43,804 nucleotides of DNA, taken from contig NZ_RZNH01000045.1 of NCBI RefSeq assembly GCF_013141825.1, positions 1 to 43,804 of the forward strand, written 5' to 3'. The notes beneath the pieces were generated by a model that saw only the letters and a list, made by a program, of their open reading frames with translations, did no database searches and had not been told where the DNA came from. The position numbers and the translations under genes were made by a program. Positions 1 through 43,804 of this stretch are shown here, in pieces. The stretch is from Marinifilum caeruleilacunae. Lineage in GTDB: Bacteria; Bacteroidota; Bacteroidia; Bacteroidales; Marinifilaceae. The stretch's first letter is position 1; each line of letters starts with the position of its first letter.

Positions 1-145
1 ACTTTCTAAAGGAACTGGAGGAGTATATAAATTACTACAATAATATTAGAATAAAGACTCATTTAAACGGATTGAGTCCGGTAAAATACCGAACTCAATA
101 TCATTAACTTATTTTATAACCGTCCAATATTTGGGGTTCACTTCA
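1..145 (+). mobile_element. 3' end of an IS3-family (IS150-like) insertion sequence
   Basis: The window opens inside an insertion sequence. It holds the last codons of the transposase and then a right terminal repeat at about 120-145. That repeat reads inward, on the minus strand, as TGAAGTGAACCCCAAATATT, the shape typical of IS150-group ends, which often start TGTnnTGACCCCCAAA. It ends in CA at 144-145 as IS3-family elements do. Only the right end is visible, so target-site duplication cannot be checked. Confidence 0.72.
3..107 (+). CDS. IS3-family transposase OrfB, C-terminal fragment (partial)
   Basis: An open frame enters from the left edge and stops at 105-107. The 34 visible residues include [19 protein letters not shown] followed by VKYR. 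This is the conserved C-terminal end of IS3-family OrfB integrases: the YYN...R...LxxLSPxxYR pattern just after the last catalytic Glu of the DDE triad. The catalytic residues lie outside the window, so activity cannot be judged. The gene is cut only by the window edge; I see no break within the visible part. Confidence 0.78.
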
Positions 146-626
146 AAACAACAGGGCTTTTTTTTCCAGCTCTGATTCCTAACGAGTGGACAATCCTGTG
201 CCCACCCTTTTCTGTATAAAGCATTTTAGCATAATGAGTTCATTTTAAAATTACAGATCCTATTTAACACCAATTTGTTAAATAGAATTTTTCACCTTAT
301 TCCAATTTATTTCTACAATTCTACAGCCCTAAACATAGATTGGTTCTAAATTGGGCAATTTTAAATTGTAATGTCTACATAGCAAAACTCTAAGAATACC
401 AGAAACTTTGGCCTTTCGAAAAGCTTTGCATTAGTAATTTCATAACATTTTGGTATTGCACAACACAAAAATAGTCCGTTCCTTTGCGCTCTGAAAGGAA
501 ATCGGACAAATTTATCTTGTTTATTTTTCTGGTGCGAAATTGTCAAAAAAGGCAATGGAGTACAAAATATAATTTTAAACACAACCATTTCAAGTTCAAA
601 TCTGTTAAAGATTTGTAATTGATCCG
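146..626. other. 480-bp intergenic region between the IS and pflB; no gene seen
   Basis: I find no convincing coding sequence here. A 93-codon minus-strand frame (361-642) has no recognisable domain and runs antisense across the pflB leader. The stretch is AT-rich. It holds one perfect inverted repeat (261-284) and a weak -7-like TAATTTTA at 570-577. It is likely the regulatory region of pflB, lengthened or interrupted by the IS insertion on its left. Confidence 0.5.
261..284. repeat. Perfect 9-bp inverted repeat, TATTTAACA-N6-TGTTAAATA
   Basis: Arms at 261-269 and 276-284 are exact reverse complements separated by six bases. The geometry, 9-bp arms with a 6-bp spacer, suits a dimeric regulator better than a terminator, since no U-run follows directly. 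It lies about 380 bp upstream of the pflB start, which is far for classical activation. The binding protein is unknown. Confidence 0.4.
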
Positions 627-644
627 GATTGATGAAAATCAATC
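627..644. promoter_or_regulatory. FNR-type operator (GATTGAT-N4-ATCAATC) before pflB
   Basis: Positions 629-642 read TTGATGAAAATCAA, an exact match to the classical FNR consensus TTGAT-N4-ATCAA. The dyad extends by two more bases on each side (627-644). Its centre is about 30 bp upstream of the preferred pflB start at 665. A CRP/FNR-family regulator with N-terminal cysteines is encoded at 35927-36631. The position is closer to the gene than a usual activating site at -41.5, so it could act as a repressor site or belong to a very short leader. Confidence 0.6.
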
Positions 645-664
645 ATAGAAAACTATTAACTGCA

Positions 665-2890
665 ATGGTAAAAACGCAATTTAAAGCCGGCGAATGGCAA
701 AAGACAATTAACGTTAGAGATTTCGTTAACAACAACTTAACCTCATACACTGGGGACGCATCATTCTTAACAGGAGCTACTGAGCGCACCAAGCAATTGT
801 GGCAAATGTGTCTTGATGCGGTGAAAGAAGAGCGCGCAAACAACGGTGTTCGTTCAATCGATACTGAAACAGTATCAACGATTGCTTCACATGGTGCTGG
901 ATACATTGACAAGTCTTTGGAAGTAATCGTAGGATTGCAGGCAGATGAATTGCTACGCAGAGCAATGAAACCATATGGTGGTATTGCTGTAGTTGAAAAA
1001 GCTTGTACTGAACAAGGTCTTGAAGTATCGGACCGTGTTAAAGATATTTTCCGCAATTTTGCAAAAACTCACAACGACGGGGTATTTGATGCATATACTG
1101 CTGAAATCCGTAAGTTCCGTTCATTAGGATTCCTTACCGGATTGCCAGATAACTACGCACGTGGTCGTATTATTGGTGACTACCGTCGTGTAGCATTATA
1201 CGGTATCGATCGTTTGATCGAAGCTAAAAAAGAAGATTTAGACAATCTTACCGGCACCATGACTGATGATTTGATTCGCTTACGTGAAGAAGTTGCTGAG
1301 CAAATCAAAGCCTTAGGTCAGATCAAAGAATTAGGTGCTAAATACGATTTGGAACTTGGTCGTCCGGCTGAAACCGCACAGGAAGCAATCCAGTGGGTTT
1401 ACATGGGATATCTTGCTGCTGTAAAAGAGCAGGACGGTGCAGCAATGTCGTTAGGTAATGTGTCTACTTTCCTTGATATCTATATCCAAAGAGATTTGGA
1501 AGAAGGTACAATTACCGAGGAGTTTGCACAGGAAATGCTTGACCAATTCGTAATGAAATTGCGTATGGTTCGTCACCTTCGTATGAATGCTTACGATGAG
1601 ATTTTCGCTGGTGACCCAACTTGGGTAACAGAGTCGATTGGTGGTAGAACTTTAGATGGTAAATCGAAAGTAACCAAAACTTCTTTCCGTTTCTTGAATA
1701 CGCTTTACACATTAGGTCCATCACCTGAGCCTAACATGACTGTACTTTGGAACGATCAGTTGCCTGAAGGATTTAAAAAATTCTGTGCACAGGTTTCTAT
1801 CGACACTTCATCTATCCAGTACGAGAACGACCAGTTGATGACTGATACTCGCAAGTCTGATGACTACGGTATTGCATGTTGTGTATCTTACCAGGAAATC
1901 GGGAAGCAAATTCAGTTCTTCGGTGCTCGTTGTAACCTTGCTAAAACAATGCTTTTGGCTCTTAACGGTGGTCGTTGCGAGAAAACAGGTACCAAATTAA
2001 TCAATGGTATTCCTGAAATGTCGAGCGATGAGTTGAACTTCGACGAAGTAATGGCAAACTACAAAATTGCGATGAAAGAGATGGCTAGAGTTTATAGCGA
2101 TTCTATGAACATTATCCATTACATGCACGACAAGTACTACTACGAGAAAGCTCAAATGTCTCTTGTTGATACCAATCCTGCTATTAACCTTGCTTATGGT
2201 ATTGCTGGTCTGTCAATCGTAGCTGACTCGCTTTCGGCAATTAAGAACGCAAAAGTAACAGCTATCCGTAACGAAGAAGGTTTAACTTGCGATTTCAAAA
2301 TCGAAGGTGATTTCCCATTCTACGGTAACGACGATGATCGTGTAGACTGTTTTGCTGTTGAGATTCCAGCTTACTTTAATGGTTTGTTGAAAGATCTTCA
2401 CACTTACAAAAATGCAGAGCCAACCATGTCGATCTTAACCATTACTTCTAATGTGGTTTACGGATTAAAAACTGGTGCAACTCCTGATGGTAGAGCTGCT
2501 GGTGTTCCTTTTGCTCCAGGTGCGAACCCAATGCACGGACGTGACACCAATGGTGCGATTGCTTCATTGAATTCTGTAGCAAAAATTAACTACGAAGATT
2601 CATTGGATGGTATTTCGAATACTTTCTCAATTGTTCCTAAATCATTGGGTGCAACTGCAGAAATTCGTCAAGAGAACCTGGTAACCATGATGGATGCTTA
2701 CTTCATTAAAGGTGCTCATCACCTGAACGTTAACGTATTGAACCGTGAGATGTTGGAAGATGCGATGGAGCGTCCAGAAGAATATCCGCAGTTGACAATT
2801 CGTGTATCAGGATACGCTGTAAACTTTGTACGTTTGACTCGCGAGCAGCAACTTGAGGTAATCTCTCGTAGCTTCTTCGAAAAAATGTAA
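665..2890 (+). CDS. pflB: Formate C-acetyltransferase (pyruvate formate-lyase)
   Basis: Glycyl-radical enzyme converting pyruvate and CoA to acetyl-CoA and formate, cytoplasmic, the centre of anaerobic mixed-acid fermentation. With the start at 665 the protein has 741 residues, against about 760 in E. coli. The catalytic Cys pair (ACCVS) falls at about residues 405-406, and the C-terminal glycyl-radical loop RVSGYAV places the radical Gly at about 716. The frame extends upstream to TTG 629 and ATG 632, but those codons overlap the FNR-type palindrome. The family similarity (FKAGEWQ...NVRDF) begins right after the ATG at 665, so I prefer that start. pflA and focA follow in the same direction. 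All key residues are present and the enzyme should be functional. Confidence 0.97.
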
Positions 2891-2913
2891 GAACGTTTTT
2901 CACACTTATATAC

Positions 2914-2955
2914 CGAGATCCGGGAGTACTTTGTACTTTCCGGACTCGTTTTTTT
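2914..2955 (+). terminator. Rho-independent terminator after pflB
   Basis: An imperfect long hairpin has arms at 2914-2929 and 2933-2948 and a TTT loop. The outer pairs and the TCCGG/CCGGA block match, with a bulge near the base. Seven T residues follow (2949-2955). It lies between pflB and pflA, so it probably lowers pflA-focA expression relative to the abundant pflB product. Confidence 0.75.
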
Positions 2956-3009
2956 CAGATTTGAGTCTTTATTCGTGATAAGACTTATTTTTACAACTAA
3001 CTATCAACC

Positions 3010-3735
3010 ATGTTAAACGTTCATTCTTTCGAATCACTGGGAACCTACGATGGTCCGGGAATCCGCCTGGTAGTATTCCTTCAGGGTTGTGCATTCAAAT
3101 GCTTGTACTGCGCAAATCCTGATACAATCAACTTTAAGGGAGGAACTCCTACTCCACTCGACGAAGTGATGAGAAAAGCACGAAACCAACGTCCATTTTT
3201 TGGAAAACTTGGTGGTGTTACCATTTCTGGAGGTGAGCCTTTGTGGCAAGCTGCCGAACTAAATAAACTCTTCCAACAACTAAAGGATGAGGACTTTAAT
3301 ACCTGTATCGACACCAATGGAAATGTACTCAACGATGATGTGAAATCATTACTATCCAATACCGATTTGGTATTATTGGATATCAAACACATTAATCCGG
3401 ATTGGCATGTGAAGATCACCGGCAAAAGAAACGATACAACTTTAAAATTTGCCAAACATCTTCGCGATGAAAACATTCGCACCTGGATGCGTTACGTTTT
3501 GGTTCCTGGTTATTCCGATCAGCCCGAATATTTACACGAACTTGGAAAGCATTTCCAGGAGTACGGAAATATCGAAAAGCTTGAAATTCAACCCTATCAC
3601 AAACTGGGTGTTCACAAATACGAACATCTTAAGTGGGAATATCAGCTCGAAGGTGTACCTGAAAATACCATCGAACAGCTGGATACTGCAAAAGAAATTC
3701 TAAGCCAGTATTTCAAAGAGGTAATCATAAATTAA
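3010..3735 (+). CDS. pflA: Pyruvate formate-lyase activating enzyme (radical SAM)
   Basis: Radical SAM activase that makes the glycyl radical on PflB using a [4Fe-4S] cluster, S-adenosylmethionine and an electron from flavodoxin or ferredoxin. At 241 residues it is close to the E. coli length. The cluster motif CxxxCxxC is at Cys27, Cys31 and Cys34 within GCAFKCLYC. The SAM-binding GGE motif is seen as TISGGEP near residue 77. The N-terminal HSFESLGTYDGPGIR stretch is typical of glycyl-radical activases, and no extra ferredoxin domain is inserted, which fits the PFL type. It lies 119 bp after pflB, past a terminator, and 61 bp before focA. Confidence 0.96.
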   Translation: MLNVHSFESLGTYDGPGIRLVVFLQGCAFKCLYCANPDTINFKGGTPTPLDEVMRKARNQRPFFGKLGGVTISGGEPLWQAAELNKLFQQLKDEDFNTCIDTNGNVLNDDVKSLLSNTDLVLLDIKHINPDWHVKITGKRNDTTLKFAKHLRDENIRTWMRYVLVPGYSDQPEYLHELGKHFQEYGNIEKLEIQPYHKLGVHKYEHLKWEYQLEGVPENTIEQLDTAKEILSQYFKEVIIN

Positions 3736-3796
3736 GAATTCTCAATTGATAATTGTAGTGTGTTAGCTACTGATTATTAATTACTAAACGAATACA

Positions 3797-4654
3797 ATGT
3801 CTTATCAAGATATGAATGAAATTATTGAAGTTGCCAAACCGAAAATTGAAGTTTCGGTGAAAGAGCAAAGTGGCTTCAATTCACCAAGCGAAGTTGTTGA
3901 AGTAGTAAACCATACTGCTGAAGCAAAGAAAGCCATGCCTGCAAATAAAACTTTTGTTTTGGCACTTTTGGCAGGAGGTTATATCGCAATGGGCAGCCTT
4001 TTGGCCTTAATTGTTGGTGGAGCAATGCCAGGATTGGCAGCCACTAACCCGGGTTTACAAAAATTCTTCTTTGGGGCAGTTTTCCCTTTGGGACTGATAT
4101 TGTGTGCCGTAGCTGGTGCTGAACTGTTTACAGGAAATACAGCTTACTTTGTTCCTTCGGTTTTTTCGAAACGCATGTCGTTTAAAGTACCTCTTAAAAA
4201 CTGGGGCGTAGTTTACATCGGAAACTTTATTGGTTCACTTGTGGTAGCCTACTTTTTGGTTTACTTAACAGGAGCTCTTATGAACTCTCCTTCGGTAGAT
4301 TCTGCCATTAACATTGCTATTGCCAAAACTTCGAACCCATTCTACAAGACTTTCTTAAAAGGAATTGCCTGCAACTGGATGGTTGCATTGGCCATGTGGT
4401 TGGCCTACGCTTCGAAAGACATCGCAAGCAAGGTGCTGGGCATTTGGTTCCCGGTAATGGCTTTTGTAGCCATGGGCTTTGAACACTGCGTTGCCAATAT
4501 GTTTTTTATTCCTGTTGCCATTTTTCATGGTGCCGATATCAGCTGGATGGATTTTATTGTGAAAAATTTAATTCCGGCCACTTTGGGAAATATTGTTGGT
4601 GGAGCACTTTTTGTTGGAACCGCCTACTGGTATGTTTACGATAAGAAAAAGTAA
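3797..4654 (+). CDS. focA: Formate/nitrite transporter (FocA-type channel)
   Basis: Pentameric inner-membrane channel of the FNT family; beside pflB-pflA its job is very likely formate export and re-import. The 285-residue protein has a cytoplasmic N-terminal segment of about 50 residues, then six membrane spans. The first half carries AELFTGNTAYF with KNWGVVYIGNFIGS. The second half carries GFEHCVANMFF, whose His (about residue 230) matches the central pore His of E. coli FocA. The order here is pflB-pflA-focA, unlike focA-pflB in enterobacteria. A nitrite specificity cannot be excluded from sequence alone, but the context favours formate. Confidence 0.93.
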   Translation: MSYQDMNEIIEVAKPKIEVSVKEQSGFNSPSEVVEVVNHTAEAKKAMPANKTFVLALLAGGYIAMGSLLALIVGGAMPGLAATNPGLQKFFFGAVFPLGLILCAVAGAELFTGNTAYFVPSVFSKRMSFKVPLKNWGVVYIGNFIGSLVVAYFLVYLTGALMNSPSVDSAINIAIAKTSNPFYKTFLKGIACNWMVALAMWLAYASKDIASKVLGIWFPVMAFVAMGFEHCVANMFFIPVAIFHGADISWMDFIVKNLIPATLGNIVGGALFVGTAYWYVYDKKK

Positions 4655-4714
4655 AGCTTAAAAATATATTCAATCCATTTTTGATTGAAGATTTTATTAC
4701 TGTTATTTAATTAG

Positions 4715-4751
4715 AAAAAGGGTCGTTGAAAGAAATCAACGACCCTTTTTT
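4715..4751 (+). terminator. Terminator after focA
   Basis: A strong hairpin has arms AAAAAGGGTCGTTGA (4715-4729) and TCAACGACCCTTTTT (4736-4750), followed by T. The stem is perfect and A/T runs lie on both sides, so it can stop transcription from either strand. It closes the pfl-foc unit. The remaining bases to 4957 hold nothing else that I can identify. Confidence 0.9.
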
Positions 4752-4957
4752 GATATTCTATAAAATGCATACGCTAAATGAAATTTCTGCCTAATATTCA
4801 ACTACAAGTATACTATATCACAATTCTATTGCATTCTCATCGCTTTAAAAAGAGCTAAAAAACAACTTTATTGCTGATTACCTGACAGAAAGGAGATTTT
4901 ACAATGGCATGAAAAAATTTACAAACCAGGCAAAAGATTCAAAAATCTTAGAAAAAT

Positions 4958-6100
4958 TTAATTCTTAGTAGAGCTTAACTCTCCCCCAACAATTCTTTCA
5001 ACCTCTTCAAGTATTAGGTGAGGATTTCCGATAAGTACAACCATGTTGTTTTTATCAATTAATACTGCCGTTGGATACTTTCCTTGTTTATTGAAAATTG
5101 AAACAATCTTTTTAGTTGAATATGCGTGTTGCCAATTCATCTCTTTTTTTGTGATCAGATTCTTCACCTTTTCTTCCATCTTATCCCTTGTATTTAGCGA
5201 AATAATGGACAATTCCTGTTTAGTGAATTTATCTCTTAGTTTTTTAATTTTCGGAGTTGCTGCCAAACAAGGCAAACACCAAGAACCCCAAAATTCAATC
5301 ATTGTATAATTACTTTGAGCTGTAGTCTGATATAGATTTGCCAGTTCGTTCTTGAAAACTTGTCTGAAATAAACATTCGGAACTTTCTGTCCAACTTTAA
5401 CAGGCATATCCTCAATCGTATTGTTTTGAGCAATTGGCTCATACTTCTCTTTAATATTTGTTCCCGTGTTGGTTGCAACAAAGCCAGAGAAATCATAAGC
5501 TGGCAAGCCATCCATTTCTACAGCGTATTTTACTTCTTCTTTTTTGCCATTATAGTGCCTAATCTGCTTTAAAATCAATTTATTATCCAAACTAATTCCA
5601 GCTTTTACAGTACTTGGCAGAACCTGATCAGTTTCGGCTAACCACACTTTATTCCAACCGTTTTTACTTTTAATTTTCCAGGCTTTGCAATTGTAACCGC
5701 ATATCACTTCATCCTCATTTCGAATGCGTATGTATTTTTTAATATTTCTATATTTTGATTTGGTATACTCTTTTCTATCTCTAAGTTTACCTGAGTTCAT
5801 ATCTAAAGTTTTATACTCATTTTTGCTTGTTATATAAACTGTATGCGGTGATGTGTGATCATCAAAATAATCCTGAACCATCACTGTATCTTTTTTGATG
5901 ATATGAACACTTTGGGTTGGAGGCAGAAAAAAAGTTCTGAAAATAAAGCCTCTTTCTTTTATCAGGCTATCTGTATAAAGACTATCAGCTTTGCTGAGAT
6001 ATTTCACATCGAAATTGTAAGTTACGCTTCCTTCAAAATGCTTTTGGGCTTTGACGTTTAAAATTGATACTAAGAGCAAAAGACTTAAATAAAATTTCAT
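4958..6100 (-). CDS. Exported TlpA/thioredoxin-fold disulfide protein with a GLPGLI-like N-terminal domain
   Basis: 380 residues with an N-terminal signal peptide ending near KAQ (residues 1-18). Residues about 20-215 resemble the Bacteroidota GLPGLI/DUF4412-like periplasmic domain. This call is tentative, because the eponymous motif appears only as DGLPAYDF. The C-terminal part (about 235-375) is a TlpA-like thioredoxin fold with a WCLPC active site, Cys275 and Cys278, preceded by EFWGSW. The family usually reduces or exchanges disulfides in the periplasm, often for cytochrome c maturation or redox stress. No partner gene adjoins: the efflux operon upstream ends in its own terminator. Confidence 0.8.
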   Translation of the reverse strand: MKFYLSLLLLVSILNVKAQKHFEGSVTYNFDVKYLSKADSLYTDSLIKERGFIFRTFFLPPTQSVHIIKKDTVMVQDYFDDHTSPHTVYITSKNEYKTLDMNSGKLRDRKEYTKSKYRNIKKYIRIRNEDEVICGYNCKAWKIKSKNGWNKVWLAETDQVLPSTVKAGISLDNKLILKQIRHYNGKKEEVKYAVEMDGLPAYDFSGFVATNTGTNIKEKYEPIAQNNTIEDMPVKVGQKVPNVYFRQVFKNELANLYQTTAQSNYTMIEFWGSWCLPCLAATPKIKKLRDKFTKQELSIISLNTRDKMEEKVKNLITKKEMNWQHAYSTKKIVSIFNKQGKYPTAVLIDKNNMVVLIGNPHLILEEVERIVGGELSSTKN

Positions 6101-6198
6101 GTTAGTAGGTTTTAGTTAACATTAAACAATTAATTAAAGTTAAACATATAATTATACCAACAAAACATATTAACATTTATTAATACTTTTAGATATTC

Positions 6199-6231
6199 AA
6201 AAAATCCCGAAACAAAATTTGCCTCGGGATT
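6199..6231 (-). terminator. Terminator of the efflux operon (minus strand)
   Basis: Read on the minus strand, AATCCCGA and TCGGGATT (6203-6210 / 6224-6231 on plus) form an 8-bp stem followed by a T run made by the As at 6199-6204. It sits just downstream of the DUF2892 gene. Confidence 0.8.
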
Positions 6232-6258
6232 CCAATCAATAAAAACTCAAACTACGGA

Positions 6259-6447
6259 TTAACTATCCACTTTAAAAACTTTTCGAAGTATATCGTCCAT
6301 TAAACACCATTTTGTGATGGATGATTGTAAGAGATTTAAACCTACAAAGGCGGTTAAGAACAACCAGTTCATGTTTACATAGAATGCCAGTAAAATGCTA
6401 ATCAGCACAATGGTTCCGGCAACTGCTCTTATAATTCTCTCTCTCAT
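6259..6447 (-). CDS. Small DUF2892/YgaP-type membrane protein
   Basis: 62 residues with two hydrophobic segments (about 7-24 and 27-45), and the family pattern: an N-terminal Arg-rich ERIIRAVAG, a central WLFLTAFVGLNLLQSS and a Cys-containing KWCLMDDIL. Proteins of this type (the membrane part of YgaP) often occur alone or fused to rhodanese domains; their function is unclear. It starts four bases after the pump gene stops, so it is almost certainly co-transcribed as the last gene of the efflux operon. Confidence 0.85.
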   Translation of the reverse strand: MRERIIRAVAGTIVLISILLAFYVNMNWLFLTAFVGLNLLQSSITKWCLMDDILRKVFKVDS

Positions 6448-6451
6448 TGTA

Positions 6452-9400
6452 TTATATATTTATTGTTTCTCTTTCTTCTTTTACTTCAGGATACTTCTTC
6501 TTCTCAGTCATGTAATAAATCAGTGGCACAATGACCAGGGTTAAGAATGTTGAAGCGATTGATCCACCCATTAAAGAAATGGCAAGCCCCTGGAAAATAG
6601 GATCGAACAAGATCACTACGGCTCCAATTACAACGGTTCCTGCAGTTAGTAAAATTGGTGTAGTTCGAACCGCTCCGGCCTCAATTACCGCCTCTTTTAG
6701 CGGCACTCCTTCGGCCAGTCGGAGGTTAATAAAGTCAATCAATAAAATGGCATTCCGCACCATAATTCCTGCCAGGGCAATCATTCCAATCATCGATGTT
6801 GCAGTAAAAAACGCACCCATCAGCCAATGGCCAATCAATATCCCGACAAGGGAAAGAGGAATGGACACCATCATTACAAATGGAACTTTAAAATTCTGGA
6901 ACCAGCCAATAATCAACATGTAAATAACCAATAATACAACGGCAAAGGCAGCACCCAAATCGCGGAACACCTCGAAGGTAATTTGCCATTCTCCATCCCA
7001 CTTTAGACTGTAATTGTCTTCGAAAAATGGTTGTTGCGTATATTCTTCCAGCAATTCATATCCTTCGGGTACATTCACATCACTTAAATGATCGGAAATT
7101 TCCATGATTCCATATACCGGACTTTCCAGTTTTCCTGCCACATCGGCAGTTACATATACTACTCTTTTCTGGTTTTTTCTATAGATGCTTTTCTCTTTTA
7201 TTTTCTCCTGAATATCAACAATATCACCCAAAGGAATCAGTTGGCCCGATTGAGTAAGGATATTAACCTTCTTCAGATCTCTAAGACTGCTTCTCTCCTT
7301 TTCCTGCAATCTCAGGTCGATCCCTACTTGCTCGTGTTCGTGTTCCTGGTACAATTGAGAAACCTCTTGTCCTCCCAGTGCCATATTTAAAGTATGAACC
7401 ACCTGTTGGGTAGAAACACCAGCGAGCATGGCTTTTTCCTTATCAACATTAAACTGATATTCGGTCTGATCATCCTCAACCAACCAGTCTACATCCACTA
7501 CATCCTGGGTTTTCCCAAATATTGATTTTACCTGCTTGGCCACATCAACCTGTCCTTCGGTATTTGGACCGTAAATTTCGGCTACCAGGGTCGACATTAC
7601 CGGTGGTCCCGGAGGAACCTCTACTACTTTTACATTGGCATTAAACTTCTTGCCAATCTTCTGTAAACCAGGTCGCATGGCTTTGGCAATATCATGGCTT
7701 TGCAAATCTCTATCGTGTTTATGAGTAAGGTTCACTTGTATATCAGCAACATTCGATCCTCTTCGCAAATCGTAATGACGAACCAATCCATTAAAATTAA
7801 TGGGTGCTGCTGTTCCAACATAGGTCTGATAATCAACCACATGATCTTGCTGTGCAATATAGGCCGCCAATTCTTTGGCTACCACGGCTGTACGTTCCAG
7901 TGTTGTACCTTCGGGCATGTCAATTATCACCTGGAATTCATTTTTATTATCGAAAGGCAACATCTTTACAGCAACCATTTTAAAATAGATCAATGTTGTA
8001 GAAGCCAATAGAAGTACACTAACAATTCCAATAAACCCCCAACGCTTCACTCTAGATTCCAACATGGGGCGAATGGTGGCAGCATACATTTTATAGATCA
8101 ATGAATCTTCGAGCTTAAATACTTTTTCTTCTTTGTCTTTCTTTTCATCATGATGTAGTAATCGATATGCCAGGTAAGGGGTAATGGTAAGTGCCACCAG
8201 CAAAGAAAATATCATGGCAATGGAAGCACCAATTGGCATTGGACTCATGTAAGGCCCCATTAATCCGGAAACGAAAACCATTGGAAGAACGGCAGCAATA
8301 ACTGTAAAAGTTGCCAAAATTGTTGGGTTTCCTACCTCATCAATTGAACGAAGGGCAGCCTGCATGAGCGGCAATTTCTTCATTTTAAAATGCCTGTGCA
8401 TGTTTTCGGCGATAATAATCGAATCATCAACCACAATACCTGTTACAAATACCAAAGCGAATAGTGTAATTCGATTTAATGTATAATCGAGGAAGTAGTA
8501 ACTAAACATGGTTAATGCGAAAGTGATTGGTACAGAAAGGAATACCACCAATCCACCACGCCAACCCATGGCCAGCATTACTACAAATGTTACGGCCACA
8601 ATGGCTCCAAGCAAATGCAATAACAACTCTGCTACTTTATCCGATGCTGTTTCTCCATAATTTCGGGTTACATCAACCTGAACATCAGAAGGAATCAAAT
8701 CTTTTCGAAGCGATTCAATTTTGCTAAGAATCTGTTCTGAAACTTTCATGGCATCGGCGCCACGACGTTTTGCTACCGATATGGTTACAGCCTGATATTC
8801 TCCCTTAAATTGCGCTTTGGAATCATTAATTTTTCCATATCCAAAACTGACATACTGTGATGGAATCTCCGGTCCATCAATCACTTGTGCTACTTGCTTA
8901 AGGTAGATCGGACTTTCTTTGTAAACTCCCACCACCAGGTTGGAAATATCATCGGCATTTTCTAGAAACTTGCCCGTTTCCACAAGGTATTCCTGGTCGT
9001 TACTATTAAATGATCCTGAACCAACCTGCTGATTCGACACTTGAATTTGCCTGGAGATACTTAAAGCATCGATATTATAACCAGCCATTTGTTCGCGGTT
9101 TAATACAACACGAACCTGACGCGAACGACCACCAATCACCTTGGTTTCTGACACTTCGTTTACCTTTTCTATTTCGTTATTGACTTCCTGGGCGATTCTT
9201 TTTAAATGAAAATCATCGTAGGTTTCACTCCAAAAAGTTAGTCCCAACACAGGAACATCATCAATTGCACGGGTCTTAATCAATGGCATGGAAGTACCTT
9301 TCGGCATTTCATCCATGTGTTTCATAATCTCGTTGTACATTTTAACAAGAGATCTCTCAACATCTTCGCCTACATAAAACTGTACGATTAACATAGCTTG

Positions 9401-9688
9401 TCCGGGCATGGATATGGAATAGACATACTCTACTCCCGGAATATTTGCAACTACCTTTTCAAGCGGCTGCATTACACGCGATTCAATTTCTGATGGGCTT
9501 GCTCCCGGATACATTAAAAAAATATCGGCAATGGGAACATCTATTTGTGGCTCTTCCTCTCTTGGTGTTAAATAGGCACTGTACAATCCAATAATCATGA
9601 AAGCGACCATTAAAAGAGGAGTCAGTTTTGAATTGATAAATAAGTTGGCGATACCGCCTGCAAATCCTGTTTTCATCTTGTAAAACAT
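6452..9688 (-). CDS. RND efflux pump, inner-membrane permease subunit
   Basis: 1078 residues, the normal size for an AcrB/MexB-like proton-driven trimeric pump. TM1 lies at about 18-40, a first large periplasmic loop at about 41-345, a block of membrane spans from about 345 to 530, a second loop, then the C-terminal spans. The proton-relay acidic pair in TM4 is present as Asp421-Asp422 (GIVVDDSIII). The protein is of the general RND permease type; I do not see enough to decide between drugs, metals and fatty acids. Adaptor and TolC genes precede it at short spacing. ATG at 9676 (MKTGFAG) is an alternative start. Confidence 0.95.
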   Translation of the reverse strand: MFYKMKTGFAGGIANLFINSKLTPLLMVAFMIIGLYSAYLTPREEEPQIDVPIADIFLMYPGASPSEIESRVMQPLEKVVANIPGVEYVYSISMPGQAMLIVQFYVGEDVERSLVKMYNEIMKHMDEMPKGTSMPLIKTRAIDDVPVLGLTFWSETYDDFHLKRIAQEVNNEIEKVNEVSETKVIGGRSRQVRVVLNREQMAGYNIDALSISRQIQVSNQQVGSGSFNSNDQEYLVETGKFLENADDISNLVVGVYKESPIYLKQVAQVIDGPEIPSQYVSFGYGKINDSKAQFKGEYQAVTISVAKRRGADAMKVSEQILSKIESLRKDLIPSDVQVDVTRNYGETASDKVAELLLHLLGAIVAVTFVVMLAMGWRGGLVVFLSVPITFALTMFSYYFLDYTLNRITLFALVFVTGIVVDDSIIIAENMHRHFKMKKLPLMQAALRSIDEVGNPTILATFTVIAAVLPMVFVSGLMGPYMSPMPIGASIAMIFSLLVALTITPYLAYRLLHHDEKKDKEEKVFKLEDSLIYKMYAATIRPMLESRVKRWGFIGIVSVLLLASTTLIYFKMVAVKMLPFDNKNEFQVIIDMPEGTTLERTAVVAKELAAYIAQQDHVVDYQTYVGTAAPINFNGLVRHYDLRRGSNVADIQVNLTHKHDRDLQSHDIAKAMRPGLQKIGKKFNANVKVVEVPPGPPVMSTLVAEIYGPNTEGQVDVAKQVKSIFGKTQDVVDVDWLVEDDQTEYQFNVDKEKAMLAGVSTQQVVHTLNMALGGQEVSQLYQEHEHEQVGIDLRLQEKERSSLRDLKKVNILTQSGQLIPLGDIVDIQEKIKEKSIYRKNQKRVVYVTADVAGKLESPVYGIMEISDHLSDVNVPEGYELLEEYTQQPFFEDNYSLKWDGEWQITFEVFRDLGAAFAVVLLVIYMLIIGWFQNFKVPFVMMVSIPLSLVGILIGHWLMGAFFTATSMIGMIALAGIMVRNAILLIDFINLRLAEGVPLKEAVIEAGAVRTTPILLTAGTVVIGAVVILFDPIFQGLAISLMGGSIASTFLTLVIVPLIYYMTEKKKYPEVKEERETINI

Positions 9689-9725
9689 TTGATGTTAGAA
9701 CTCAAATTTTCTTTTCATGATTGTA

Positions 9726-10808
9726 CTATTGGATACTTAGTTTAGCACCATCCCAAATTTTACCCTGGTATGAAACAATGTATTGTTCTCCATCGCTTAG
9801 TCCAGATAAAACCTCGGTCATATCATCAATGCTTTTTCCTACTCTTACCCAACGCAACATGGCCGTTCCCATCTGACTTACAGTGTAAACACCTGTTAGC
9901 TGTCCTTTCTTCACCAACACATTGGTCGGTACTAAAATCACAGGCATCTCACCTTTTTCGAGACGAACCTGTGCATACATGCCACTAAATAGTTTTGCTT
10001 TTTGATCTTTATTTGGTTCCAACACAATCTTGGCCTCGAACTGGTTGCCCGTATACAAGGCCGAAGGATTTACTTCCGTGATTTTGCCATCCACAATTTC
10101 GTTTAAAGCAGTTATTTTCACCTTAACCAGATCATTCTTTTGAATTTTAAAGATTTCAGTTTCGGGAATCTTTGCCATTACTTTATAATCGCCCGGTTTT
10201 TCGATAGCCACCAGTGGCATACCCGGTGAAGCCAAATCTCCTTCGTTCACATATTTCCTGGTAATAATTCCCTGGTAAGGTGCCTTTATGGCCGAGTAGC
10301 GTAGCATTTCATTTACTTCTGCCTCCATTTGTTTCACGGCTTCCAATTCAGCTTTGGCCATATTGAAATGAGTGGTGGCGTCGTCCATTTCTTTTTGTGA
10401 AGCACTTTTTTGCTCAAATAATGCACTAAACCTCTTGTAATCCTTACTGGCATTTTCATAGGCCGCTTCGGCTTTAATCATATTGGCTTTCACCTGTGCC
10501 TTCCTGGCCTGAATATCCTCATCTTTAATCTGAACCAATAATTGACCTTTGTTTACATTTTGGCCTGGTTCCACATTAATTCTTTCAATCTGCCCCATAA
10601 TTCGGGTGCTCAAATTAGAATGTGTTTCCGCCTCAACTTTACCTGTAAAACTCAATTGTTCAGGTTGGTTTGCTATTGTAACGCTTTGCACACTTACGCT
10701 AACATCCGCTTTCTGATTTTCTTTTGCAGTTGAATCACTGCCACACGATTGGAATCCCCAAGCGAGTGTCGCAGTTATTGCAATCAATAGTATTGTCTTA
10801 GAGTTCAT
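9726..10808 (-). CDS. RND efflux periplasmic adaptor (membrane fusion protein), lipoprotein
   Basis: Links the pump to the TolC channel. From the ATG at 10808 the protein is 360 residues with a lipoprotein signal (NSKTILLIAITATLAW then FQSC), lipidated at Cys22. The frame extends upstream to 10856, but that longer form would overlap the tolC-like gene by 20 bases and spoil the signal peptide, so I chose the inner ATG. Typical HlyD/AcrA order is visible: a lipoyl half (VEPGQNVNKGQLL), a helical hairpin (about 95-165), the second lipoyl half (IKAPYQGIITRKYVNEGD), a beta-barrel, and a membrane-proximal domain to the end. Confidence 0.94.
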   Translation of the reverse strand: MNSKTILLIAITATLAWGFQSCGSDSTAKENQKADVSVSVQSVTIANQPEQLSFTGKVEAETHSNLSTRIMGQIERINVEPGQNVNKGQLLVQIKDEDIQARKAQVKANMIKAEAAYENASKDYKRFSALFEQKSASQKEMDDATTHFNMAKAELEAVKQMEAEVNEMLRYSAIKAPYQGIITRKYVNEGDLASPGMPLVAIEKPGDYKVMAKIPETEIFKIQKNDLVKVKITALNEIVDGKITEVNPSALYTGNQFEAKIVLEPNKDQKAKLFSGMYAQVRLEKGEMPVILVPTNVLVKKGQLTGVYTVSQMGTAMLRWVRVGKSIDDMTEVLSGLSDGEQYIVSYQGKIWDGAKLSIQ

Positions 10809-10836
10809 ATTTATTGTTTTTTTGAGATTGTTGTGT

Positions 10837-12171
10837 TTATTGTAGTTCTTTTTCAAGCAATAATTCCAATTGAAAAACTGCTACATGATATTGATATAAT
10901 GAGTTGATATAGTCCAGATTCTTCATCATTGCCATCGACTCCGACTGCAATACATCAATCGTTTTTTCCAAACCTTGTTTGTACCTGTTGGTTCTGATTC
11001 TAAAAGCTTCTTCAGCCTGTTCTTTTGCCATTTTGCTCATTTCAATTCTGTCGAAGGCAACTTTCAGGTTTCTTTTTGCTGCTTGTATCTCCATGCCCGA
11101 TTTAGATTGATAATCGGCAAGCTCTAATTCTGCAATCTTCAATTCTGCCCTGGCTTTCTGAACTTTTCCAACATTTTTATATCCGCTAAAAATATTCCAG
11201 GATAAGCTTGCACCTATCATGTAGTTATTGGCCGAAGTTCCCATAAGCTGAGAATCGTTCCATTCATAAGCTCCAAAAGCATTCAAACGTGGAAGGAATT
11301 TCATTTTTTCAGATTTCAGCATGTTTTCACGTGCTTCGAGGCTTTTCTTGTAAGCCATAATATCGGAACGCATTCCTTTGTCTTCTTCCTTATTTAAAGC
11401 TTGCAAAAGAGAAGGTTTTTGATCTAATTTTTCAGTAGGAAGCAAAACAGTTCGAATATCTAAGCCAAGAATATAGGCTAAAAATTCACCAGCTTGTTTC
11501 TTTGCATTTTTGGCATCAGCAAGCTGATTATTTAGCTCCAAAACACATACTTTTGCAGATAACAAATCAGCCTCTTTTACATAGCCCTGTTCAAGGTTGT
11601 TCTGAGTAAGTTGTAATGCAGCTTTTGCTGTTTCCAGCGATTTTTCAACCACACGAACTGCTTCTTGTGCCAATTCCAGTTGGTAGTAGGCTTTCTTTAC
11701 CTCGAACCTGGTATAATTAATAGTACGTTCGGTGGTAAAATCAACAGCCTGCATTTTTGCATTTGCTGCTTTTCTTCCATACAATCCATCAATGTTGATA
11801 ATGGGTTGCTGAACCTCAATTTTGGTATTGTAATTCTCAATTCGAGCAGGTTCGTTGAGCAGGATTGGATTAAAATCGGCCTGCGTGGTAATTTCCTGTT
11901 TTAGCTTAAACCCGAAAGTTGCCAAAGGATCATTTGTACTAACCGCTGTATGAGATAAGTTTAGATTAGGAAGAAAAACCGAATTGGTCTGACGAAATTC
12001 TGCTTTTGCAGCTTTCCCTTGTTCTTTTGCCTTGTTAATTTGCCTGTTGGTTTCATCGGCCATTTGCAAAGCATCTTTTAAGCTCAATTTTAGTTCTGTT
12101 TCCTGGGCAAACACCATTTGAATGTTTGTCATTGCCAAAACAAAAGTCAATAGATAGATAATGTTTCGCAT
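10837..12171 (-). CDS. TolC-family outer-membrane efflux protein
   Basis: 444 residues with a signal peptide (MRNIIYLLTF to VFAQ, about 1-22). The duplicated helical organisation of OEP proteins is visible: long Lys/Glu/Ala-rich helices (about 35-60, 150-245, 310-430) and short strand segments such as NTKIEVQQPI and NNYMIGASLSWNIFSGY, the latter a classic OEP barrel strand. First gene of the efflux operon, 28 bases before the adaptor. A strong promoter with an overlapping palindrome lies 30-75 bases upstream, so the operon is probably inducible. Confidence 0.94.
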   Translation of the reverse strand: MRNIIYLLTFVLAMTNIQMVFAQETELKLSLKDALQMADETNRQINKAKEQGKAAKAEFRQTNSVFLPNLNLSHTAVSTNDPLATFGFKLKQEITTQADFNPILLNEPARIENYNTKIEVQQPIINIDGLYGRKAANAKMQAVDFTTERTINYTRFEVKKAYYQLELAQEAVRVVEKSLETAKAALQLTQNNLEQGYVKEADLLSAKVCVLELNNQLADAKNAKKQAGEFLAYILGLDIRTVLLPTEKLDQKPSLLQALNKEEDKGMRSDIMAYKKSLEARENMLKSEKMKFLPRLNAFGAYEWNDSQLMGTSANNYMIGASLSWNIFSGYKNVGKVQKARAELKIAELELADYQSKSGMEIQAAKRNLKVAFDRIEMSKMAKEQAEEAFRIRTNRYKQGLEKTIDVLQSESMAMMKNLDYINSLYQYHVAVFQLELLLEKELQ

Positions 12172-12202
12172 GTTTTTTATTGATTGTTTATTGATTTTGG
12201 TT

Positions 12203-12247
12203 CAAATGTATATACTTTCATCTATATATCCAAACATCTAGATGTTT
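12203..12247 (-). promoter_or_regulatory. Promoter and overlapping palindromic operator of the RND efflux operon
   Basis: On the minus strand the -7 element TACATTTG (12203-12210) and the -33 TTTG (12231-12234) are separated by exactly 20 bases, the Bacteroidota sigma consensus. The -33 element is overlapped by a perfect 16-bp palindrome AAACATCTAGATGTTT (12232-12247). A dimeric repressor bound there would block the promoter. No regulator gene is adjacent, so the repressor is encoded elsewhere or beyond the window. Confidence 0.72.
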
Positions 12248-12404
12248 ATAGTTGTAATTTAAATTTATATGTTAATATTGAAATCAGGATTAGTTACTGA
12301 AATTTAGGATATTATAGAATAAAATCCAATAAATACTTTATATAATATTATCTATCAATAAGAAAACGGACTATAATTTTGGACCTGATTTTCATAAGAG
12401 AGCA

Positions 12405-12434
12405 CAAAAAAAGGCTTGTAAAAAACAAGCCTTT
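12405..12434 (-). terminator. Terminator after cinA (minus strand)
   Basis: A perfect 10-bp stem AAAGGCTTGT / ACAAGCCTTT (12410-12419 / 12425-12434) with a short A-rich loop is followed on the minus strand by a T run complementary to the As at 12406-12412. The rest of the gap to 12171 holds only the efflux promoter. Confidence 0.88.
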
Positions 12435-12454
12435 CCTCATCATCTTATATCAGT

Positions 12455-13693
12455 TTATTTCTCGAGCTCTTTTCGGAGCAGATTCAATACCCTAAAGGCA
12501 GAAACTTTAATATTTCTTTCTCTCACCTTATACAGTTCTAGTTTTTCCGATATTACACCAAAATCTCCCGCCAGGGCAATCCATACTGTACCAACAGGCT
12601 TCTCTTCGCTTCCTCCATCTGGTCCGGCTATGCCCGAGGTTGCTACAGCATAATCGGTATTCAACACTCTTCGGGCACCTTCAGCCATTTGTTCTACTAC
12701 CTCTTTGCTTACTGCTCCCAATTCTTCTAAATCCTTGGAATTTACTCCCAATACATTTTCCTTAATTTCGTTTGCATATGAAACAATACTTCCTTTAAAA
12801 TAGGCTGAGCTACCTGCCTGCGAAGTAATTAAATGGGCAATATATCCACCAGTACAACTTTCTGCAGTTCCCAATGTTTTCCCTTTCGCCAATAAAAGTT
12901 CGGCTATGCATTGCTCTATGGCAATATCATCGTAAGCAAAAATATTATCAGGAAGTATCAATTTTAATTTCTCTACCTCCTTATTAATAATCTTTTCAAG
13001 TGTTGATTTGTGCTCGCCTGTAATGCTTAATCGCAGTCTTACTTTTCCTGGTGAAGGCAGGTAAGCCAACTTCATTTGCTGTGGTAGGTTTTCCTCCCAA
13101 TCGCTTAGCATATCGGCCAAAACCGACTCTCCTATCCCATCAGTCATAATGGTTTTATGAACAATTTCGGGTGTTTCGAAATGCTCAGTTATGGCCGAAA
13201 TTAAACCATTCTGCATAATTCCTTTCATTTCGAATGGTACTCCTGGCATGGATATTAAAACACGATTCTCCTTCTCGAACCACATGCAAGGTGCCGAGCC
13301 AAAGTTGTTGGGAAAAATTCTGGCACCATCTGGAATAAGTGCTTGTTCCCGATTGAATCGATTCATGGGAATACCATACTTTGCCAGTCTATCCTGAATT
13401 TTTTGATACAATGCATCATCCTGGACGAGTTTCATACCAAAATAATCGCTCAACGTCTTCTTTGTAATATCATCATTGGTTGGCCCCAAACCTCCTGTCA
13501 TCAGAACAAGAGGAGTTCTTTTCATGGCAGCTTCAATTGTTCTTACAATATCTTCTGCTTCATCAGATATACTAGTGATCTTTGATACGCCAATACCATA
13601 TTTATTCAGCTCCTTTGCCATCCAGGCAGAATTTGTATCCACAATCTGCCCTATCAATATCTCATCTCCTATGGTGATAATTTCTGCTTGCAT
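12455..13693 (-). CDS. cinA: CinA-family protein (ADP-ribose pyrophosphatase / NMN amidohydrolase type)
   Basis: 412 residues, the full two-domain form. Residues 1-170 are the MoCF-like COG1058 domain (EIITIGDEILIGQIVDTNS and MTGGLGPTNDD). Residues about 255-412 are the CinA C-terminal domain, with TAESCTGG, whose Ser279 matches the nucleophile of PncC-type NMN deamidases, and TSGIAGPDGG. The family takes part in NAD salvage by deamidating nicotinamide mononucleotide. It lies ten bases after the M48 protease gene and is probably co-transcribed with it. No RecA gene is nearby, so the old competence name carries no weight here. Confidence 0.94.
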   Translation of the reverse strand: MQAEIITIGDEILIGQIVDTNSAWMAKELNKYGIGVSKITSISDEAEDIVRTIEAAMKRTPLVLMTGGLGPTNDDITKKTLSDYFGMKLVQDDALYQKIQDRLAKYGIPMNRFNREQALIPDGARIFPNNFGSAPCMWFEKENRVLISMPGVPFEMKGIMQNGLISAITEHFETPEIVHKTIMTDGIGESVLADMLSDWEENLPQQMKLAYLPSPGKVRLRLSITGEHKSTLEKIINKEVEKLKLILPDNIFAYDDIAIEQCIAELLLAKGKTLGTAESCTGGYIAHLITSQAGSSAYFKGSIVSYANEIKENVLGVNSKDLEELGAVSKEVVEQMAEGARRVLNTDYAVATSGIAGPDGGSEEKPVGTVWIALAGDFGVISEKLELYKVRERNIKVSAFRVLNLLRKELEK

Positions 13694-13703
13694 TCTTTTT
13701 TAA

Positions 13704-14951
13704 TTAGTCTTTGTTCCTGGTAAATTGAATTGCTTTCAATCTTTGCAATAAAGTGGGATGCGAATAATAGAAAAACACATATGCTTTATGAGGTGTAAGG
13801 TTACTTAATGTGCTTACCGATAGTTTTATTAAAGCATCTCCCAATGATTGACCATTGTAATTATCTTTTGCATATTCATCGGCCTGGTATTCGTTTGCCC
13901 TTGATAGAAGGTTCATTCCCAATCCTAATATGCTCGAAATTGGCGAATAGAGAATTCCAAACGCAATTAATCCCAAATGGAAACCATGCTGTTCCGCTCC
14001 AAGTGCTGCCGATAAGTTTTCGTTGCCAATAAACAAAGAAAAGATATAAAACATCAATCCGGTTTGAAGCAAGGATAATACAATTCCACTTCGTGTATGT
14101 TTTTTCTTGTAATGCCCAATTTCGTGAGCCAAAACAGCAACAATTTCCTGAGTTGACAATTCACTAATCAACGTATCGAACAATACGATTCGTTTCTTAG
14201 CGCCTAATCCACTAAAATAGGCATTGCCCTTCGATGATCGTTTTGATCCATCCATTACAAATACATTATCTAACTTGAATCCTGTTTTATCGGCAAATTT
14301 CTGAATCTCATCTTTTAATTCGCCTTCCTCCAAAGGAGTTTGCTTGTTAAATAATGGTACAATTAAAGAGGAATAGAACATGGTCATAAATATCATGAAA
14401 GCAGCTAAAACAGCCCATGCCATCCACCAGAAGTTATCGGTTGTCTGAAGATAAATCCAAATCAACAGGGCCAACAATCCACCTCCAATGAGCATACCTA
14501 GTATCCCGCCTTTAATCAGGTCAAGAATAAATGTTTTAAGTGTGGTTCGGTTAAAACCATATTTTTCTTCAATTACAAAAGTTGCATAGTAGGAAAATGG
14601 CAGGCTAATGATACTGGATGCAAACATAATAACTCCAAAAAACAGTAGAGCCAACCAGATTGGATTGGTGGTATATTCCCTTACCAATTCATCAAGCCAG
14701 GCAAAACCACCCAAAGCAATCATCAAAAAACTTGTAGCAAAGCTGATCACTGATGATATAAAGCTGAGTTTGTATTTCTCCTTCTGATATTCCTGAGATT
14801 TCAGGTATTTCTCTTTTTCATAAATGCCTTCCAAAACTTTTGGTAGTGTTGGCGACCAGTTTTTTAGGTTTAAAATATCCAACACTCGTTCAAGAATAAA
14901 ATCGAAACTTAAAATGGCAAGTATGATGTATAATATTGTTGTTGCAGTCAT
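13704..14951 (-). CDS. M48-family membrane metalloprotease (Ste24/CAAX protease 1-like)
   Basis: 415 residues with about seven hydrophobic spans. The zinc motif HEIGH has His276, Glu277 and His280, and the downstream third ligand is in SRANEYQADEYA. Together with the long N-terminal membrane part and the SKRSSKGNAYFSGLG segment this fits the Ste24p-like branch of M48, not HtpX. Such bacterial enzymes are thought to cut membrane or misfolded proteins. A -7-like TAATTTTG lies at 14977-14984 (minus strand) just upstream, after the terminator of the next gene, suggesting its own promoter shared with cinA. Confidence 0.92.
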   Translation of the reverse strand: MTATTILYIILAILSFDFILERVLDILNLKNWSPTLPKVLEGIYEKEKYLKSQEYQKEKYKLSFISSVISFATSFLMIALGGFAWLDELVREYTTNPIWLALLFFGVIMFASSIISLPFSYYATFVIEEKYGFNRTTLKTFILDLIKGGILGMLIGGGLLALLIWIYLQTTDNFWWMAWAVLAAFMIFMTMFYSSLIVPLFNKQTPLEEGELKDEIQKFADKTGFKLDNVFVMDGSKRSSKGNAYFSGLGAKKRIVLFDTLISELSTQEIVAVLAHEIGHYKKKHTRSGIVLSLLQTGLMFYIFSLFIGNENLSAALGAEQHGFHLGLIAFGILYSPISSILGLGMNLLSRANEYQADEYAKDNYNGQSLGDALIKLSVSTLSNLTPHKAYVFFYYSHPTLLQRLKAIQFTRNKD

Positions 14952-14983
14952 TTTTCAATTTTTTGTATTTGATAAACAAAATT

Positions 14984-15015
14984 AAAAAACCCCTGAAATT
15001 ATTTACTTTCAGGGG
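14984..15015 (-). terminator. Terminator after the TPR lipoprotein gene (minus strand)
   Basis: The perfect 9-bp stem CCCCTGAAA / TTTCAGGGG (14990-14998 / 15007-15015) with an 8-base loop is followed on the minus strand by six Ts. It separates the 15023-18740 gene group from the M48-cinA pair. Confidence 0.9.
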
Positions 15016-15022
15016 ATCTTTT

Positions 15023-16096
15023 TTATTCTGTTTTCTCTTTTCCAAAAAACTTATCGAGCAGATAATTATTCTGGGTTCGAAGGGTAAGTTCCTTATAATA
15101 CTCTTTAATATATTTATATTCTGCAGGTTGTTTATCCATAGCGCGATAGGTTTTTATGGATTTTCGGATCCAATGACTTGCTTTCTTGAAGTCTTCCTTC
15201 AACTCATAAGCCAAGGCCAGGTTAAAACACGACCTGCCCGCAAGTTTTTTATCTTCTGAACCTGCATGTCTTTCCCAAATTTCAATGGCCCGATCAACAT
15301 CATCGTTGTTTAAATAGTAATGAGCCAATGAAAATTCCTGGTGGCCAGCTACAAAATACTTTCTGGTAAATGATTTCCATGTCGGAGAAATTAAATTTGC
15401 ATAATTTCTACCCACCTCATAAGCAACTTCCCCATTAATTTCCTGGCGAGTTGGCATTTTTTCTTCTAACAATTTGGCATAAGAAAGGGAACTAATTTCA
15501 GTATAAAGACTATCAGTAATCACTCTTTCATCATGAAATTTTTGATGCAATGGATCATAAATTCGCCAAACTACAAAGTATTTTATATCAGTTACACCCC
15601 AGTTTTCTTCTCCTTTGTAGGTTTCATATTCATTAAAAATTTGCAAATCTTCCATACATACAAGGATATCCGAACCGGTCGATTCACAAATGCTATCCAC
15701 TCTCTCCCAAGGAATTGGATCGTATCTTCTTGCTCCTTCCAGATATGTAAGCGGAAGCCTGGTATACGATACACTATCCAAAGCATAATAGTTCGATAAG
15801 TTTTCGCTTAATCCTAAATAAGCGTTTAAAGCACGAACATCGTCATGGTTTACCGTGTCTTTTACTTTTAACATGTTCATTTTGTAATAGGATGACAGGG
15901 AATCAATATCAAAACTCAGATTTCTATCAACAAATCCAATGGTTTTAACATCGGGTGGAATAATGACTTTTGGAGCTTTTAAACTTTCGAATTCAAATAA
16001 AGCCATGGTTTGGCAGCTACCAAAAAGAAGTGGTAAAACACCTAACAACAGGAGTTTACGAATCTTAATTCTTGTAAGAGATTGTAGTGTTATCAT
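15023..16096 (-). CDS. Lipoprotein with TPR-like C-terminus (DUF6340-like)
   Basis: 357 residues. The N-terminus has basic residues, then LLLLGVLPLLFGSC, a lipobox with acylated Cys28. The segment after it (PKVIIPPDVKTIGFVDR) is of the kind found in Bacteroidota DUF6340 proteins. The last third (about 250-325) has helical pairs with TPR character (AHYYLNNDDVDRAIEIWERH and CFNLALAYELKEDFKKA). Function is unknown; TPRs suggest a scaffold at the inner face of the outer membrane. The gene starts 26 bases after the VWA gene stops, so the two are probably one transcript. Confidence 0.72.
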   Translation of the reverse strand: MITLQSLTRIKIRKLLLLGVLPLLFGSCQTMALFEFESLKAPKVIIPPDVKTIGFVDRNLSFDIDSLSSYYKMNMLKVKDTVNHDDVRALNAYLGLSENLSNYYALDSVSYTRLPLTYLEGARRYDPIPWERVDSICESTGSDILVCMEDLQIFNEYETYKGEENWGVTDIKYFVVWRIYDPLHQKFHDERVITDSLYTEISSLSYAKLLEEKMPTRQEINGEVAYEVGRNYANLISPTWKSFTRKYFVAGHQEFSLAHYYLNNDDVDRAIEIWERHAGSEDKKLAGRSCFNLALAYELKEDFKKASHWIRKSIKTYRAMDKQPAEYKYIKEYYKELTLRTQNNYLLDKFFGKEKTE

Positions 16097-16122
16097 TAGT
16101 GTGAAATTTCGTAAGCTTAGGA

Positions 16123-18216
16123 TTAGTTACCCAGCCAATATTTTCTCAAAAACCATTCCAAAATCATTAATATGATAATAAAACTTAATAAATATATTAA
16201 GTCAACAGCATTGCCATAATTCGTTTCGTACGAAATAGTTGGTTTTCTATTGTTTTGTATCAGGAAATGATCTTTTATTTTCTTAAAATTCAAACTTCTA
16301 AAATAAGTTCCTCCCGATGTTTCGGATAAATACTTTAGAACTGTCGGATCAGCCTGAAGATTTTTCGCTTCAATATTATCCGAACGTACAATAAACTCAC
16401 CTGTTCGTTCTAAATTGTCGTCAAGTCCGCCAGTTGAGACTCTATATTGATATCTCCCTTTGCTCAGGTAGTTTATTACAAGATCATAATCTTTCTCGTT
16501 TCTCGAAAACTGATATTCGTACGAATTGTTCTCTTTATCTGTTAAAACAAAATTAAGCTCGGCATTGTTTGAAAGCTGGTAGCTTTTATCATACAATTCT
16601 GCCTGAAAACGAATCGGATTTCCCTCAATAAAATCCTTGCTATGATGAATAATCAACTGATCTTTTTTCACTTTCAAGGCCAAGTACTGAACAGCTCTAT
16701 TCAACAGGTCATTAAAATTTGAATTGTTATCGAACTGCCTGAATTCATTTAGTTTCCATCGCCATACACCTTCTCCAAAAATCCACCCGAGTTTTCGATC
16801 TTCAATGGAAGTAAAAGCAATGAGAGGATATTGGGTGTCAATATTTTTTATTCTCTGATAGGCCAATACATGGTACTCCGCATTAAAATTAATATCTCCG
16901 AAAGGAGCTAACAAAGGGGGTAACTTCTCAAACACTTTTTTGCCTTCTGATTTTAGTTTGAATAGTGAAAAGTTTTCATTTTCCATATAACTGACATCCT
17001 GAAAATAAGCATTTCGATTGTCAAAATTCAATCCAAGCTTAAAGGTGTTGAGTCGTTGCAAATCGCTATTTCCACCCACCAGCAATAGAGTTGGAACCTT
17101 AGCATATTCGAGCTTTGTAAATAAATCGGGAAAGGCATTTTCTCTCGAAGGAATTTGATAGGCAATAAGCAGGTTCACAGCCTCCAGATCCAAACTTGTT
17201 TTTGACAAGTTCACCAGCTGACAATCGAAATTTGAATTTTCGAGTATTGCCGATTGCATGGCTGCCAAATCGGGATGGTATTGATCGAATGCAATGACTA
17301 TTTTTCGCTTGGAATCAAGGATATCAATGACAAACTCGCCAGTGTTATTTTTTAATGAGTATTCCGAAGCATCTGTTTCAATCTGAACCGTAAATTTTTG
17401 CAATCCCTTCTTTTCTGCTTCCAGTAAATAGTCTTTCTCCAGGTAAAAGTTCTTTGAATTCACCAGGATTTCGTCCTGCAAAATTAACTTGTTTTGATTG
17501 CGTATGCTAAGTTTTAATTTTCTGTTTTCCGATTGTAAAGCCTTTACTCCTATTCGAACAGGGAGTTTCGTATTTGTAAATCCAATCCTGTTGGAACGAA
17601 CAGTATAAATCGAAACATCGCTAATCTCGGTAGTATCTCCTAACTGAATGCTATGAATTGGGAAATTCAATTCTGAACCAAGATATCGAGGATTGGCACC
17701 TGAATTGTACAAACCATCGCTGGCCAGCAGCAATTCTACATTGTCCTGATTTCCATAATTATCTTTGACAAATTTGAAAAGGGAGGAAAAATCGCTCGCC
17801 GATTCGCTAAAATTTAGCTGATCCAAATTTCCAAGCTGATTTCCAAAGCTAATTTTCCTGACCGCATAATCTTTTTCAAGATTTTGCGCAAACTCATTTA
17901 ATTCTTCAGGGTAATCGTTTAGGTAATAAGTTGAATCCTTACCATACCTTAATGATGAAGAATTATCCTGGGCAAGAAGTAAAACTGGTTTGTTCTCGAT
18001 TCGTTTCTGATACTTGATTCGAGGTCCAAGCAGCAAGAATAATAAAGTGAAAATTGCCAAAAATCGAAGCGAAGCAAGAACTGCAAGCTTCCAGGCAGGT
18101 AATTCTTGAAGTGTATTTTTTTTATAAAAATACAATCGATAAACAATTGCCGATGTCAACAGAACGATCGGCAAAATCCACCAAACAGAGTATTGAGTAA
18201 CCAGAGAAATATCCAA
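16123..18216 (-). CDS. Membrane-anchored VWA-domain protein
   Basis: 697 residues. Two N-terminal spans (about 12-29 and 42-64) and a C-terminal span (about 668-690) flank a large extracytoplasmic region. A VWA-like domain starts at about 75 with a complete MIDAS first element DNSSS (Asp84, Ser86, Ser88) and a later ASDG. The middle (about 300-480) has alternating strand/helix character like the glutamine-amidotransferase-like domains often found in such proteins. Relatives occur near BatA/aerotolerance operons, but no MoxR ATPase gene is next to it here. Likely a metal-dependent scaffold; the ligand is unknown. Co-directional with its neighbours at 41 and 26 bases. Confidence 0.7.
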   Translation of the reverse strand: MDISLVTQYSVWWILPIVLLTSAIVYRLYFYKKNTLQELPAWKLAVLASLRFLAIFTLLFLLLGPRIKYQKRIENKPVLLLAQDNSSSLRYGKDSTYYLNDYPEELNEFAQNLEKDYAVRKISFGNQLGNLDQLNFSESASDFSSLFKFVKDNYGNQDNVELLLASDGLYNSGANPRYLGSELNFPIHSIQLGDTTEISDVSIYTVRSNRIGFTNTKLPVRIGVKALQSENRKLKLSIRNQNKLILQDEILVNSKNFYLEKDYLLEAEKKGLQKFTVQIETDASEYSLKNNTGEFVIDILDSKRKIVIAFDQYHPDLAAMQSAILENSNFDCQLVNLSKTSLDLEAVNLLIAYQIPSRENAFPDLFTKLEYAKVPTLLLVGGNSDLQRLNTFKLGLNFDNRNAYFQDVSYMENENFSLFKLKSEGKKVFEKLPPLLAPFGDINFNAEYHVLAYQRIKNIDTQYPLIAFTSIEDRKLGWIFGEGVWRWKLNEFRQFDNNSNFNDLLNRAVQYLALKVKKDQLIIHHSKDFIEGNPIRFQAELYDKSYQLSNNAELNFVLTDKENNSYEYQFSRNEKDYDLVINYLSKGRYQYRVSTGGLDDNLERTGEFIVRSDNIEAKNLQADPTVLKYLSETSGGTYFRSLNFKKIKDHFLIQNNRKPTISYETNYGNAVDLIYLLSFIIILMILEWFLRKYWLGN

Positions 18217-18257
18217 CTTTATTCTTTTTTATGTAGCAAATGTAATAAACAATTCCA

Positions 18258-18740
18258 TTATTGTTTGGTAACATTTTGCTTTTGAATCGATTTATGCAGC
18301 TCATTTACCTGTTTCAATGCCGCTGAACCATACCAAGGGTGTAATTCCATTACCAATCTCCCTGCTTTTACTGCAGGATCGCTTTTGGTTAAAGCCCTTG
18401 CTTCTTCCATGCTTTCTACATCGAAAATGTAAATCCCCCTAATTTCGCCATCATCCAGAAACGGACCAGCAAGAACCAATTTCCCCTCCTTTGCAAGTCT
18501 TCCAATATTTTCAAGATGAGCTTTCTGCAGTTTTACAGCACTTATCGAATCCTGGCTTCGATTAGGACCACTTTTTAAAAATGCCATCACATATTGGCTC
18601 ATTCCATACTGATCGGCTTTGAGTTTCTCTGCCAGGCCGGCATTATAAACAGGCTGTGTATCAACCTCATCTTTACCTTTAGGCTGACATGAAATGAAAA
18701 CAAAAACAATAATAAACAGTAGGTTTTTAATAAGTTTCAT
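18258..18740 (-). CDS. YCII-domain lipoprotein
   Basis: 160 residues with a lipoprotein signal (LLFIIVFVFISC, acylated Cys18). The body (about 45-135) is a YciI/DGPF-like ferredoxin-fold domain: KAHLENIGRLAKEGKLVLAGP, then GIYIFDVESMEEARALTKSDPA and the closing ELHPWYG. YciI-like proteins are usually cytoplasmic and of uncertain function; here one is exported and lipid-anchored, a version seen in Bacteroidota. First gene of the group running to 15023. Confidence 0.82.
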   Translation of the reverse strand: MKLIKNLLFIIVFVFISCQPKGKDEVDTQPVYNAGLAEKLKADQYGMSQYVMAFLKSGPNRSQDSISAVKLQKAHLENIGRLAKEGKLVLAGPFLDDGEIRGIYIFDVESMEEARALTKSDPAVKAGRLVMELHPWYGSAALKQVNELHKSIQKQNVTKQ

Positions 18741-18837
18741 CTGATCTTTTTTATCCTGATTGATTCTAAAAAAGAAAGATAATTAAAGTTTTAAACTTCT
18801 TTAACACTTTTTGGGAGTGCTTAACCGTTTTTGAGCC

Positions 18838-18939
18838 TACATTTGTAATATAACAAAACAGAAAAGTGGTTTTTTCATAGATTAAGTTATAGGGTTAAAA
18901 AGTGAATATAGAAAAGTCGGGGTGGTTCCCGACTTTTTT
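18838..18939 (+). ncRNA. Possible small RNA transcript (-7 box to terminator), tentative
   Basis: A consensus -7 element TACATTTG lies at 18838-18845 on the plus strand. About 70 bases later there is a strong hairpin with a six-T run. No coding frame fits between them. The predicted RNA is about 85-90 nt. The nearest -33-like TTTG is 24 bases upstream, a little far, so the promoter is not ideal. The hairpin may exist only to terminate the EamA gene from the other strand. Confidence 0.3.
18913..18939. terminator. Bidirectional hairpin terminator after the EamA gene
   Basis: A 9-bp stem AAAGTCGGG / CCCGACTTT (18913-18921 / 18928-18936) with T runs on both strands. On the minus strand it lies 14 bases after the stop of the DMT transporter gene. 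The T run is longer on the plus strand. Confidence 0.85.
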
Positions 18940-18952
18940 GTTTATACTCCCT

Positions 18953-19828
18953 TTACCTTTTCAGAATGGTTTTTACATCTTTTAGTTTGATTTCTGCAAA
19001 GAGTATTCCTGTAAAGATCAATAATCCTCCAATAATGGTTTTTGTGCTTAGCTCTTCGTTTAAATAAAAATAAGCTGTAATGGCCGCAAACAATGGTTCA
19101 AAAGAGAAAATAATAGAGGTTGTTATCTCAGAAATGAATTTTTGATAAGAGTTTTGTACCGTATACATAAAGGCAGTAGCAAATAAAGCGGTAAAGAGTA
19201 TGGCCTGCCATAGCTTAAATTGAGTTGGTACAAAGAGCTCTCCCCTCATTCCTGCATAAGTTGTACACAGCACTCCAACCACCAAAAACTGAATGATCGA
19301 AAGCAAAACGCCATCGCAGTTTGGACTAATATTACCAACCATGATAATGTAAATGGCGAATAATATTGCAGAAACAAATACCCAAGAATCTCCTATATTA
19401 AGTTGCAGACCACTGCTAAGAGTCAATAAGGCAAGTCCCATGGTTGCCATGATTACAGCAAGTATAATATTTGCAGTAGGTAATTTCTTTTGCATTACCG
19501 ATAAAATCAAAGGCACAAATACTACCGAAAGGCCAGTTATAAAACCTCCTTTCGATGCTGTGGTATACTGCAAACCTATTGTTTGAGCTAAAAAACTAGC
19601 CAGCAAAGGTAAGGATAGCAGCAAGCCATATTTAATCACCTGAAAATCTATTTTCCTGATTTTTTTCATAAAGATCAAGGCCAAAACAAAGCCTGCCAAT
19701 AAAAATCGATAGCCCAGGAATCCGGCTACACTAATTAAAGAGACTGCATCTTTAATAAATACAAAGGTCATTCCCCAAAATATGGTTCCCAACAATAACA
19801 ACAAAATTGTCTTTATTCTCACACTCAT
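18953..19828 (-). CDS. DMT-superfamily (EamA) transporter
   Basis: 291 residues with about ten hydrophobic spans arranged as two EamA repeats (about 6-140 and 150-280). Typical features are the N-terminal GTIFWGMTFVFIKDA and the second-half GGLLIFTGILFAEI. Members export or import metabolites such as amino acids or nucleosides; the substrate cannot be read from the sequence. Between its promoter and start codon lies a roughly 270-nt leader holding an unassigned riboswitch-like structure with its own terminator, so the ligand of that RNA may be the transported compound. Confidence 0.92.
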   Translation of the reverse strand: MSVRIKTILLLLLGTIFWGMTFVFIKDAVSLISVAGFLGYRFLLAGFVLALIFMKKIRKIDFQVIKYGLLLSLPLLASFLAQTIGLQYTTASKGGFITGLSVVFVPLILSVMQKKLPTANIILAVIMATMGLALLTLSSGLQLNIGDSWVFVSAILFAIYIIMVGNISPNCDGVLLSIIQFLVVGVLCTTYAGMRGELFVPTQFKLWQAILFTALFATAFMYTVQNSYQKFISEITTSIIFSFEPLFAAITAYFYLNEELSTKTIIGGLLIFTGILFAEIKLKDVKTILKR

Positions 19829-19971
19829 AACTTAAACGATTAAAATATTCATACCATTACAATTCAGCAAAAAACGATAGCATATAAGGATAGATCACGT
19901 GGGAACGAATGGTATATCCCATGAGTAATTTTCCAATTAAAAATACAAGTTGCGGTTTTGTTGTTGTACAC

Positions 19972-20096
19972 AAAAAAAGCTTCATTATTCAAACAATTTA
20001 TCATGAAGCTATGGTACACAGAGAAGATCTGTGATGAGCATAGGTGATATTCAAAATCTTCCATAGCGGGAATATCGCCCGATTATCATGCTCAAT
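19972..20096 (-). ncRNA. Candidate riboswitch/attenuator leader of the DMT transporter gene
   Basis: Read on the minus strand, the leader can form P1 (20088-20094 with 20035-20041, 7 bp) enclosing P2 (20070-20076 with 20046-20052, 7 bp). P3 follows (20028-20033 with 20017-20022, 6 bp), then an 8-bp terminator stem (20003-20010 with 19978-19985) and seven Ts (19972-19978). The P2 loop holds GCTATGG (20061-20067). It is exactly complementary to CCATAGC (20008-20014), which overlaps the first three bases of the terminator arm. A pseudoknot or antiterminator could therefore compete with the terminator. It matches no riboswitch class that I recognise. All pairings are by eye. Confidence 0.55.
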
Positions 20097-20102
20097 CTGA
20101 TG

Positions 20103-20133
20103 CGAATATATACTTTTTTGGAGCAGAGGCAAA
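20103..20133 (-). promoter_or_regulatory. Promoter of the DMT transporter leader
   Basis: On the minus strand, TTTG (20130-20133) and TATATTCG (20103-20110) are separated by 19 bases, one mismatch from the Bacteroidota TTTG / TAnnTTTG consensus. Transcription would begin near 20096, right at the 5' base of the P1 stem of the leader RNA, which supports both calls. Confidence 0.6.
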
Positions 20134-20160
20134 AAAAACGAAAAAAATTATTTCCTGATG

Positions 20161-20189
20161 GGGGTATTCTCCGAACCAATTGTCTTCCT
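20161..20189 (+). promoter_or_regulatory. ECF-type promoter of the TonB receptor gene (copy 1)
   Basis: GGGGTA (20161-20166), 12 bases, ATTGTC (20179-20184), two bases, CCT (20187-20189). The same pattern with identical spacing recurs at 26336-26364. It does not resemble the housekeeping TTTG/TAnnTTTG promoter. The -10-like block ends 40 bases before the ATG. The likely factor is the ECF sigma encoded at about 22732-23313. Confidence 0.65.
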
Positions 20190-20224
20190 CATGATTTTAA
20201 TATTATTCATCTGATTAAAAACTC

Positions 20225-22585
20225 ATGAAAAGAAAAAATTGCATTGTTCTAATCCTCCTGGCATTATTGGGAAGTCTGCCAGTTAGTGCTCTAAATATCA
20301 ACACACAATACCATCAAAACATTCGAGGAAAAATAACAGACCATGAAACCAAACAAGCTTTAGTTGGAGCTAATATTATCGTTCTAAACTCCGACCCATT
20401 TAAAGGAACAGCAAGTGATATAGATGGCAATTTTATTTTAGATCATGTGGAAATTGGCAGAGTTTCTCTACACATAACTTGTATGGGGTACGAAGCAAAA
20501 ACCATTGCGAACATAGAGTTAGGTTCGGCAAAGGAAGTGTTTTTGGAAATAGAGCTGATAGAATCAATAACAAAGATTCAGGAAGTTAAAGTTTATCCGA
20601 AAACAGCCAAACATGAAACACTTAATAAAATGGCCCTGGTAAGTGGTCAAGCTTTTACAGTTGAAGAAACCAGCAGGTACTCAGGGGCTTTAAACGATCC
20701 GGCACGAATGGTTTCGGCCTATGCAGGTGTTTCTTCCGATGGTGAAGGTTCCAATGAGATTATCGTTCGAGGAAACTCGCCCAAAGGCATTCAATGGCGA
20801 CTGGAAGGAATCGAAATTCCAAATCCCAATCATTTTGCCGACGAAGGCTCAACCGGAGGAGCTGTAAATGCCCTAAACAGCAACTTACTTCGCAATTCCG
20901 ATTTCTTTACCGGTGCATTTTCGGCCGAGTATGGGAATGCCTATTCCGGAATTTTCGATATTAATTTACGATCTGGAAACAATGCAAGGCATGAGCAAAC
21001 ATTTGGCTTTAGCACAATGGGAATTGATTTCACCCTTGAAGGTCCAATAAAGAAAGGCTATTCTGGTTCTTATTTGGCCAATTATCGTTACTCTTCTCTC
21101 GAATTGTTGAACAATGCTGGTATAGTTGATTTCGACGGCATTCCAAAATACCAGGATGGATCGTTTAAACTGGTATTGCCAACAAAAAAGGTGGGTAAGT
21201 TTAGCATTTTTGGTCTGTTTGGAAAAAGTAACATGCTAAATAAAGAAGAAACAGATGATGAAAGCATTACGCTTGGAGAAAACGAAATCGATTCGGATTT
21301 ACAAATAGTTGGAATGACCAATCTCTTGCCTATTGGAAAAAAATCTTACCTAAAAAACACATTGGCATATTCTGCAAGCAACAGTAAATACAAATCAAAC
21401 ATTTTGGGTAATGAGGATCGAATGTTTTTGGCTTTAAAAGAGAAGTATCAGCACGATTATCTAAAATTTGTGTCGAATTTTAATACCAAATTGAATGCAA
21501 AAAACAGTATAAAAGCAGGAATTCAATACACTCATTTGGGTTTTGATATCAGTAGCCAGAACGATTTTAAAAATACGGGCTCTTTTATTAGCGATGTAAA
21601 TTCCGATGGCAATTCTCACCTGCTCCAATCCTTTGTGAATTGGAAATATCGAATCACACCAAAGCTCAGTCTTGTATCGGGAGTACATGCAAGTTATTTT
21701 TCTTTAAATGATGACCAAAGCATTGAGCCTCGCATTGGACTGAAATACAATTTTTTGCCCAATCAGTCTCTGTCATTTGGTTTTGGTGTACACAGTAAAC
21801 TGGAAAGTCTTTCCACTTATTTTATCCAGTTAATGGATGAGAATGATATGCCATACACGCCCAATAAAAATTTAAAAATGAGCAAGGCAAGGCATTATGT
21901 ACTGGGCTACAACAATCAATTGAATCGTAATTTGCAGTTAAAAATAGAAGCCTACTACCAGGATTTGTACGATTTGGCTGTGGAAAATGATCCGAATAGC
22001 AAAATCGTGCTTCAGGATATTAAGGAAGGACTTGCCGATTATGATTTTGTAAACGAAGGAAGTGGTAAAAATTATGGAATTGAGCTTACGTTGGAAAGGT
22101 TTTTTCACAACAATTTCTACTACCTGTTTTCGGGTTCTCTTTATCAATCGAAATTTACAGCATTGGATGGAATTGAACGAAACTCAAGATACAATGGGAA
22201 TTACACTGCCAATCTGTTAATTGGGAAAGAATACAAAGTTGGTAAAGAAGGTAAGAACAGAATTGGCTGGAATGGAAAAGTGAGCTTTCGTGGTGGACAG
22301 TATTACACTCCTGTTGATTTGATTAAAAGTCAGGAAGCTGGTGAAACCATTTATAAAGAGGATAGCGAATTCTCGATACAAGCCGATGATCTTTTTGTTC
22401 TAAATGCAACCTTTAGCTACAAGGTGAATCGAAAAAAAACAAGGCATGAGTTCAAATTGGATATCAAAAACCTAACAAACAACCAGGCTAAAATACTGGA
22501 ACGTTACAATAAAGCAACACATGAAATCGAGAATGGAGAACAATTATCGATACTACCAAGTTTGTATTACATTTTACATTTCTAA
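20225..22585 (+). CDS. TonB-dependent outer-membrane receptor with CarboxypepD_reg-like N-terminus
   Basis: 786 residues. Signal peptide about 1-22, then a carboxypeptidase-regulatory-like domain (about 32-118), a plug (about 150-255, with NEIIVRGNSPKGIQWRLEGI and FSAEYGNAYSGIFDINLRSG), and a 22-stranded-type barrel to the C-terminal Phe (SLYYILHF), the usual outer-membrane signature. It has no STN domain, so it cannot itself act as a FecA-like transducer, and no SusD gene follows, so it is not a classic glycan-uptake pair. It precedes the sigma/FecR/STN genes and carries an ECF-type promoter. Substrate unknown. The start at 20225 gives a good signal peptide. Confidence 0.9.
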   Translation: MKRKNCIVLILLALLGSLPVSALNINTQYHQNIRGKITDHETKQALVGANIIVLNSDPFKGTASDIDGNFILDHVEIGRVSLHITCMGYEAKTIANIELGSAKEVFLEIELIESITKIQEVKVYPKTAKHETLNKMALVSGQAFTVEETSRYSGALNDPARMVSAYAGVSSDGEGSNEIIVRGNSPKGIQWRLEGIEIPNPNHFADEGSTGGAVNALNSNLLRNSDFFTGAFSAEYGNAYSGIFDINLRSGNNARHEQTFGFSTMGIDFTLEGPIKKGYSGSYLANYRYSSLELLNNAGIVDFDGIPKYQDGSFKLVLPTKKVGKFSIFGLFGKSNMLNKEETDDESITLGENEIDSDLQIVGMTNLLPIGKKSYLKNTLAYSASNSKYKSNILGNEDRMFLALKEKYQHDYLKFVSNFNTKLNAKNSIKAGIQYTHLGFDISSQNDFKNTGSFISDVNSDGNSHLLQSFVNWKYRITPKLSLVSGVHASYFSLNDDQSIEPRIGLKYNFLPNQSLSFGFGVHSKLESLSTYFIQLMDENDMPYTPNKNLKMSKARHYVLGYNNQLNRNLQLKIEAYYQDLYDLAVENDPNSKIVLQDIKEGLADYDFVNEGSGKNYGIELTLERFFHNNFYYLFSGSLYQSKFTALDGIERNSRYNGNYTANLLIGKEYKVGKEGKNRIGWNGKVSFRGGQYYTPVDLIKSQEAGETIYKEDSEFSIQADDLFVLNATFSYKVNRKKTRHEFKLDIKNLTNNQAKILERYNKATHEIENGEQLSILPSLYYILHF

Positions 22586-22625
22586 AGAATGATGAAATAA
22601 GCCACAACTGCAATATCGATATGAA

Positions 22626-22662
22626 CCACACAGAGATAAAGAATTAATTTATCCTTGTGTGG
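22626..22662 (+). repeat. Long hairpin after the TonB receptor gene
   Basis: Fifteen-base arms (22626-22640 and 22648-22662) pair except for two central mismatches, with a 7-base loop. No U run follows, so it is not a normal intrinsic terminator. It may protect the 3' end of the receptor mRNA or mark a processing site. It lies 41 bases past the stop codon. Confidence 0.55.
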
Positions 22663-22708
22663 CTTCTGCATTAATAAAATATTACTTTATCAAACCTAAA
22701 AATTCATC

Positions 22709-22716
22709 TACCTTTG
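22709..22716 (+). promoter_or_regulatory. Housekeeping-type -7 element (TACCTTTG) of the ECF sigma gene
   Basis: An exact TAnnTTTG match. No clear TTTG is seen about 20 bases upstream, so strength is uncertain. It overlaps the first possible TTG codon of the sigma gene, which argues that translation starts further downstream. The sigma gene would thus be made by the main sigma factor, while its targets use the ECF promoter. Confidence 0.45.
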
Positions 22717-22731
22717 CTTTTACTAACTAGC

Positions 22732-23313
22732 TTGACATTGACCACGGAGCATCGCATACATTCAGATTGCATTAGCAGAGAAGATTTTGAAAACCTGTTC
22801 AACGATCACTACTCTCGTTTATGTGCCTATGCCTATAACTTTTTGAAGGAACAAGAAGGATCGGAGGAGATTGTGCAGGAGGTCTTCTTCAAGCTTTGGA
22901 TCAATCGATCAGAAATTCAGATCAACAGCTCTATGGAATCCTACCTGTATCGTTCGGTTAGAAATGCAAGCCTCAATCTTATCAAACACATCAGCATTCG
23001 GGAAAAGTACAAGGAATACAATAAGGAGGCAATAGAATATGATGAACAAATCGATAAAGATCCGATGAATGCTTCGGAGTTGGAATTGAAAATCAGGGCC
23101 AGTATCGATAAACTTCCCGAACAGAGAAAGAAGATTTTTATCCTGAGTAGATATGAACAATTAAAATACAAAGAAATTGCCGAACAGCTGGGCATATCAG
23201 TTAAAACAGTTGAGAACCAAATGGGAAAAGCTTTAAAATTCCTACGTGAAGAATTGGCCGATTACCTCCCATTGATTGTCTTGTTTTTCAAACATTTTTT
23301 CAATGGAGAATAG
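22732..23313 (+). CDS. ECF RNA polymerase sigma factor (Bacteroidota FecI-like)
   Basis: About 193 residues. Region 2 is visible as FENLFNDHYSRLCAYAYNFL, with EEIVQEVFFKLWINR at its core, and region 4 as LPEQRKKIFILSRYEQLKYK with a helix-turn-helix EIAEQLGISVKTVENQM. The frame is open from TTG 22714, but that codon lies in the -7 element, and no ATG exists before region 2. TTG 22732 or 22738 are the likely starts, so the N-terminus is uncertain. A FecR-type anti-sigma gene follows after 80 bases. It probably recognises the three GGGGTA...ATTGTC sites in this module. Confidence 0.9.
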   Translation: MTLTTEHRIHSDCISREDFENLFNDHYSRLCAYAYNFLKEQEGSEEIVQEVFFKLWINRSEIQINSSMESYLYRSVRNASLNLIKHISIREKYKEYNKEAIEYDEQIDKDPMNASELELKIRASIDKLPEQRKKIFILSRYEQLKYKEIAEQLGISVKTVENQMGKALKFLREELADYLPLIVLFFKHFFNGE

Positions 23314-23341
23314 GGTGAAAAGCAAATTCAATTGTCTTACT
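23312..23341 (+). promoter_or_regulatory. ECF-type promoter before the FecR gene (copy 3, weaker)
   Basis: AGGGTG (23312-23317), 13 bases, then ATTGTCTTACT (23331-23341). The -10-like block matches the other two copies (ATTGTC, W, T, M, CT). The -35-like block is degenerate, or shifted by one base. It lies 53 bases before the FecR ATG and would drive FecR and the STN protein. Confidence 0.45.
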
Positions 23342-23393
23342 ATAAAGAAAACAAAACACCATAAACAGGCTGACAGACAGAAATTAATTGTGC

Positions 23394-24419
23394 ATGAAAA
23401 GTGACAACCTACATATAGATGATAGCTTATTGGCCAAATTTCTTTTGGGTGAAACCACAAGCAAAGAACGAGGCATTATCATCGATTGGCTGGATGAAAA
23501 ACAGGAAAACCGCGATCAGCTTGATCAACTGGAGTCGGTGTGGCTGGAAAGTGGCAAACTAAAGCCAAAGCCGATTCCCGTAAACAAAACACTTGCCTGG
23601 TCGATTCTTTCCAGGCGAATGGATGAACATGAGGCAAGCCTGTCTCCTTCCAGTAAAAAATACTCCAGTTTTAAAATCGCCATCTACACGGCTGTGGCTG
23701 CTTCTGTTTTGGCATTTATTGGCATTTTCAACTGGTATTCAAATCAACCTGCAGAAATCGAGCAGTTTGTACTTGCTAATAATTCCACAGAAACACTAAA
23801 AGAAATTCTTCCCGATGGATCGGAGATCTGCTTGAATGAATCTGCTCAGATTCGCTATGAAACCAATAAAAATCAGCAAAGAATTGTTCACCTGGAAGGA
23901 GAAGCATTCTTTAGTGTAAAAAGAGATACACTGCGCCCATTTATTGTACACGCTGGCATTGGAGGTGTAAAAGTACTGGGAACAAGTTTCCAGGTAAAAG
24001 AAAGAGCTAATGGCGATATTGCGGTGGATGTTAGCTCGGGGAAAGTAGAATTGTTCCGTACGAACAGAGCCACAAATGATACGCTTCATTTAGTTTTGGT
24101 GAAAGATGAAAGTGGATTAATTTCGAATTTGCAGGATACAATTATACGTGTAAGCAGTAATTCTTCAGCTTTCTTTTGGGTAGATCAGAGACTTTCGTTT
24201 AGAAACAAGCCATTAAAAGAGGTGTTTGAGATATTGGAAGTTTGCTACAATGTTGAAATTATATCCGATGATCCTGAAATTAATGACAAATACTATACTT
24301 CTTCATTTATCGATAACGATGTAGAAGAGGTGATTGAAGTAATCTCGAATACCTACCAGTTTTCTTATGCAAAAGAGAACAATGTAATTACAATAACCAG
24401 CAATGATAGCAATGAATAG
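23394..24419 (+). CDS. FecR-family anti-sigma factor (with DUF4974)
   Basis: 341 residues from ATG 23394; the open frame allows TTG 23388, which I reject. The cytoplasmic N-terminus (about 1-90) should bind the sigma factor. One membrane span lies at about 93-112 (AIYTAVAASVLAFIGIF). The FecR domain follows (about 120-220, ILPDGSEICLNESAQIRY, GEAFFSV, VKVLGTSFQV) and a C-terminal DUF4974 (about 265-335). DUF4974 is the usual partner for an STN domain, and the next gene encodes one. Its stop overlaps the start of the next gene, which suggests coupled translation. Confidence 0.93.
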   Translation: MKSDNLHIDDSLLAKFLLGETTSKERGIIIDWLDEKQENRDQLDQLESVWLESGKLKPKPIPVNKTLAWSILSRRMDEHEASLSPSSKKYSSFKIAIYTAVAASVLAFIGIFNWYSNQPAEIEQFVLANNSTETLKEILPDGSEICLNESAQIRYETNKNQQRIVHLEGEAFFSVKRDTLRPFIVHAGIGGVKVLGTSFQVKERANGDIAVDVSSGKVELFRTNRATNDTLHLVLVKDESGLISNLQDTIIRVSSNSSAFFWVDQRLSFRNKPLKEVFEILEVCYNVEIISDDPEINDKYYTSSFIDNDVEEVIEVISNTYQFSYAKENNVITITSNDSNE

Positions 24420-26259
24420 AACTCTCTGTCTCACAATACTAATGGCCTGTATTTTCAATCTTTCGAAGATACAGGCTCAGAACTTTCTGGAAAAGGAGAT
24501 TCTTGTGGAGGTCAAGAATCAAACTACAGAATCGACCATGTTTATTCTTGAAAAACTAGGTGGCTTTAACTTCTCATACGACGCCATGCTTCTTGATCCC
24601 ACAAAAATGGTATCTATTGAAGGAAAACGAGCAAGCCTGGAAGAGATTCTCGATGAACTTTTCCAGGGCAGATTTACCTATAAAGTAATAGGTTCGCACG
24701 TAATTTTACAGGCCAAAAATAAAGATGGATTGAACAATACCATGTGGATTTTATCGGGTATCATTAGTGATTCCCAGGGCAATCCGCTGGAAAATGCCAT
24801 TGTTTACGAGGTCAACAGGCAGGCTTCCTTCATTACCAATCCCGATGGCAGATATATGCTTCGTCTTGAAGGTGATCAACCGCTTGGAATTAATTTTAGC
24901 TGTAAGGGATATCAGGACACTGTTGCTTTTATTCAATCCAATCAGAACAAAAGTTTCAATATAGCACTTCACCCATGGAAAGCTGAAAATATTTTTAAAG
25001 AGCATCCAACATTTTCGCAAAGTTTGCGACCAAAAAACAAGGCAATCAATTGGGCATATACGGAGAAAGATTTGAAGGATTTAGCCATGGTAAACCTCAT
25101 GGTCCCAAGAAAAACCCTCTATGTTTCGAACAATTTAAATGTACAGGAAGTTCGACTTGTACAAGTCTCATTTATTCCTTCCTGGGGTACCAATCGATTG
25201 ACCAATGGATTGGTGACAAACAAATATTCTTTGAATATAATTGCTGGTTATTCGGCCAATATCGATGGGCTGGAGATTGGAGCTGTAGCCAATATTATCC
25301 GCCAGGAAATGAATGGAGTACAAATTGCTGGTGCCGTAAATGTTGTGGGAGAAGACGTAAATGGTATACAGGTAGCCGGTGCAGTAAATACCAACCTTGG
25401 CAATATGGATGGTGTGCAAGTGGCTGGGGCCGTAAATCGTGTAAAGGGCGACATTAAAGGACTGCAAATTAGTGGAGCAGTAAACACGGCAGCTGTAACA
25501 TCGGCGGATAGCTTATCGCTGAAAGGCTGGAATGGCCAGTTAAGTGGTGGAATTAACCTTCATGGTGGAGAGAGAATTAACCTACAGGTGAGCGGCGCTT
25601 ACAACCAGGCCAATTCGGTGGATGGACTTCAGGTATCAGGAGGAATCAACTATGTGAAAGGAACCACAAATGGATTGCAGCTATCGGCACTTTACAATCA
25701 TACCTATAAGTTAAGAGGAATTCAGTTTGGCTTAATCAATCATGCCGATACCATAGAAAATGGCTTTCCGATTGGTTTGGTGAATATCATTAAAAACGGT
25801 TATCACAAATGGGAATTCTCGAGCGACGAAAGCTTCTACCTGAATGTAGCCTACAAAACAGGTGGTAAAAACCTGTACAGTTTCTTAAAGATTGGCGTAG
25901 GAAAATATTTAAATGCGGCCTACGGTATTGGTTATACAACCAACCCTAAACGTAAATTCTCGGTAAACCTGGATCTTTCGGGTTCGGCCCTCTTCAATAC
26001 CGATTCAGATTATGATCTTTTCGCAGGAGATATTTACCGTGCTCAGCTGGGTCTTAATTTCAAGCTATCGGATCAACTGGTTTTAAGTACCGGGCCAGCT
26101 TATAATTTCTGTAGTCCTGACAAAAAACAGGAAAAAGTTGCTAATGGTAATTTATCGAGCCAGAACACTCCATTTTATGGCAATTACCATATCGACAAAG
26201 CTGTAAGCAGCTTAAAAAACCAGTATTGGTTGGGATGGCAGCTTGGCCTAAGATTCTAA
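24403..26259 (+). CDS. STN-domain protein fused to a 16-residue-repeat outer-membrane-like domain
   Basis: 618 residues. Signal peptide about 1-26 (starts at 24403 or ATG 24412). STN domain about 27-105 (ESTMFILEKLGGFNFSYD...LEEILDELFQGRFTYKVIG). CarboxypepD_reg-like domain about 115-192. From about 250 it resembles the next gene product. Residues 288-360 contain back-to-back 16-residue units of the form (D/N)G(V/L/I)Q(V/I)(A/S)GAVN, and looser copies run to about 460. The end is strand-rich and closes with GWQLGLRF, a C-terminal Phe typical of outer-membrane barrels. The repeats resemble LA_2272-type surface repeat proteins. No TonB plug or receptor barrel is present, unlike normal STN receptors. 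It probably signals to the FecR protein from the outer membrane. Confidence 0.8.
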   Translation: MIAMNRTLCLTILMACIFNLSKIQAQNFLEKEILVEVKNQTTESTMFILEKLGGFNFSYDAMLLDPTKMVSIEGKRASLEEILDELFQGRFTYKVIGSHVILQAKNKDGLNNTMWILSGIISDSQGNPLENAIVYEVNRQASFITNPDGRYMLRLEGDQPLGINFSCKGYQDTVAFIQSNQNKSFNIALHPWKAENIFKEHPTFSQSLRPKNKAINWAYTEKDLKDLAMVNLMVPRKTLYVSNNLNVQEVRLVQVSFIPSWGTNRLTNGLVTNKYSLNIIAGYSANIDGLEIGAVANIIRQEMNGVQIAGAVNVVGEDVNGIQVAGAVNTNLGNMDGVQVAGAVNRVKGDIKGLQISGAVNTAAVTSADSLSLKGWNGQLSGGINLHGGERINLQVSGAYNQANSVDGLQVSGGINYVKGTTNGLQLSALYNHTYKLRGIQFGLINHADTIENGFPIGLVNIIKNGYHKWEFSSDESFYLNVAYKTGGKNLYSFLKIGVGKYLNAAYGIGYTTNPKRKFSVNLDLSGSALFNTDSDYDLFAGDIYRAQLGLNFKLSDQLVLSTGPAYNFCSPDKKQEKVANGNLSSQNTPFYGNYHIDKAVSSLKNQYWLGWQLGLRF

Positions 26260-26335
26260 ATCATTCGTATGTTAGCATTTGTAGAGTGAACTCATACAAA
26301 TATTAGAACAGATAAACATTTTTTTTCATGCAGTA

Positions 26336-26364
26336 GGGGTAGATTTCTGATCGATTGTCATCCT
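26336..26364 (+). promoter_or_regulatory. ECF-type promoter of the repeat-protein gene (copy 2)
   Basis: GGGGTA (26336-26341), 12 bases, ATTGTC (26354-26359), two bases, CCT (26362-26364): the same arrangement as at 20161-20189. It lies 30 bases before the ATG at 26394. The GATTGT part also forms an inverted repeat with ACAATC at about 26371-26376, which may be chance. Confidence 0.65.
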
Positions 26365-26393
26365 GATATACAATCAAAACACAAATAAAAAAA

Positions 26394-27452
26394 ATGATTC
26401 AGATGACAAAAATTTCAGTACTCCTGATAAGCATTTCTATTTTCTTCGGATACCATTCAAAGGCTCAAAAGCATTCGAAATTCCAGGCAAGTTTTGTGAG
26501 TCCGATTGGCACCAATGGGCTAGAATCCAGGTACACCAGTAACGATTACTCCTTTAACCTGCTAATGGGAACCAATGGTGGTCTTCGAAAGATGGAGATT
26601 GGTGGACTTGCGAATGTTAATTCGGGAGCGGTAAGTGGCTTTCAAATGGCTGGTATCGCAAATATAAACGCTGAAAAAACTAAAGGGTTTAACCTGGCTG
26701 GAACTTGTAATTTACTTGCCAAAAATGCGGAAGGATTTCAATTGGCAGGTGTATGTAATATCGTTGGTAAAGAAGCGCATGGAGTTCTTATTTCAGGTGC
26801 AAGTAACATTAGCCAGGAATCGGCTTCGGGTTTTCAATTGGCTCCTCTTAATTTGGTTGGTGGTAATTTTAGTGGTGTACAATTGGGTGTCTTTAACCAG
26901 GTAAAATCGCTAAAAGGAATGCAAATCGGTATTGTTAACATTTCGGATAGTACCGAAAATGCAACTCCTTTCGGAATTTTTAGCATTGTAAAAGGTGGAT
27001 ATTATGCCCTGGAGCTTTCCTACAGCCAGAGCATGCAAGCTAATTTAAGCTATAAAATGGGTGTGGAACATTTGTATACCATCTTTACCTTCGGTTTCGA
27101 CAATTATAAAAACAAAGACCTTTTCAGATATGGTTTAGGATTTGGAAGCATGCTATCGCTTGGAAAAACTCACAAACTTGCCCTGGAGGCCACTTGCAGT
27201 CAGTTGGTATACGATAACAGTTGGGATGATTTAAACCTGCTGAATCGCCTAAAAACCAACTTCCACATGCATGTAAGCCCCGATTTTGCGCTATTTGCGG
27301 GCCCAACTTTCAATGTTTACATTACGGATAAAAAAATTGGTGAAAAATATGGTACTATCGATATGCCTCACTCCATTTACGATCATGAAAGTAGCAAAAA
27401 CAAGTTATTTATGTGGATTGGATTTAATGCTGGTATTTCATTTACATTTTAA
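26394..27452 (+). CDS. Repeat-containing outer-membrane-like protein, paralogue of the STN fusion
   Basis: 352 residues; signal peptide about 1-25 (ATG 26394 or 26403). Residues 30-352 match the C-terminal half of the preceding protein in layout: SFVSPIGTNGL, NDYSFNLLMG, then 16-residue units at about 65-183 (SGFQMAGIANI, EGFQLAGVCNI, SGVQLGVFNQ, KGMQIGIVNI), GGYYALELS and a strand-rich tail ending SFTF. It lacks the STN and carboxypeptidase-like domains. The pattern resembles LA_2272-type surface repeat proteins; function unknown. It has its own ECF-type promoter and is followed by a strong terminator that closes the module. Confidence 0.8.
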   Translation: MIQMTKISVLLISISIFFGYHSKAQKHSKFQASFVSPIGTNGLESRYTSNDYSFNLLMGTNGGLRKMEIGGLANVNSGAVSGFQMAGIANINAEKTKGFNLAGTCNLLAKNAEGFQLAGVCNIVGKEAHGVLISGASNISQESASGFQLAPLNLVGGNFSGVQLGVFNQVKSLKGMQIGIVNISDSTENATPFGIFSIVKGGYYALELSYSQSMQANLSYKMGVEHLYTIFTFGFDNYKNKDLFRYGLGFGSMLSLGKTHKLALEATCSQLVYDNSWDDLNLLNRLKTNFHMHVSPDFALFAGPTFNVYITDKKIGEKYGTIDMPHSIYDHESSKNKLFMWIGFNAGISFTF

Positions 27453-27481
27453 ATGATAAAACACAGCATTTTATGGCAATA

Positions 27482-27520
27482 AAAAAGTGCCTTGGAATTT
27501 ATTCTTTCAAGGCACTTTTT
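27482..27520. terminator. Bidirectional terminator between convergent genes
   Basis: The perfect stem AAAAAGTGCCTTG / CAAGGCACTTTTT (27482-27494 / 27508-27520) has A/T runs on both ends. It serves the repeat-protein gene on the plus strand and the 27543-28337 gene on the minus strand. Confidence 0.92.
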
Positions 27521-27542
27521 GAATCATATTTTCATTCATGAT

Positions 27543-28337
27543 TTAAATATCAAAGCCAGGACGAACAAAATCTCTTGCCCCTGGAAATGCATCTTCGGTT
27601 AAGGTTCTTAATCCCGAAAGGAGAAGCAAAATGGGTAAAAGCCTATCTTCAACCCCAGGAAATTGATTCATATAAGTGGTCCAGGCATCAATGGAGTTAT
27701 CGATAGAAATTAGTGCAACTTTAGCCGAAGCGACACTATCGTGTGCATAAAATTCGTTTCCTGTTTCCTCGGTGTTGGCTTTACTTCTTAAGGCTCTAAA
27801 CAATTTACTTGGAATAATAAACTGGAACCAGCGAATAATTTCCGATTTATCGAAGACCATACTTTCAGCAGCACTCATTTCATCTTCTTCTTTAAAATCA
27901 AATATTTCCTTCAACGAATGAGAATCCACATAAAGTAGTGTTTCAAAATCGGCGAACCATGAGTCTACCAATTCCGAATATTTATCGGCCTGCATCATAA
28001 TCTGACCTTTAAAAATCAGCTCATCTTTTTCCTCTTCCTCTTCGGCATTAAATTCCTCTGTTTGTTTAGGCAGTTCCATGCCCAAATCTTTGGCTGCCTG
28101 ATTCAACAATTCCATGCTTAGCTGAAACATTTCATCTAAGTTTTCCATTGCAGATGAAGCTTCTGCTTCCGTATCATGTTCTGTTGATTTTAAATCAGGA
28201 ACACCTTCTTCCATCATCTTATAATTAAGACAATTGGCATTGAATTTACATCGCTCACACCATCCATCGCAATAGTTGTAAATGCCGGGAATCAGGTTGG
28301 GATTTTGAATTAAAGCAAAGAGTAAATCTTTATTCAT
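27543..28337 (-). CDS. Unknown protein with an N-terminal Cys cluster
   Basis: 264 residues, acidic, mostly helical, no signal peptide or membrane span. Near the N-terminus Cys23, Cys27, Cys30 and Cys36 form CxxxCxxCx5C, which could bind zinc or an iron-sulfur cluster. The rest holds charged helices (for example EEEEEKDELIFKGQIMMQADKYSE) and Trp-containing segments near 168 and 227. I do not recognise a family. The CxxxCxxC spacing is that of radical SAM enzymes, but no GGE, barrel pattern or suitable length follows. It stands alone, convergent with the ECF module and divergent from the symporter gene. Confidence 0.72.
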   Translation of the reverse strand: MNKDLLFALIQNPNLIPGIYNYCDGWCERCKFNANCLNYKMMEEGVPDLKSTEHDTEAEASSAMENLDEMFQLSMELLNQAAKDLGMELPKQTEEFNAEEEEEKDELIFKGQIMMQADKYSELVDSWFADFETLLYVDSHSLKEIFDFKEEDEMSAAESMVFDKSEIIRWFQFIIPSKLFRALRSKANTEETGNEFYAHDSVASAKVALISIDNSIDAWTTYMNQFPGVEDRLLPILLLLSGLRTLTEDAFPGARDFVRPGFDI

Positions 28338-28567
28338 CGAGTATAGTGATCTTAAGTAATAGCAAAATTAAATGAAATGGTTTACATATCTTTTTTTAAT
28401 CAAAAACAGTTGACATTTTAAAATCAATAGTTTATGTTACCAAAAGTAAATGTTGATACTTGCCCCATTTCCAAATGTTAGAAATTCGCTTAGACCATAG
28501 GCTAAGCTAGGTTCGTTTTCAAAATCTATTGTACTAAATATTGCTCATTTGGTTTCATAAATATCTA

Positions 28568-29872
28568 ATGTTTTTTAAAAATAAAAATAGCGACTCGAAT
28601 TCAGGCAATGCTAATACTCTTCTGATCAGCATTGTTATTGCTATTGTACTGGGTTTTGTTGTAGGTGGAATTTTTCCAAAACTTGCCATTAAATTCTCTA
28701 TTTTCGGCGAAATTTTCCTGAATATCCTGATGATGCTTGTGGTACCAATGGTGGTCTTATCCATGTTGGTTGGAATATCAAAATTGGATAACCTGCGTAA
28801 TTTGGGTAAAATTGGCAGCAAGACATTGGTGTACTATTTATCTACAACTGCTATCTCTGTTTGTTTGGGAATTGTTTTGGTAAATCTGATTCAACCTGGA
28901 AGTGGCTTAAATATAGATTTACCGGAGAATAGCAATCAGTACATTAATGAAAGTACGGCCATATCAGAAACATTAAAACAGCTCATTGTTGGCGATCCTG
29001 AAAAGGAACAGCAAGGTCTGATTGCCTACAATCTATTCCTGGCAATGGCCAAAATGGACATTCTGCCACTCATTATTTTTTCTCTCTTTTTTGGAGCTGC
29101 ATTATCTTCATTAGGAAAGAAAGCCCGAAGAGCTATCGAATTCCTCTCTGTTTTGAACGATGGTGTGATGCAGCTGGTAAATTGGGTCATGTATATCGCT
29201 CCTCTAGGTATTTTTGGATTGGTTACAGCTCGTATCGGAAAAGCTGGTGGTTACGAAGGATTTTTACCTGAATTGCTCTCCCTGGGTAAATTTAGTCTTA
29301 CAGTGCTTCTGGGCTTATCGATACATGCACTTGTTGTTTTATGCGTGCTTCTGTGGTTTCTGGGGAAAAGAAATCCAATTACATATGCCAAAGGAGTTGC
29401 CACTGCTTTAATGAATGCGTTTTCTACAGCTTCGAGTACGGCTACTCTCCCATTAACACTGCAAGGGGTTCAACAGCAGAATAAAATATCCGAGAAAACC
29501 AGTAATTTTGTACTTCCCCTGGGGGCCACAATCAATATGGATGGAACGGCGATTTATGAAGCCGTTGCGGCCATTTTTATAGCTCAATTGTACGGGTTGG
29601 ATTTAAGTTTTGCTCAACAAGCCGTTATCTTTTTAACTGCTACATTAGCGGCTATTGGTGCTGCAGGAATTCCTGAGGCAGGACTGGTGACCATGGTAAT
29701 TGTGTTAAAGGCGGTACATCTACCGATTGAAGGAATTGGTTTAATATTAACCATCGACTGGTTATTGGATCGCTTTAGAACCACTGTTAATGTTTGGGGA
29801 GATAGCGTTGGAGCCGCTATTATCGAAAGGTATGAAAACAAGAAAACCACCTCCGAAGAGATGGTTTCATAA
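28568..29872 (+). CDS. Dicarboxylate/amino acid:cation symporter (DAACS family)
   Basis: 434 residues from ATG 28568; the frame is open from TTG 28541 but the extra nine residues look non-coding. Multi-span inner-membrane symporter for glutamate, aspartate or C4-dicarboxylates with Na+ or H+. Family marks are the Ser/Thr-rich hairpin FSTASSTATLPLTLQ, the substrate/cation motif NMDGTAIYEAVAAIFIAQ (the NMDGT of EAAT/GltPh) and a second hairpin AAIGAAGIPEAGLVTM. Its Asp-rich TM8 end is present as DWLLDRFRTTVNVWGDS. It is monocistronic. No terminator is obvious before the convergent dapA gene. Confidence 0.95.
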   Translation: MFFKNKNSDSNSGNANTLLISIVIAIVLGFVVGGIFPKLAIKFSIFGEIFLNILMMLVVPMVVLSMLVGISKLDNLRNLGKIGSKTLVYYLSTTAISVCLGIVLVNLIQPGSGLNIDLPENSNQYINESTAISETLKQLIVGDPEKEQQGLIAYNLFLAMAKMDILPLIIFSLFFGAALSSLGKKARRAIEFLSVLNDGVMQLVNWVMYIAPLGIFGLVTARIGKAGGYEGFLPELLSLGKFSLTVLLGLSIHALVVLCVLLWFLGKRNPITYAKGVATALMNAFSTASSTATLPLTLQGVQQQNKISEKTSNFVLPLGATINMDGTAIYEAVAAIFIAQLYGLDLSFAQQAVIFLTATLAAIGAAGIPEAGLVTMVIVLKAVHLPIEGIGLILTIDWLLDRFRTTVNVWGDSVGAAIIERYENKKTTSEEMVS

Positions 29873-29912
29873 ATTATTTCGGGGGCGAAATAAATTCATC
29901 AATGAATCATTC

Positions 29913-30833
29913 CTATAGTTCTTCAATTTCTGTCATATAGGCCGAAGTCTGCACCAAAAGCTTTTGCAACTCAACCAATAGTTTGCCTTTGTTCTCTTCC
30001 TCCATTCTGCACATTGGCGAACGAAACTCTTCCTTCACTTTGCCCATTAAACTCAAACCTGTTTTCACCGGAATTGGGTTCGATTCGATAAAACACAATT
30101 GTATAATGTTTAAATACTTTAAGTGCAATTTTCTGGCATTAATCAAATCGCCTCTTAAGGCTGCATCCATTAAATCGTGAAATTCTTTCGGAAACAAATT
30201 GGCAATTACAGAAATTACACCATCGGCTCCTAAGCAAACTGCAGGAAAAGCCAGCGCATCGTCTCCCGAAAACACCATAAATTCCTTCGGTTTATCTCTT
30301 AAAATACAGGCCATTTGTTCCAAATTACCCGATGCTTCCTTAATTCCAGCAATATTATCGATCTCGTTGGCTAATTCTACCACCAAGTCGGCAGGAATAT
30401 TCGAAGCCGTTCTTCCCGGAACATTGTACATGATTACGGGAATGCTTACCGAATGGGCAACCTGGCTAAAATAATCCTTTAGTCCCTTTCGGGTTGGTTT
30501 GTTATAATATGGTGAAACCACCAATACTGCATCGGCACCAAGCGATTCAGCCATTTTAGAATTTTCAACAGCCACAAGGCTTGAATTAGATCCGGTTCCT
30601 GCAATTACCGGGATGCGTTTATTTACTTTACTGATTACGAATTTGATCACTTCGCAGTACTCATCTTTCGATAAAGTAGCTGCTTCTCCTGTAGTTCCGC
30701 ATACTACAATTCCATCCGATTGATTTTCGATGTGAAATTCAATCAAATTACCCAATGCATCGTAATCTACACTTCCATCTTCGTGAAAAGGTGTTACAAT
30801 CGCAACAATTGATCCTTGCCAATTCATACTCAT
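29913..30833 (-). CDS. dapA: 4-hydroxy-tetrahydrodipicolinate synthase
   Basis: Condenses pyruvate with aspartate semialdehyde in lysine and diaminopimelate synthesis, cytoplasmic. From ATG 30833 it has 306 residues (E. coli: 292). The frame is open to 30911, but the similarity starts at WQGSIVAIVTPF, so the extra N-terminus is probably leader RNA. The pyruvate-binding GTTGEAATL, the active-site Tyr in SPYYNKPT and the Schiff-base Lys165 in GIKEASGNL are all present. Its stop is 40 bases from that of the convergent symporter gene. A -7 element and an early hairpin lie upstream. Confidence 0.95.
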   Translation of the reverse strand: MSMNWQGSIVAIVTPFHEDGSVDYDALGNLIEFHIENQSDGIVVCGTTGEAATLSKDEYCEVIKFVISKVNKRIPVIAGTGSNSSLVAVENSKMAESLGADAVLVVSPYYNKPTRKGLKDYFSQVAHSVSIPVIMYNVPGRTASNIPADLVVELANEIDNIAGIKEASGNLEQMACILRDKPKEFMVFSGDDALAFPAVCLGADGVISVIANLFPKEFHDLMDAALRGDLINARKLHLKYLNIIQLCFIESNPIPVKTGLSLMGKVKEEFRSPMCRMEEENKGKLLVELQKLLVQTSAYMTEIEEL

Positions 30834-30949
30834 TTTTCTTTTAAAACTTTTATTTGTTAAAAGAGCAGTAAAATAATCCCGATAAACTTCTGAAAACAAT
30901 ATGTCATCCATACCATAACAGAAGATTACCGGTATTATTCTCCTTGATT

Positions 30950-30996
30950 AAAAACCTACGGTTAATGTAGGGTTGTGGTTTACGCCTGCAAATATA
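30950..30996 (-). promoter_or_regulatory. Candidate dapA promoter and leader hairpin
   Basis: On the minus strand an exact -7 element TATATTTG lies at 30989-30996, with a T-rich region about 20 bases upstream instead of a clean TTTG. About 18 bases downstream CCTAC (30967-30971) pairs with GTAGG (30955-30959) and is followed by five Ts, a weak terminator-like hairpin inside a roughly 150-nt leader. It could be a simple attenuator. It is not the large lysine riboswitch. Confidence 0.4.
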
Positions 30997-31103
30997 GATT
31001 GCACGAACAGTTCAATAAAATTTTTAGAAAATTTATTCAAAAATTCTACATTTTGTGATATTTTCAACATATTTGTAGTGAAATTCAACAAACATCGAGA
31101 AAC

Positions 31104-31763
31104 ATGATAACAATTCCACAAGTTGTAGAGAAAATTGTGAGTACTCAGCCATTTTTGGCCGAGGCATTGGTCGAAGGATTAATTAACGTTTCTTCTTTAG
31201 CGCGCAAAATACAGAATCAAGTTGAAGATGCCGTAAAAAAACCCGTAAAAATTGGAGCAATAATTATGGCATTAAACAGATTGGCTCCAAATCTTGAAGT
31301 AAAAATCAATCCCGGATTAAAAGATGTAATCACAAATGTTGGTGACATTATTGTACGATCCAACCTTGTTGACTTTACTTATAAAAATTCCAATACTTTA
31401 ATCGAGAAACATACCGAATTATTGCGTTCAATTGGACCAAATCAGGAGTTTTTCTACACCATGGTGCAAGGAGTTTTTGAATCGAACCTGGTGGTTTCGG
31501 GTTCCTTGCAACAAAAAGTAGAAGAAGCATTTAGCGGCGAAGAGTTGGTTGCAAAAAGCGAAAGACTGTCTTCGGTTACTCTAAAGCTTCCGGCTACCAA
31601 TTCGCAACAATTGGGTTTCTACTATTACATTCTTAAAAATATTGCCTGGGCTGGAATTAATATCGAAGAGGTAGTATCAACAACCAACGAATTTACTTTG
31701 GTTGTAAACGATTCTGATATCGATAAAACATTTTCAGTTCTAAAAAACATGGGGAATAATTAA
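31104..31763 (+). CDS. ACT-like domain protein of unknown role (beside dapA)
   Basis: 219 residues, no signal peptide. Residues 1-70 are helical with a winged-helix feel (VEKIVSTQPFLAEALVEGLI then NVSSLARKIQNQVED and KIGAIIMALNRLAP). Residues about 150-219 resemble an ACT fold (VTLKLPATNSQQLGFYYYIL, WAGINIEEVVSTTNEFTLVV, DIDKTFSVLKNM). Similar Bacteroidota proteins are sometimes labelled aspartate kinase-like. No kinase motif is seen here. An amino-acid-sensing regulator is a reasonable guess, given the divergent dapA gene, but this is inference. Its stop codon lies inside the terminator hairpin. Confidence 0.75.
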   Translation: MITIPQVVEKIVSTQPFLAEALVEGLINVSSLARKIQNQVEDAVKKPVKIGAIIMALNRLAPNLEVKINPGLKDVITNVGDIIVRSNLVDFTYKNSNTLIEKHTELLRSIGPNQEFFYTMVQGVFESNLVVSGSLQQKVEEAFSGEELVAKSERLSSVTLKLPATNSQQLGFYYYILKNIAWAGINIEEVVSTTNEFTLVVNDSDIDKTFSVLKNMGNN

Positions 31764-31782
31764 ATTATTCCCCTATTTTTTT
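31751..31782. terminator. Terminator overlapping the ends of convergent genes
   Basis: GGGGAATAATT and AATTATTCCCC (31751-31761 / 31763-31773) form a perfect dyad followed by a T-rich tract to 31782. It includes the stop codon of the ACT-like gene and runs into the stop of the ychJ-like gene, so both genes share it. Confidence 0.75.
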
Positions 31783-32261
31783 CCAAAACAACATTTCTTG
31801 AACTTCTTGCCACTTCCGCAATGGCATGGATCATTCCTGTTGGGAAGTTTTTCGTTTATTTCTTCTTTCGGATATTCTCCCGATACATATACCCACTTCC
31901 CATTCTCCTTTTCGAAGTATGAATTTTCATGCAGGCATTGTTCAATTCCGTCTTCTTTATAGTAAGCTTTAAACTCTACAAAACCCTGATTATCTTCTTT
32001 TTTTCCATCCCTGCTGCCAAGGATTTCCAATCGCTGCCACTCAACAGACTTCGCCCAGTTTAAAATTTCTTCTGCCTCTTGAACCGGACGAGTTCTTTCT
32101 GCATAGGTTTGAATAATATAATCGATATCGGCACATACAAATGCCGAATACCGACTTCTCATTAAATCTTCTGCCCTTAGTGCATTACGCTCACCCAAAT
32201 GAATTGCTCCACAGCACTCTTCATATGAGAAAGGTTTACCACAATAACATGATAGGCTCAT
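31773..32261 (-). CDS. YchJ-family protein with two SEC-C zinc motifs
   Basis: 162 residues, the usual length of the UPF0225/YchJ family. An N-terminal SEC-C-like motif (Cys5, Cys7, Cys16, Cys17) and a C-terminal one (Cys146, Cys148, Cys157, Cys158, within PCHCGSGKKFKKCC) flank an NTF2-like middle domain (RSRYSAFVCADIDYIIQTYA and WQRLEILGSRDG). SEC-C motifs bind zinc and help contact SecB or ribosomes in other proteins; the role of YchJ is unknown. Five bases after the gene at 32267, so probably in one transcript with it and the MFS gene. Confidence 0.93.
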   Translation of the reverse strand: MSLSCYCGKPFSYEECCGAIHLGERNALRAEDLMRSRYSAFVCADIDYIIQTYAERTRPVQEAEEILNWAKSVEWQRLEILGSRDGKKEDNQGFVEFKAYYKEDGIEQCLHENSYFEKENGKWVYVSGEYPKEEINEKLPNRNDPCHCGSGKKFKKCCFGKK

Positions 32262-32266
32262 AGCAA

Positions 32267-33121
32267 TTATTCTTTATCAAATCCTTTGAAGAATTCATCC
32301 AACTTATCGAAATCCTGTTCCCCAATTAATCCCAAGAATTTAGAAAATTCAGGAGTTAGGCTATTTAAGGCATCCTTAATTTTAAACATGGCATTAAACT
32401 CGGTAATGAACTCAGCTCTCATATCGAATGCGCATACCAAAGTTTCGTAAAATACACGGAACAGGTTTCCCTGGCTGTACAATACCTGGTCATCAATTGA
32501 GATTACCTTCATTAGCTTCATCAACAGATCAAGATTTTTCAGCTCGATAGCCACTGCAAAACCCTTTGTAAAGTTGGCAAATAACATTTGCAGCGACTCC
32601 TTATCATTATATTCTGGAATAGGTACAGGAGTAAATTGACAGTCATTAAAAATTGCCAATGCCTCTTCCCTTTTTCCAGATGTAAGCAACATAAAAGCTT
32701 TCACATTTGTAAGGCACAGGTGATAAAACTCCTGATATTTGTCTTCTGGTAAATCCTGAAATGCCTGGTCAAGAACTTTAATTCCTTCATTCATGGCACT
32801 TTCCACTTTATCATCGCCACGTTTAAAAGAAAATTCGGCCATGAATTGCAATGCCCAATTCAAACCATAAATCCATTTGCCTGATTTTGAACAGGATGAA
32901 TAACCTTTTCGATACTCTTCGCCAGCCTCGTTCAATTCACCAAAAAGTGAAAATGCTCCTGCACGCAATTGCAAAATTTCCAGATAGAAAGCTGCATCGT
33001 CTTTTAACTTCTCAACAGAATTATCAGCTAAAAACTCCCTGATTAAACCTGGGTTTTTCTCCTGAATTCCTTTGTTATACGACTCAATAAGAGTTTGATA
33101 TATTTCTTTATTCGTCTGCAT
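32267..33121 (-). CDS. Unknown helical (TPR-like) protein
   Basis: 284 residues, soluble, almost entirely helical. Repeating helix pairs (AFYLEILQLRAGAFSLFGELNEAGEEYRKGY trimmed here to its pattern, and HLCLTNVKAFMLL followed by REEALAIF) suggest a TPR-like solenoid, but no repeat is strong enough for a firm call. I do not recognise a family. It follows the MFS gene with no gap and precedes ychJ by five bases, so it is co-expressed with both. Confidence 0.7.
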   Translation of the reverse strand: MQTNKEIYQTLIESYNKGIQEKNPGLIREFLADNSVEKLKDDAAFYLEILQLRAGAFSLFGELNEAGEEYRKGYSSCSKSGKWIYGLNWALQFMAEFSFKRGDDKVESAMNEGIKVLDQAFQDLPEDKYQEFYHLCLTNVKAFMLLTSGKREEALAIFNDCQFTPVPIPEYNDKESLQMLFANFTKGFAVAIELKNLDLLMKLMKVISIDDQVLYSQGNLFRVFYETLVCAFDMRAEFITEFNAMFKIKDALNSLTPEFSKFLGLIGEQDFDKLDEFFKGFDKE

Positions 33122-34273
33122 CTATATTGTTTTTTTAATTTTTATCAATTGAACAAATCCTAATGAAATCACACTCAAGGCTGCTCCTGCCAAAAATGGA
33201 ATGTGCCTATCTATCATCCACAACATTCCACCTAAAACAGGAATTACTACTGCTGATATGTGATTAATGGTAAAGCCAACTGCCATTGATGGTGCAATAT
33301 CTTTCTGGTCGCCTGTTTTCTGAAAATAAGTGTTGATTCCCATGGAGAAACCAAAAAAGATATGATCGATAATATACAAGCCTGCAACAATCCAGGCATT
33401 ATCGATAAAGGCGTATCCAAGGAAAACAAAAACCAGGCTAATATACTCTGCAGAAAGCATTTTGCGCTCCCCAAATTTGTTAATTCCTTTGGCAATATAA
33501 GGTGAAATGAAATAAGTGATAATGTTATTTACAACAAATAGTACGGCAACATCCTGAACCGAGTAGTTGTACTTTTCCACCAGCATAAATACAGCAAACA
33601 CCACAAAAATCTGACGACGTGCACCGCTTAAAAAATTGAGTACATAAAAGAGCCAATACCTTTTTCGAAGTACCATCCCCTTGTTTTGTGGAACAATATT
33701 CTTATCAGCGGGTTTCCAGAAAAGTGCCCAAATTCCGAGAGCAAAAACAGCAACACCAATTAAAATAAAACTTGCCTGAAGCGACATCACATGAGCAATA
33801 CCAAAAATAAATGCTCCCATGCTAATATTGGCAACAGCAGTCCAGCTTTTTTGTTTGGCAAACACAAAAGGTGAATCTTCCAGAGAAAAGTATTGTAAGG
33901 TTAAAGATTTGTTGGTGGTTTCGAAATAGTGAAAACCAACCGACATGATCAGTGTGGTAAAAATCAATCCCCAAAAACTTGGGAAAAATCCTGTACAAGC
34001 CACACCAACACCTACAAACAATACAGCAATTGCCGATAGTTTGTGTTCTTTGATTACCAAAAGCAGGTAGACCACCAATAAGGCCAGAAAGCCAGGTATT
34101 TCCCTTACCGATTGGATAATTCCAACCTGGAAACCATTAATTCCCACTTCATCAACTGCCAGATTATTAAAGAGTGTTCTCCACCCTTGATGACCCGCAG
34201 TTGCAGCAATTACCAATAACATAAGGTATTGGTACATGATATTTCTCTTCAAATCTTTGGTCATATCCGCCAA
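33122..34273 (-). CDS. MFS-type transporter
   Basis: 383 residues with about ten to twelve hydrophobic spans and few extramembrane loops. The N-terminal stretch GWRTLFNNLAVDEVGINGFQ, followed by VGIIQSVREIPGF, resembles MFS-1 permeases of unknown substrate, and the second half starts with a cytoplasmic loop (RKRYWLFYVLNFLSGARRQ). The length is short for a drug exporter (about 400) but complete. First gene of a probable three-gene unit to 31773; the stop abuts the next start. Substrate unknown. Confidence 0.88.
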   Translation of the reverse strand: MADMTKDLKRNIMYQYLMLLVIAATAGHQGWRTLFNNLAVDEVGINGFQVGIIQSVREIPGFLALLVVYLLLVIKEHKLSAIAVLFVGVGVACTGFFPSFWGLIFTTLIMSVGFHYFETTNKSLTLQYFSLEDSPFVFAKQKSWTAVANISMGAFIFGIAHVMSLQASFILIGVAVFALGIWALFWKPADKNIVPQNKGMVLRKRYWLFYVLNFLSGARRQIFVVFAVFMLVEKYNYSVQDVAVLFVVNNIITYFISPYIAKGINKFGERKMLSAEYISLVFVFLGYAFIDNAWIVAGLYIIDHIFFGFSMGINTYFQKTGDQKDIAPSMAVGFTINHISAVVIPVLGGMLWMIDRHIPFLAGAALSVISLGFVQLIKIKKTI

Positions 34274-34411
34274 GGCTTAAAATGAGTGGCAAAGTTACTA
34301 AAATGCTTAATACAACAAGTGTTTCTTAAAACATAGAATAGATAATTTCCTCTTCGCTTTTCTCCTGTTTAAATATTTTACATTTTTGCATTACAATCAA
34401 TCAAAACAGCA

Positions 34412-34927
34412 ATGGATTTAAGAACAATAATAGAAAACCGTTACTCGGTTCGATCTTACCAAACAAAAGAAGTTGAAGAAGAGAAGTTAATTAAAATTCT
34501 GGAAGCAGGTCAATTGGCTCCTTCGGCAGTTAATTTTCAGCCTTGGCATTTTATTGTGGTGCGAGAAGAAGAAAACCATCAGAAAGTTTCCGAAATCTAT
34601 CACAGGGAATGGTTTAAAGAGGCTCCTGTTTACATCATTATCTGTGGCGATCACCAGGCAGCATGGAAAAGAAAGGAAGATGGAAAAGATCATACCGATG
34701 TAGATGCAGCCATTGCCATCGACCACATGACTTTACAAGCCACAGAACTGGGGCTGGGAACCTGCTGGATTTGTAATTTCTATGTAGAAAAGTGCCGTGA
34801 GTATTTTCAGTTGCCAGAACATATTGAGCCAATTGCCATTTTATCATTAGGCTATCCAAATGATGATAAAATTCCTGCTAAAAAGCGCAAAACATTAGAT
34901 GAAATCGTACACTGGGAGAAGTTTTAA
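34412..34927 (+). CDS. Nitroreductase-family flavoprotein
   Basis: 171 residues, the size of the shorter FMN nitroreductases. The N-terminal RYSVRSYQTKEV segment with EAGQLAPSAVNFQPWHF is the FMN-phosphate site. Later come CGDHQAAW, DVDAAIAIDHMTLQATELGLG, TCWICNF and the closing LGYPNDDKIPAKKRKTLDEIV, all family-typical. It uses NAD(P)H to reduce nitro-aromatics, quinones or similar; the natural substrate is unknown. It precedes the COG0523 gene by five bases, likely one operon. Confidence 0.93.
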   Translation: MDLRTIIENRYSVRSYQTKEVEEEKLIKILEAGQLAPSAVNFQPWHFIVVREEENHQKVSEIYHREWFKEAPVYIIICGDHQAAWKRKEDGKDHTDVDAAIAIDHMTLQATELGLGTCWICNFYVEKCREYFQLPEHIEPIAILSLGYPNDDKIPAKKRKTLDEIVHWEKF

Positions 34928-34932
34928 GAAGC

Positions 34933-35898
34933 ATGAATAAGATACCGGTTACTGTAATTACAGGTTTTTTAGGTGCTGGCAAAACCAGCCTGCTCAACCA
35001 TTTTATTGCCGATTACAAGGAGAAGAAATTCGCCATTATCGAAAATGAGTTTGGCGAAGAGAATATCGACTCGAGTTTGGTTGAAAACATACAATCAGAA
35101 GATATTTTTGAGCTAAGCAATGGATGCATTTGCTGTAACCTGAACCAGGAACTTTTTGTGGTACTTCAGAAGTTGATTGAATCGAAGCATGATTTCAACC
35201 ACTTGCTTATTGAAACAACTGGAATTGCCGATCCTGGCAGTATTTTGGCTTCATTTATCAGCGATCCCTTAATTAAAAATCAATTTGTTTTGGATAGTGT
35301 AATTTGTCTGACAGATGCACATAGTTTAAGCTCAGATTTGCAAAAAGAGGAAGTGCTTTCAAAACAAATTGCCATTGCCGATGTGATACTACTCAACAAA
35401 TTGGATTTGGTGAGTGCAAGCGAAGCTGATCAAAACATTCAATTGCTAAAGGAGCACAACAGTCATGCTGAAATTGTTCGTTGCCAGTACTCAAAAGTAG
35501 AGGAAATTCAATTGCTCGATCGTTTTTCATATCAGCCCGATAAAGTATTTCAGCATATACTGGGATTGGAGAGCAGCAAAATCAATCATTCAGAAAACAT
35601 CCATGGAATTCAGAGCATGCTATTCACTTGTGAGGATCCTTTGGACCAGATGAAAATTGGGATGTGGCTGGACGCCTTCTTACAATTCAACCAGGATACC
35701 ATTTACCGGGTAAAAGGAATATTGAATTTGGCAGGAGTTGACAACAAAATCATTCTACAATCGGTTCACACCCAAATACAAGCTACAGTTGGAAAAGCCT
35801 GGGAACAAGATGAAAAAAGAGAATCGAAAATTGTAATTATTGGTAAAAGTTTAAACCGTGAGGTTATCGATAAAAACCTATTGGAATTAAAAGCATAA
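34933..35898 (+). CDS. COG0523 (CobW/ZigA-type) metallochaperone GTPase
   Basis: 321 residues, a G3E P-loop GTPase. Walker A GFLGAGKT lies at 11-18. ENEFGEENID is the switch region. The metal-binding CxCC motif GCICC is at Cys65, Cys67 and Cys68. TTGIADP and the base-recognition NKLD follow, and a short CobW C-terminal domain fills about 215-318. Members hand zinc, cobalt or iron to client enzymes at a cost of GTP; there is no His-rich tail here. Partner and metal unknown, but the tight link to a nitroreductase is unusual. A terminator follows directly. Confidence 0.93.
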   Translation: MNKIPVTVITGFLGAGKTSLLNHFIADYKEKKFAIIENEFGEENIDSSLVENIQSEDIFELSNGCICCNLNQELFVVLQKLIESKHDFNHLLIETTGIADPGSILASFISDPLIKNQFVLDSVICLTDAHSLSSDLQKEEVLSKQIAIADVILLNKLDLVSASEADQNIQLLKEHNSHAEIVRCQYSKVEEIQLLDRFSYQPDKVFQHILGLESSKINHSENIHGIQSMLFTCEDPLDQMKIGMWLDAFLQFNQDTIYRVKGILNLAGVDNKIILQSVHTQIQATVGKAWEQDEKRESKIVIIGKSLNREVIDKNLLELKA

Positions 35899-35903
35899 AA
35901 AAC

Positions 35904-35928
35904 GCGAGCAAAGGCTCGCATTTTTTTT
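35904..35928 (+). terminator. Terminator after the COG0523 gene
   Basis: GCGAGC / GCTCGC (35904-35909 / 35914-35919) with an AAAG loop, then A and eight Ts. It touches the stop codon of the convergent CRP/FNR-family gene. Confidence 0.92.
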
Positions 35929-36631
35929 ATCCTGTTTCGCTAATTCTTTCCAGTTGTTCAGAATTAATGATATTAAGTTTCCTCCCATCCAATTCAATGA
36001 TACCCTCGTGATGGAACTCTTTTAAAATTCTTATTGCACTATCTTTCGACATGCCAGTCAGATCTGCAATATCCTGTCGTGAAAGGTGTAATAAAAAACT
36101 ATCGCTTTCGTAAATTCGATCGGAAAGATAAAGCAAGCCATCAGCAATTCTGCCATGCATTTGCTTTTGCGACAGACTCACCATTTTTTCAAATGAATAT
36201 ATTCCTTTTTGAGTACATTTCTTAATAAATTCTTCCGCAAAATCGGAGTTTTGTCTGATCATTTTCTTGAAGGATTCAATTTCAATAAAGCATGCAGTGC
36301 AGTCGACCAATGCTGCCACCGAATAATGGTGACGATTGTCGAAATACAAGGATGCCTGCCCTACAATTTCCCATGGCTTAATTATTTTGATAATGAGCTG
36401 TTTTTCCTGCACACCTTCTACATAGAATTTGGCCAAGCCTGAGGTGAGTATCAGCAAATGTGTGGCCGAAGTTCCTTGTTTAAAAATGGTTTCTCCAGCT
36501 TTGAATTTTACCTCAAAGCGACTTGCATTAAGTTCTTCTAATTCGGAGGGTGATAATAATTGTAACAGGGGTAAATTTTTGTTGCAATCCAAACAATTTA
36601 TGCAATGATCGGTTTTAGTAAATTTTGCCAT
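35927..36631 (-). CDS. CRP/FNR-family transcription regulator with FNR-like N-terminal cysteines
   Basis: 234 residues. N-terminal Cys10, Cys13, Cys16 (HCINCLDC) together with Cys111 or Cys114 in the sensor domain resemble the four cluster ligands of E. coli FNR, although the spacing differs. The cyclic-nucleotide-binding-like fold lies at about 28-140, the dimer helix at about 140-160, and a HTH at 183-208 (LSRQDIADLTGMSKDSAIRI). In FNR the recognition helix uses ExxSR; here the matching residues are Asp197 and Arg201. It is divergent from the cytochrome cluster, and TTGAT-N4-ATC-like boxes lie in that gap and at pflB. An oxygen-responsive regulator of both is the simplest reading. Confidence 0.9.
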   Translation of the reverse strand: MAKFTKTDHCINCLDCNKNLPLLQLLSPSELEELNASRFEVKFKAGETIFKQGTSATHLLILTSGLAKFYVEGVQEKQLIIKIIKPWEIVGQASLYFDNRHHYSVAALVDCTACFIEIESFKKMIRQNSDFAEEFIKKCTQKGIYSFEKMVSLSQKQMHGRIADGLLYLSDRIYESDSFLLHLSRQDIADLTGMSKDSAIRILKEFHHEGIIELDGRKLNIINSEQLERISETG

Positions 36632-36683
36632 AGCTTAAGTCAGAGGTTAAGGGGATTTTTTCAAATTGTTTATCTAGGTCACT

Positions 36684-36736
36684 TAAATATAGAAAATTAA
36701 CAGGTATAAGCCTAGTTATTTGTTGATAAATATCGA
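36684..36736 (-). promoter_or_regulatory. Candidate promoter and FNR-like box between the regulator and cytochrome genes
   Basis: TTGAT-AAAT-ATCGA at 36723-36736 matches TTGAT-N4-ATCAA except for one base. On the minus strand a -7-like TATATTTA lies at 36684-36691, which would put the box centre about 50 bases upstream of the start of transcription of the regulator gene. On the plus strand a -7-like TACCTTTA lies at 36813-36820 for the cytochrome cluster. Confidence 0.45.
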
Positions 36737-36878
36737 TCTGAATTAGACAAATTCCTTTTTCTCATGAAAGATATCTCGTCATCTTAGAATGGCTGTAGAC
36801 ATGGCAAATCTTTACCTTTAGAAGAGAGTGAAAAGCCCTTATTAACCTAAAACAGTTATAATCTAAAATCTTAATACC

Positions 36879-37244
36879 ATGCAAAAGAGCAAATTTGTAC
36901 ATCTTATAACGATTTTAGCGACACTGCTCTGCTTTGTCTCTTGTGAGTACGACACAATAGAGTTCGACGAAGTTGTTATTCCACCTGATCAGGAAGTTAC
37001 ATTTAGCGGAGACATTCTCCCAATTTTTACTGCAAAGTGTGTAGAATGTCACGATGGTTCGATAAAACTAGACTTGAGAGAAGCAAATGCCTACAACGCT
37101 TTAATCAACGGAGGTTATATCGACACGGATAATCCTTCCTCCAGCGAATTATACGAAACTGTAAATGGAGGACATGGTTCTGCGAGTCAGGCTGAAAAGC
37201 AGTTGATTCTTGAATGGATAACCAGAGGTGCTAATAACGACTAA
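36879..37244 (+). CDS. Mono-haem cytochrome c lipoprotein
   Basis: 121 residues. Lipoprotein signal with acylated Cys22 (LLCFVSC). A single haem motif CVECH (Cys54, Cys57, His58) follows ILPIFTAKC, the layout of small Bacteroidota surface cytochromes that resemble the planctomycete-type C-domain. No obvious Met ligand follows, so the sixth ligand is unclear. First gene of the cytochrome cluster, 12 bases before the DUF5777 gene. Being a lipoprotein it could sit on the outer membrane beside the barrel. Confidence 0.88.
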   Translation: MQKSKFVHLITILATLLCFVSCEYDTIEFDEVVIPPDQEVTFSGDILPIFTAKCVECHDGSIKLDLREANAYNALINGGYIDTDNPSSSELYETVNGGHGSASQAEKQLILEWITRGANND

Positions 37245-37256
37245 AAACTACAAACT

Positions 37257-38165
37257 ATGTGTACAAAATATCATCACAAAAAAGCTAAGAACATTAGCAT
37301 ATTCGGGTCTATAGCCGGACTCTTTGTTTTTTTACTGATTTTAGGTAGTTCTCTTCAAACCATTGCACAAACCGATGAATTCGCTAATGATCCGGTGAGC
37401 GGAACATTCGAAACAGGATTACTTGCCGAAACTCAAACTGTAGTAACCCCATTCGCAGGTGAATTTGAGCTACATATTCAGCACAGATTTGGATTGATCG
37501 AAAATGGACTGGAAGATGTTTTCGGGATTTATTCGAGCTCTAATATCCGTATGGGGATCAATTACGGGATTACCGAAAAATTTATGATTGGATATGGCTA
37601 TACAAAAGATTTTAAGCTACAGGAGTTTCATGGTAAGTATAGAGTGTTTACACAAACCGAATCGAATTCAATACCCGTATCAGTAGCCCTTTATGCAAAT
37701 CTTGCCATTAACTCGCAGGATGAAGAGGTATTTGGAAATGATTACGCATTTTCGGATCGACTGGCCTATTTTTCTCAAGTATTGATTGCTCATAAATTCA
37801 ACGATAATATTTCCTTGCAATTTGGCCCTAGTTTCACTCATTTCAATAAAACAGATACTTTGGTTGAGCATGATAAGTTTGCCCTTTCATTGGCAGGCCG
37901 TGCAAAGGTAAGTCCTTCAATGTCGGTATTCTTCGAGTACGATCAGCCTTTAAATATCGATGACATGAGAGAATATGATTCGGATGAGAACGATCCGGAA
38001 GCAAATTTATCTTTTGGTATAGAAATTGGTACTAGTACTCATGTATTCCAGGTATTTATGTCGAACTATGAGGGAATAACCCCACAAAGGAATACTTTAT
38101 ACAATAAAAACAAAATTGGTGATGGGGATTTTCTGGTTGGATTTAATATCTTAGTTAGATTCTAA
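37257..38165 (+). CDS. DUF5777-type outer-membrane beta-barrel protein
   Basis: 302 residues. Signal segment about 15-38, mature start near QTDEFAND. Alternating strands run throughout: TPFAGEFELHIQHRFGLIEN, NIRMGINYGITEKFMIGYGY, ISLQFGPSFTHF and SMSVFFEYDQPLNI. The C-terminus VGFNILVRF ends in Phe, as outer-membrane barrels do. The HRFG and anIRxGxxYGxT patterns fit the DUF5777 family. Its members often accompany cytochrome or redox genes in Bacteroidota, and here it lies between two cytochrome c genes. A porin-like partner is possible but not proven. Confidence 0.82.
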   Translation: MCTKYHHKKAKNISIFGSIAGLFVFLLILGSSLQTIAQTDEFANDPVSGTFETGLLAETQTVVTPFAGEFELHIQHRFGLIENGLEDVFGIYSSSNIRMGINYGITEKFMIGYGYTKDFKLQEFHGKYRVFTQTESNSIPVSVALYANLAINSQDEEVFGNDYAFSDRLAYFSQVLIAHKFNDNISLQFGPSFTHFNKTDTLVEHDKFALSLAGRAKVSPSMSVFFEYDQPLNIDDMREYDSDENDPEANLSFGIEIGTSTHVFQVFMSNYEGITPQRNTLYNKNKIGDGDFLVGFNILVRF

Positions 38166-38191
38166 AGTCCCTTATTTTAAAATATTTAGTT

Positions 38192-38596
38192 ATGAAAACT
38201 TTCAAGATTTTTATCTTAGTTGCCATTGCAATAGTTGGCTTTTCTTTTACCGTTCAACAAAAAAAGGCAGCTCCATGGGAAATCCCTGCTGAGTACAAAA
38301 ACATGGAAAATCCTTTGGCTAACGACAAAGCAAGTATCAACAAAGGGAAAATGGTTTACATGAAGCATTGCCGCTCTTGCCATGGTAATACCGGATTGGG
38401 AGATGGACCTAAAGCTGCAAGACTTAAGACCTTCCCAGGTGATTTTTCAAGTGCAGAATTTCACGCTCAAAGCGATGGAGAATTGTACTACAAATCGATA
38501 ATTGGTAGAGATGAGATGCCGAATTACGAGAAGAAAATTCCAAGCAAAAAAGATCAATGGGCCGTTATTAATTACATGAGAACATTTAAGAAATAA
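38192..38596 (+). CDS. Mono-haem class I cytochrome c
   Basis: 134 residues with a signal peptide (about 1-22). Haem motif CRSCH (Cys60, Cys63, His64), followed by GNTGLGDGP and a probable axial Met109 in DEMPNY. The C-terminal helix WAVINYMRTF is typical of class I cytochromes c. Soluble periplasmic electron shuttle. Located 26 bases after the barrel gene and before a terminator. Confidence 0.94.
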   Translation: MKTFKIFILVAIAIVGFSFTVQQKKAAPWEIPAEYKNMENPLANDKASINKGKMVYMKHCRSCHGNTGLGDGPKAARLKTFPGDFSSAEFHAQSDGELYYKSIIGRDEMPNYEKKIPSKKDQWAVINYMRTFKK

Positions 38597-38613
38597 GGTA
38601 ATCGTGATTGAAT

Positions 38614-38651
38614 AAAAAAAGGGTATTCGTTCTATTACAATACCCTTTTTT
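38614..38651 (+). terminator. Terminator inside the cytochrome cluster
   Basis: The stem AAAAAGGGTATT / AATACCCTTTTT (about 38616-38627 / 38639-38650), with an A/T run on each side, separates the first three genes from the multihaem and cytochrome b pair. The second pair may have its own promoter in 38597-38695, which I could not identify. Confidence 0.88.
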
Positions 38652-38695
38652 GGTAAATCCAAAAATCAGAATATCACTAACAAAGCTCAACCCAT

Positions 38696-39631
38696 ATGAA
38701 ACTATTAAAGCTACTCTTGGTTTGCTCTTTATTTTTAGCAGGCATACTGGTAAATGCTCAAGAGAAAGAGGCCAATAAAAACCATTCCTGTCTTAAATGT
38801 CATGGTCATACAACATTTAAGTACATGAATGAAGATTTTGGAATGGAGATAAAAGAGTCGATGTGTGCGAACCGAATGATTGATACGCTCGCCTACGCAC
38901 AATCAAATCATGGTATGTTTAAATGTACCGATTGTCACTCTCCAGAGTACGAAACATTTCCGCATCCCGGTCAGCTTAGAATGGAATTAATGTATGCCTG
39001 TAACGATTGTCATGGCGGCGATCCGGAATATGCAAAGTTTCATTTCGAAGCCATTGAAGAAGCCTTTTACGAAAGTATGCACTACAATCGCTCACCAGAT
39101 GCTTTCACTTGCTGGAGTTGTCACAATCCACACACTTATAAAACACAGGCACGCGTTGGCGAAAATATCATCGAAACTGTTCGCTACGACAATAACATCT
39201 GCCTTTCCTGTCATGCCGATGTTAGCAAATACGAATTGCTAACCGAAAGGGAAAATATCAACATTTTGCAATCGCACGATTGGCTTCCAAACCAGGAACT
39301 GCATTTTAAAAGTGTAAGGTGTATCGAATGTCATACTCAATTATCGGATAGTTTGCTGGTTAGCCATGTTGTAATGCCAAGAGACAGCGCCATTAGAGAA
39401 TGTACTTCATGCCATTCGGCAAATTCTCATTTAATGGCTAGTTTGTACCGTTATAAAAGTCTTGAATCGAGAAAAGGAGGCGGTTTTTTGAATGCCGTTA
39501 TTCTTAACGATTCCTATGTAATTGGGGCAAATCGAAATCAATATCTCAATATTTTAAGCGTTGTGATTTTTGGCTTGGTTTTAATTGGAATTTTTACTCA
39601 CGCTCTTATTCGTATTCTTAAACGCAAATAA
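38696..39631 (+). CDS. Seven-haem cytochrome c with a C-terminal membrane anchor
   Basis: 311 residues. Signal peptide about 1-22. Seven CxxCH motifs start at residues 32, 77, 102, 139, 169, 209 and 236, with additional His residues for bis-His ligation. A membrane helix at about 283-304 ends in a basic tail, so the haems lie in the periplasm, fixed to the inner membrane. This is not a NrfH/CymA protein, whose anchor is N-terminal. Two bases separate it from the cytochrome b gene, so the two probably form a membrane complex that takes electrons from quinol. Confidence 0.93.
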   Translation: MKLLKLLLVCSLFLAGILVNAQEKEANKNHSCLKCHGHTTFKYMNEDFGMEIKESMCANRMIDTLAYAQSNHGMFKCTDCHSPEYETFPHPGQLRMELMYACNDCHGGDPEYAKFHFEAIEEAFYESMHYNRSPDAFTCWSCHNPHTYKTQARVGENIIETVRYDNNICLSCHADVSKYELLTERENINILQSHDWLPNQELHFKSVRCIECHTQLSDSLLVSHVVMPRDSAIRECTSCHSANSHLMASLYRYKSLESRKGGGFLNAVILNDSYVIGANRNQYLNILSVVIFGLVLIGIFTHALIRILKRK

Positions 39632-39633
39632 CT

Positions 39634-40248
39634 ATGGCAGACGAAAAACTATACTTGTACCCGATATGGATTAGAATTTGGCATTGGTTAAATGCTGTGT
39701 TTTTTATTGTACTATTGCTTACGGGCATCAGTATGCAGTATTCCAATCCCGATAATCCATTTTTAATTTCTTTTGAGCTGTCGGTTCAATTACACAATAT
39801 CTTCGGTATCCTAATCAGTATCAACTATTTGATCTTTATCATTGGAAACCTGTTTACATCCAATGGAAAACAATACAAAATGAAAACAAAAGGATTGTTT
39901 AAAAGATTGTACGATCAATCGGTTTTCTACCTTTTCGGGATGTTTAAAAAACAGGATCCTCCATTTGATATTTCTGTTGAAAATAAATTCAATCCCTTAC
40001 AGCGTTTTATCTATTCAACAGCAATGTACATTGGATTTCCAATTATTATAGCCAGCGGATTTGCATTGCTATTTCCTGAAATTATCATTCCGCAAATATT
40101 TGGTTTGAGTGGAATCCTAATCACTGCTCTTATTCATGTAATAATAGGCTTTATCCTGTCACTATTTTTGTTCATACACATCTATGTGTGTACCATAGGA
40201 GCATCCATTAGCAGCAATTTTAAGAGCATGATTACGGGTTGGCATTAA
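39634..40248 (+). CDS. Cytochrome b/b6-type di-haem membrane protein
   Basis: 204 residues with four spans (about 12-34, 54-73, 131-148 and 160-188). Four His in the helices, His17 (RIWHWLN), His54 (QLHNIFG), His168 (ALIHVI) and His182 (FIHIYV), are candidate ligands for two b-type haems, as in the PF01292-like hydrogenase and formate-dehydrogenase gamma subunits. It likely oxidises menaquinol and passes electrons to the adjacent multihaem cytochrome. No hydrogenase or dehydrogenase catalytic gene is near, so the partner is that cytochrome. Confidence 0.9.
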   Translation: MADEKLYLYPIWIRIWHWLNAVFFIVLLLTGISMQYSNPDNPFLISFELSVQLHNIFGILISINYLIFIIGNLFTSNGKQYKMKTKGLFKRLYDQSVFYLFGMFKKQDPPFDISVENKFNPLQRFIYSTAMYIGFPIIIASGFALLFPEIIIPQIFGLSGILITALIHVIIGFILSLFLFIHIYVCTIGASISSNFKSMITGWH

Positions 40249-40268
40249 ATTAGGACCTAACAACAGAG

Positions 40269-40300
40269 AAACGGATACAATTAATTTTGTATCCGTTTTT
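40269..40300 (+). terminator. Terminator after the cytochrome b gene
   Basis: AAACGGATACAA / TTGTATCCGTTT (40269-40280 / 40287-40298) with a 6-base loop and a T run; ends the cytochrome cluster. Confidence 0.92.
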
Positions 40301-40405
40301 ATTATCTTTCAGGCAATTAACTATTTTTTAACAAAAAAATCCAATTTCTTTTCACCCATTTTAAATCTTTAGCTGTCTTAATATCGTAAAGAATAAAAAA
40401 GTAAC

Positions 40406-40413
40406 TACTTTTG
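40406..40413 (+). promoter_or_regulatory. -7 element before the Cys/His-rich exported protein
   Basis: TACTTTTG matches the Bacteroidota -7 consensus exactly. There is no clear TTTG about 20 bases upstream. The start of transcription would be about 10 bases before the ATG at 40430, giving a very short leader. Confidence 0.4.
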
Positions 40414-40429
40414 TATCGGAAAAACTGAG

Positions 40430-40882
40430 ATGAAAAAAATGCTTCGAAATATTGTTACAATGCTTCTGTTGGGTTTTTACCTTACGGGATTTTGTGGTGT
40501 GCATTTTATCAAGCATAGCTGTTTCTCTTGCGATCATTCCGAAATTCATCTTACAGCCGATGCCGATTGCAGTGATAGTAAAGATTGTCATTGTTGTTGC
40601 AATCAAGATGATCATGACAAAAAGCATCATCCTGAAACTGCCGATTTAGATTCGGTAATTTGCTGTGATTACGATTTGGTTTATCTAAAAACCAATCCCA
40701 ATACTACAATAACAGAAACAAGCAAGGCTCCTTTAGCCCTTGAAACACTTTTGTTTGTTATTAACACCTTAAGCACATATAAATCATCAATGGTATCACC
40801 ATCCGAAACCATTTATATCGATGATTATCCTGATGACTATATTCGGGTTGACAGGAACAAACTGTGCACTTTTATTTGTTGA
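40430..40882 (+). CDS. Cys/His-rich exported protein (HYC_CC_PP-like)
   Basis: 150 residues with a signal peptide (about 1-22). Thiols come in clusters: Cys31 and Cys34 (KHSCFSC), Cys47, Cys53 and Cys55-57 (CHCCC), and a Cys78-Cys79 pair, with His-rich stretches such as DDHDKKHH between them. A similar layout occurs in small Bacteroidota proteins that precede heavy-metal TonB receptors. I call it HYC_CC_PP-like with moderate confidence, because the PP element is not obvious. A copper or zinc buffer is plausible. It precedes the TonB receptor gene by 140 bases. Confidence 0.7.
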   Translation: MKKMLRNIVTMLLLGFYLTGFCGVHFIKHSCFSCDHSEIHLTADADCSDSKDCHCCCNQDDHDKKHHPETADLDSVICCDYDLVYLKTNPNTTITETSKAPLALETLLFVINTLSTYKSSMVSPSETIYIDDYPDDYIRVDRNKLCTFIC

Positions 40883-41022
40883 TATCCTTTACACTTATTG
40901 GTATTTGCGCAATACAAACATTCTTGTTATTGTGTAGCGTTACGCGTGTAAAATCTTAATTACAAACACTATAATGCTTGTTGTTAATTCTAGTAGCAGC
41001 AGCACAACCGAATTATCTTATC

Positions 41023-43248
41023 ATGAAGATTAAAATCATAATATTTATTCTCTTATTTATTCCATTTGTTTCATCGGCAAAAGGCAAAGTGATCAAGGGT
41101 AAAATTGTCGAAAATCAAAGTTCAGGTGAATTTGTACCCTTGGCAGGAGCATCAATTTTCTGGAAAAACACCAGTATTGGAACAGCTGCGAATATGGACG
41201 GTAATTTTACCATCGATGAAATCAACGAATCTAAAACCCTTGTTATCCAGTTTGTTGGATATAAAACCAAGGAAGTAAACATCAATGAATTCAATAATCA
41301 GGAATTGCTGATTCAGCTCGACCCTAATATCGAACTAAACGAAGTAATTGTTGCAGAAAGAAAGCTAGGAACGATACTCGACCGTGACAATCCAATTCAA
41401 TCGCAGAGTATAACCGGAGCAGAACTGTGTAAGGCTGCATGTTGTAACCTTTCCGAAAGTTTTGAAACCAACGCATCGGTCGATGTTTCGTATGCCGATG
41501 CAGCAACAGGTGCAAAATCGATTAAACTGCTTGGTTTAACCGGAAAGTACATCGAAATGATGACGGAAAAGAATCCCAATTTTAAAGGTCTGGCATCGGT
41601 TTATGGTATGGTATATGTTCCGGGACCATGGATGGAATCCATTCAGGTTTCGAAAGGCGTTGGATCGGTTATTAATGGATATGAGTCGATTACAGGGCAA
41701 ATCAATATCAATTACCTTCGTCCACAAAGTTCTCCAAAATTTTACCTGAATACTTTTGCCAACAGTATGGGAATGGCAGAAGTAAACCTGATTGCTTCGG
41801 CAAAACTTTCGCCACGACTTAGCACATCTATCCTGGCTCACGGACAAGATAACGATCGCGAAATTGATCACAATCACGATCATTTTCTGGATGATCCAAT
41901 GGTAACTCAGTACAATTTCATCAACCGTTGGAACTGGGATGCAAGTAAAAACTTTAAGATTCAATTTGGTGGAAAATTCATCGACGAAAGAAGAATTGGA
42001 GGGCAAAAAGATTACAAGGAAGATCAAACCAACGACATGAACAATGCTTATCGTATTGATATTGACACAAGAAGATATGAGGCATTTGCCAAGTTTGGTT
42101 ACATCCTTCCCAATGACGAGGACAGAAGTATTGCATTAATCACCAATTTTGCCTCACATGAGCAAAATTCATTCTATGGCTTAAGAAATTACGATGCCGA
42201 GCAGAAATACTTCTATGCCAACCTTTTGTATCAATCGTATATTGGCAACTTAAAGCACAAATACACTGCAGGTTTATCTTACATTTACGATGATTTTCAG
42301 GATTACCTAAGCGGCGATAACCTAGGTACAAACCGAACTGAAAAGGTGGCTGGCATTTATGCTGAATACAGCTGGTTACCAAACGATAACATCACATTAC
42401 AAACAGGATTACGTTACGACGACCACAATATTTACGGTGGTTTTGTAACCCCACGTTTGCATTTCAGATATCAGTTTGCACCAAAAACTACCGCCCGCCT
42501 GGCAGTAGGTAGTGGGAGAAGAACATCCAATCCAATTGCAGAAAATAGCTTTCTTTTGGCATCAAGCAGATCAATCGAAATTACTGAAGAGTTAAAACAA
42601 GAAAAAGCCTGGAACTTCGGCTTGAGCTTAACCCAGTATTTTGATCTGTTTGGAAGAGGTTTTACCCTTTCGGCCGATTTCTATCATACTGTATTCGATA
42701 ACCAGATTATTACTGATTTGGACAATAGCGTTGACAGGGTTCGATTCTATAACCTGGATGGAAAATCTTGGGCAAACAACTACCAGGTGGAGTTAAAATT
42801 TGCTCCTGTAGACAGGTTCGATGTTGTAACTGCCATTCGCTTCTCTGATGTAAAGGCTGATATTAACAACAAATTCCAGAAAGTTCCCTATGTAAATCGC
42901 TTTAAAGGTTTAATTACAACTTCATATGCAACCAACTTTAACAAATGGCAATTCGATTTCACTACCCAGCTAAATGGTGATATGAGAATTCCTTCGACCC
43001 AGGAAAATCCAAGTGAGTTCCAAAGAAGAGAAAAGTCGCCGGTATATGCCGTGATGAATGCACAGGTTACCAGACGCTTTAAAATCTGGGAAATTTATGT
43101 AGGAGTTGAAAACCTGGGCAATTACACACAGGATAAGCCAATTATCGCTGCAGAAGACCCATTTGGCGAGTATTTCGATGCTTCGATGATATGGGGACCA
43201 ATTCAGGAAAGAAAATTTTATGTCGGATTAAGATTCACAATTGAATAA
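41023..43248 (+). CDS. TonB-dependent receptor of the copper/heavy-metal cluster
   Basis: 741 residues from ATG 41023. The frame is open from TTG 40978, but only the inner start gives a normal signal peptide (MKIKIIIFILLFIPF to SSA). CarboxypepD_reg-like domain about 22-100, plug about 115-235, then a barrel. The plug holds CKAACCNLSESFETN, a Cys-rich motif often found in receptors linked to copper. His/Asp-rich loop HNHDHFLDDP is near residue 286. The protein ends GLRFTIE. An exported HMA-domain protein gene follows after 34 bases, and a Cys/His-rich exported protein gene precedes it. Confidence 0.9.
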   Translation: MKIKIIIFILLFIPFVSSAKGKVIKGKIVENQSSGEFVPLAGASIFWKNTSIGTAANMDGNFTIDEINESKTLVIQFVGYKTKEVNINEFNNQELLIQLDPNIELNEVIVAERKLGTILDRDNPIQSQSITGAELCKAACCNLSESFETNASVDVSYADAATGAKSIKLLGLTGKYIEMMTEKNPNFKGLASVYGMVYVPGPWMESIQVSKGVGSVINGYESITGQININYLRPQSSPKFYLNTFANSMGMAEVNLIASAKLSPRLSTSILAHGQDNDREIDHNHDHFLDDPMVTQYNFINRWNWDASKNFKIQFGGKFIDERRIGGQKDYKEDQTNDMNNAYRIDIDTRRYEAFAKFGYILPNDEDRSIALITNFASHEQNSFYGLRNYDAEQKYFYANLLYQSYIGNLKHKYTAGLSYIYDDFQDYLSGDNLGTNRTEKVAGIYAEYSWLPNDNITLQTGLRYDDHNIYGGFVTPRLHFRYQFAPKTTARLAVGSGRRTSNPIAENSFLLASSRSIEITEELKQEKAWNFGLSLTQYFDLFGRGFTLSADFYHTVFDNQIITDLDNSVDRVRFYNLDGKSWANNYQVELKFAPVDRFDVVTAIRFSDVKADINNKFQKVPYVNRFKGLITTSYATNFNKWQFDFTTQLNGDMRIPSTQENPSEFQRREKSPVYAVMNAQVTRRFKIWEIYVGVENLGNYTQDKPIIAAEDPFGEYFDASMIWGPIQERKFYVGLRFTIE

Positions 43249-43282
43249 AAACGATAACACCTAACCAATAAAAATAAACAAC

Positions 43283-43597
43283 ATGAACAAATTATTTAAG
43301 ATCTTAAAAAGTACATTACTAGTGCTAAGTATTGTACTATGCTCTACTCTATCTTATGCTGGAAACAAGGATGCAAAAAAGGTAGAAACGGTAGTTTTCA
43401 AAGTGGAAATGGACTGCATGGGTTGTGCTGGAAAAATTGAAAAGAACATTCCTTTCGAAAAAGGGGTAAAAAAGTTAAATGTTGACTTTAAAGCACAGAA
43501 AGTAACCATTACTTACAAAGCAGATAAAACAAGCAAGGAAAACTTGAAAAAAGCTTTGGAGAAATTGAAATTTAAAGTGGAAGAATTTAAAGCGTAA
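43283..43597 (+). CDS. Exported HMA-domain (copper-chaperone-like) protein
   Basis: 104 residues with a signal peptide (about 1-26), then a single heavy-metal-associated domain (about 35-102). The binding motif is MDCMGC with Cys45 and Cys48 (CxxC), as in CopZ/Atx1, followed by the family's betaalphabeta pattern ending KFKVEEF. Typical HMA chaperones are cytoplasmic; this one should sit in the periplasm, where it could pass copper to or from the neighbouring receptor and Cys-rich protein. Followed by a strong terminator. Confidence 0.93.
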   Translation: MNKLFKILKSTLLVLSIVLCSTLSYAGNKDAKKVETVVFKVEMDCMGCAGKIEKNIPFEKGVKKLNVDFKAQKVTITYKADKTSKENLKKALEKLKFKVEEFKA

Positions 43598-43619
43598 GTA
43601 CTTTTCTTCATAGAAGAAA

Positions 43620-43648
43620 GGGGCGAATCTTATGATTCGCCCCTTTTT
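43620..43648 (+). terminator. Terminator after the HMA gene
   Basis: The perfect 10-bp stem GGGGCGAATC / GATTCGCCCC (43620-43629 / 43634-43643) with a TTAT loop is followed by five Ts. It ends the copper cluster just before the insertion sequence. Confidence 0.94.
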
Positions 43649-43657
43649 ATATTAATG

Positions 43658-43804
43658 TGTCCCGTCCTGAAATAAGTTGACAGTAAATCGACTTATTTAT
43701 GAAAATATTGAGAAAGACTGTAGCAAGGCGTACCCAACGAAATTATAATTTATCCTTTAAATTGTCAGTTGTACGTCAAGTTGAAGAAGGGGAAATGACC
43801 TACC
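43658..43804 (+). mobile_element. Left end of an IS3-family insertion sequence (runs off the window)
   Basis: The left terminal repeat begins at 43658 (TGTCCCGTCCTGAAATAAG, then TTGACA), directly after the terminator. It is unlike the repeat of the element at 1-145, so the two are different elements. The transposase gene starts 41 bases further in. Only this end is visible. Confidence 0.75.
43699..43804 (+). CDS. IS3-family transposase OrfA, N-terminal fragment (partial)
   Basis: From ATG 43699 the first 35 codons encode a basic start (MKILRKTVARRTQRNYNLSF) and then KLSVVRQVEEGEMTY. This is the opening of the helix-turn-helix OrfA protein of IS3/IS911-like elements, where the RNYxLSFKLxVVRxVEEG pattern is common. 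The gene continues beyond the right edge. The visible part shows no stop or frameshift. Confidence 0.7.
   Translation, partial: MKILRKTVARRTQRNYNLSFKLSVVRQVEEGEMTY

Follow-up and report, generated by a model that had tools for sequence, protein, structure and literature searches.

Introduction

Cell-surface signalling is known mainly as an activity of TonB transporters. In signalling of the FecIRA/FoxIRA type, an ECF sigma factor and a FecR-like anti-sigma factor are paired with a TonB-dependent transducer that carries the STN domain. Docking of STN on the anti-sigma factor is known for FoxA and FoxR from the accessible sections of one report (PMC11637429). In the part of the VreA report available to us, VreA of Pseudomonas aeruginosa (23 kDa) lacks a barrel and carries a TolA/TonB-like domain at its C terminus, and the PUMA3 system (VreA-VreI-VreR) thereby combines an STN uncoupled from a TonB barrel with an ECF sigma factor and a sigma regulator (PMC2729926). 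Within the Bacteroidota, the available text on Dma1-3 of Bacteroides describes an anti-sigma chain from an ECF sigma factor to an outer-membrane beta-barrel, built as a single polypeptide of anti-sigma domain, helix, disordered tether and barrel (PMC13088901).

Here we describe a signalling module of Marinifilum caeruleilacunae in the window, the whole 43,804-nucleotide stretch of DNA that was analysed. On one strand, the module encodes a TonB receptor lacking STN, an ECF sigma factor, FecR, a protein in which STN and a CarboxypepD_reg-like domain are joined to a repeat region (the STN-repeat protein), and a repeat paralogue lacking STN. FecIRA/FoxIRA systems share with this locus the order of sigma, FecR and STN genes, the STN and FecR_C domains, and a sigma-type promoter-like motif ahead of predicted target genes; unlike them, the locus carries its STN on a repeat protein with no plug match or TonB-box-like string, next to an STN-less receptor. 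VreA belongs to another lineage, its STN is joined to a TolA/TonB-like domain where the window STN precedes CarbopepD_reg_2 and repeats, and such repeats are not mentioned in the part of its report available to us (PMC2729926). The module also differs from Dma, as far as the latter is described in the available text, in that two proteins, FecR and the STN-repeat protein, are presumed to meet through STN (PMC13088901). The sequence-only reading of this DNA was aware of no described system with this layout. Our literature search likewise found no description of an STN-repeat signalling system, with VreA and Dma as the nearest precedents, but the novelty does not extend to an STN without a TonB barrel, for which VreA is the earlier case in the portion of its report at hand (PMC2729926).

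Results

All features lie on the + strand. A promoter-like motif, GGGGTA-N12-ATTGTC (20161..20184), stands 5' of the TonB-dependent receptor as an exact match that recurs in 6/6 orthologous loci (L009-L014). In the receptor (20225..22585), Pfam profiles match CarbopepD_reg_2, plug and barrel, and not STN; the plug match falls just below its cut-off (23.2 vs 23.9 bits). The ECF sigma factor (TIGR02985, 183.2 bits vs a cut-off of 126.4), whose true start is uncertain, occupies 22714..23313. FecR is preceded by a degenerate copy of the motif with two mismatches (23313..23336), with GGGTTA-N12-ATTGTC at the corresponding place in L009-L014. The FecR gene (23394..24419; ORF 23388-24419, ATG at 23394) encodes FecR and FecR_C domains at 54.2 and 58.5 bits, both above cut-off, and its end is overlapped by the gene for the 618-residue STN-repeat protein (24403..26259), the two being separate ORFs in the window and the mapped loci alike. 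The 352-residue paralogue (26394..27452) follows, as the sequence-only reading had it, with a match to NCBIfam LA_2272_repeat at 34.1 bits against a cut-off of 25. It was not found in the orthologous loci L009 and L010. An exact motif copy precedes it in the window (26336..26359) and in L011-L014. By sequence, receptor, paralogue and FecR (by its degenerate copy) share one such motif, both in the window and in the orthologous loci. The earlier proposal of a common ECF promoter holds for the shared motif, of which the paralogue has a copy of its own.

The STN domain of the repeat protein (residues 55-105, 24565..24717) matches PF07660 at E 7.9e-5 and 22.8 bits, which does not reach the curated cut-off of 28.4. 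A second model, built from 38 STN segments of related STN-repeat proteins with the window's own clade left out, matches the protein at E 4.6e-21 and reports none of the window's receptor, FecR or paralogue at E 10. Because these segments had been gathered by a model with the window STN among its seeds, this match speaks for kinship more than for an independent domain call. Among 44 aligned STN-repeat proteins, window included, PF07660 was found in 35/44 and CarbopepD_reg_2 in 41/44 at E 0.05. An N-terminal STN on a presumed outer-membrane partner is present, as in FecIR signalling, with the window protein on its own below the Pfam cut-off. The CarboxypepD_reg-like domain (residues 118-189, 24754..24969) proposed earlier was recovered at 32.9 bits against a cut-off of 32.2. 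For the LA_2272 family (NF047436), the STN-repeat protein scores 20.0 bits, below the family cut-off that the paralogue exceeds; we found no paper on the function of this family.

The repeat region spans residues 289 to about 440 (25267..25722), with 15/16-residue units and one 40-residue spacing. Strict GxQx[AGST]GxxN cores lie at residues 305, 321, 337, 353 and 408 of the STN-repeat protein and at residues 82 and 114 of the paralogue, and none of 10000 shuffles per protein had more than one. Unit spacings are 16,16,16,16,40,15,16 in the former and 16,16,16,16 in the latter, so that the repeats of the sequence-only reading are real but their strict 16-residue period is not. The C-terminal region of the STN-repeat protein (25765..26256) has predicted strands and may form an outer-membrane barrel, according to a low-confidence model and alignment; the two proteins end in GLRF and SFTF, in agreement with the C-terminal Phe noted before.

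The idea that the module is a local curiosity was rejected after order-wide and phylum-wide searches. We collected 61 further STN-repeat proteins from the class Bacteroidia, a set that does not contain the window protein. FecR lies upstream in 58/61 and the sigma factor as well in 55/61: at L091 the missing FecR is explained by the contig end, at L135 and L181 neither partner was found, and at L097, L107 and L189 FecR is present and sigma was not found. FecR is within reach of 21 of 98 repeat proteins lacking STN, and in 21/21 of these cases the locus has a separate upstream STN gene. In the 48 modules with a clear sigma, FecR and STN-repeat frame, distance matrices of FecR correlate with those of STN/CTD (r=0.77) and of the repeat part (0.75), and STN/CTD correlates with the repeat part at r=0.81. 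In 0/999 matrix permutations was a value as high as that observed, though shared ancestry of the host species can by itself correlate the distances. In the FecR tree, 50 module FecRs group without any others (SH-aLRT 81) and 51 group together with two others (SH-aLRT 95), with FecR of module L189 outside the main group. The row MOD_L193 is not a module, as no repeat protein was found in L193; the tree omits X_L218 and X_L225 (both modules), X_L235 and X_L241, and L010, L012, L013 and L014 were left out of the tree, the distance matrices and the six-genome FecR count. From these comparisons, sigma factor, FecR and STN-repeat protein appear to form an old, co-inherited unit. STN was earlier said to have moved onto the repeat protein, which hints at a local event; the tree and the co-inheritance suggest an old lineage instead.

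The placement of STN on the repeat protein instead of the module receptor is borne out across the set, as 0/31 recognised TonB receptors of the fetched loci carry STN. At other FecR loci in six genomes, an STN gene follows in 24/28, none of these with repeats. Because such loci precede a repeat-free STN gene, the repeat protein occupies the position usual for the signalling receptor. Loci with an STN-repeat protein contain no repeat-free STN protein above 700 residues.

Discussion

We interpret the module as a cell-surface-signalling system in which the STN-CarboxypepD_reg-repeat protein replaces the TonB-dependent transducer, a reading to which we assign a probability of roughly 0.68. The C-terminal region would anchor the protein in the outer membrane, with the 16-residue units stacked as a beta-solenoid and with STN and the CarboxypepD_reg-like domain in the periplasm. 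STN would dock on the FecR C-terminal domain; the evidence on this contact is gene order and co-inheritance, and neighbouring genes are no proof of binding. A change in the repeat part, whether by ligand, surface contact or faulty assembly, may alter the STN-FecR contact, upon which FecR would be processed and the sigma factor become active. Its predicted outputs are more FecR and STN-repeat protein, the STN-less paralogue and the receptor. Lacking both a plug match and a TonB-box-like string, the sensor is expected to function without TonB and is probably independent of it.

The system would be ordinary FecIR signalling if the repeat part were a degenerate 22-strand barrel of a divergent TonB transducer, which is in keeping with the C-terminal Phe and with the order STN then CarboxypepD_reg, also seen in STN-bearing receptors of control genomes. 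We consider this highly improbable, since no plug or TonB barrel family matched in the window protein or is among the 17 families listed for the 44 members, the module has a separate STN-less TonB receptor, and the repeat part spans about 390 residues with units gained or lost singly. Moreover, a TonB-box-like string (sought between STN and repeats or in the first 220 residues of receptors) occurs in 4/61 STN-repeat proteins vs 23/31 receptors. The string is lacking in 57/61. The divergent barrel that the sequence-only reading had offered as its own refutation did not emerge from this evidence. A porin-like barrel, with each unit a single transmembrane strand and signalling otherwise as we propose, is unlikely as well, even though unit positions 1-11 hold few charged residues except Glu at position 3, hydrophobic residues at 2, 4, 8 and 10 alternate with Q3, A5 and N9, and the closest gapped pairs (65-73% identity, six pairs, all involving L200) differ by two units. 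Against it, anchor-to-anchor distances take odd and even unit counts, and among 154 repeat regions one-unit gaps separate five homologue pairs that are 62-71% identical. The similarity of neighbouring units is also no lower than that of units two apart (1.46 vs 1.45), and hairpin pairing of units was set aside because of this equality at lag 1 and lag 2. A beta-solenoid is preferred to barrel strands because homologues with as much as 71% identity can differ by one unit. This preference rests on repeat statistics because the AlphaFold models of both proteins were poor (mean pLDDT 34.4 and 46.8) and the searches negative: the paralogue's model had no Foldseek match at E 0.001, the non-significant ones including BamA barrels and also beta-helical GlmU, and the repeat profile had no PDB match at E 1.

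Two other explanations concern what is sensed. The STN-repeat protein could report its own folding, export or insertion, such that FecR is released when the protein is unfolded or absent, and the regulon then replenishes repeat proteins and receptor with no outside ligand. Such an assembly checkpoint fits the homeostatic layout of the predicted outputs, which include the FecR/STN-repeat genes and the paralogue, and recalls the protection of FoxR by the FoxA signalling domain when signal is absent, described in the accessible sections of that report (PMC11637429). We nevertheless regard it as improbable, as it gives no account of the motif-bearing TonB receptor in the window and orthologues, nor of a receptor within 4.5 kb in 22/61 modules, a number that includes the 6 orthologues. 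These same receptors, with 4 more at 5.5 to 6.3 kb and the shared motif, would agree with the STN-less receptor being the real sensor and importer, on which the STN-repeat protein docks as an adaptor relaying the signal to FecR. That arrangement too seems rather doubtful, since 39/61 modules have no receptor within 4.5 kb, a count of nearby sequence and not of the genome elsewhere. Contig ends do not account for 23 of the 39, because more than 4.5 kb of sequence is present on both sides; in two of the 23 (L125 and L134) a receptor lies slightly beyond 4.5 kb. At L040, a PorZ-like gene comes next.

The same circuit in many related bacterial families suggests an undescribed way of surface sensing. 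More tentatively, at odds we place a little short of even, the modules may represent a class-wide, undescribed signalling branch of the Bacteroidia with sensing split from transport, in which an outer-membrane sensor that needs no TonB, its beta-solenoid free to vary in coil number, is tied to FecR by STN and controls an ECF regulon comprising an STN-less receptor along with solenoid paralogues. If so, the part of the sensor that evolves would be its coil number. A stable class-wide repeat-protein sensor would demonstrate that sensing is separable from import, would assign a role to an uncharacterised family of repeat proteins, and would complement Dma as a second link in the Bacteroidota between an outer-membrane protein and an ECF sigma factor.

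In addition, the promoter motif would let regulons be found directly. The form GGGGT-N14-TTGTC precedes 29/142 labelled genes of the module loci vs 2/522 other genes, with L010-L014, L077, L097 and L099 left out of these counts, and its halves at 13 other spacer lengths precede 0/142 and 1/522 in total. The strict motif has no copy in 33/54 modules. In whole genomes, with one mismatch allowed, motif and reversed control gave 15 vs 13 in G000, 8 vs 15 in G037 and 10 vs 22 in G028, and only exact copies were used there because the one-mismatch motif does not rise above its control. The window's genome has a third exact copy, within the 3' end of an ORF, that seems to be a chance match. In G028, the third copy of the motif is found between another sigma ORF and an ORF bearing FecR_C.

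STN-bearing repeat proteins in FecR modules

The system described here is real and widespread, and it is a new form within cell-surface signalling rather than a separate category. In the 5.27 Mb genome of Marinifilum caeruleilacunae (class Bacteroidia, family Marinifilaceae; Marinifilum and Labilibaculum are the close relatives found), the plus strand carries, in order, a TonB receptor (20225..22585), an ECF sigma factor (TIGR02985; 22714..23313), FecR (23394..24419), a 618 aa STN::CarboxypepD_reg::repeat protein (24403..26259; hereafter STN::repeat, its second domain the CTD) and a 352 aa STN-less repeat paralogue (26394..27452). The sequence-only reading had put STN on the repeat protein and none on the receptor, and both parts hold. 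The window STN scores 22.8 bits in Pfam, under the cut-off of 28.4, and reaches E 4.6e-21 with a model of 38 relatives' STN segments that excludes the window's own clade, the segments having been collected with a model partly seeded by the window's own STN. PF07660 matches 35 of 44 aligned proteins, the window's included, at E 0.05, and neither Pfam nor the relatives' model finds STN in the window TonB receptor. Within 22700-22760, the listed TTG start of the sigma gene overlaps a promoter-like string, TACCTTTG, similar to the -7 box of housekeeping promoters in Bacteroidetes; translation probably begins downstream of the listed start.

Six orthologous loci, from Marinifilum breve, M. fragile, three Labilibaculum and one Marinifilaceae metagenome bin, all keep the order receptor-sigma-FecR-STN::repeat; four of them (L011-L014) also have the paralogue, which was not found in L009 and L010. 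In L040, a relative sharing 30% identity, a PorZ-like gene comes after sigma, FecR and STN::repeat, and no receptor was recognised. More broadly, in the order 79 of 393 genomes match a repeat plus C-terminal profile (E 1e-8), with 80 regions taken from among the matches listed rather than from all 79 genomes. At E 1e-12, a whole-STN::repeat profile has matches in 148 of 395 genomes across the phylum, many of these matches spanning only the STN/CTD of long receptors or only repeats, and 38 regions were retrieved from it. Fusion of STN to such repeats, which the sequence-only reading had noted in the window, recurs in 61 proteins in the loci retrieved: besides the six orthologues and L040, the order contributes 37 and other parts of the class 17 (32 family codes by our tally). 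The STN, FecR and sigma models used for scoring were derived from the modules themselves, and the counts hence apply to this family rather than to STN proteins at large. Repeat proteins of 19 other-class regions (L194-L211, L213) lack STN; in seven genomes of another class (L196-L201, L213) they measure 489-524 aa, with neither STN nor FecR found nearby. By eye, L196 has a peptidyl-prolyl-isomerase-like ORF upstream of its repeat protein.

The repeat protein as a probable FecR partner

On the same strand and at most 2.6 kb ahead of the repeat part, FecR precedes 58 of the 61 STN::repeat proteins, and FecR with sigma 55. Of the exceptions, L091 lacks a match on a contig with only 999 bases left upstream, neither gene was found in L135 or L181, and L097, L107 and L189 have FecR with no sigma found. 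The STN in L135 (7047-8786) is without the usual FSYN string and is not matched by Pfam's STN model at E 0.01; perhaps STN decays once its partner is lost. Among STN-less repeat proteins, FecR is in reach of 21 of 98; 18 of these come after a full STN::repeat gene, and the remaining three are L099 frames after a separate STN::CTD frame. Fisher's test of FecR with STN-bearing versus STN-less repeats gives p = 1e-21, indicative only because the loci are related. Four other STN-less proteins have sigma alone: in L041 (6808-9370), L042 (6610-9196), L083 and L115, an ECF sigma with a C-terminal extension is directly followed by the repeat protein, and neither FecR nor STN was found. The extension in L041 and L042 has, by eye, a hydrophobic stretch and a Lys/Val-rich tail. 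This layout recalls Dma3, in which the sigma domain lies within the protein.

A window-like receptor lies within 4.5 kb on the same strand in 22 of 61 modules, six of them orthologues; among the other 39, sequence extends beyond 4.5 kb on each side in 23. None of the 31 receptors recognised in all retrieved loci (26 in STN::repeat loci) carries STN, receptors unlike the model possibly being missed. The sole protein above 700 aa with STN and no repeats is in L193, which is not an STN::repeat locus. In L086, a DUF2807 adhesin-like gene (8398-9132; 133 bits) lies between STN::repeat and its paralogue.

As a control, a FecR_C search of six genomes yielded loci for 30 of 62 matches, two of them modules. 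In 24 of the 28 other FecR loci the longest downstream frame has STN (in four it does not), and none of these 24 frames contains repeats, indicating that the repeat protein occupies the position of FecR's usual STN partner. Another FecR of the window's genome (G000:C2:142224-142847; L006, 297-2895) is followed by a 527 aa STN::CarbopepD_reg_2 protein in which Pfam finds no further domain and which is neither a TonB receptor nor a repeat protein. STN::CTD may therefore be a module placed on several partner kinds.

Age of the pairing

The sequence-only reading held that STN had moved onto the repeat protein; the FecR tree and distance comparisons speak against a recent event. A quick tree of 79 rows, in which forks remain open and some branches are long, places 50 module FecRs in a single exclusive group (SH-aLRT 81), and a group with L192 and two others has SH-aLRT 95; the L189 module FecR falls outside the main group. 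The module label changes at least four times, two changes being forced by starred branches, and one row bearing the label (MOD_L193) is not a module. Across 48 modules, FecR, STN/CTD and repeat-part distances correlate at r 0.75 to 0.81, with 0 of 999 permutations as high, the hosts' common descent contributing to these values; sigma distances correlate less (0.44 to 0.66). From these comparisons, the FecR-STN::repeat pairing looks old and stable.

Repeat units and their fold

The repeat units are real: the STN protein has five strict cores and the paralogue two, and none of 10000 shuffles of either protein contains more than one. The consensus is G-hydrophobic-Q-hydrophobic-[AS]-G-[FIVL]-x-N-[IV]-x-x-G-[ND]-V-K, with Q and N recurring in register. 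A period of 16 residues stands as the commonest spacing across 115 repeat proteins (248 cases, then 15 with 119); calling it strict was too strong, as the window STN protein also has one spacing of 40 and one of 15.

Hydrophobic alternation at unit positions 2, 4, 8 and 10 would be in keeping with a membrane strand. One extra strand, however, would invert an up-and-down barrel, and unit counts are both odd and even: N- and C-terminal anchors, which regular expressions locate in 73 of 117 proteins, lie 94, 109, 124, 141, 157, 174, 188, 204 and 220 residues apart, plus intermediate values. When homologues sharing at least 40% identity are compared, 724 of the 1530 internal gaps that are 12-70 residues long measure 14-17 residues, more than in any other class (summed over overlapping and hence non-independent pairs), and such gaps occur in pairs 71, 70, 66, 64 and 62% identical; the closest gapped pairs overall, six with L200 at 65-73% identity, differ by two units. 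We infer from these lengths that each unit forms one solenoid coil, the solenoid probably being joined to a C-terminal barrel. Structure prediction of the window STN::repeat and its paralogue gave no reliable model, which counts against the solenoid.

Signalling and precedents

At the level of sequence, the architecture, gene context, co-inheritance and motif of the module are documented. In the mechanism we propose, STN::repeat would lie in the outer membrane as the sensor receiving the signal, its STN would dock on FecR, and signalling would proceed without TonB. STN-anti-sigma biology is known from FoxA/FoxR (PMC11637429), VreA (PMC2729926) and Dma2 (PMC13088901) are precedents, and a Parabacteroides transcriptome table contains an 'STN and carboxypeptidase regulatory-like domain-containing protein' (PMC12893687). 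The sequence-only reading knew of no described system with this layout, and likewise no account of an STN fusion to repeats of this kind was found in the portions of the literature searched, in which the LA_2272 name appears in two papers, most subscription journals lying outside them; its novelty is thus 'not found', short of proven new.

A candidate promoter motif

The motif GGGGTA-N12-ATTGTC occurs exactly before the receptor (20161) and the paralogue (26336), and with two mismatches before FecR (23313); it is absent before the window sigma gene. These genes would share one candidate ECF promoter type, with the paralogue having its own separate copy. With two mismatches allowed, the window has 6 matches versus 2.5 expected, equalled in 4 of 100 shuffles, and we credit the weak FecR copy only because L009-L014 keep one in the corresponding position. 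The genome has three exact copies, two being the receptor and paralogue sites; with one mismatch, genome-wide counts are not above a reversed control. In 54 loci, the looser GGGGT-N14-TTGTC precedes 29 of 142 labelled genes (recognised receptor, sigma, FecR and STN-less repeat genes) and 2 of 522 unlabelled ones, compared with 0 of 142 and 1 of 522 in total for thirteen other spacer lengths and none for the reversed pattern. At least one copy is present in 21 of the 54 loci, before receptor (6/21), sigma (8/51), FecR (8/50) and STN-less repeat genes (7/20), and before none of the 54 STN::repeat genes. We read the motif as a candidate promoter of this sigma group. In a Labilibaculum-like genome (L244; G028:C32:88493), an exact copy is flanked by another sigma ORF and an ORF with FecR_C, beyond which a further gene begins that is STN-like by eye.
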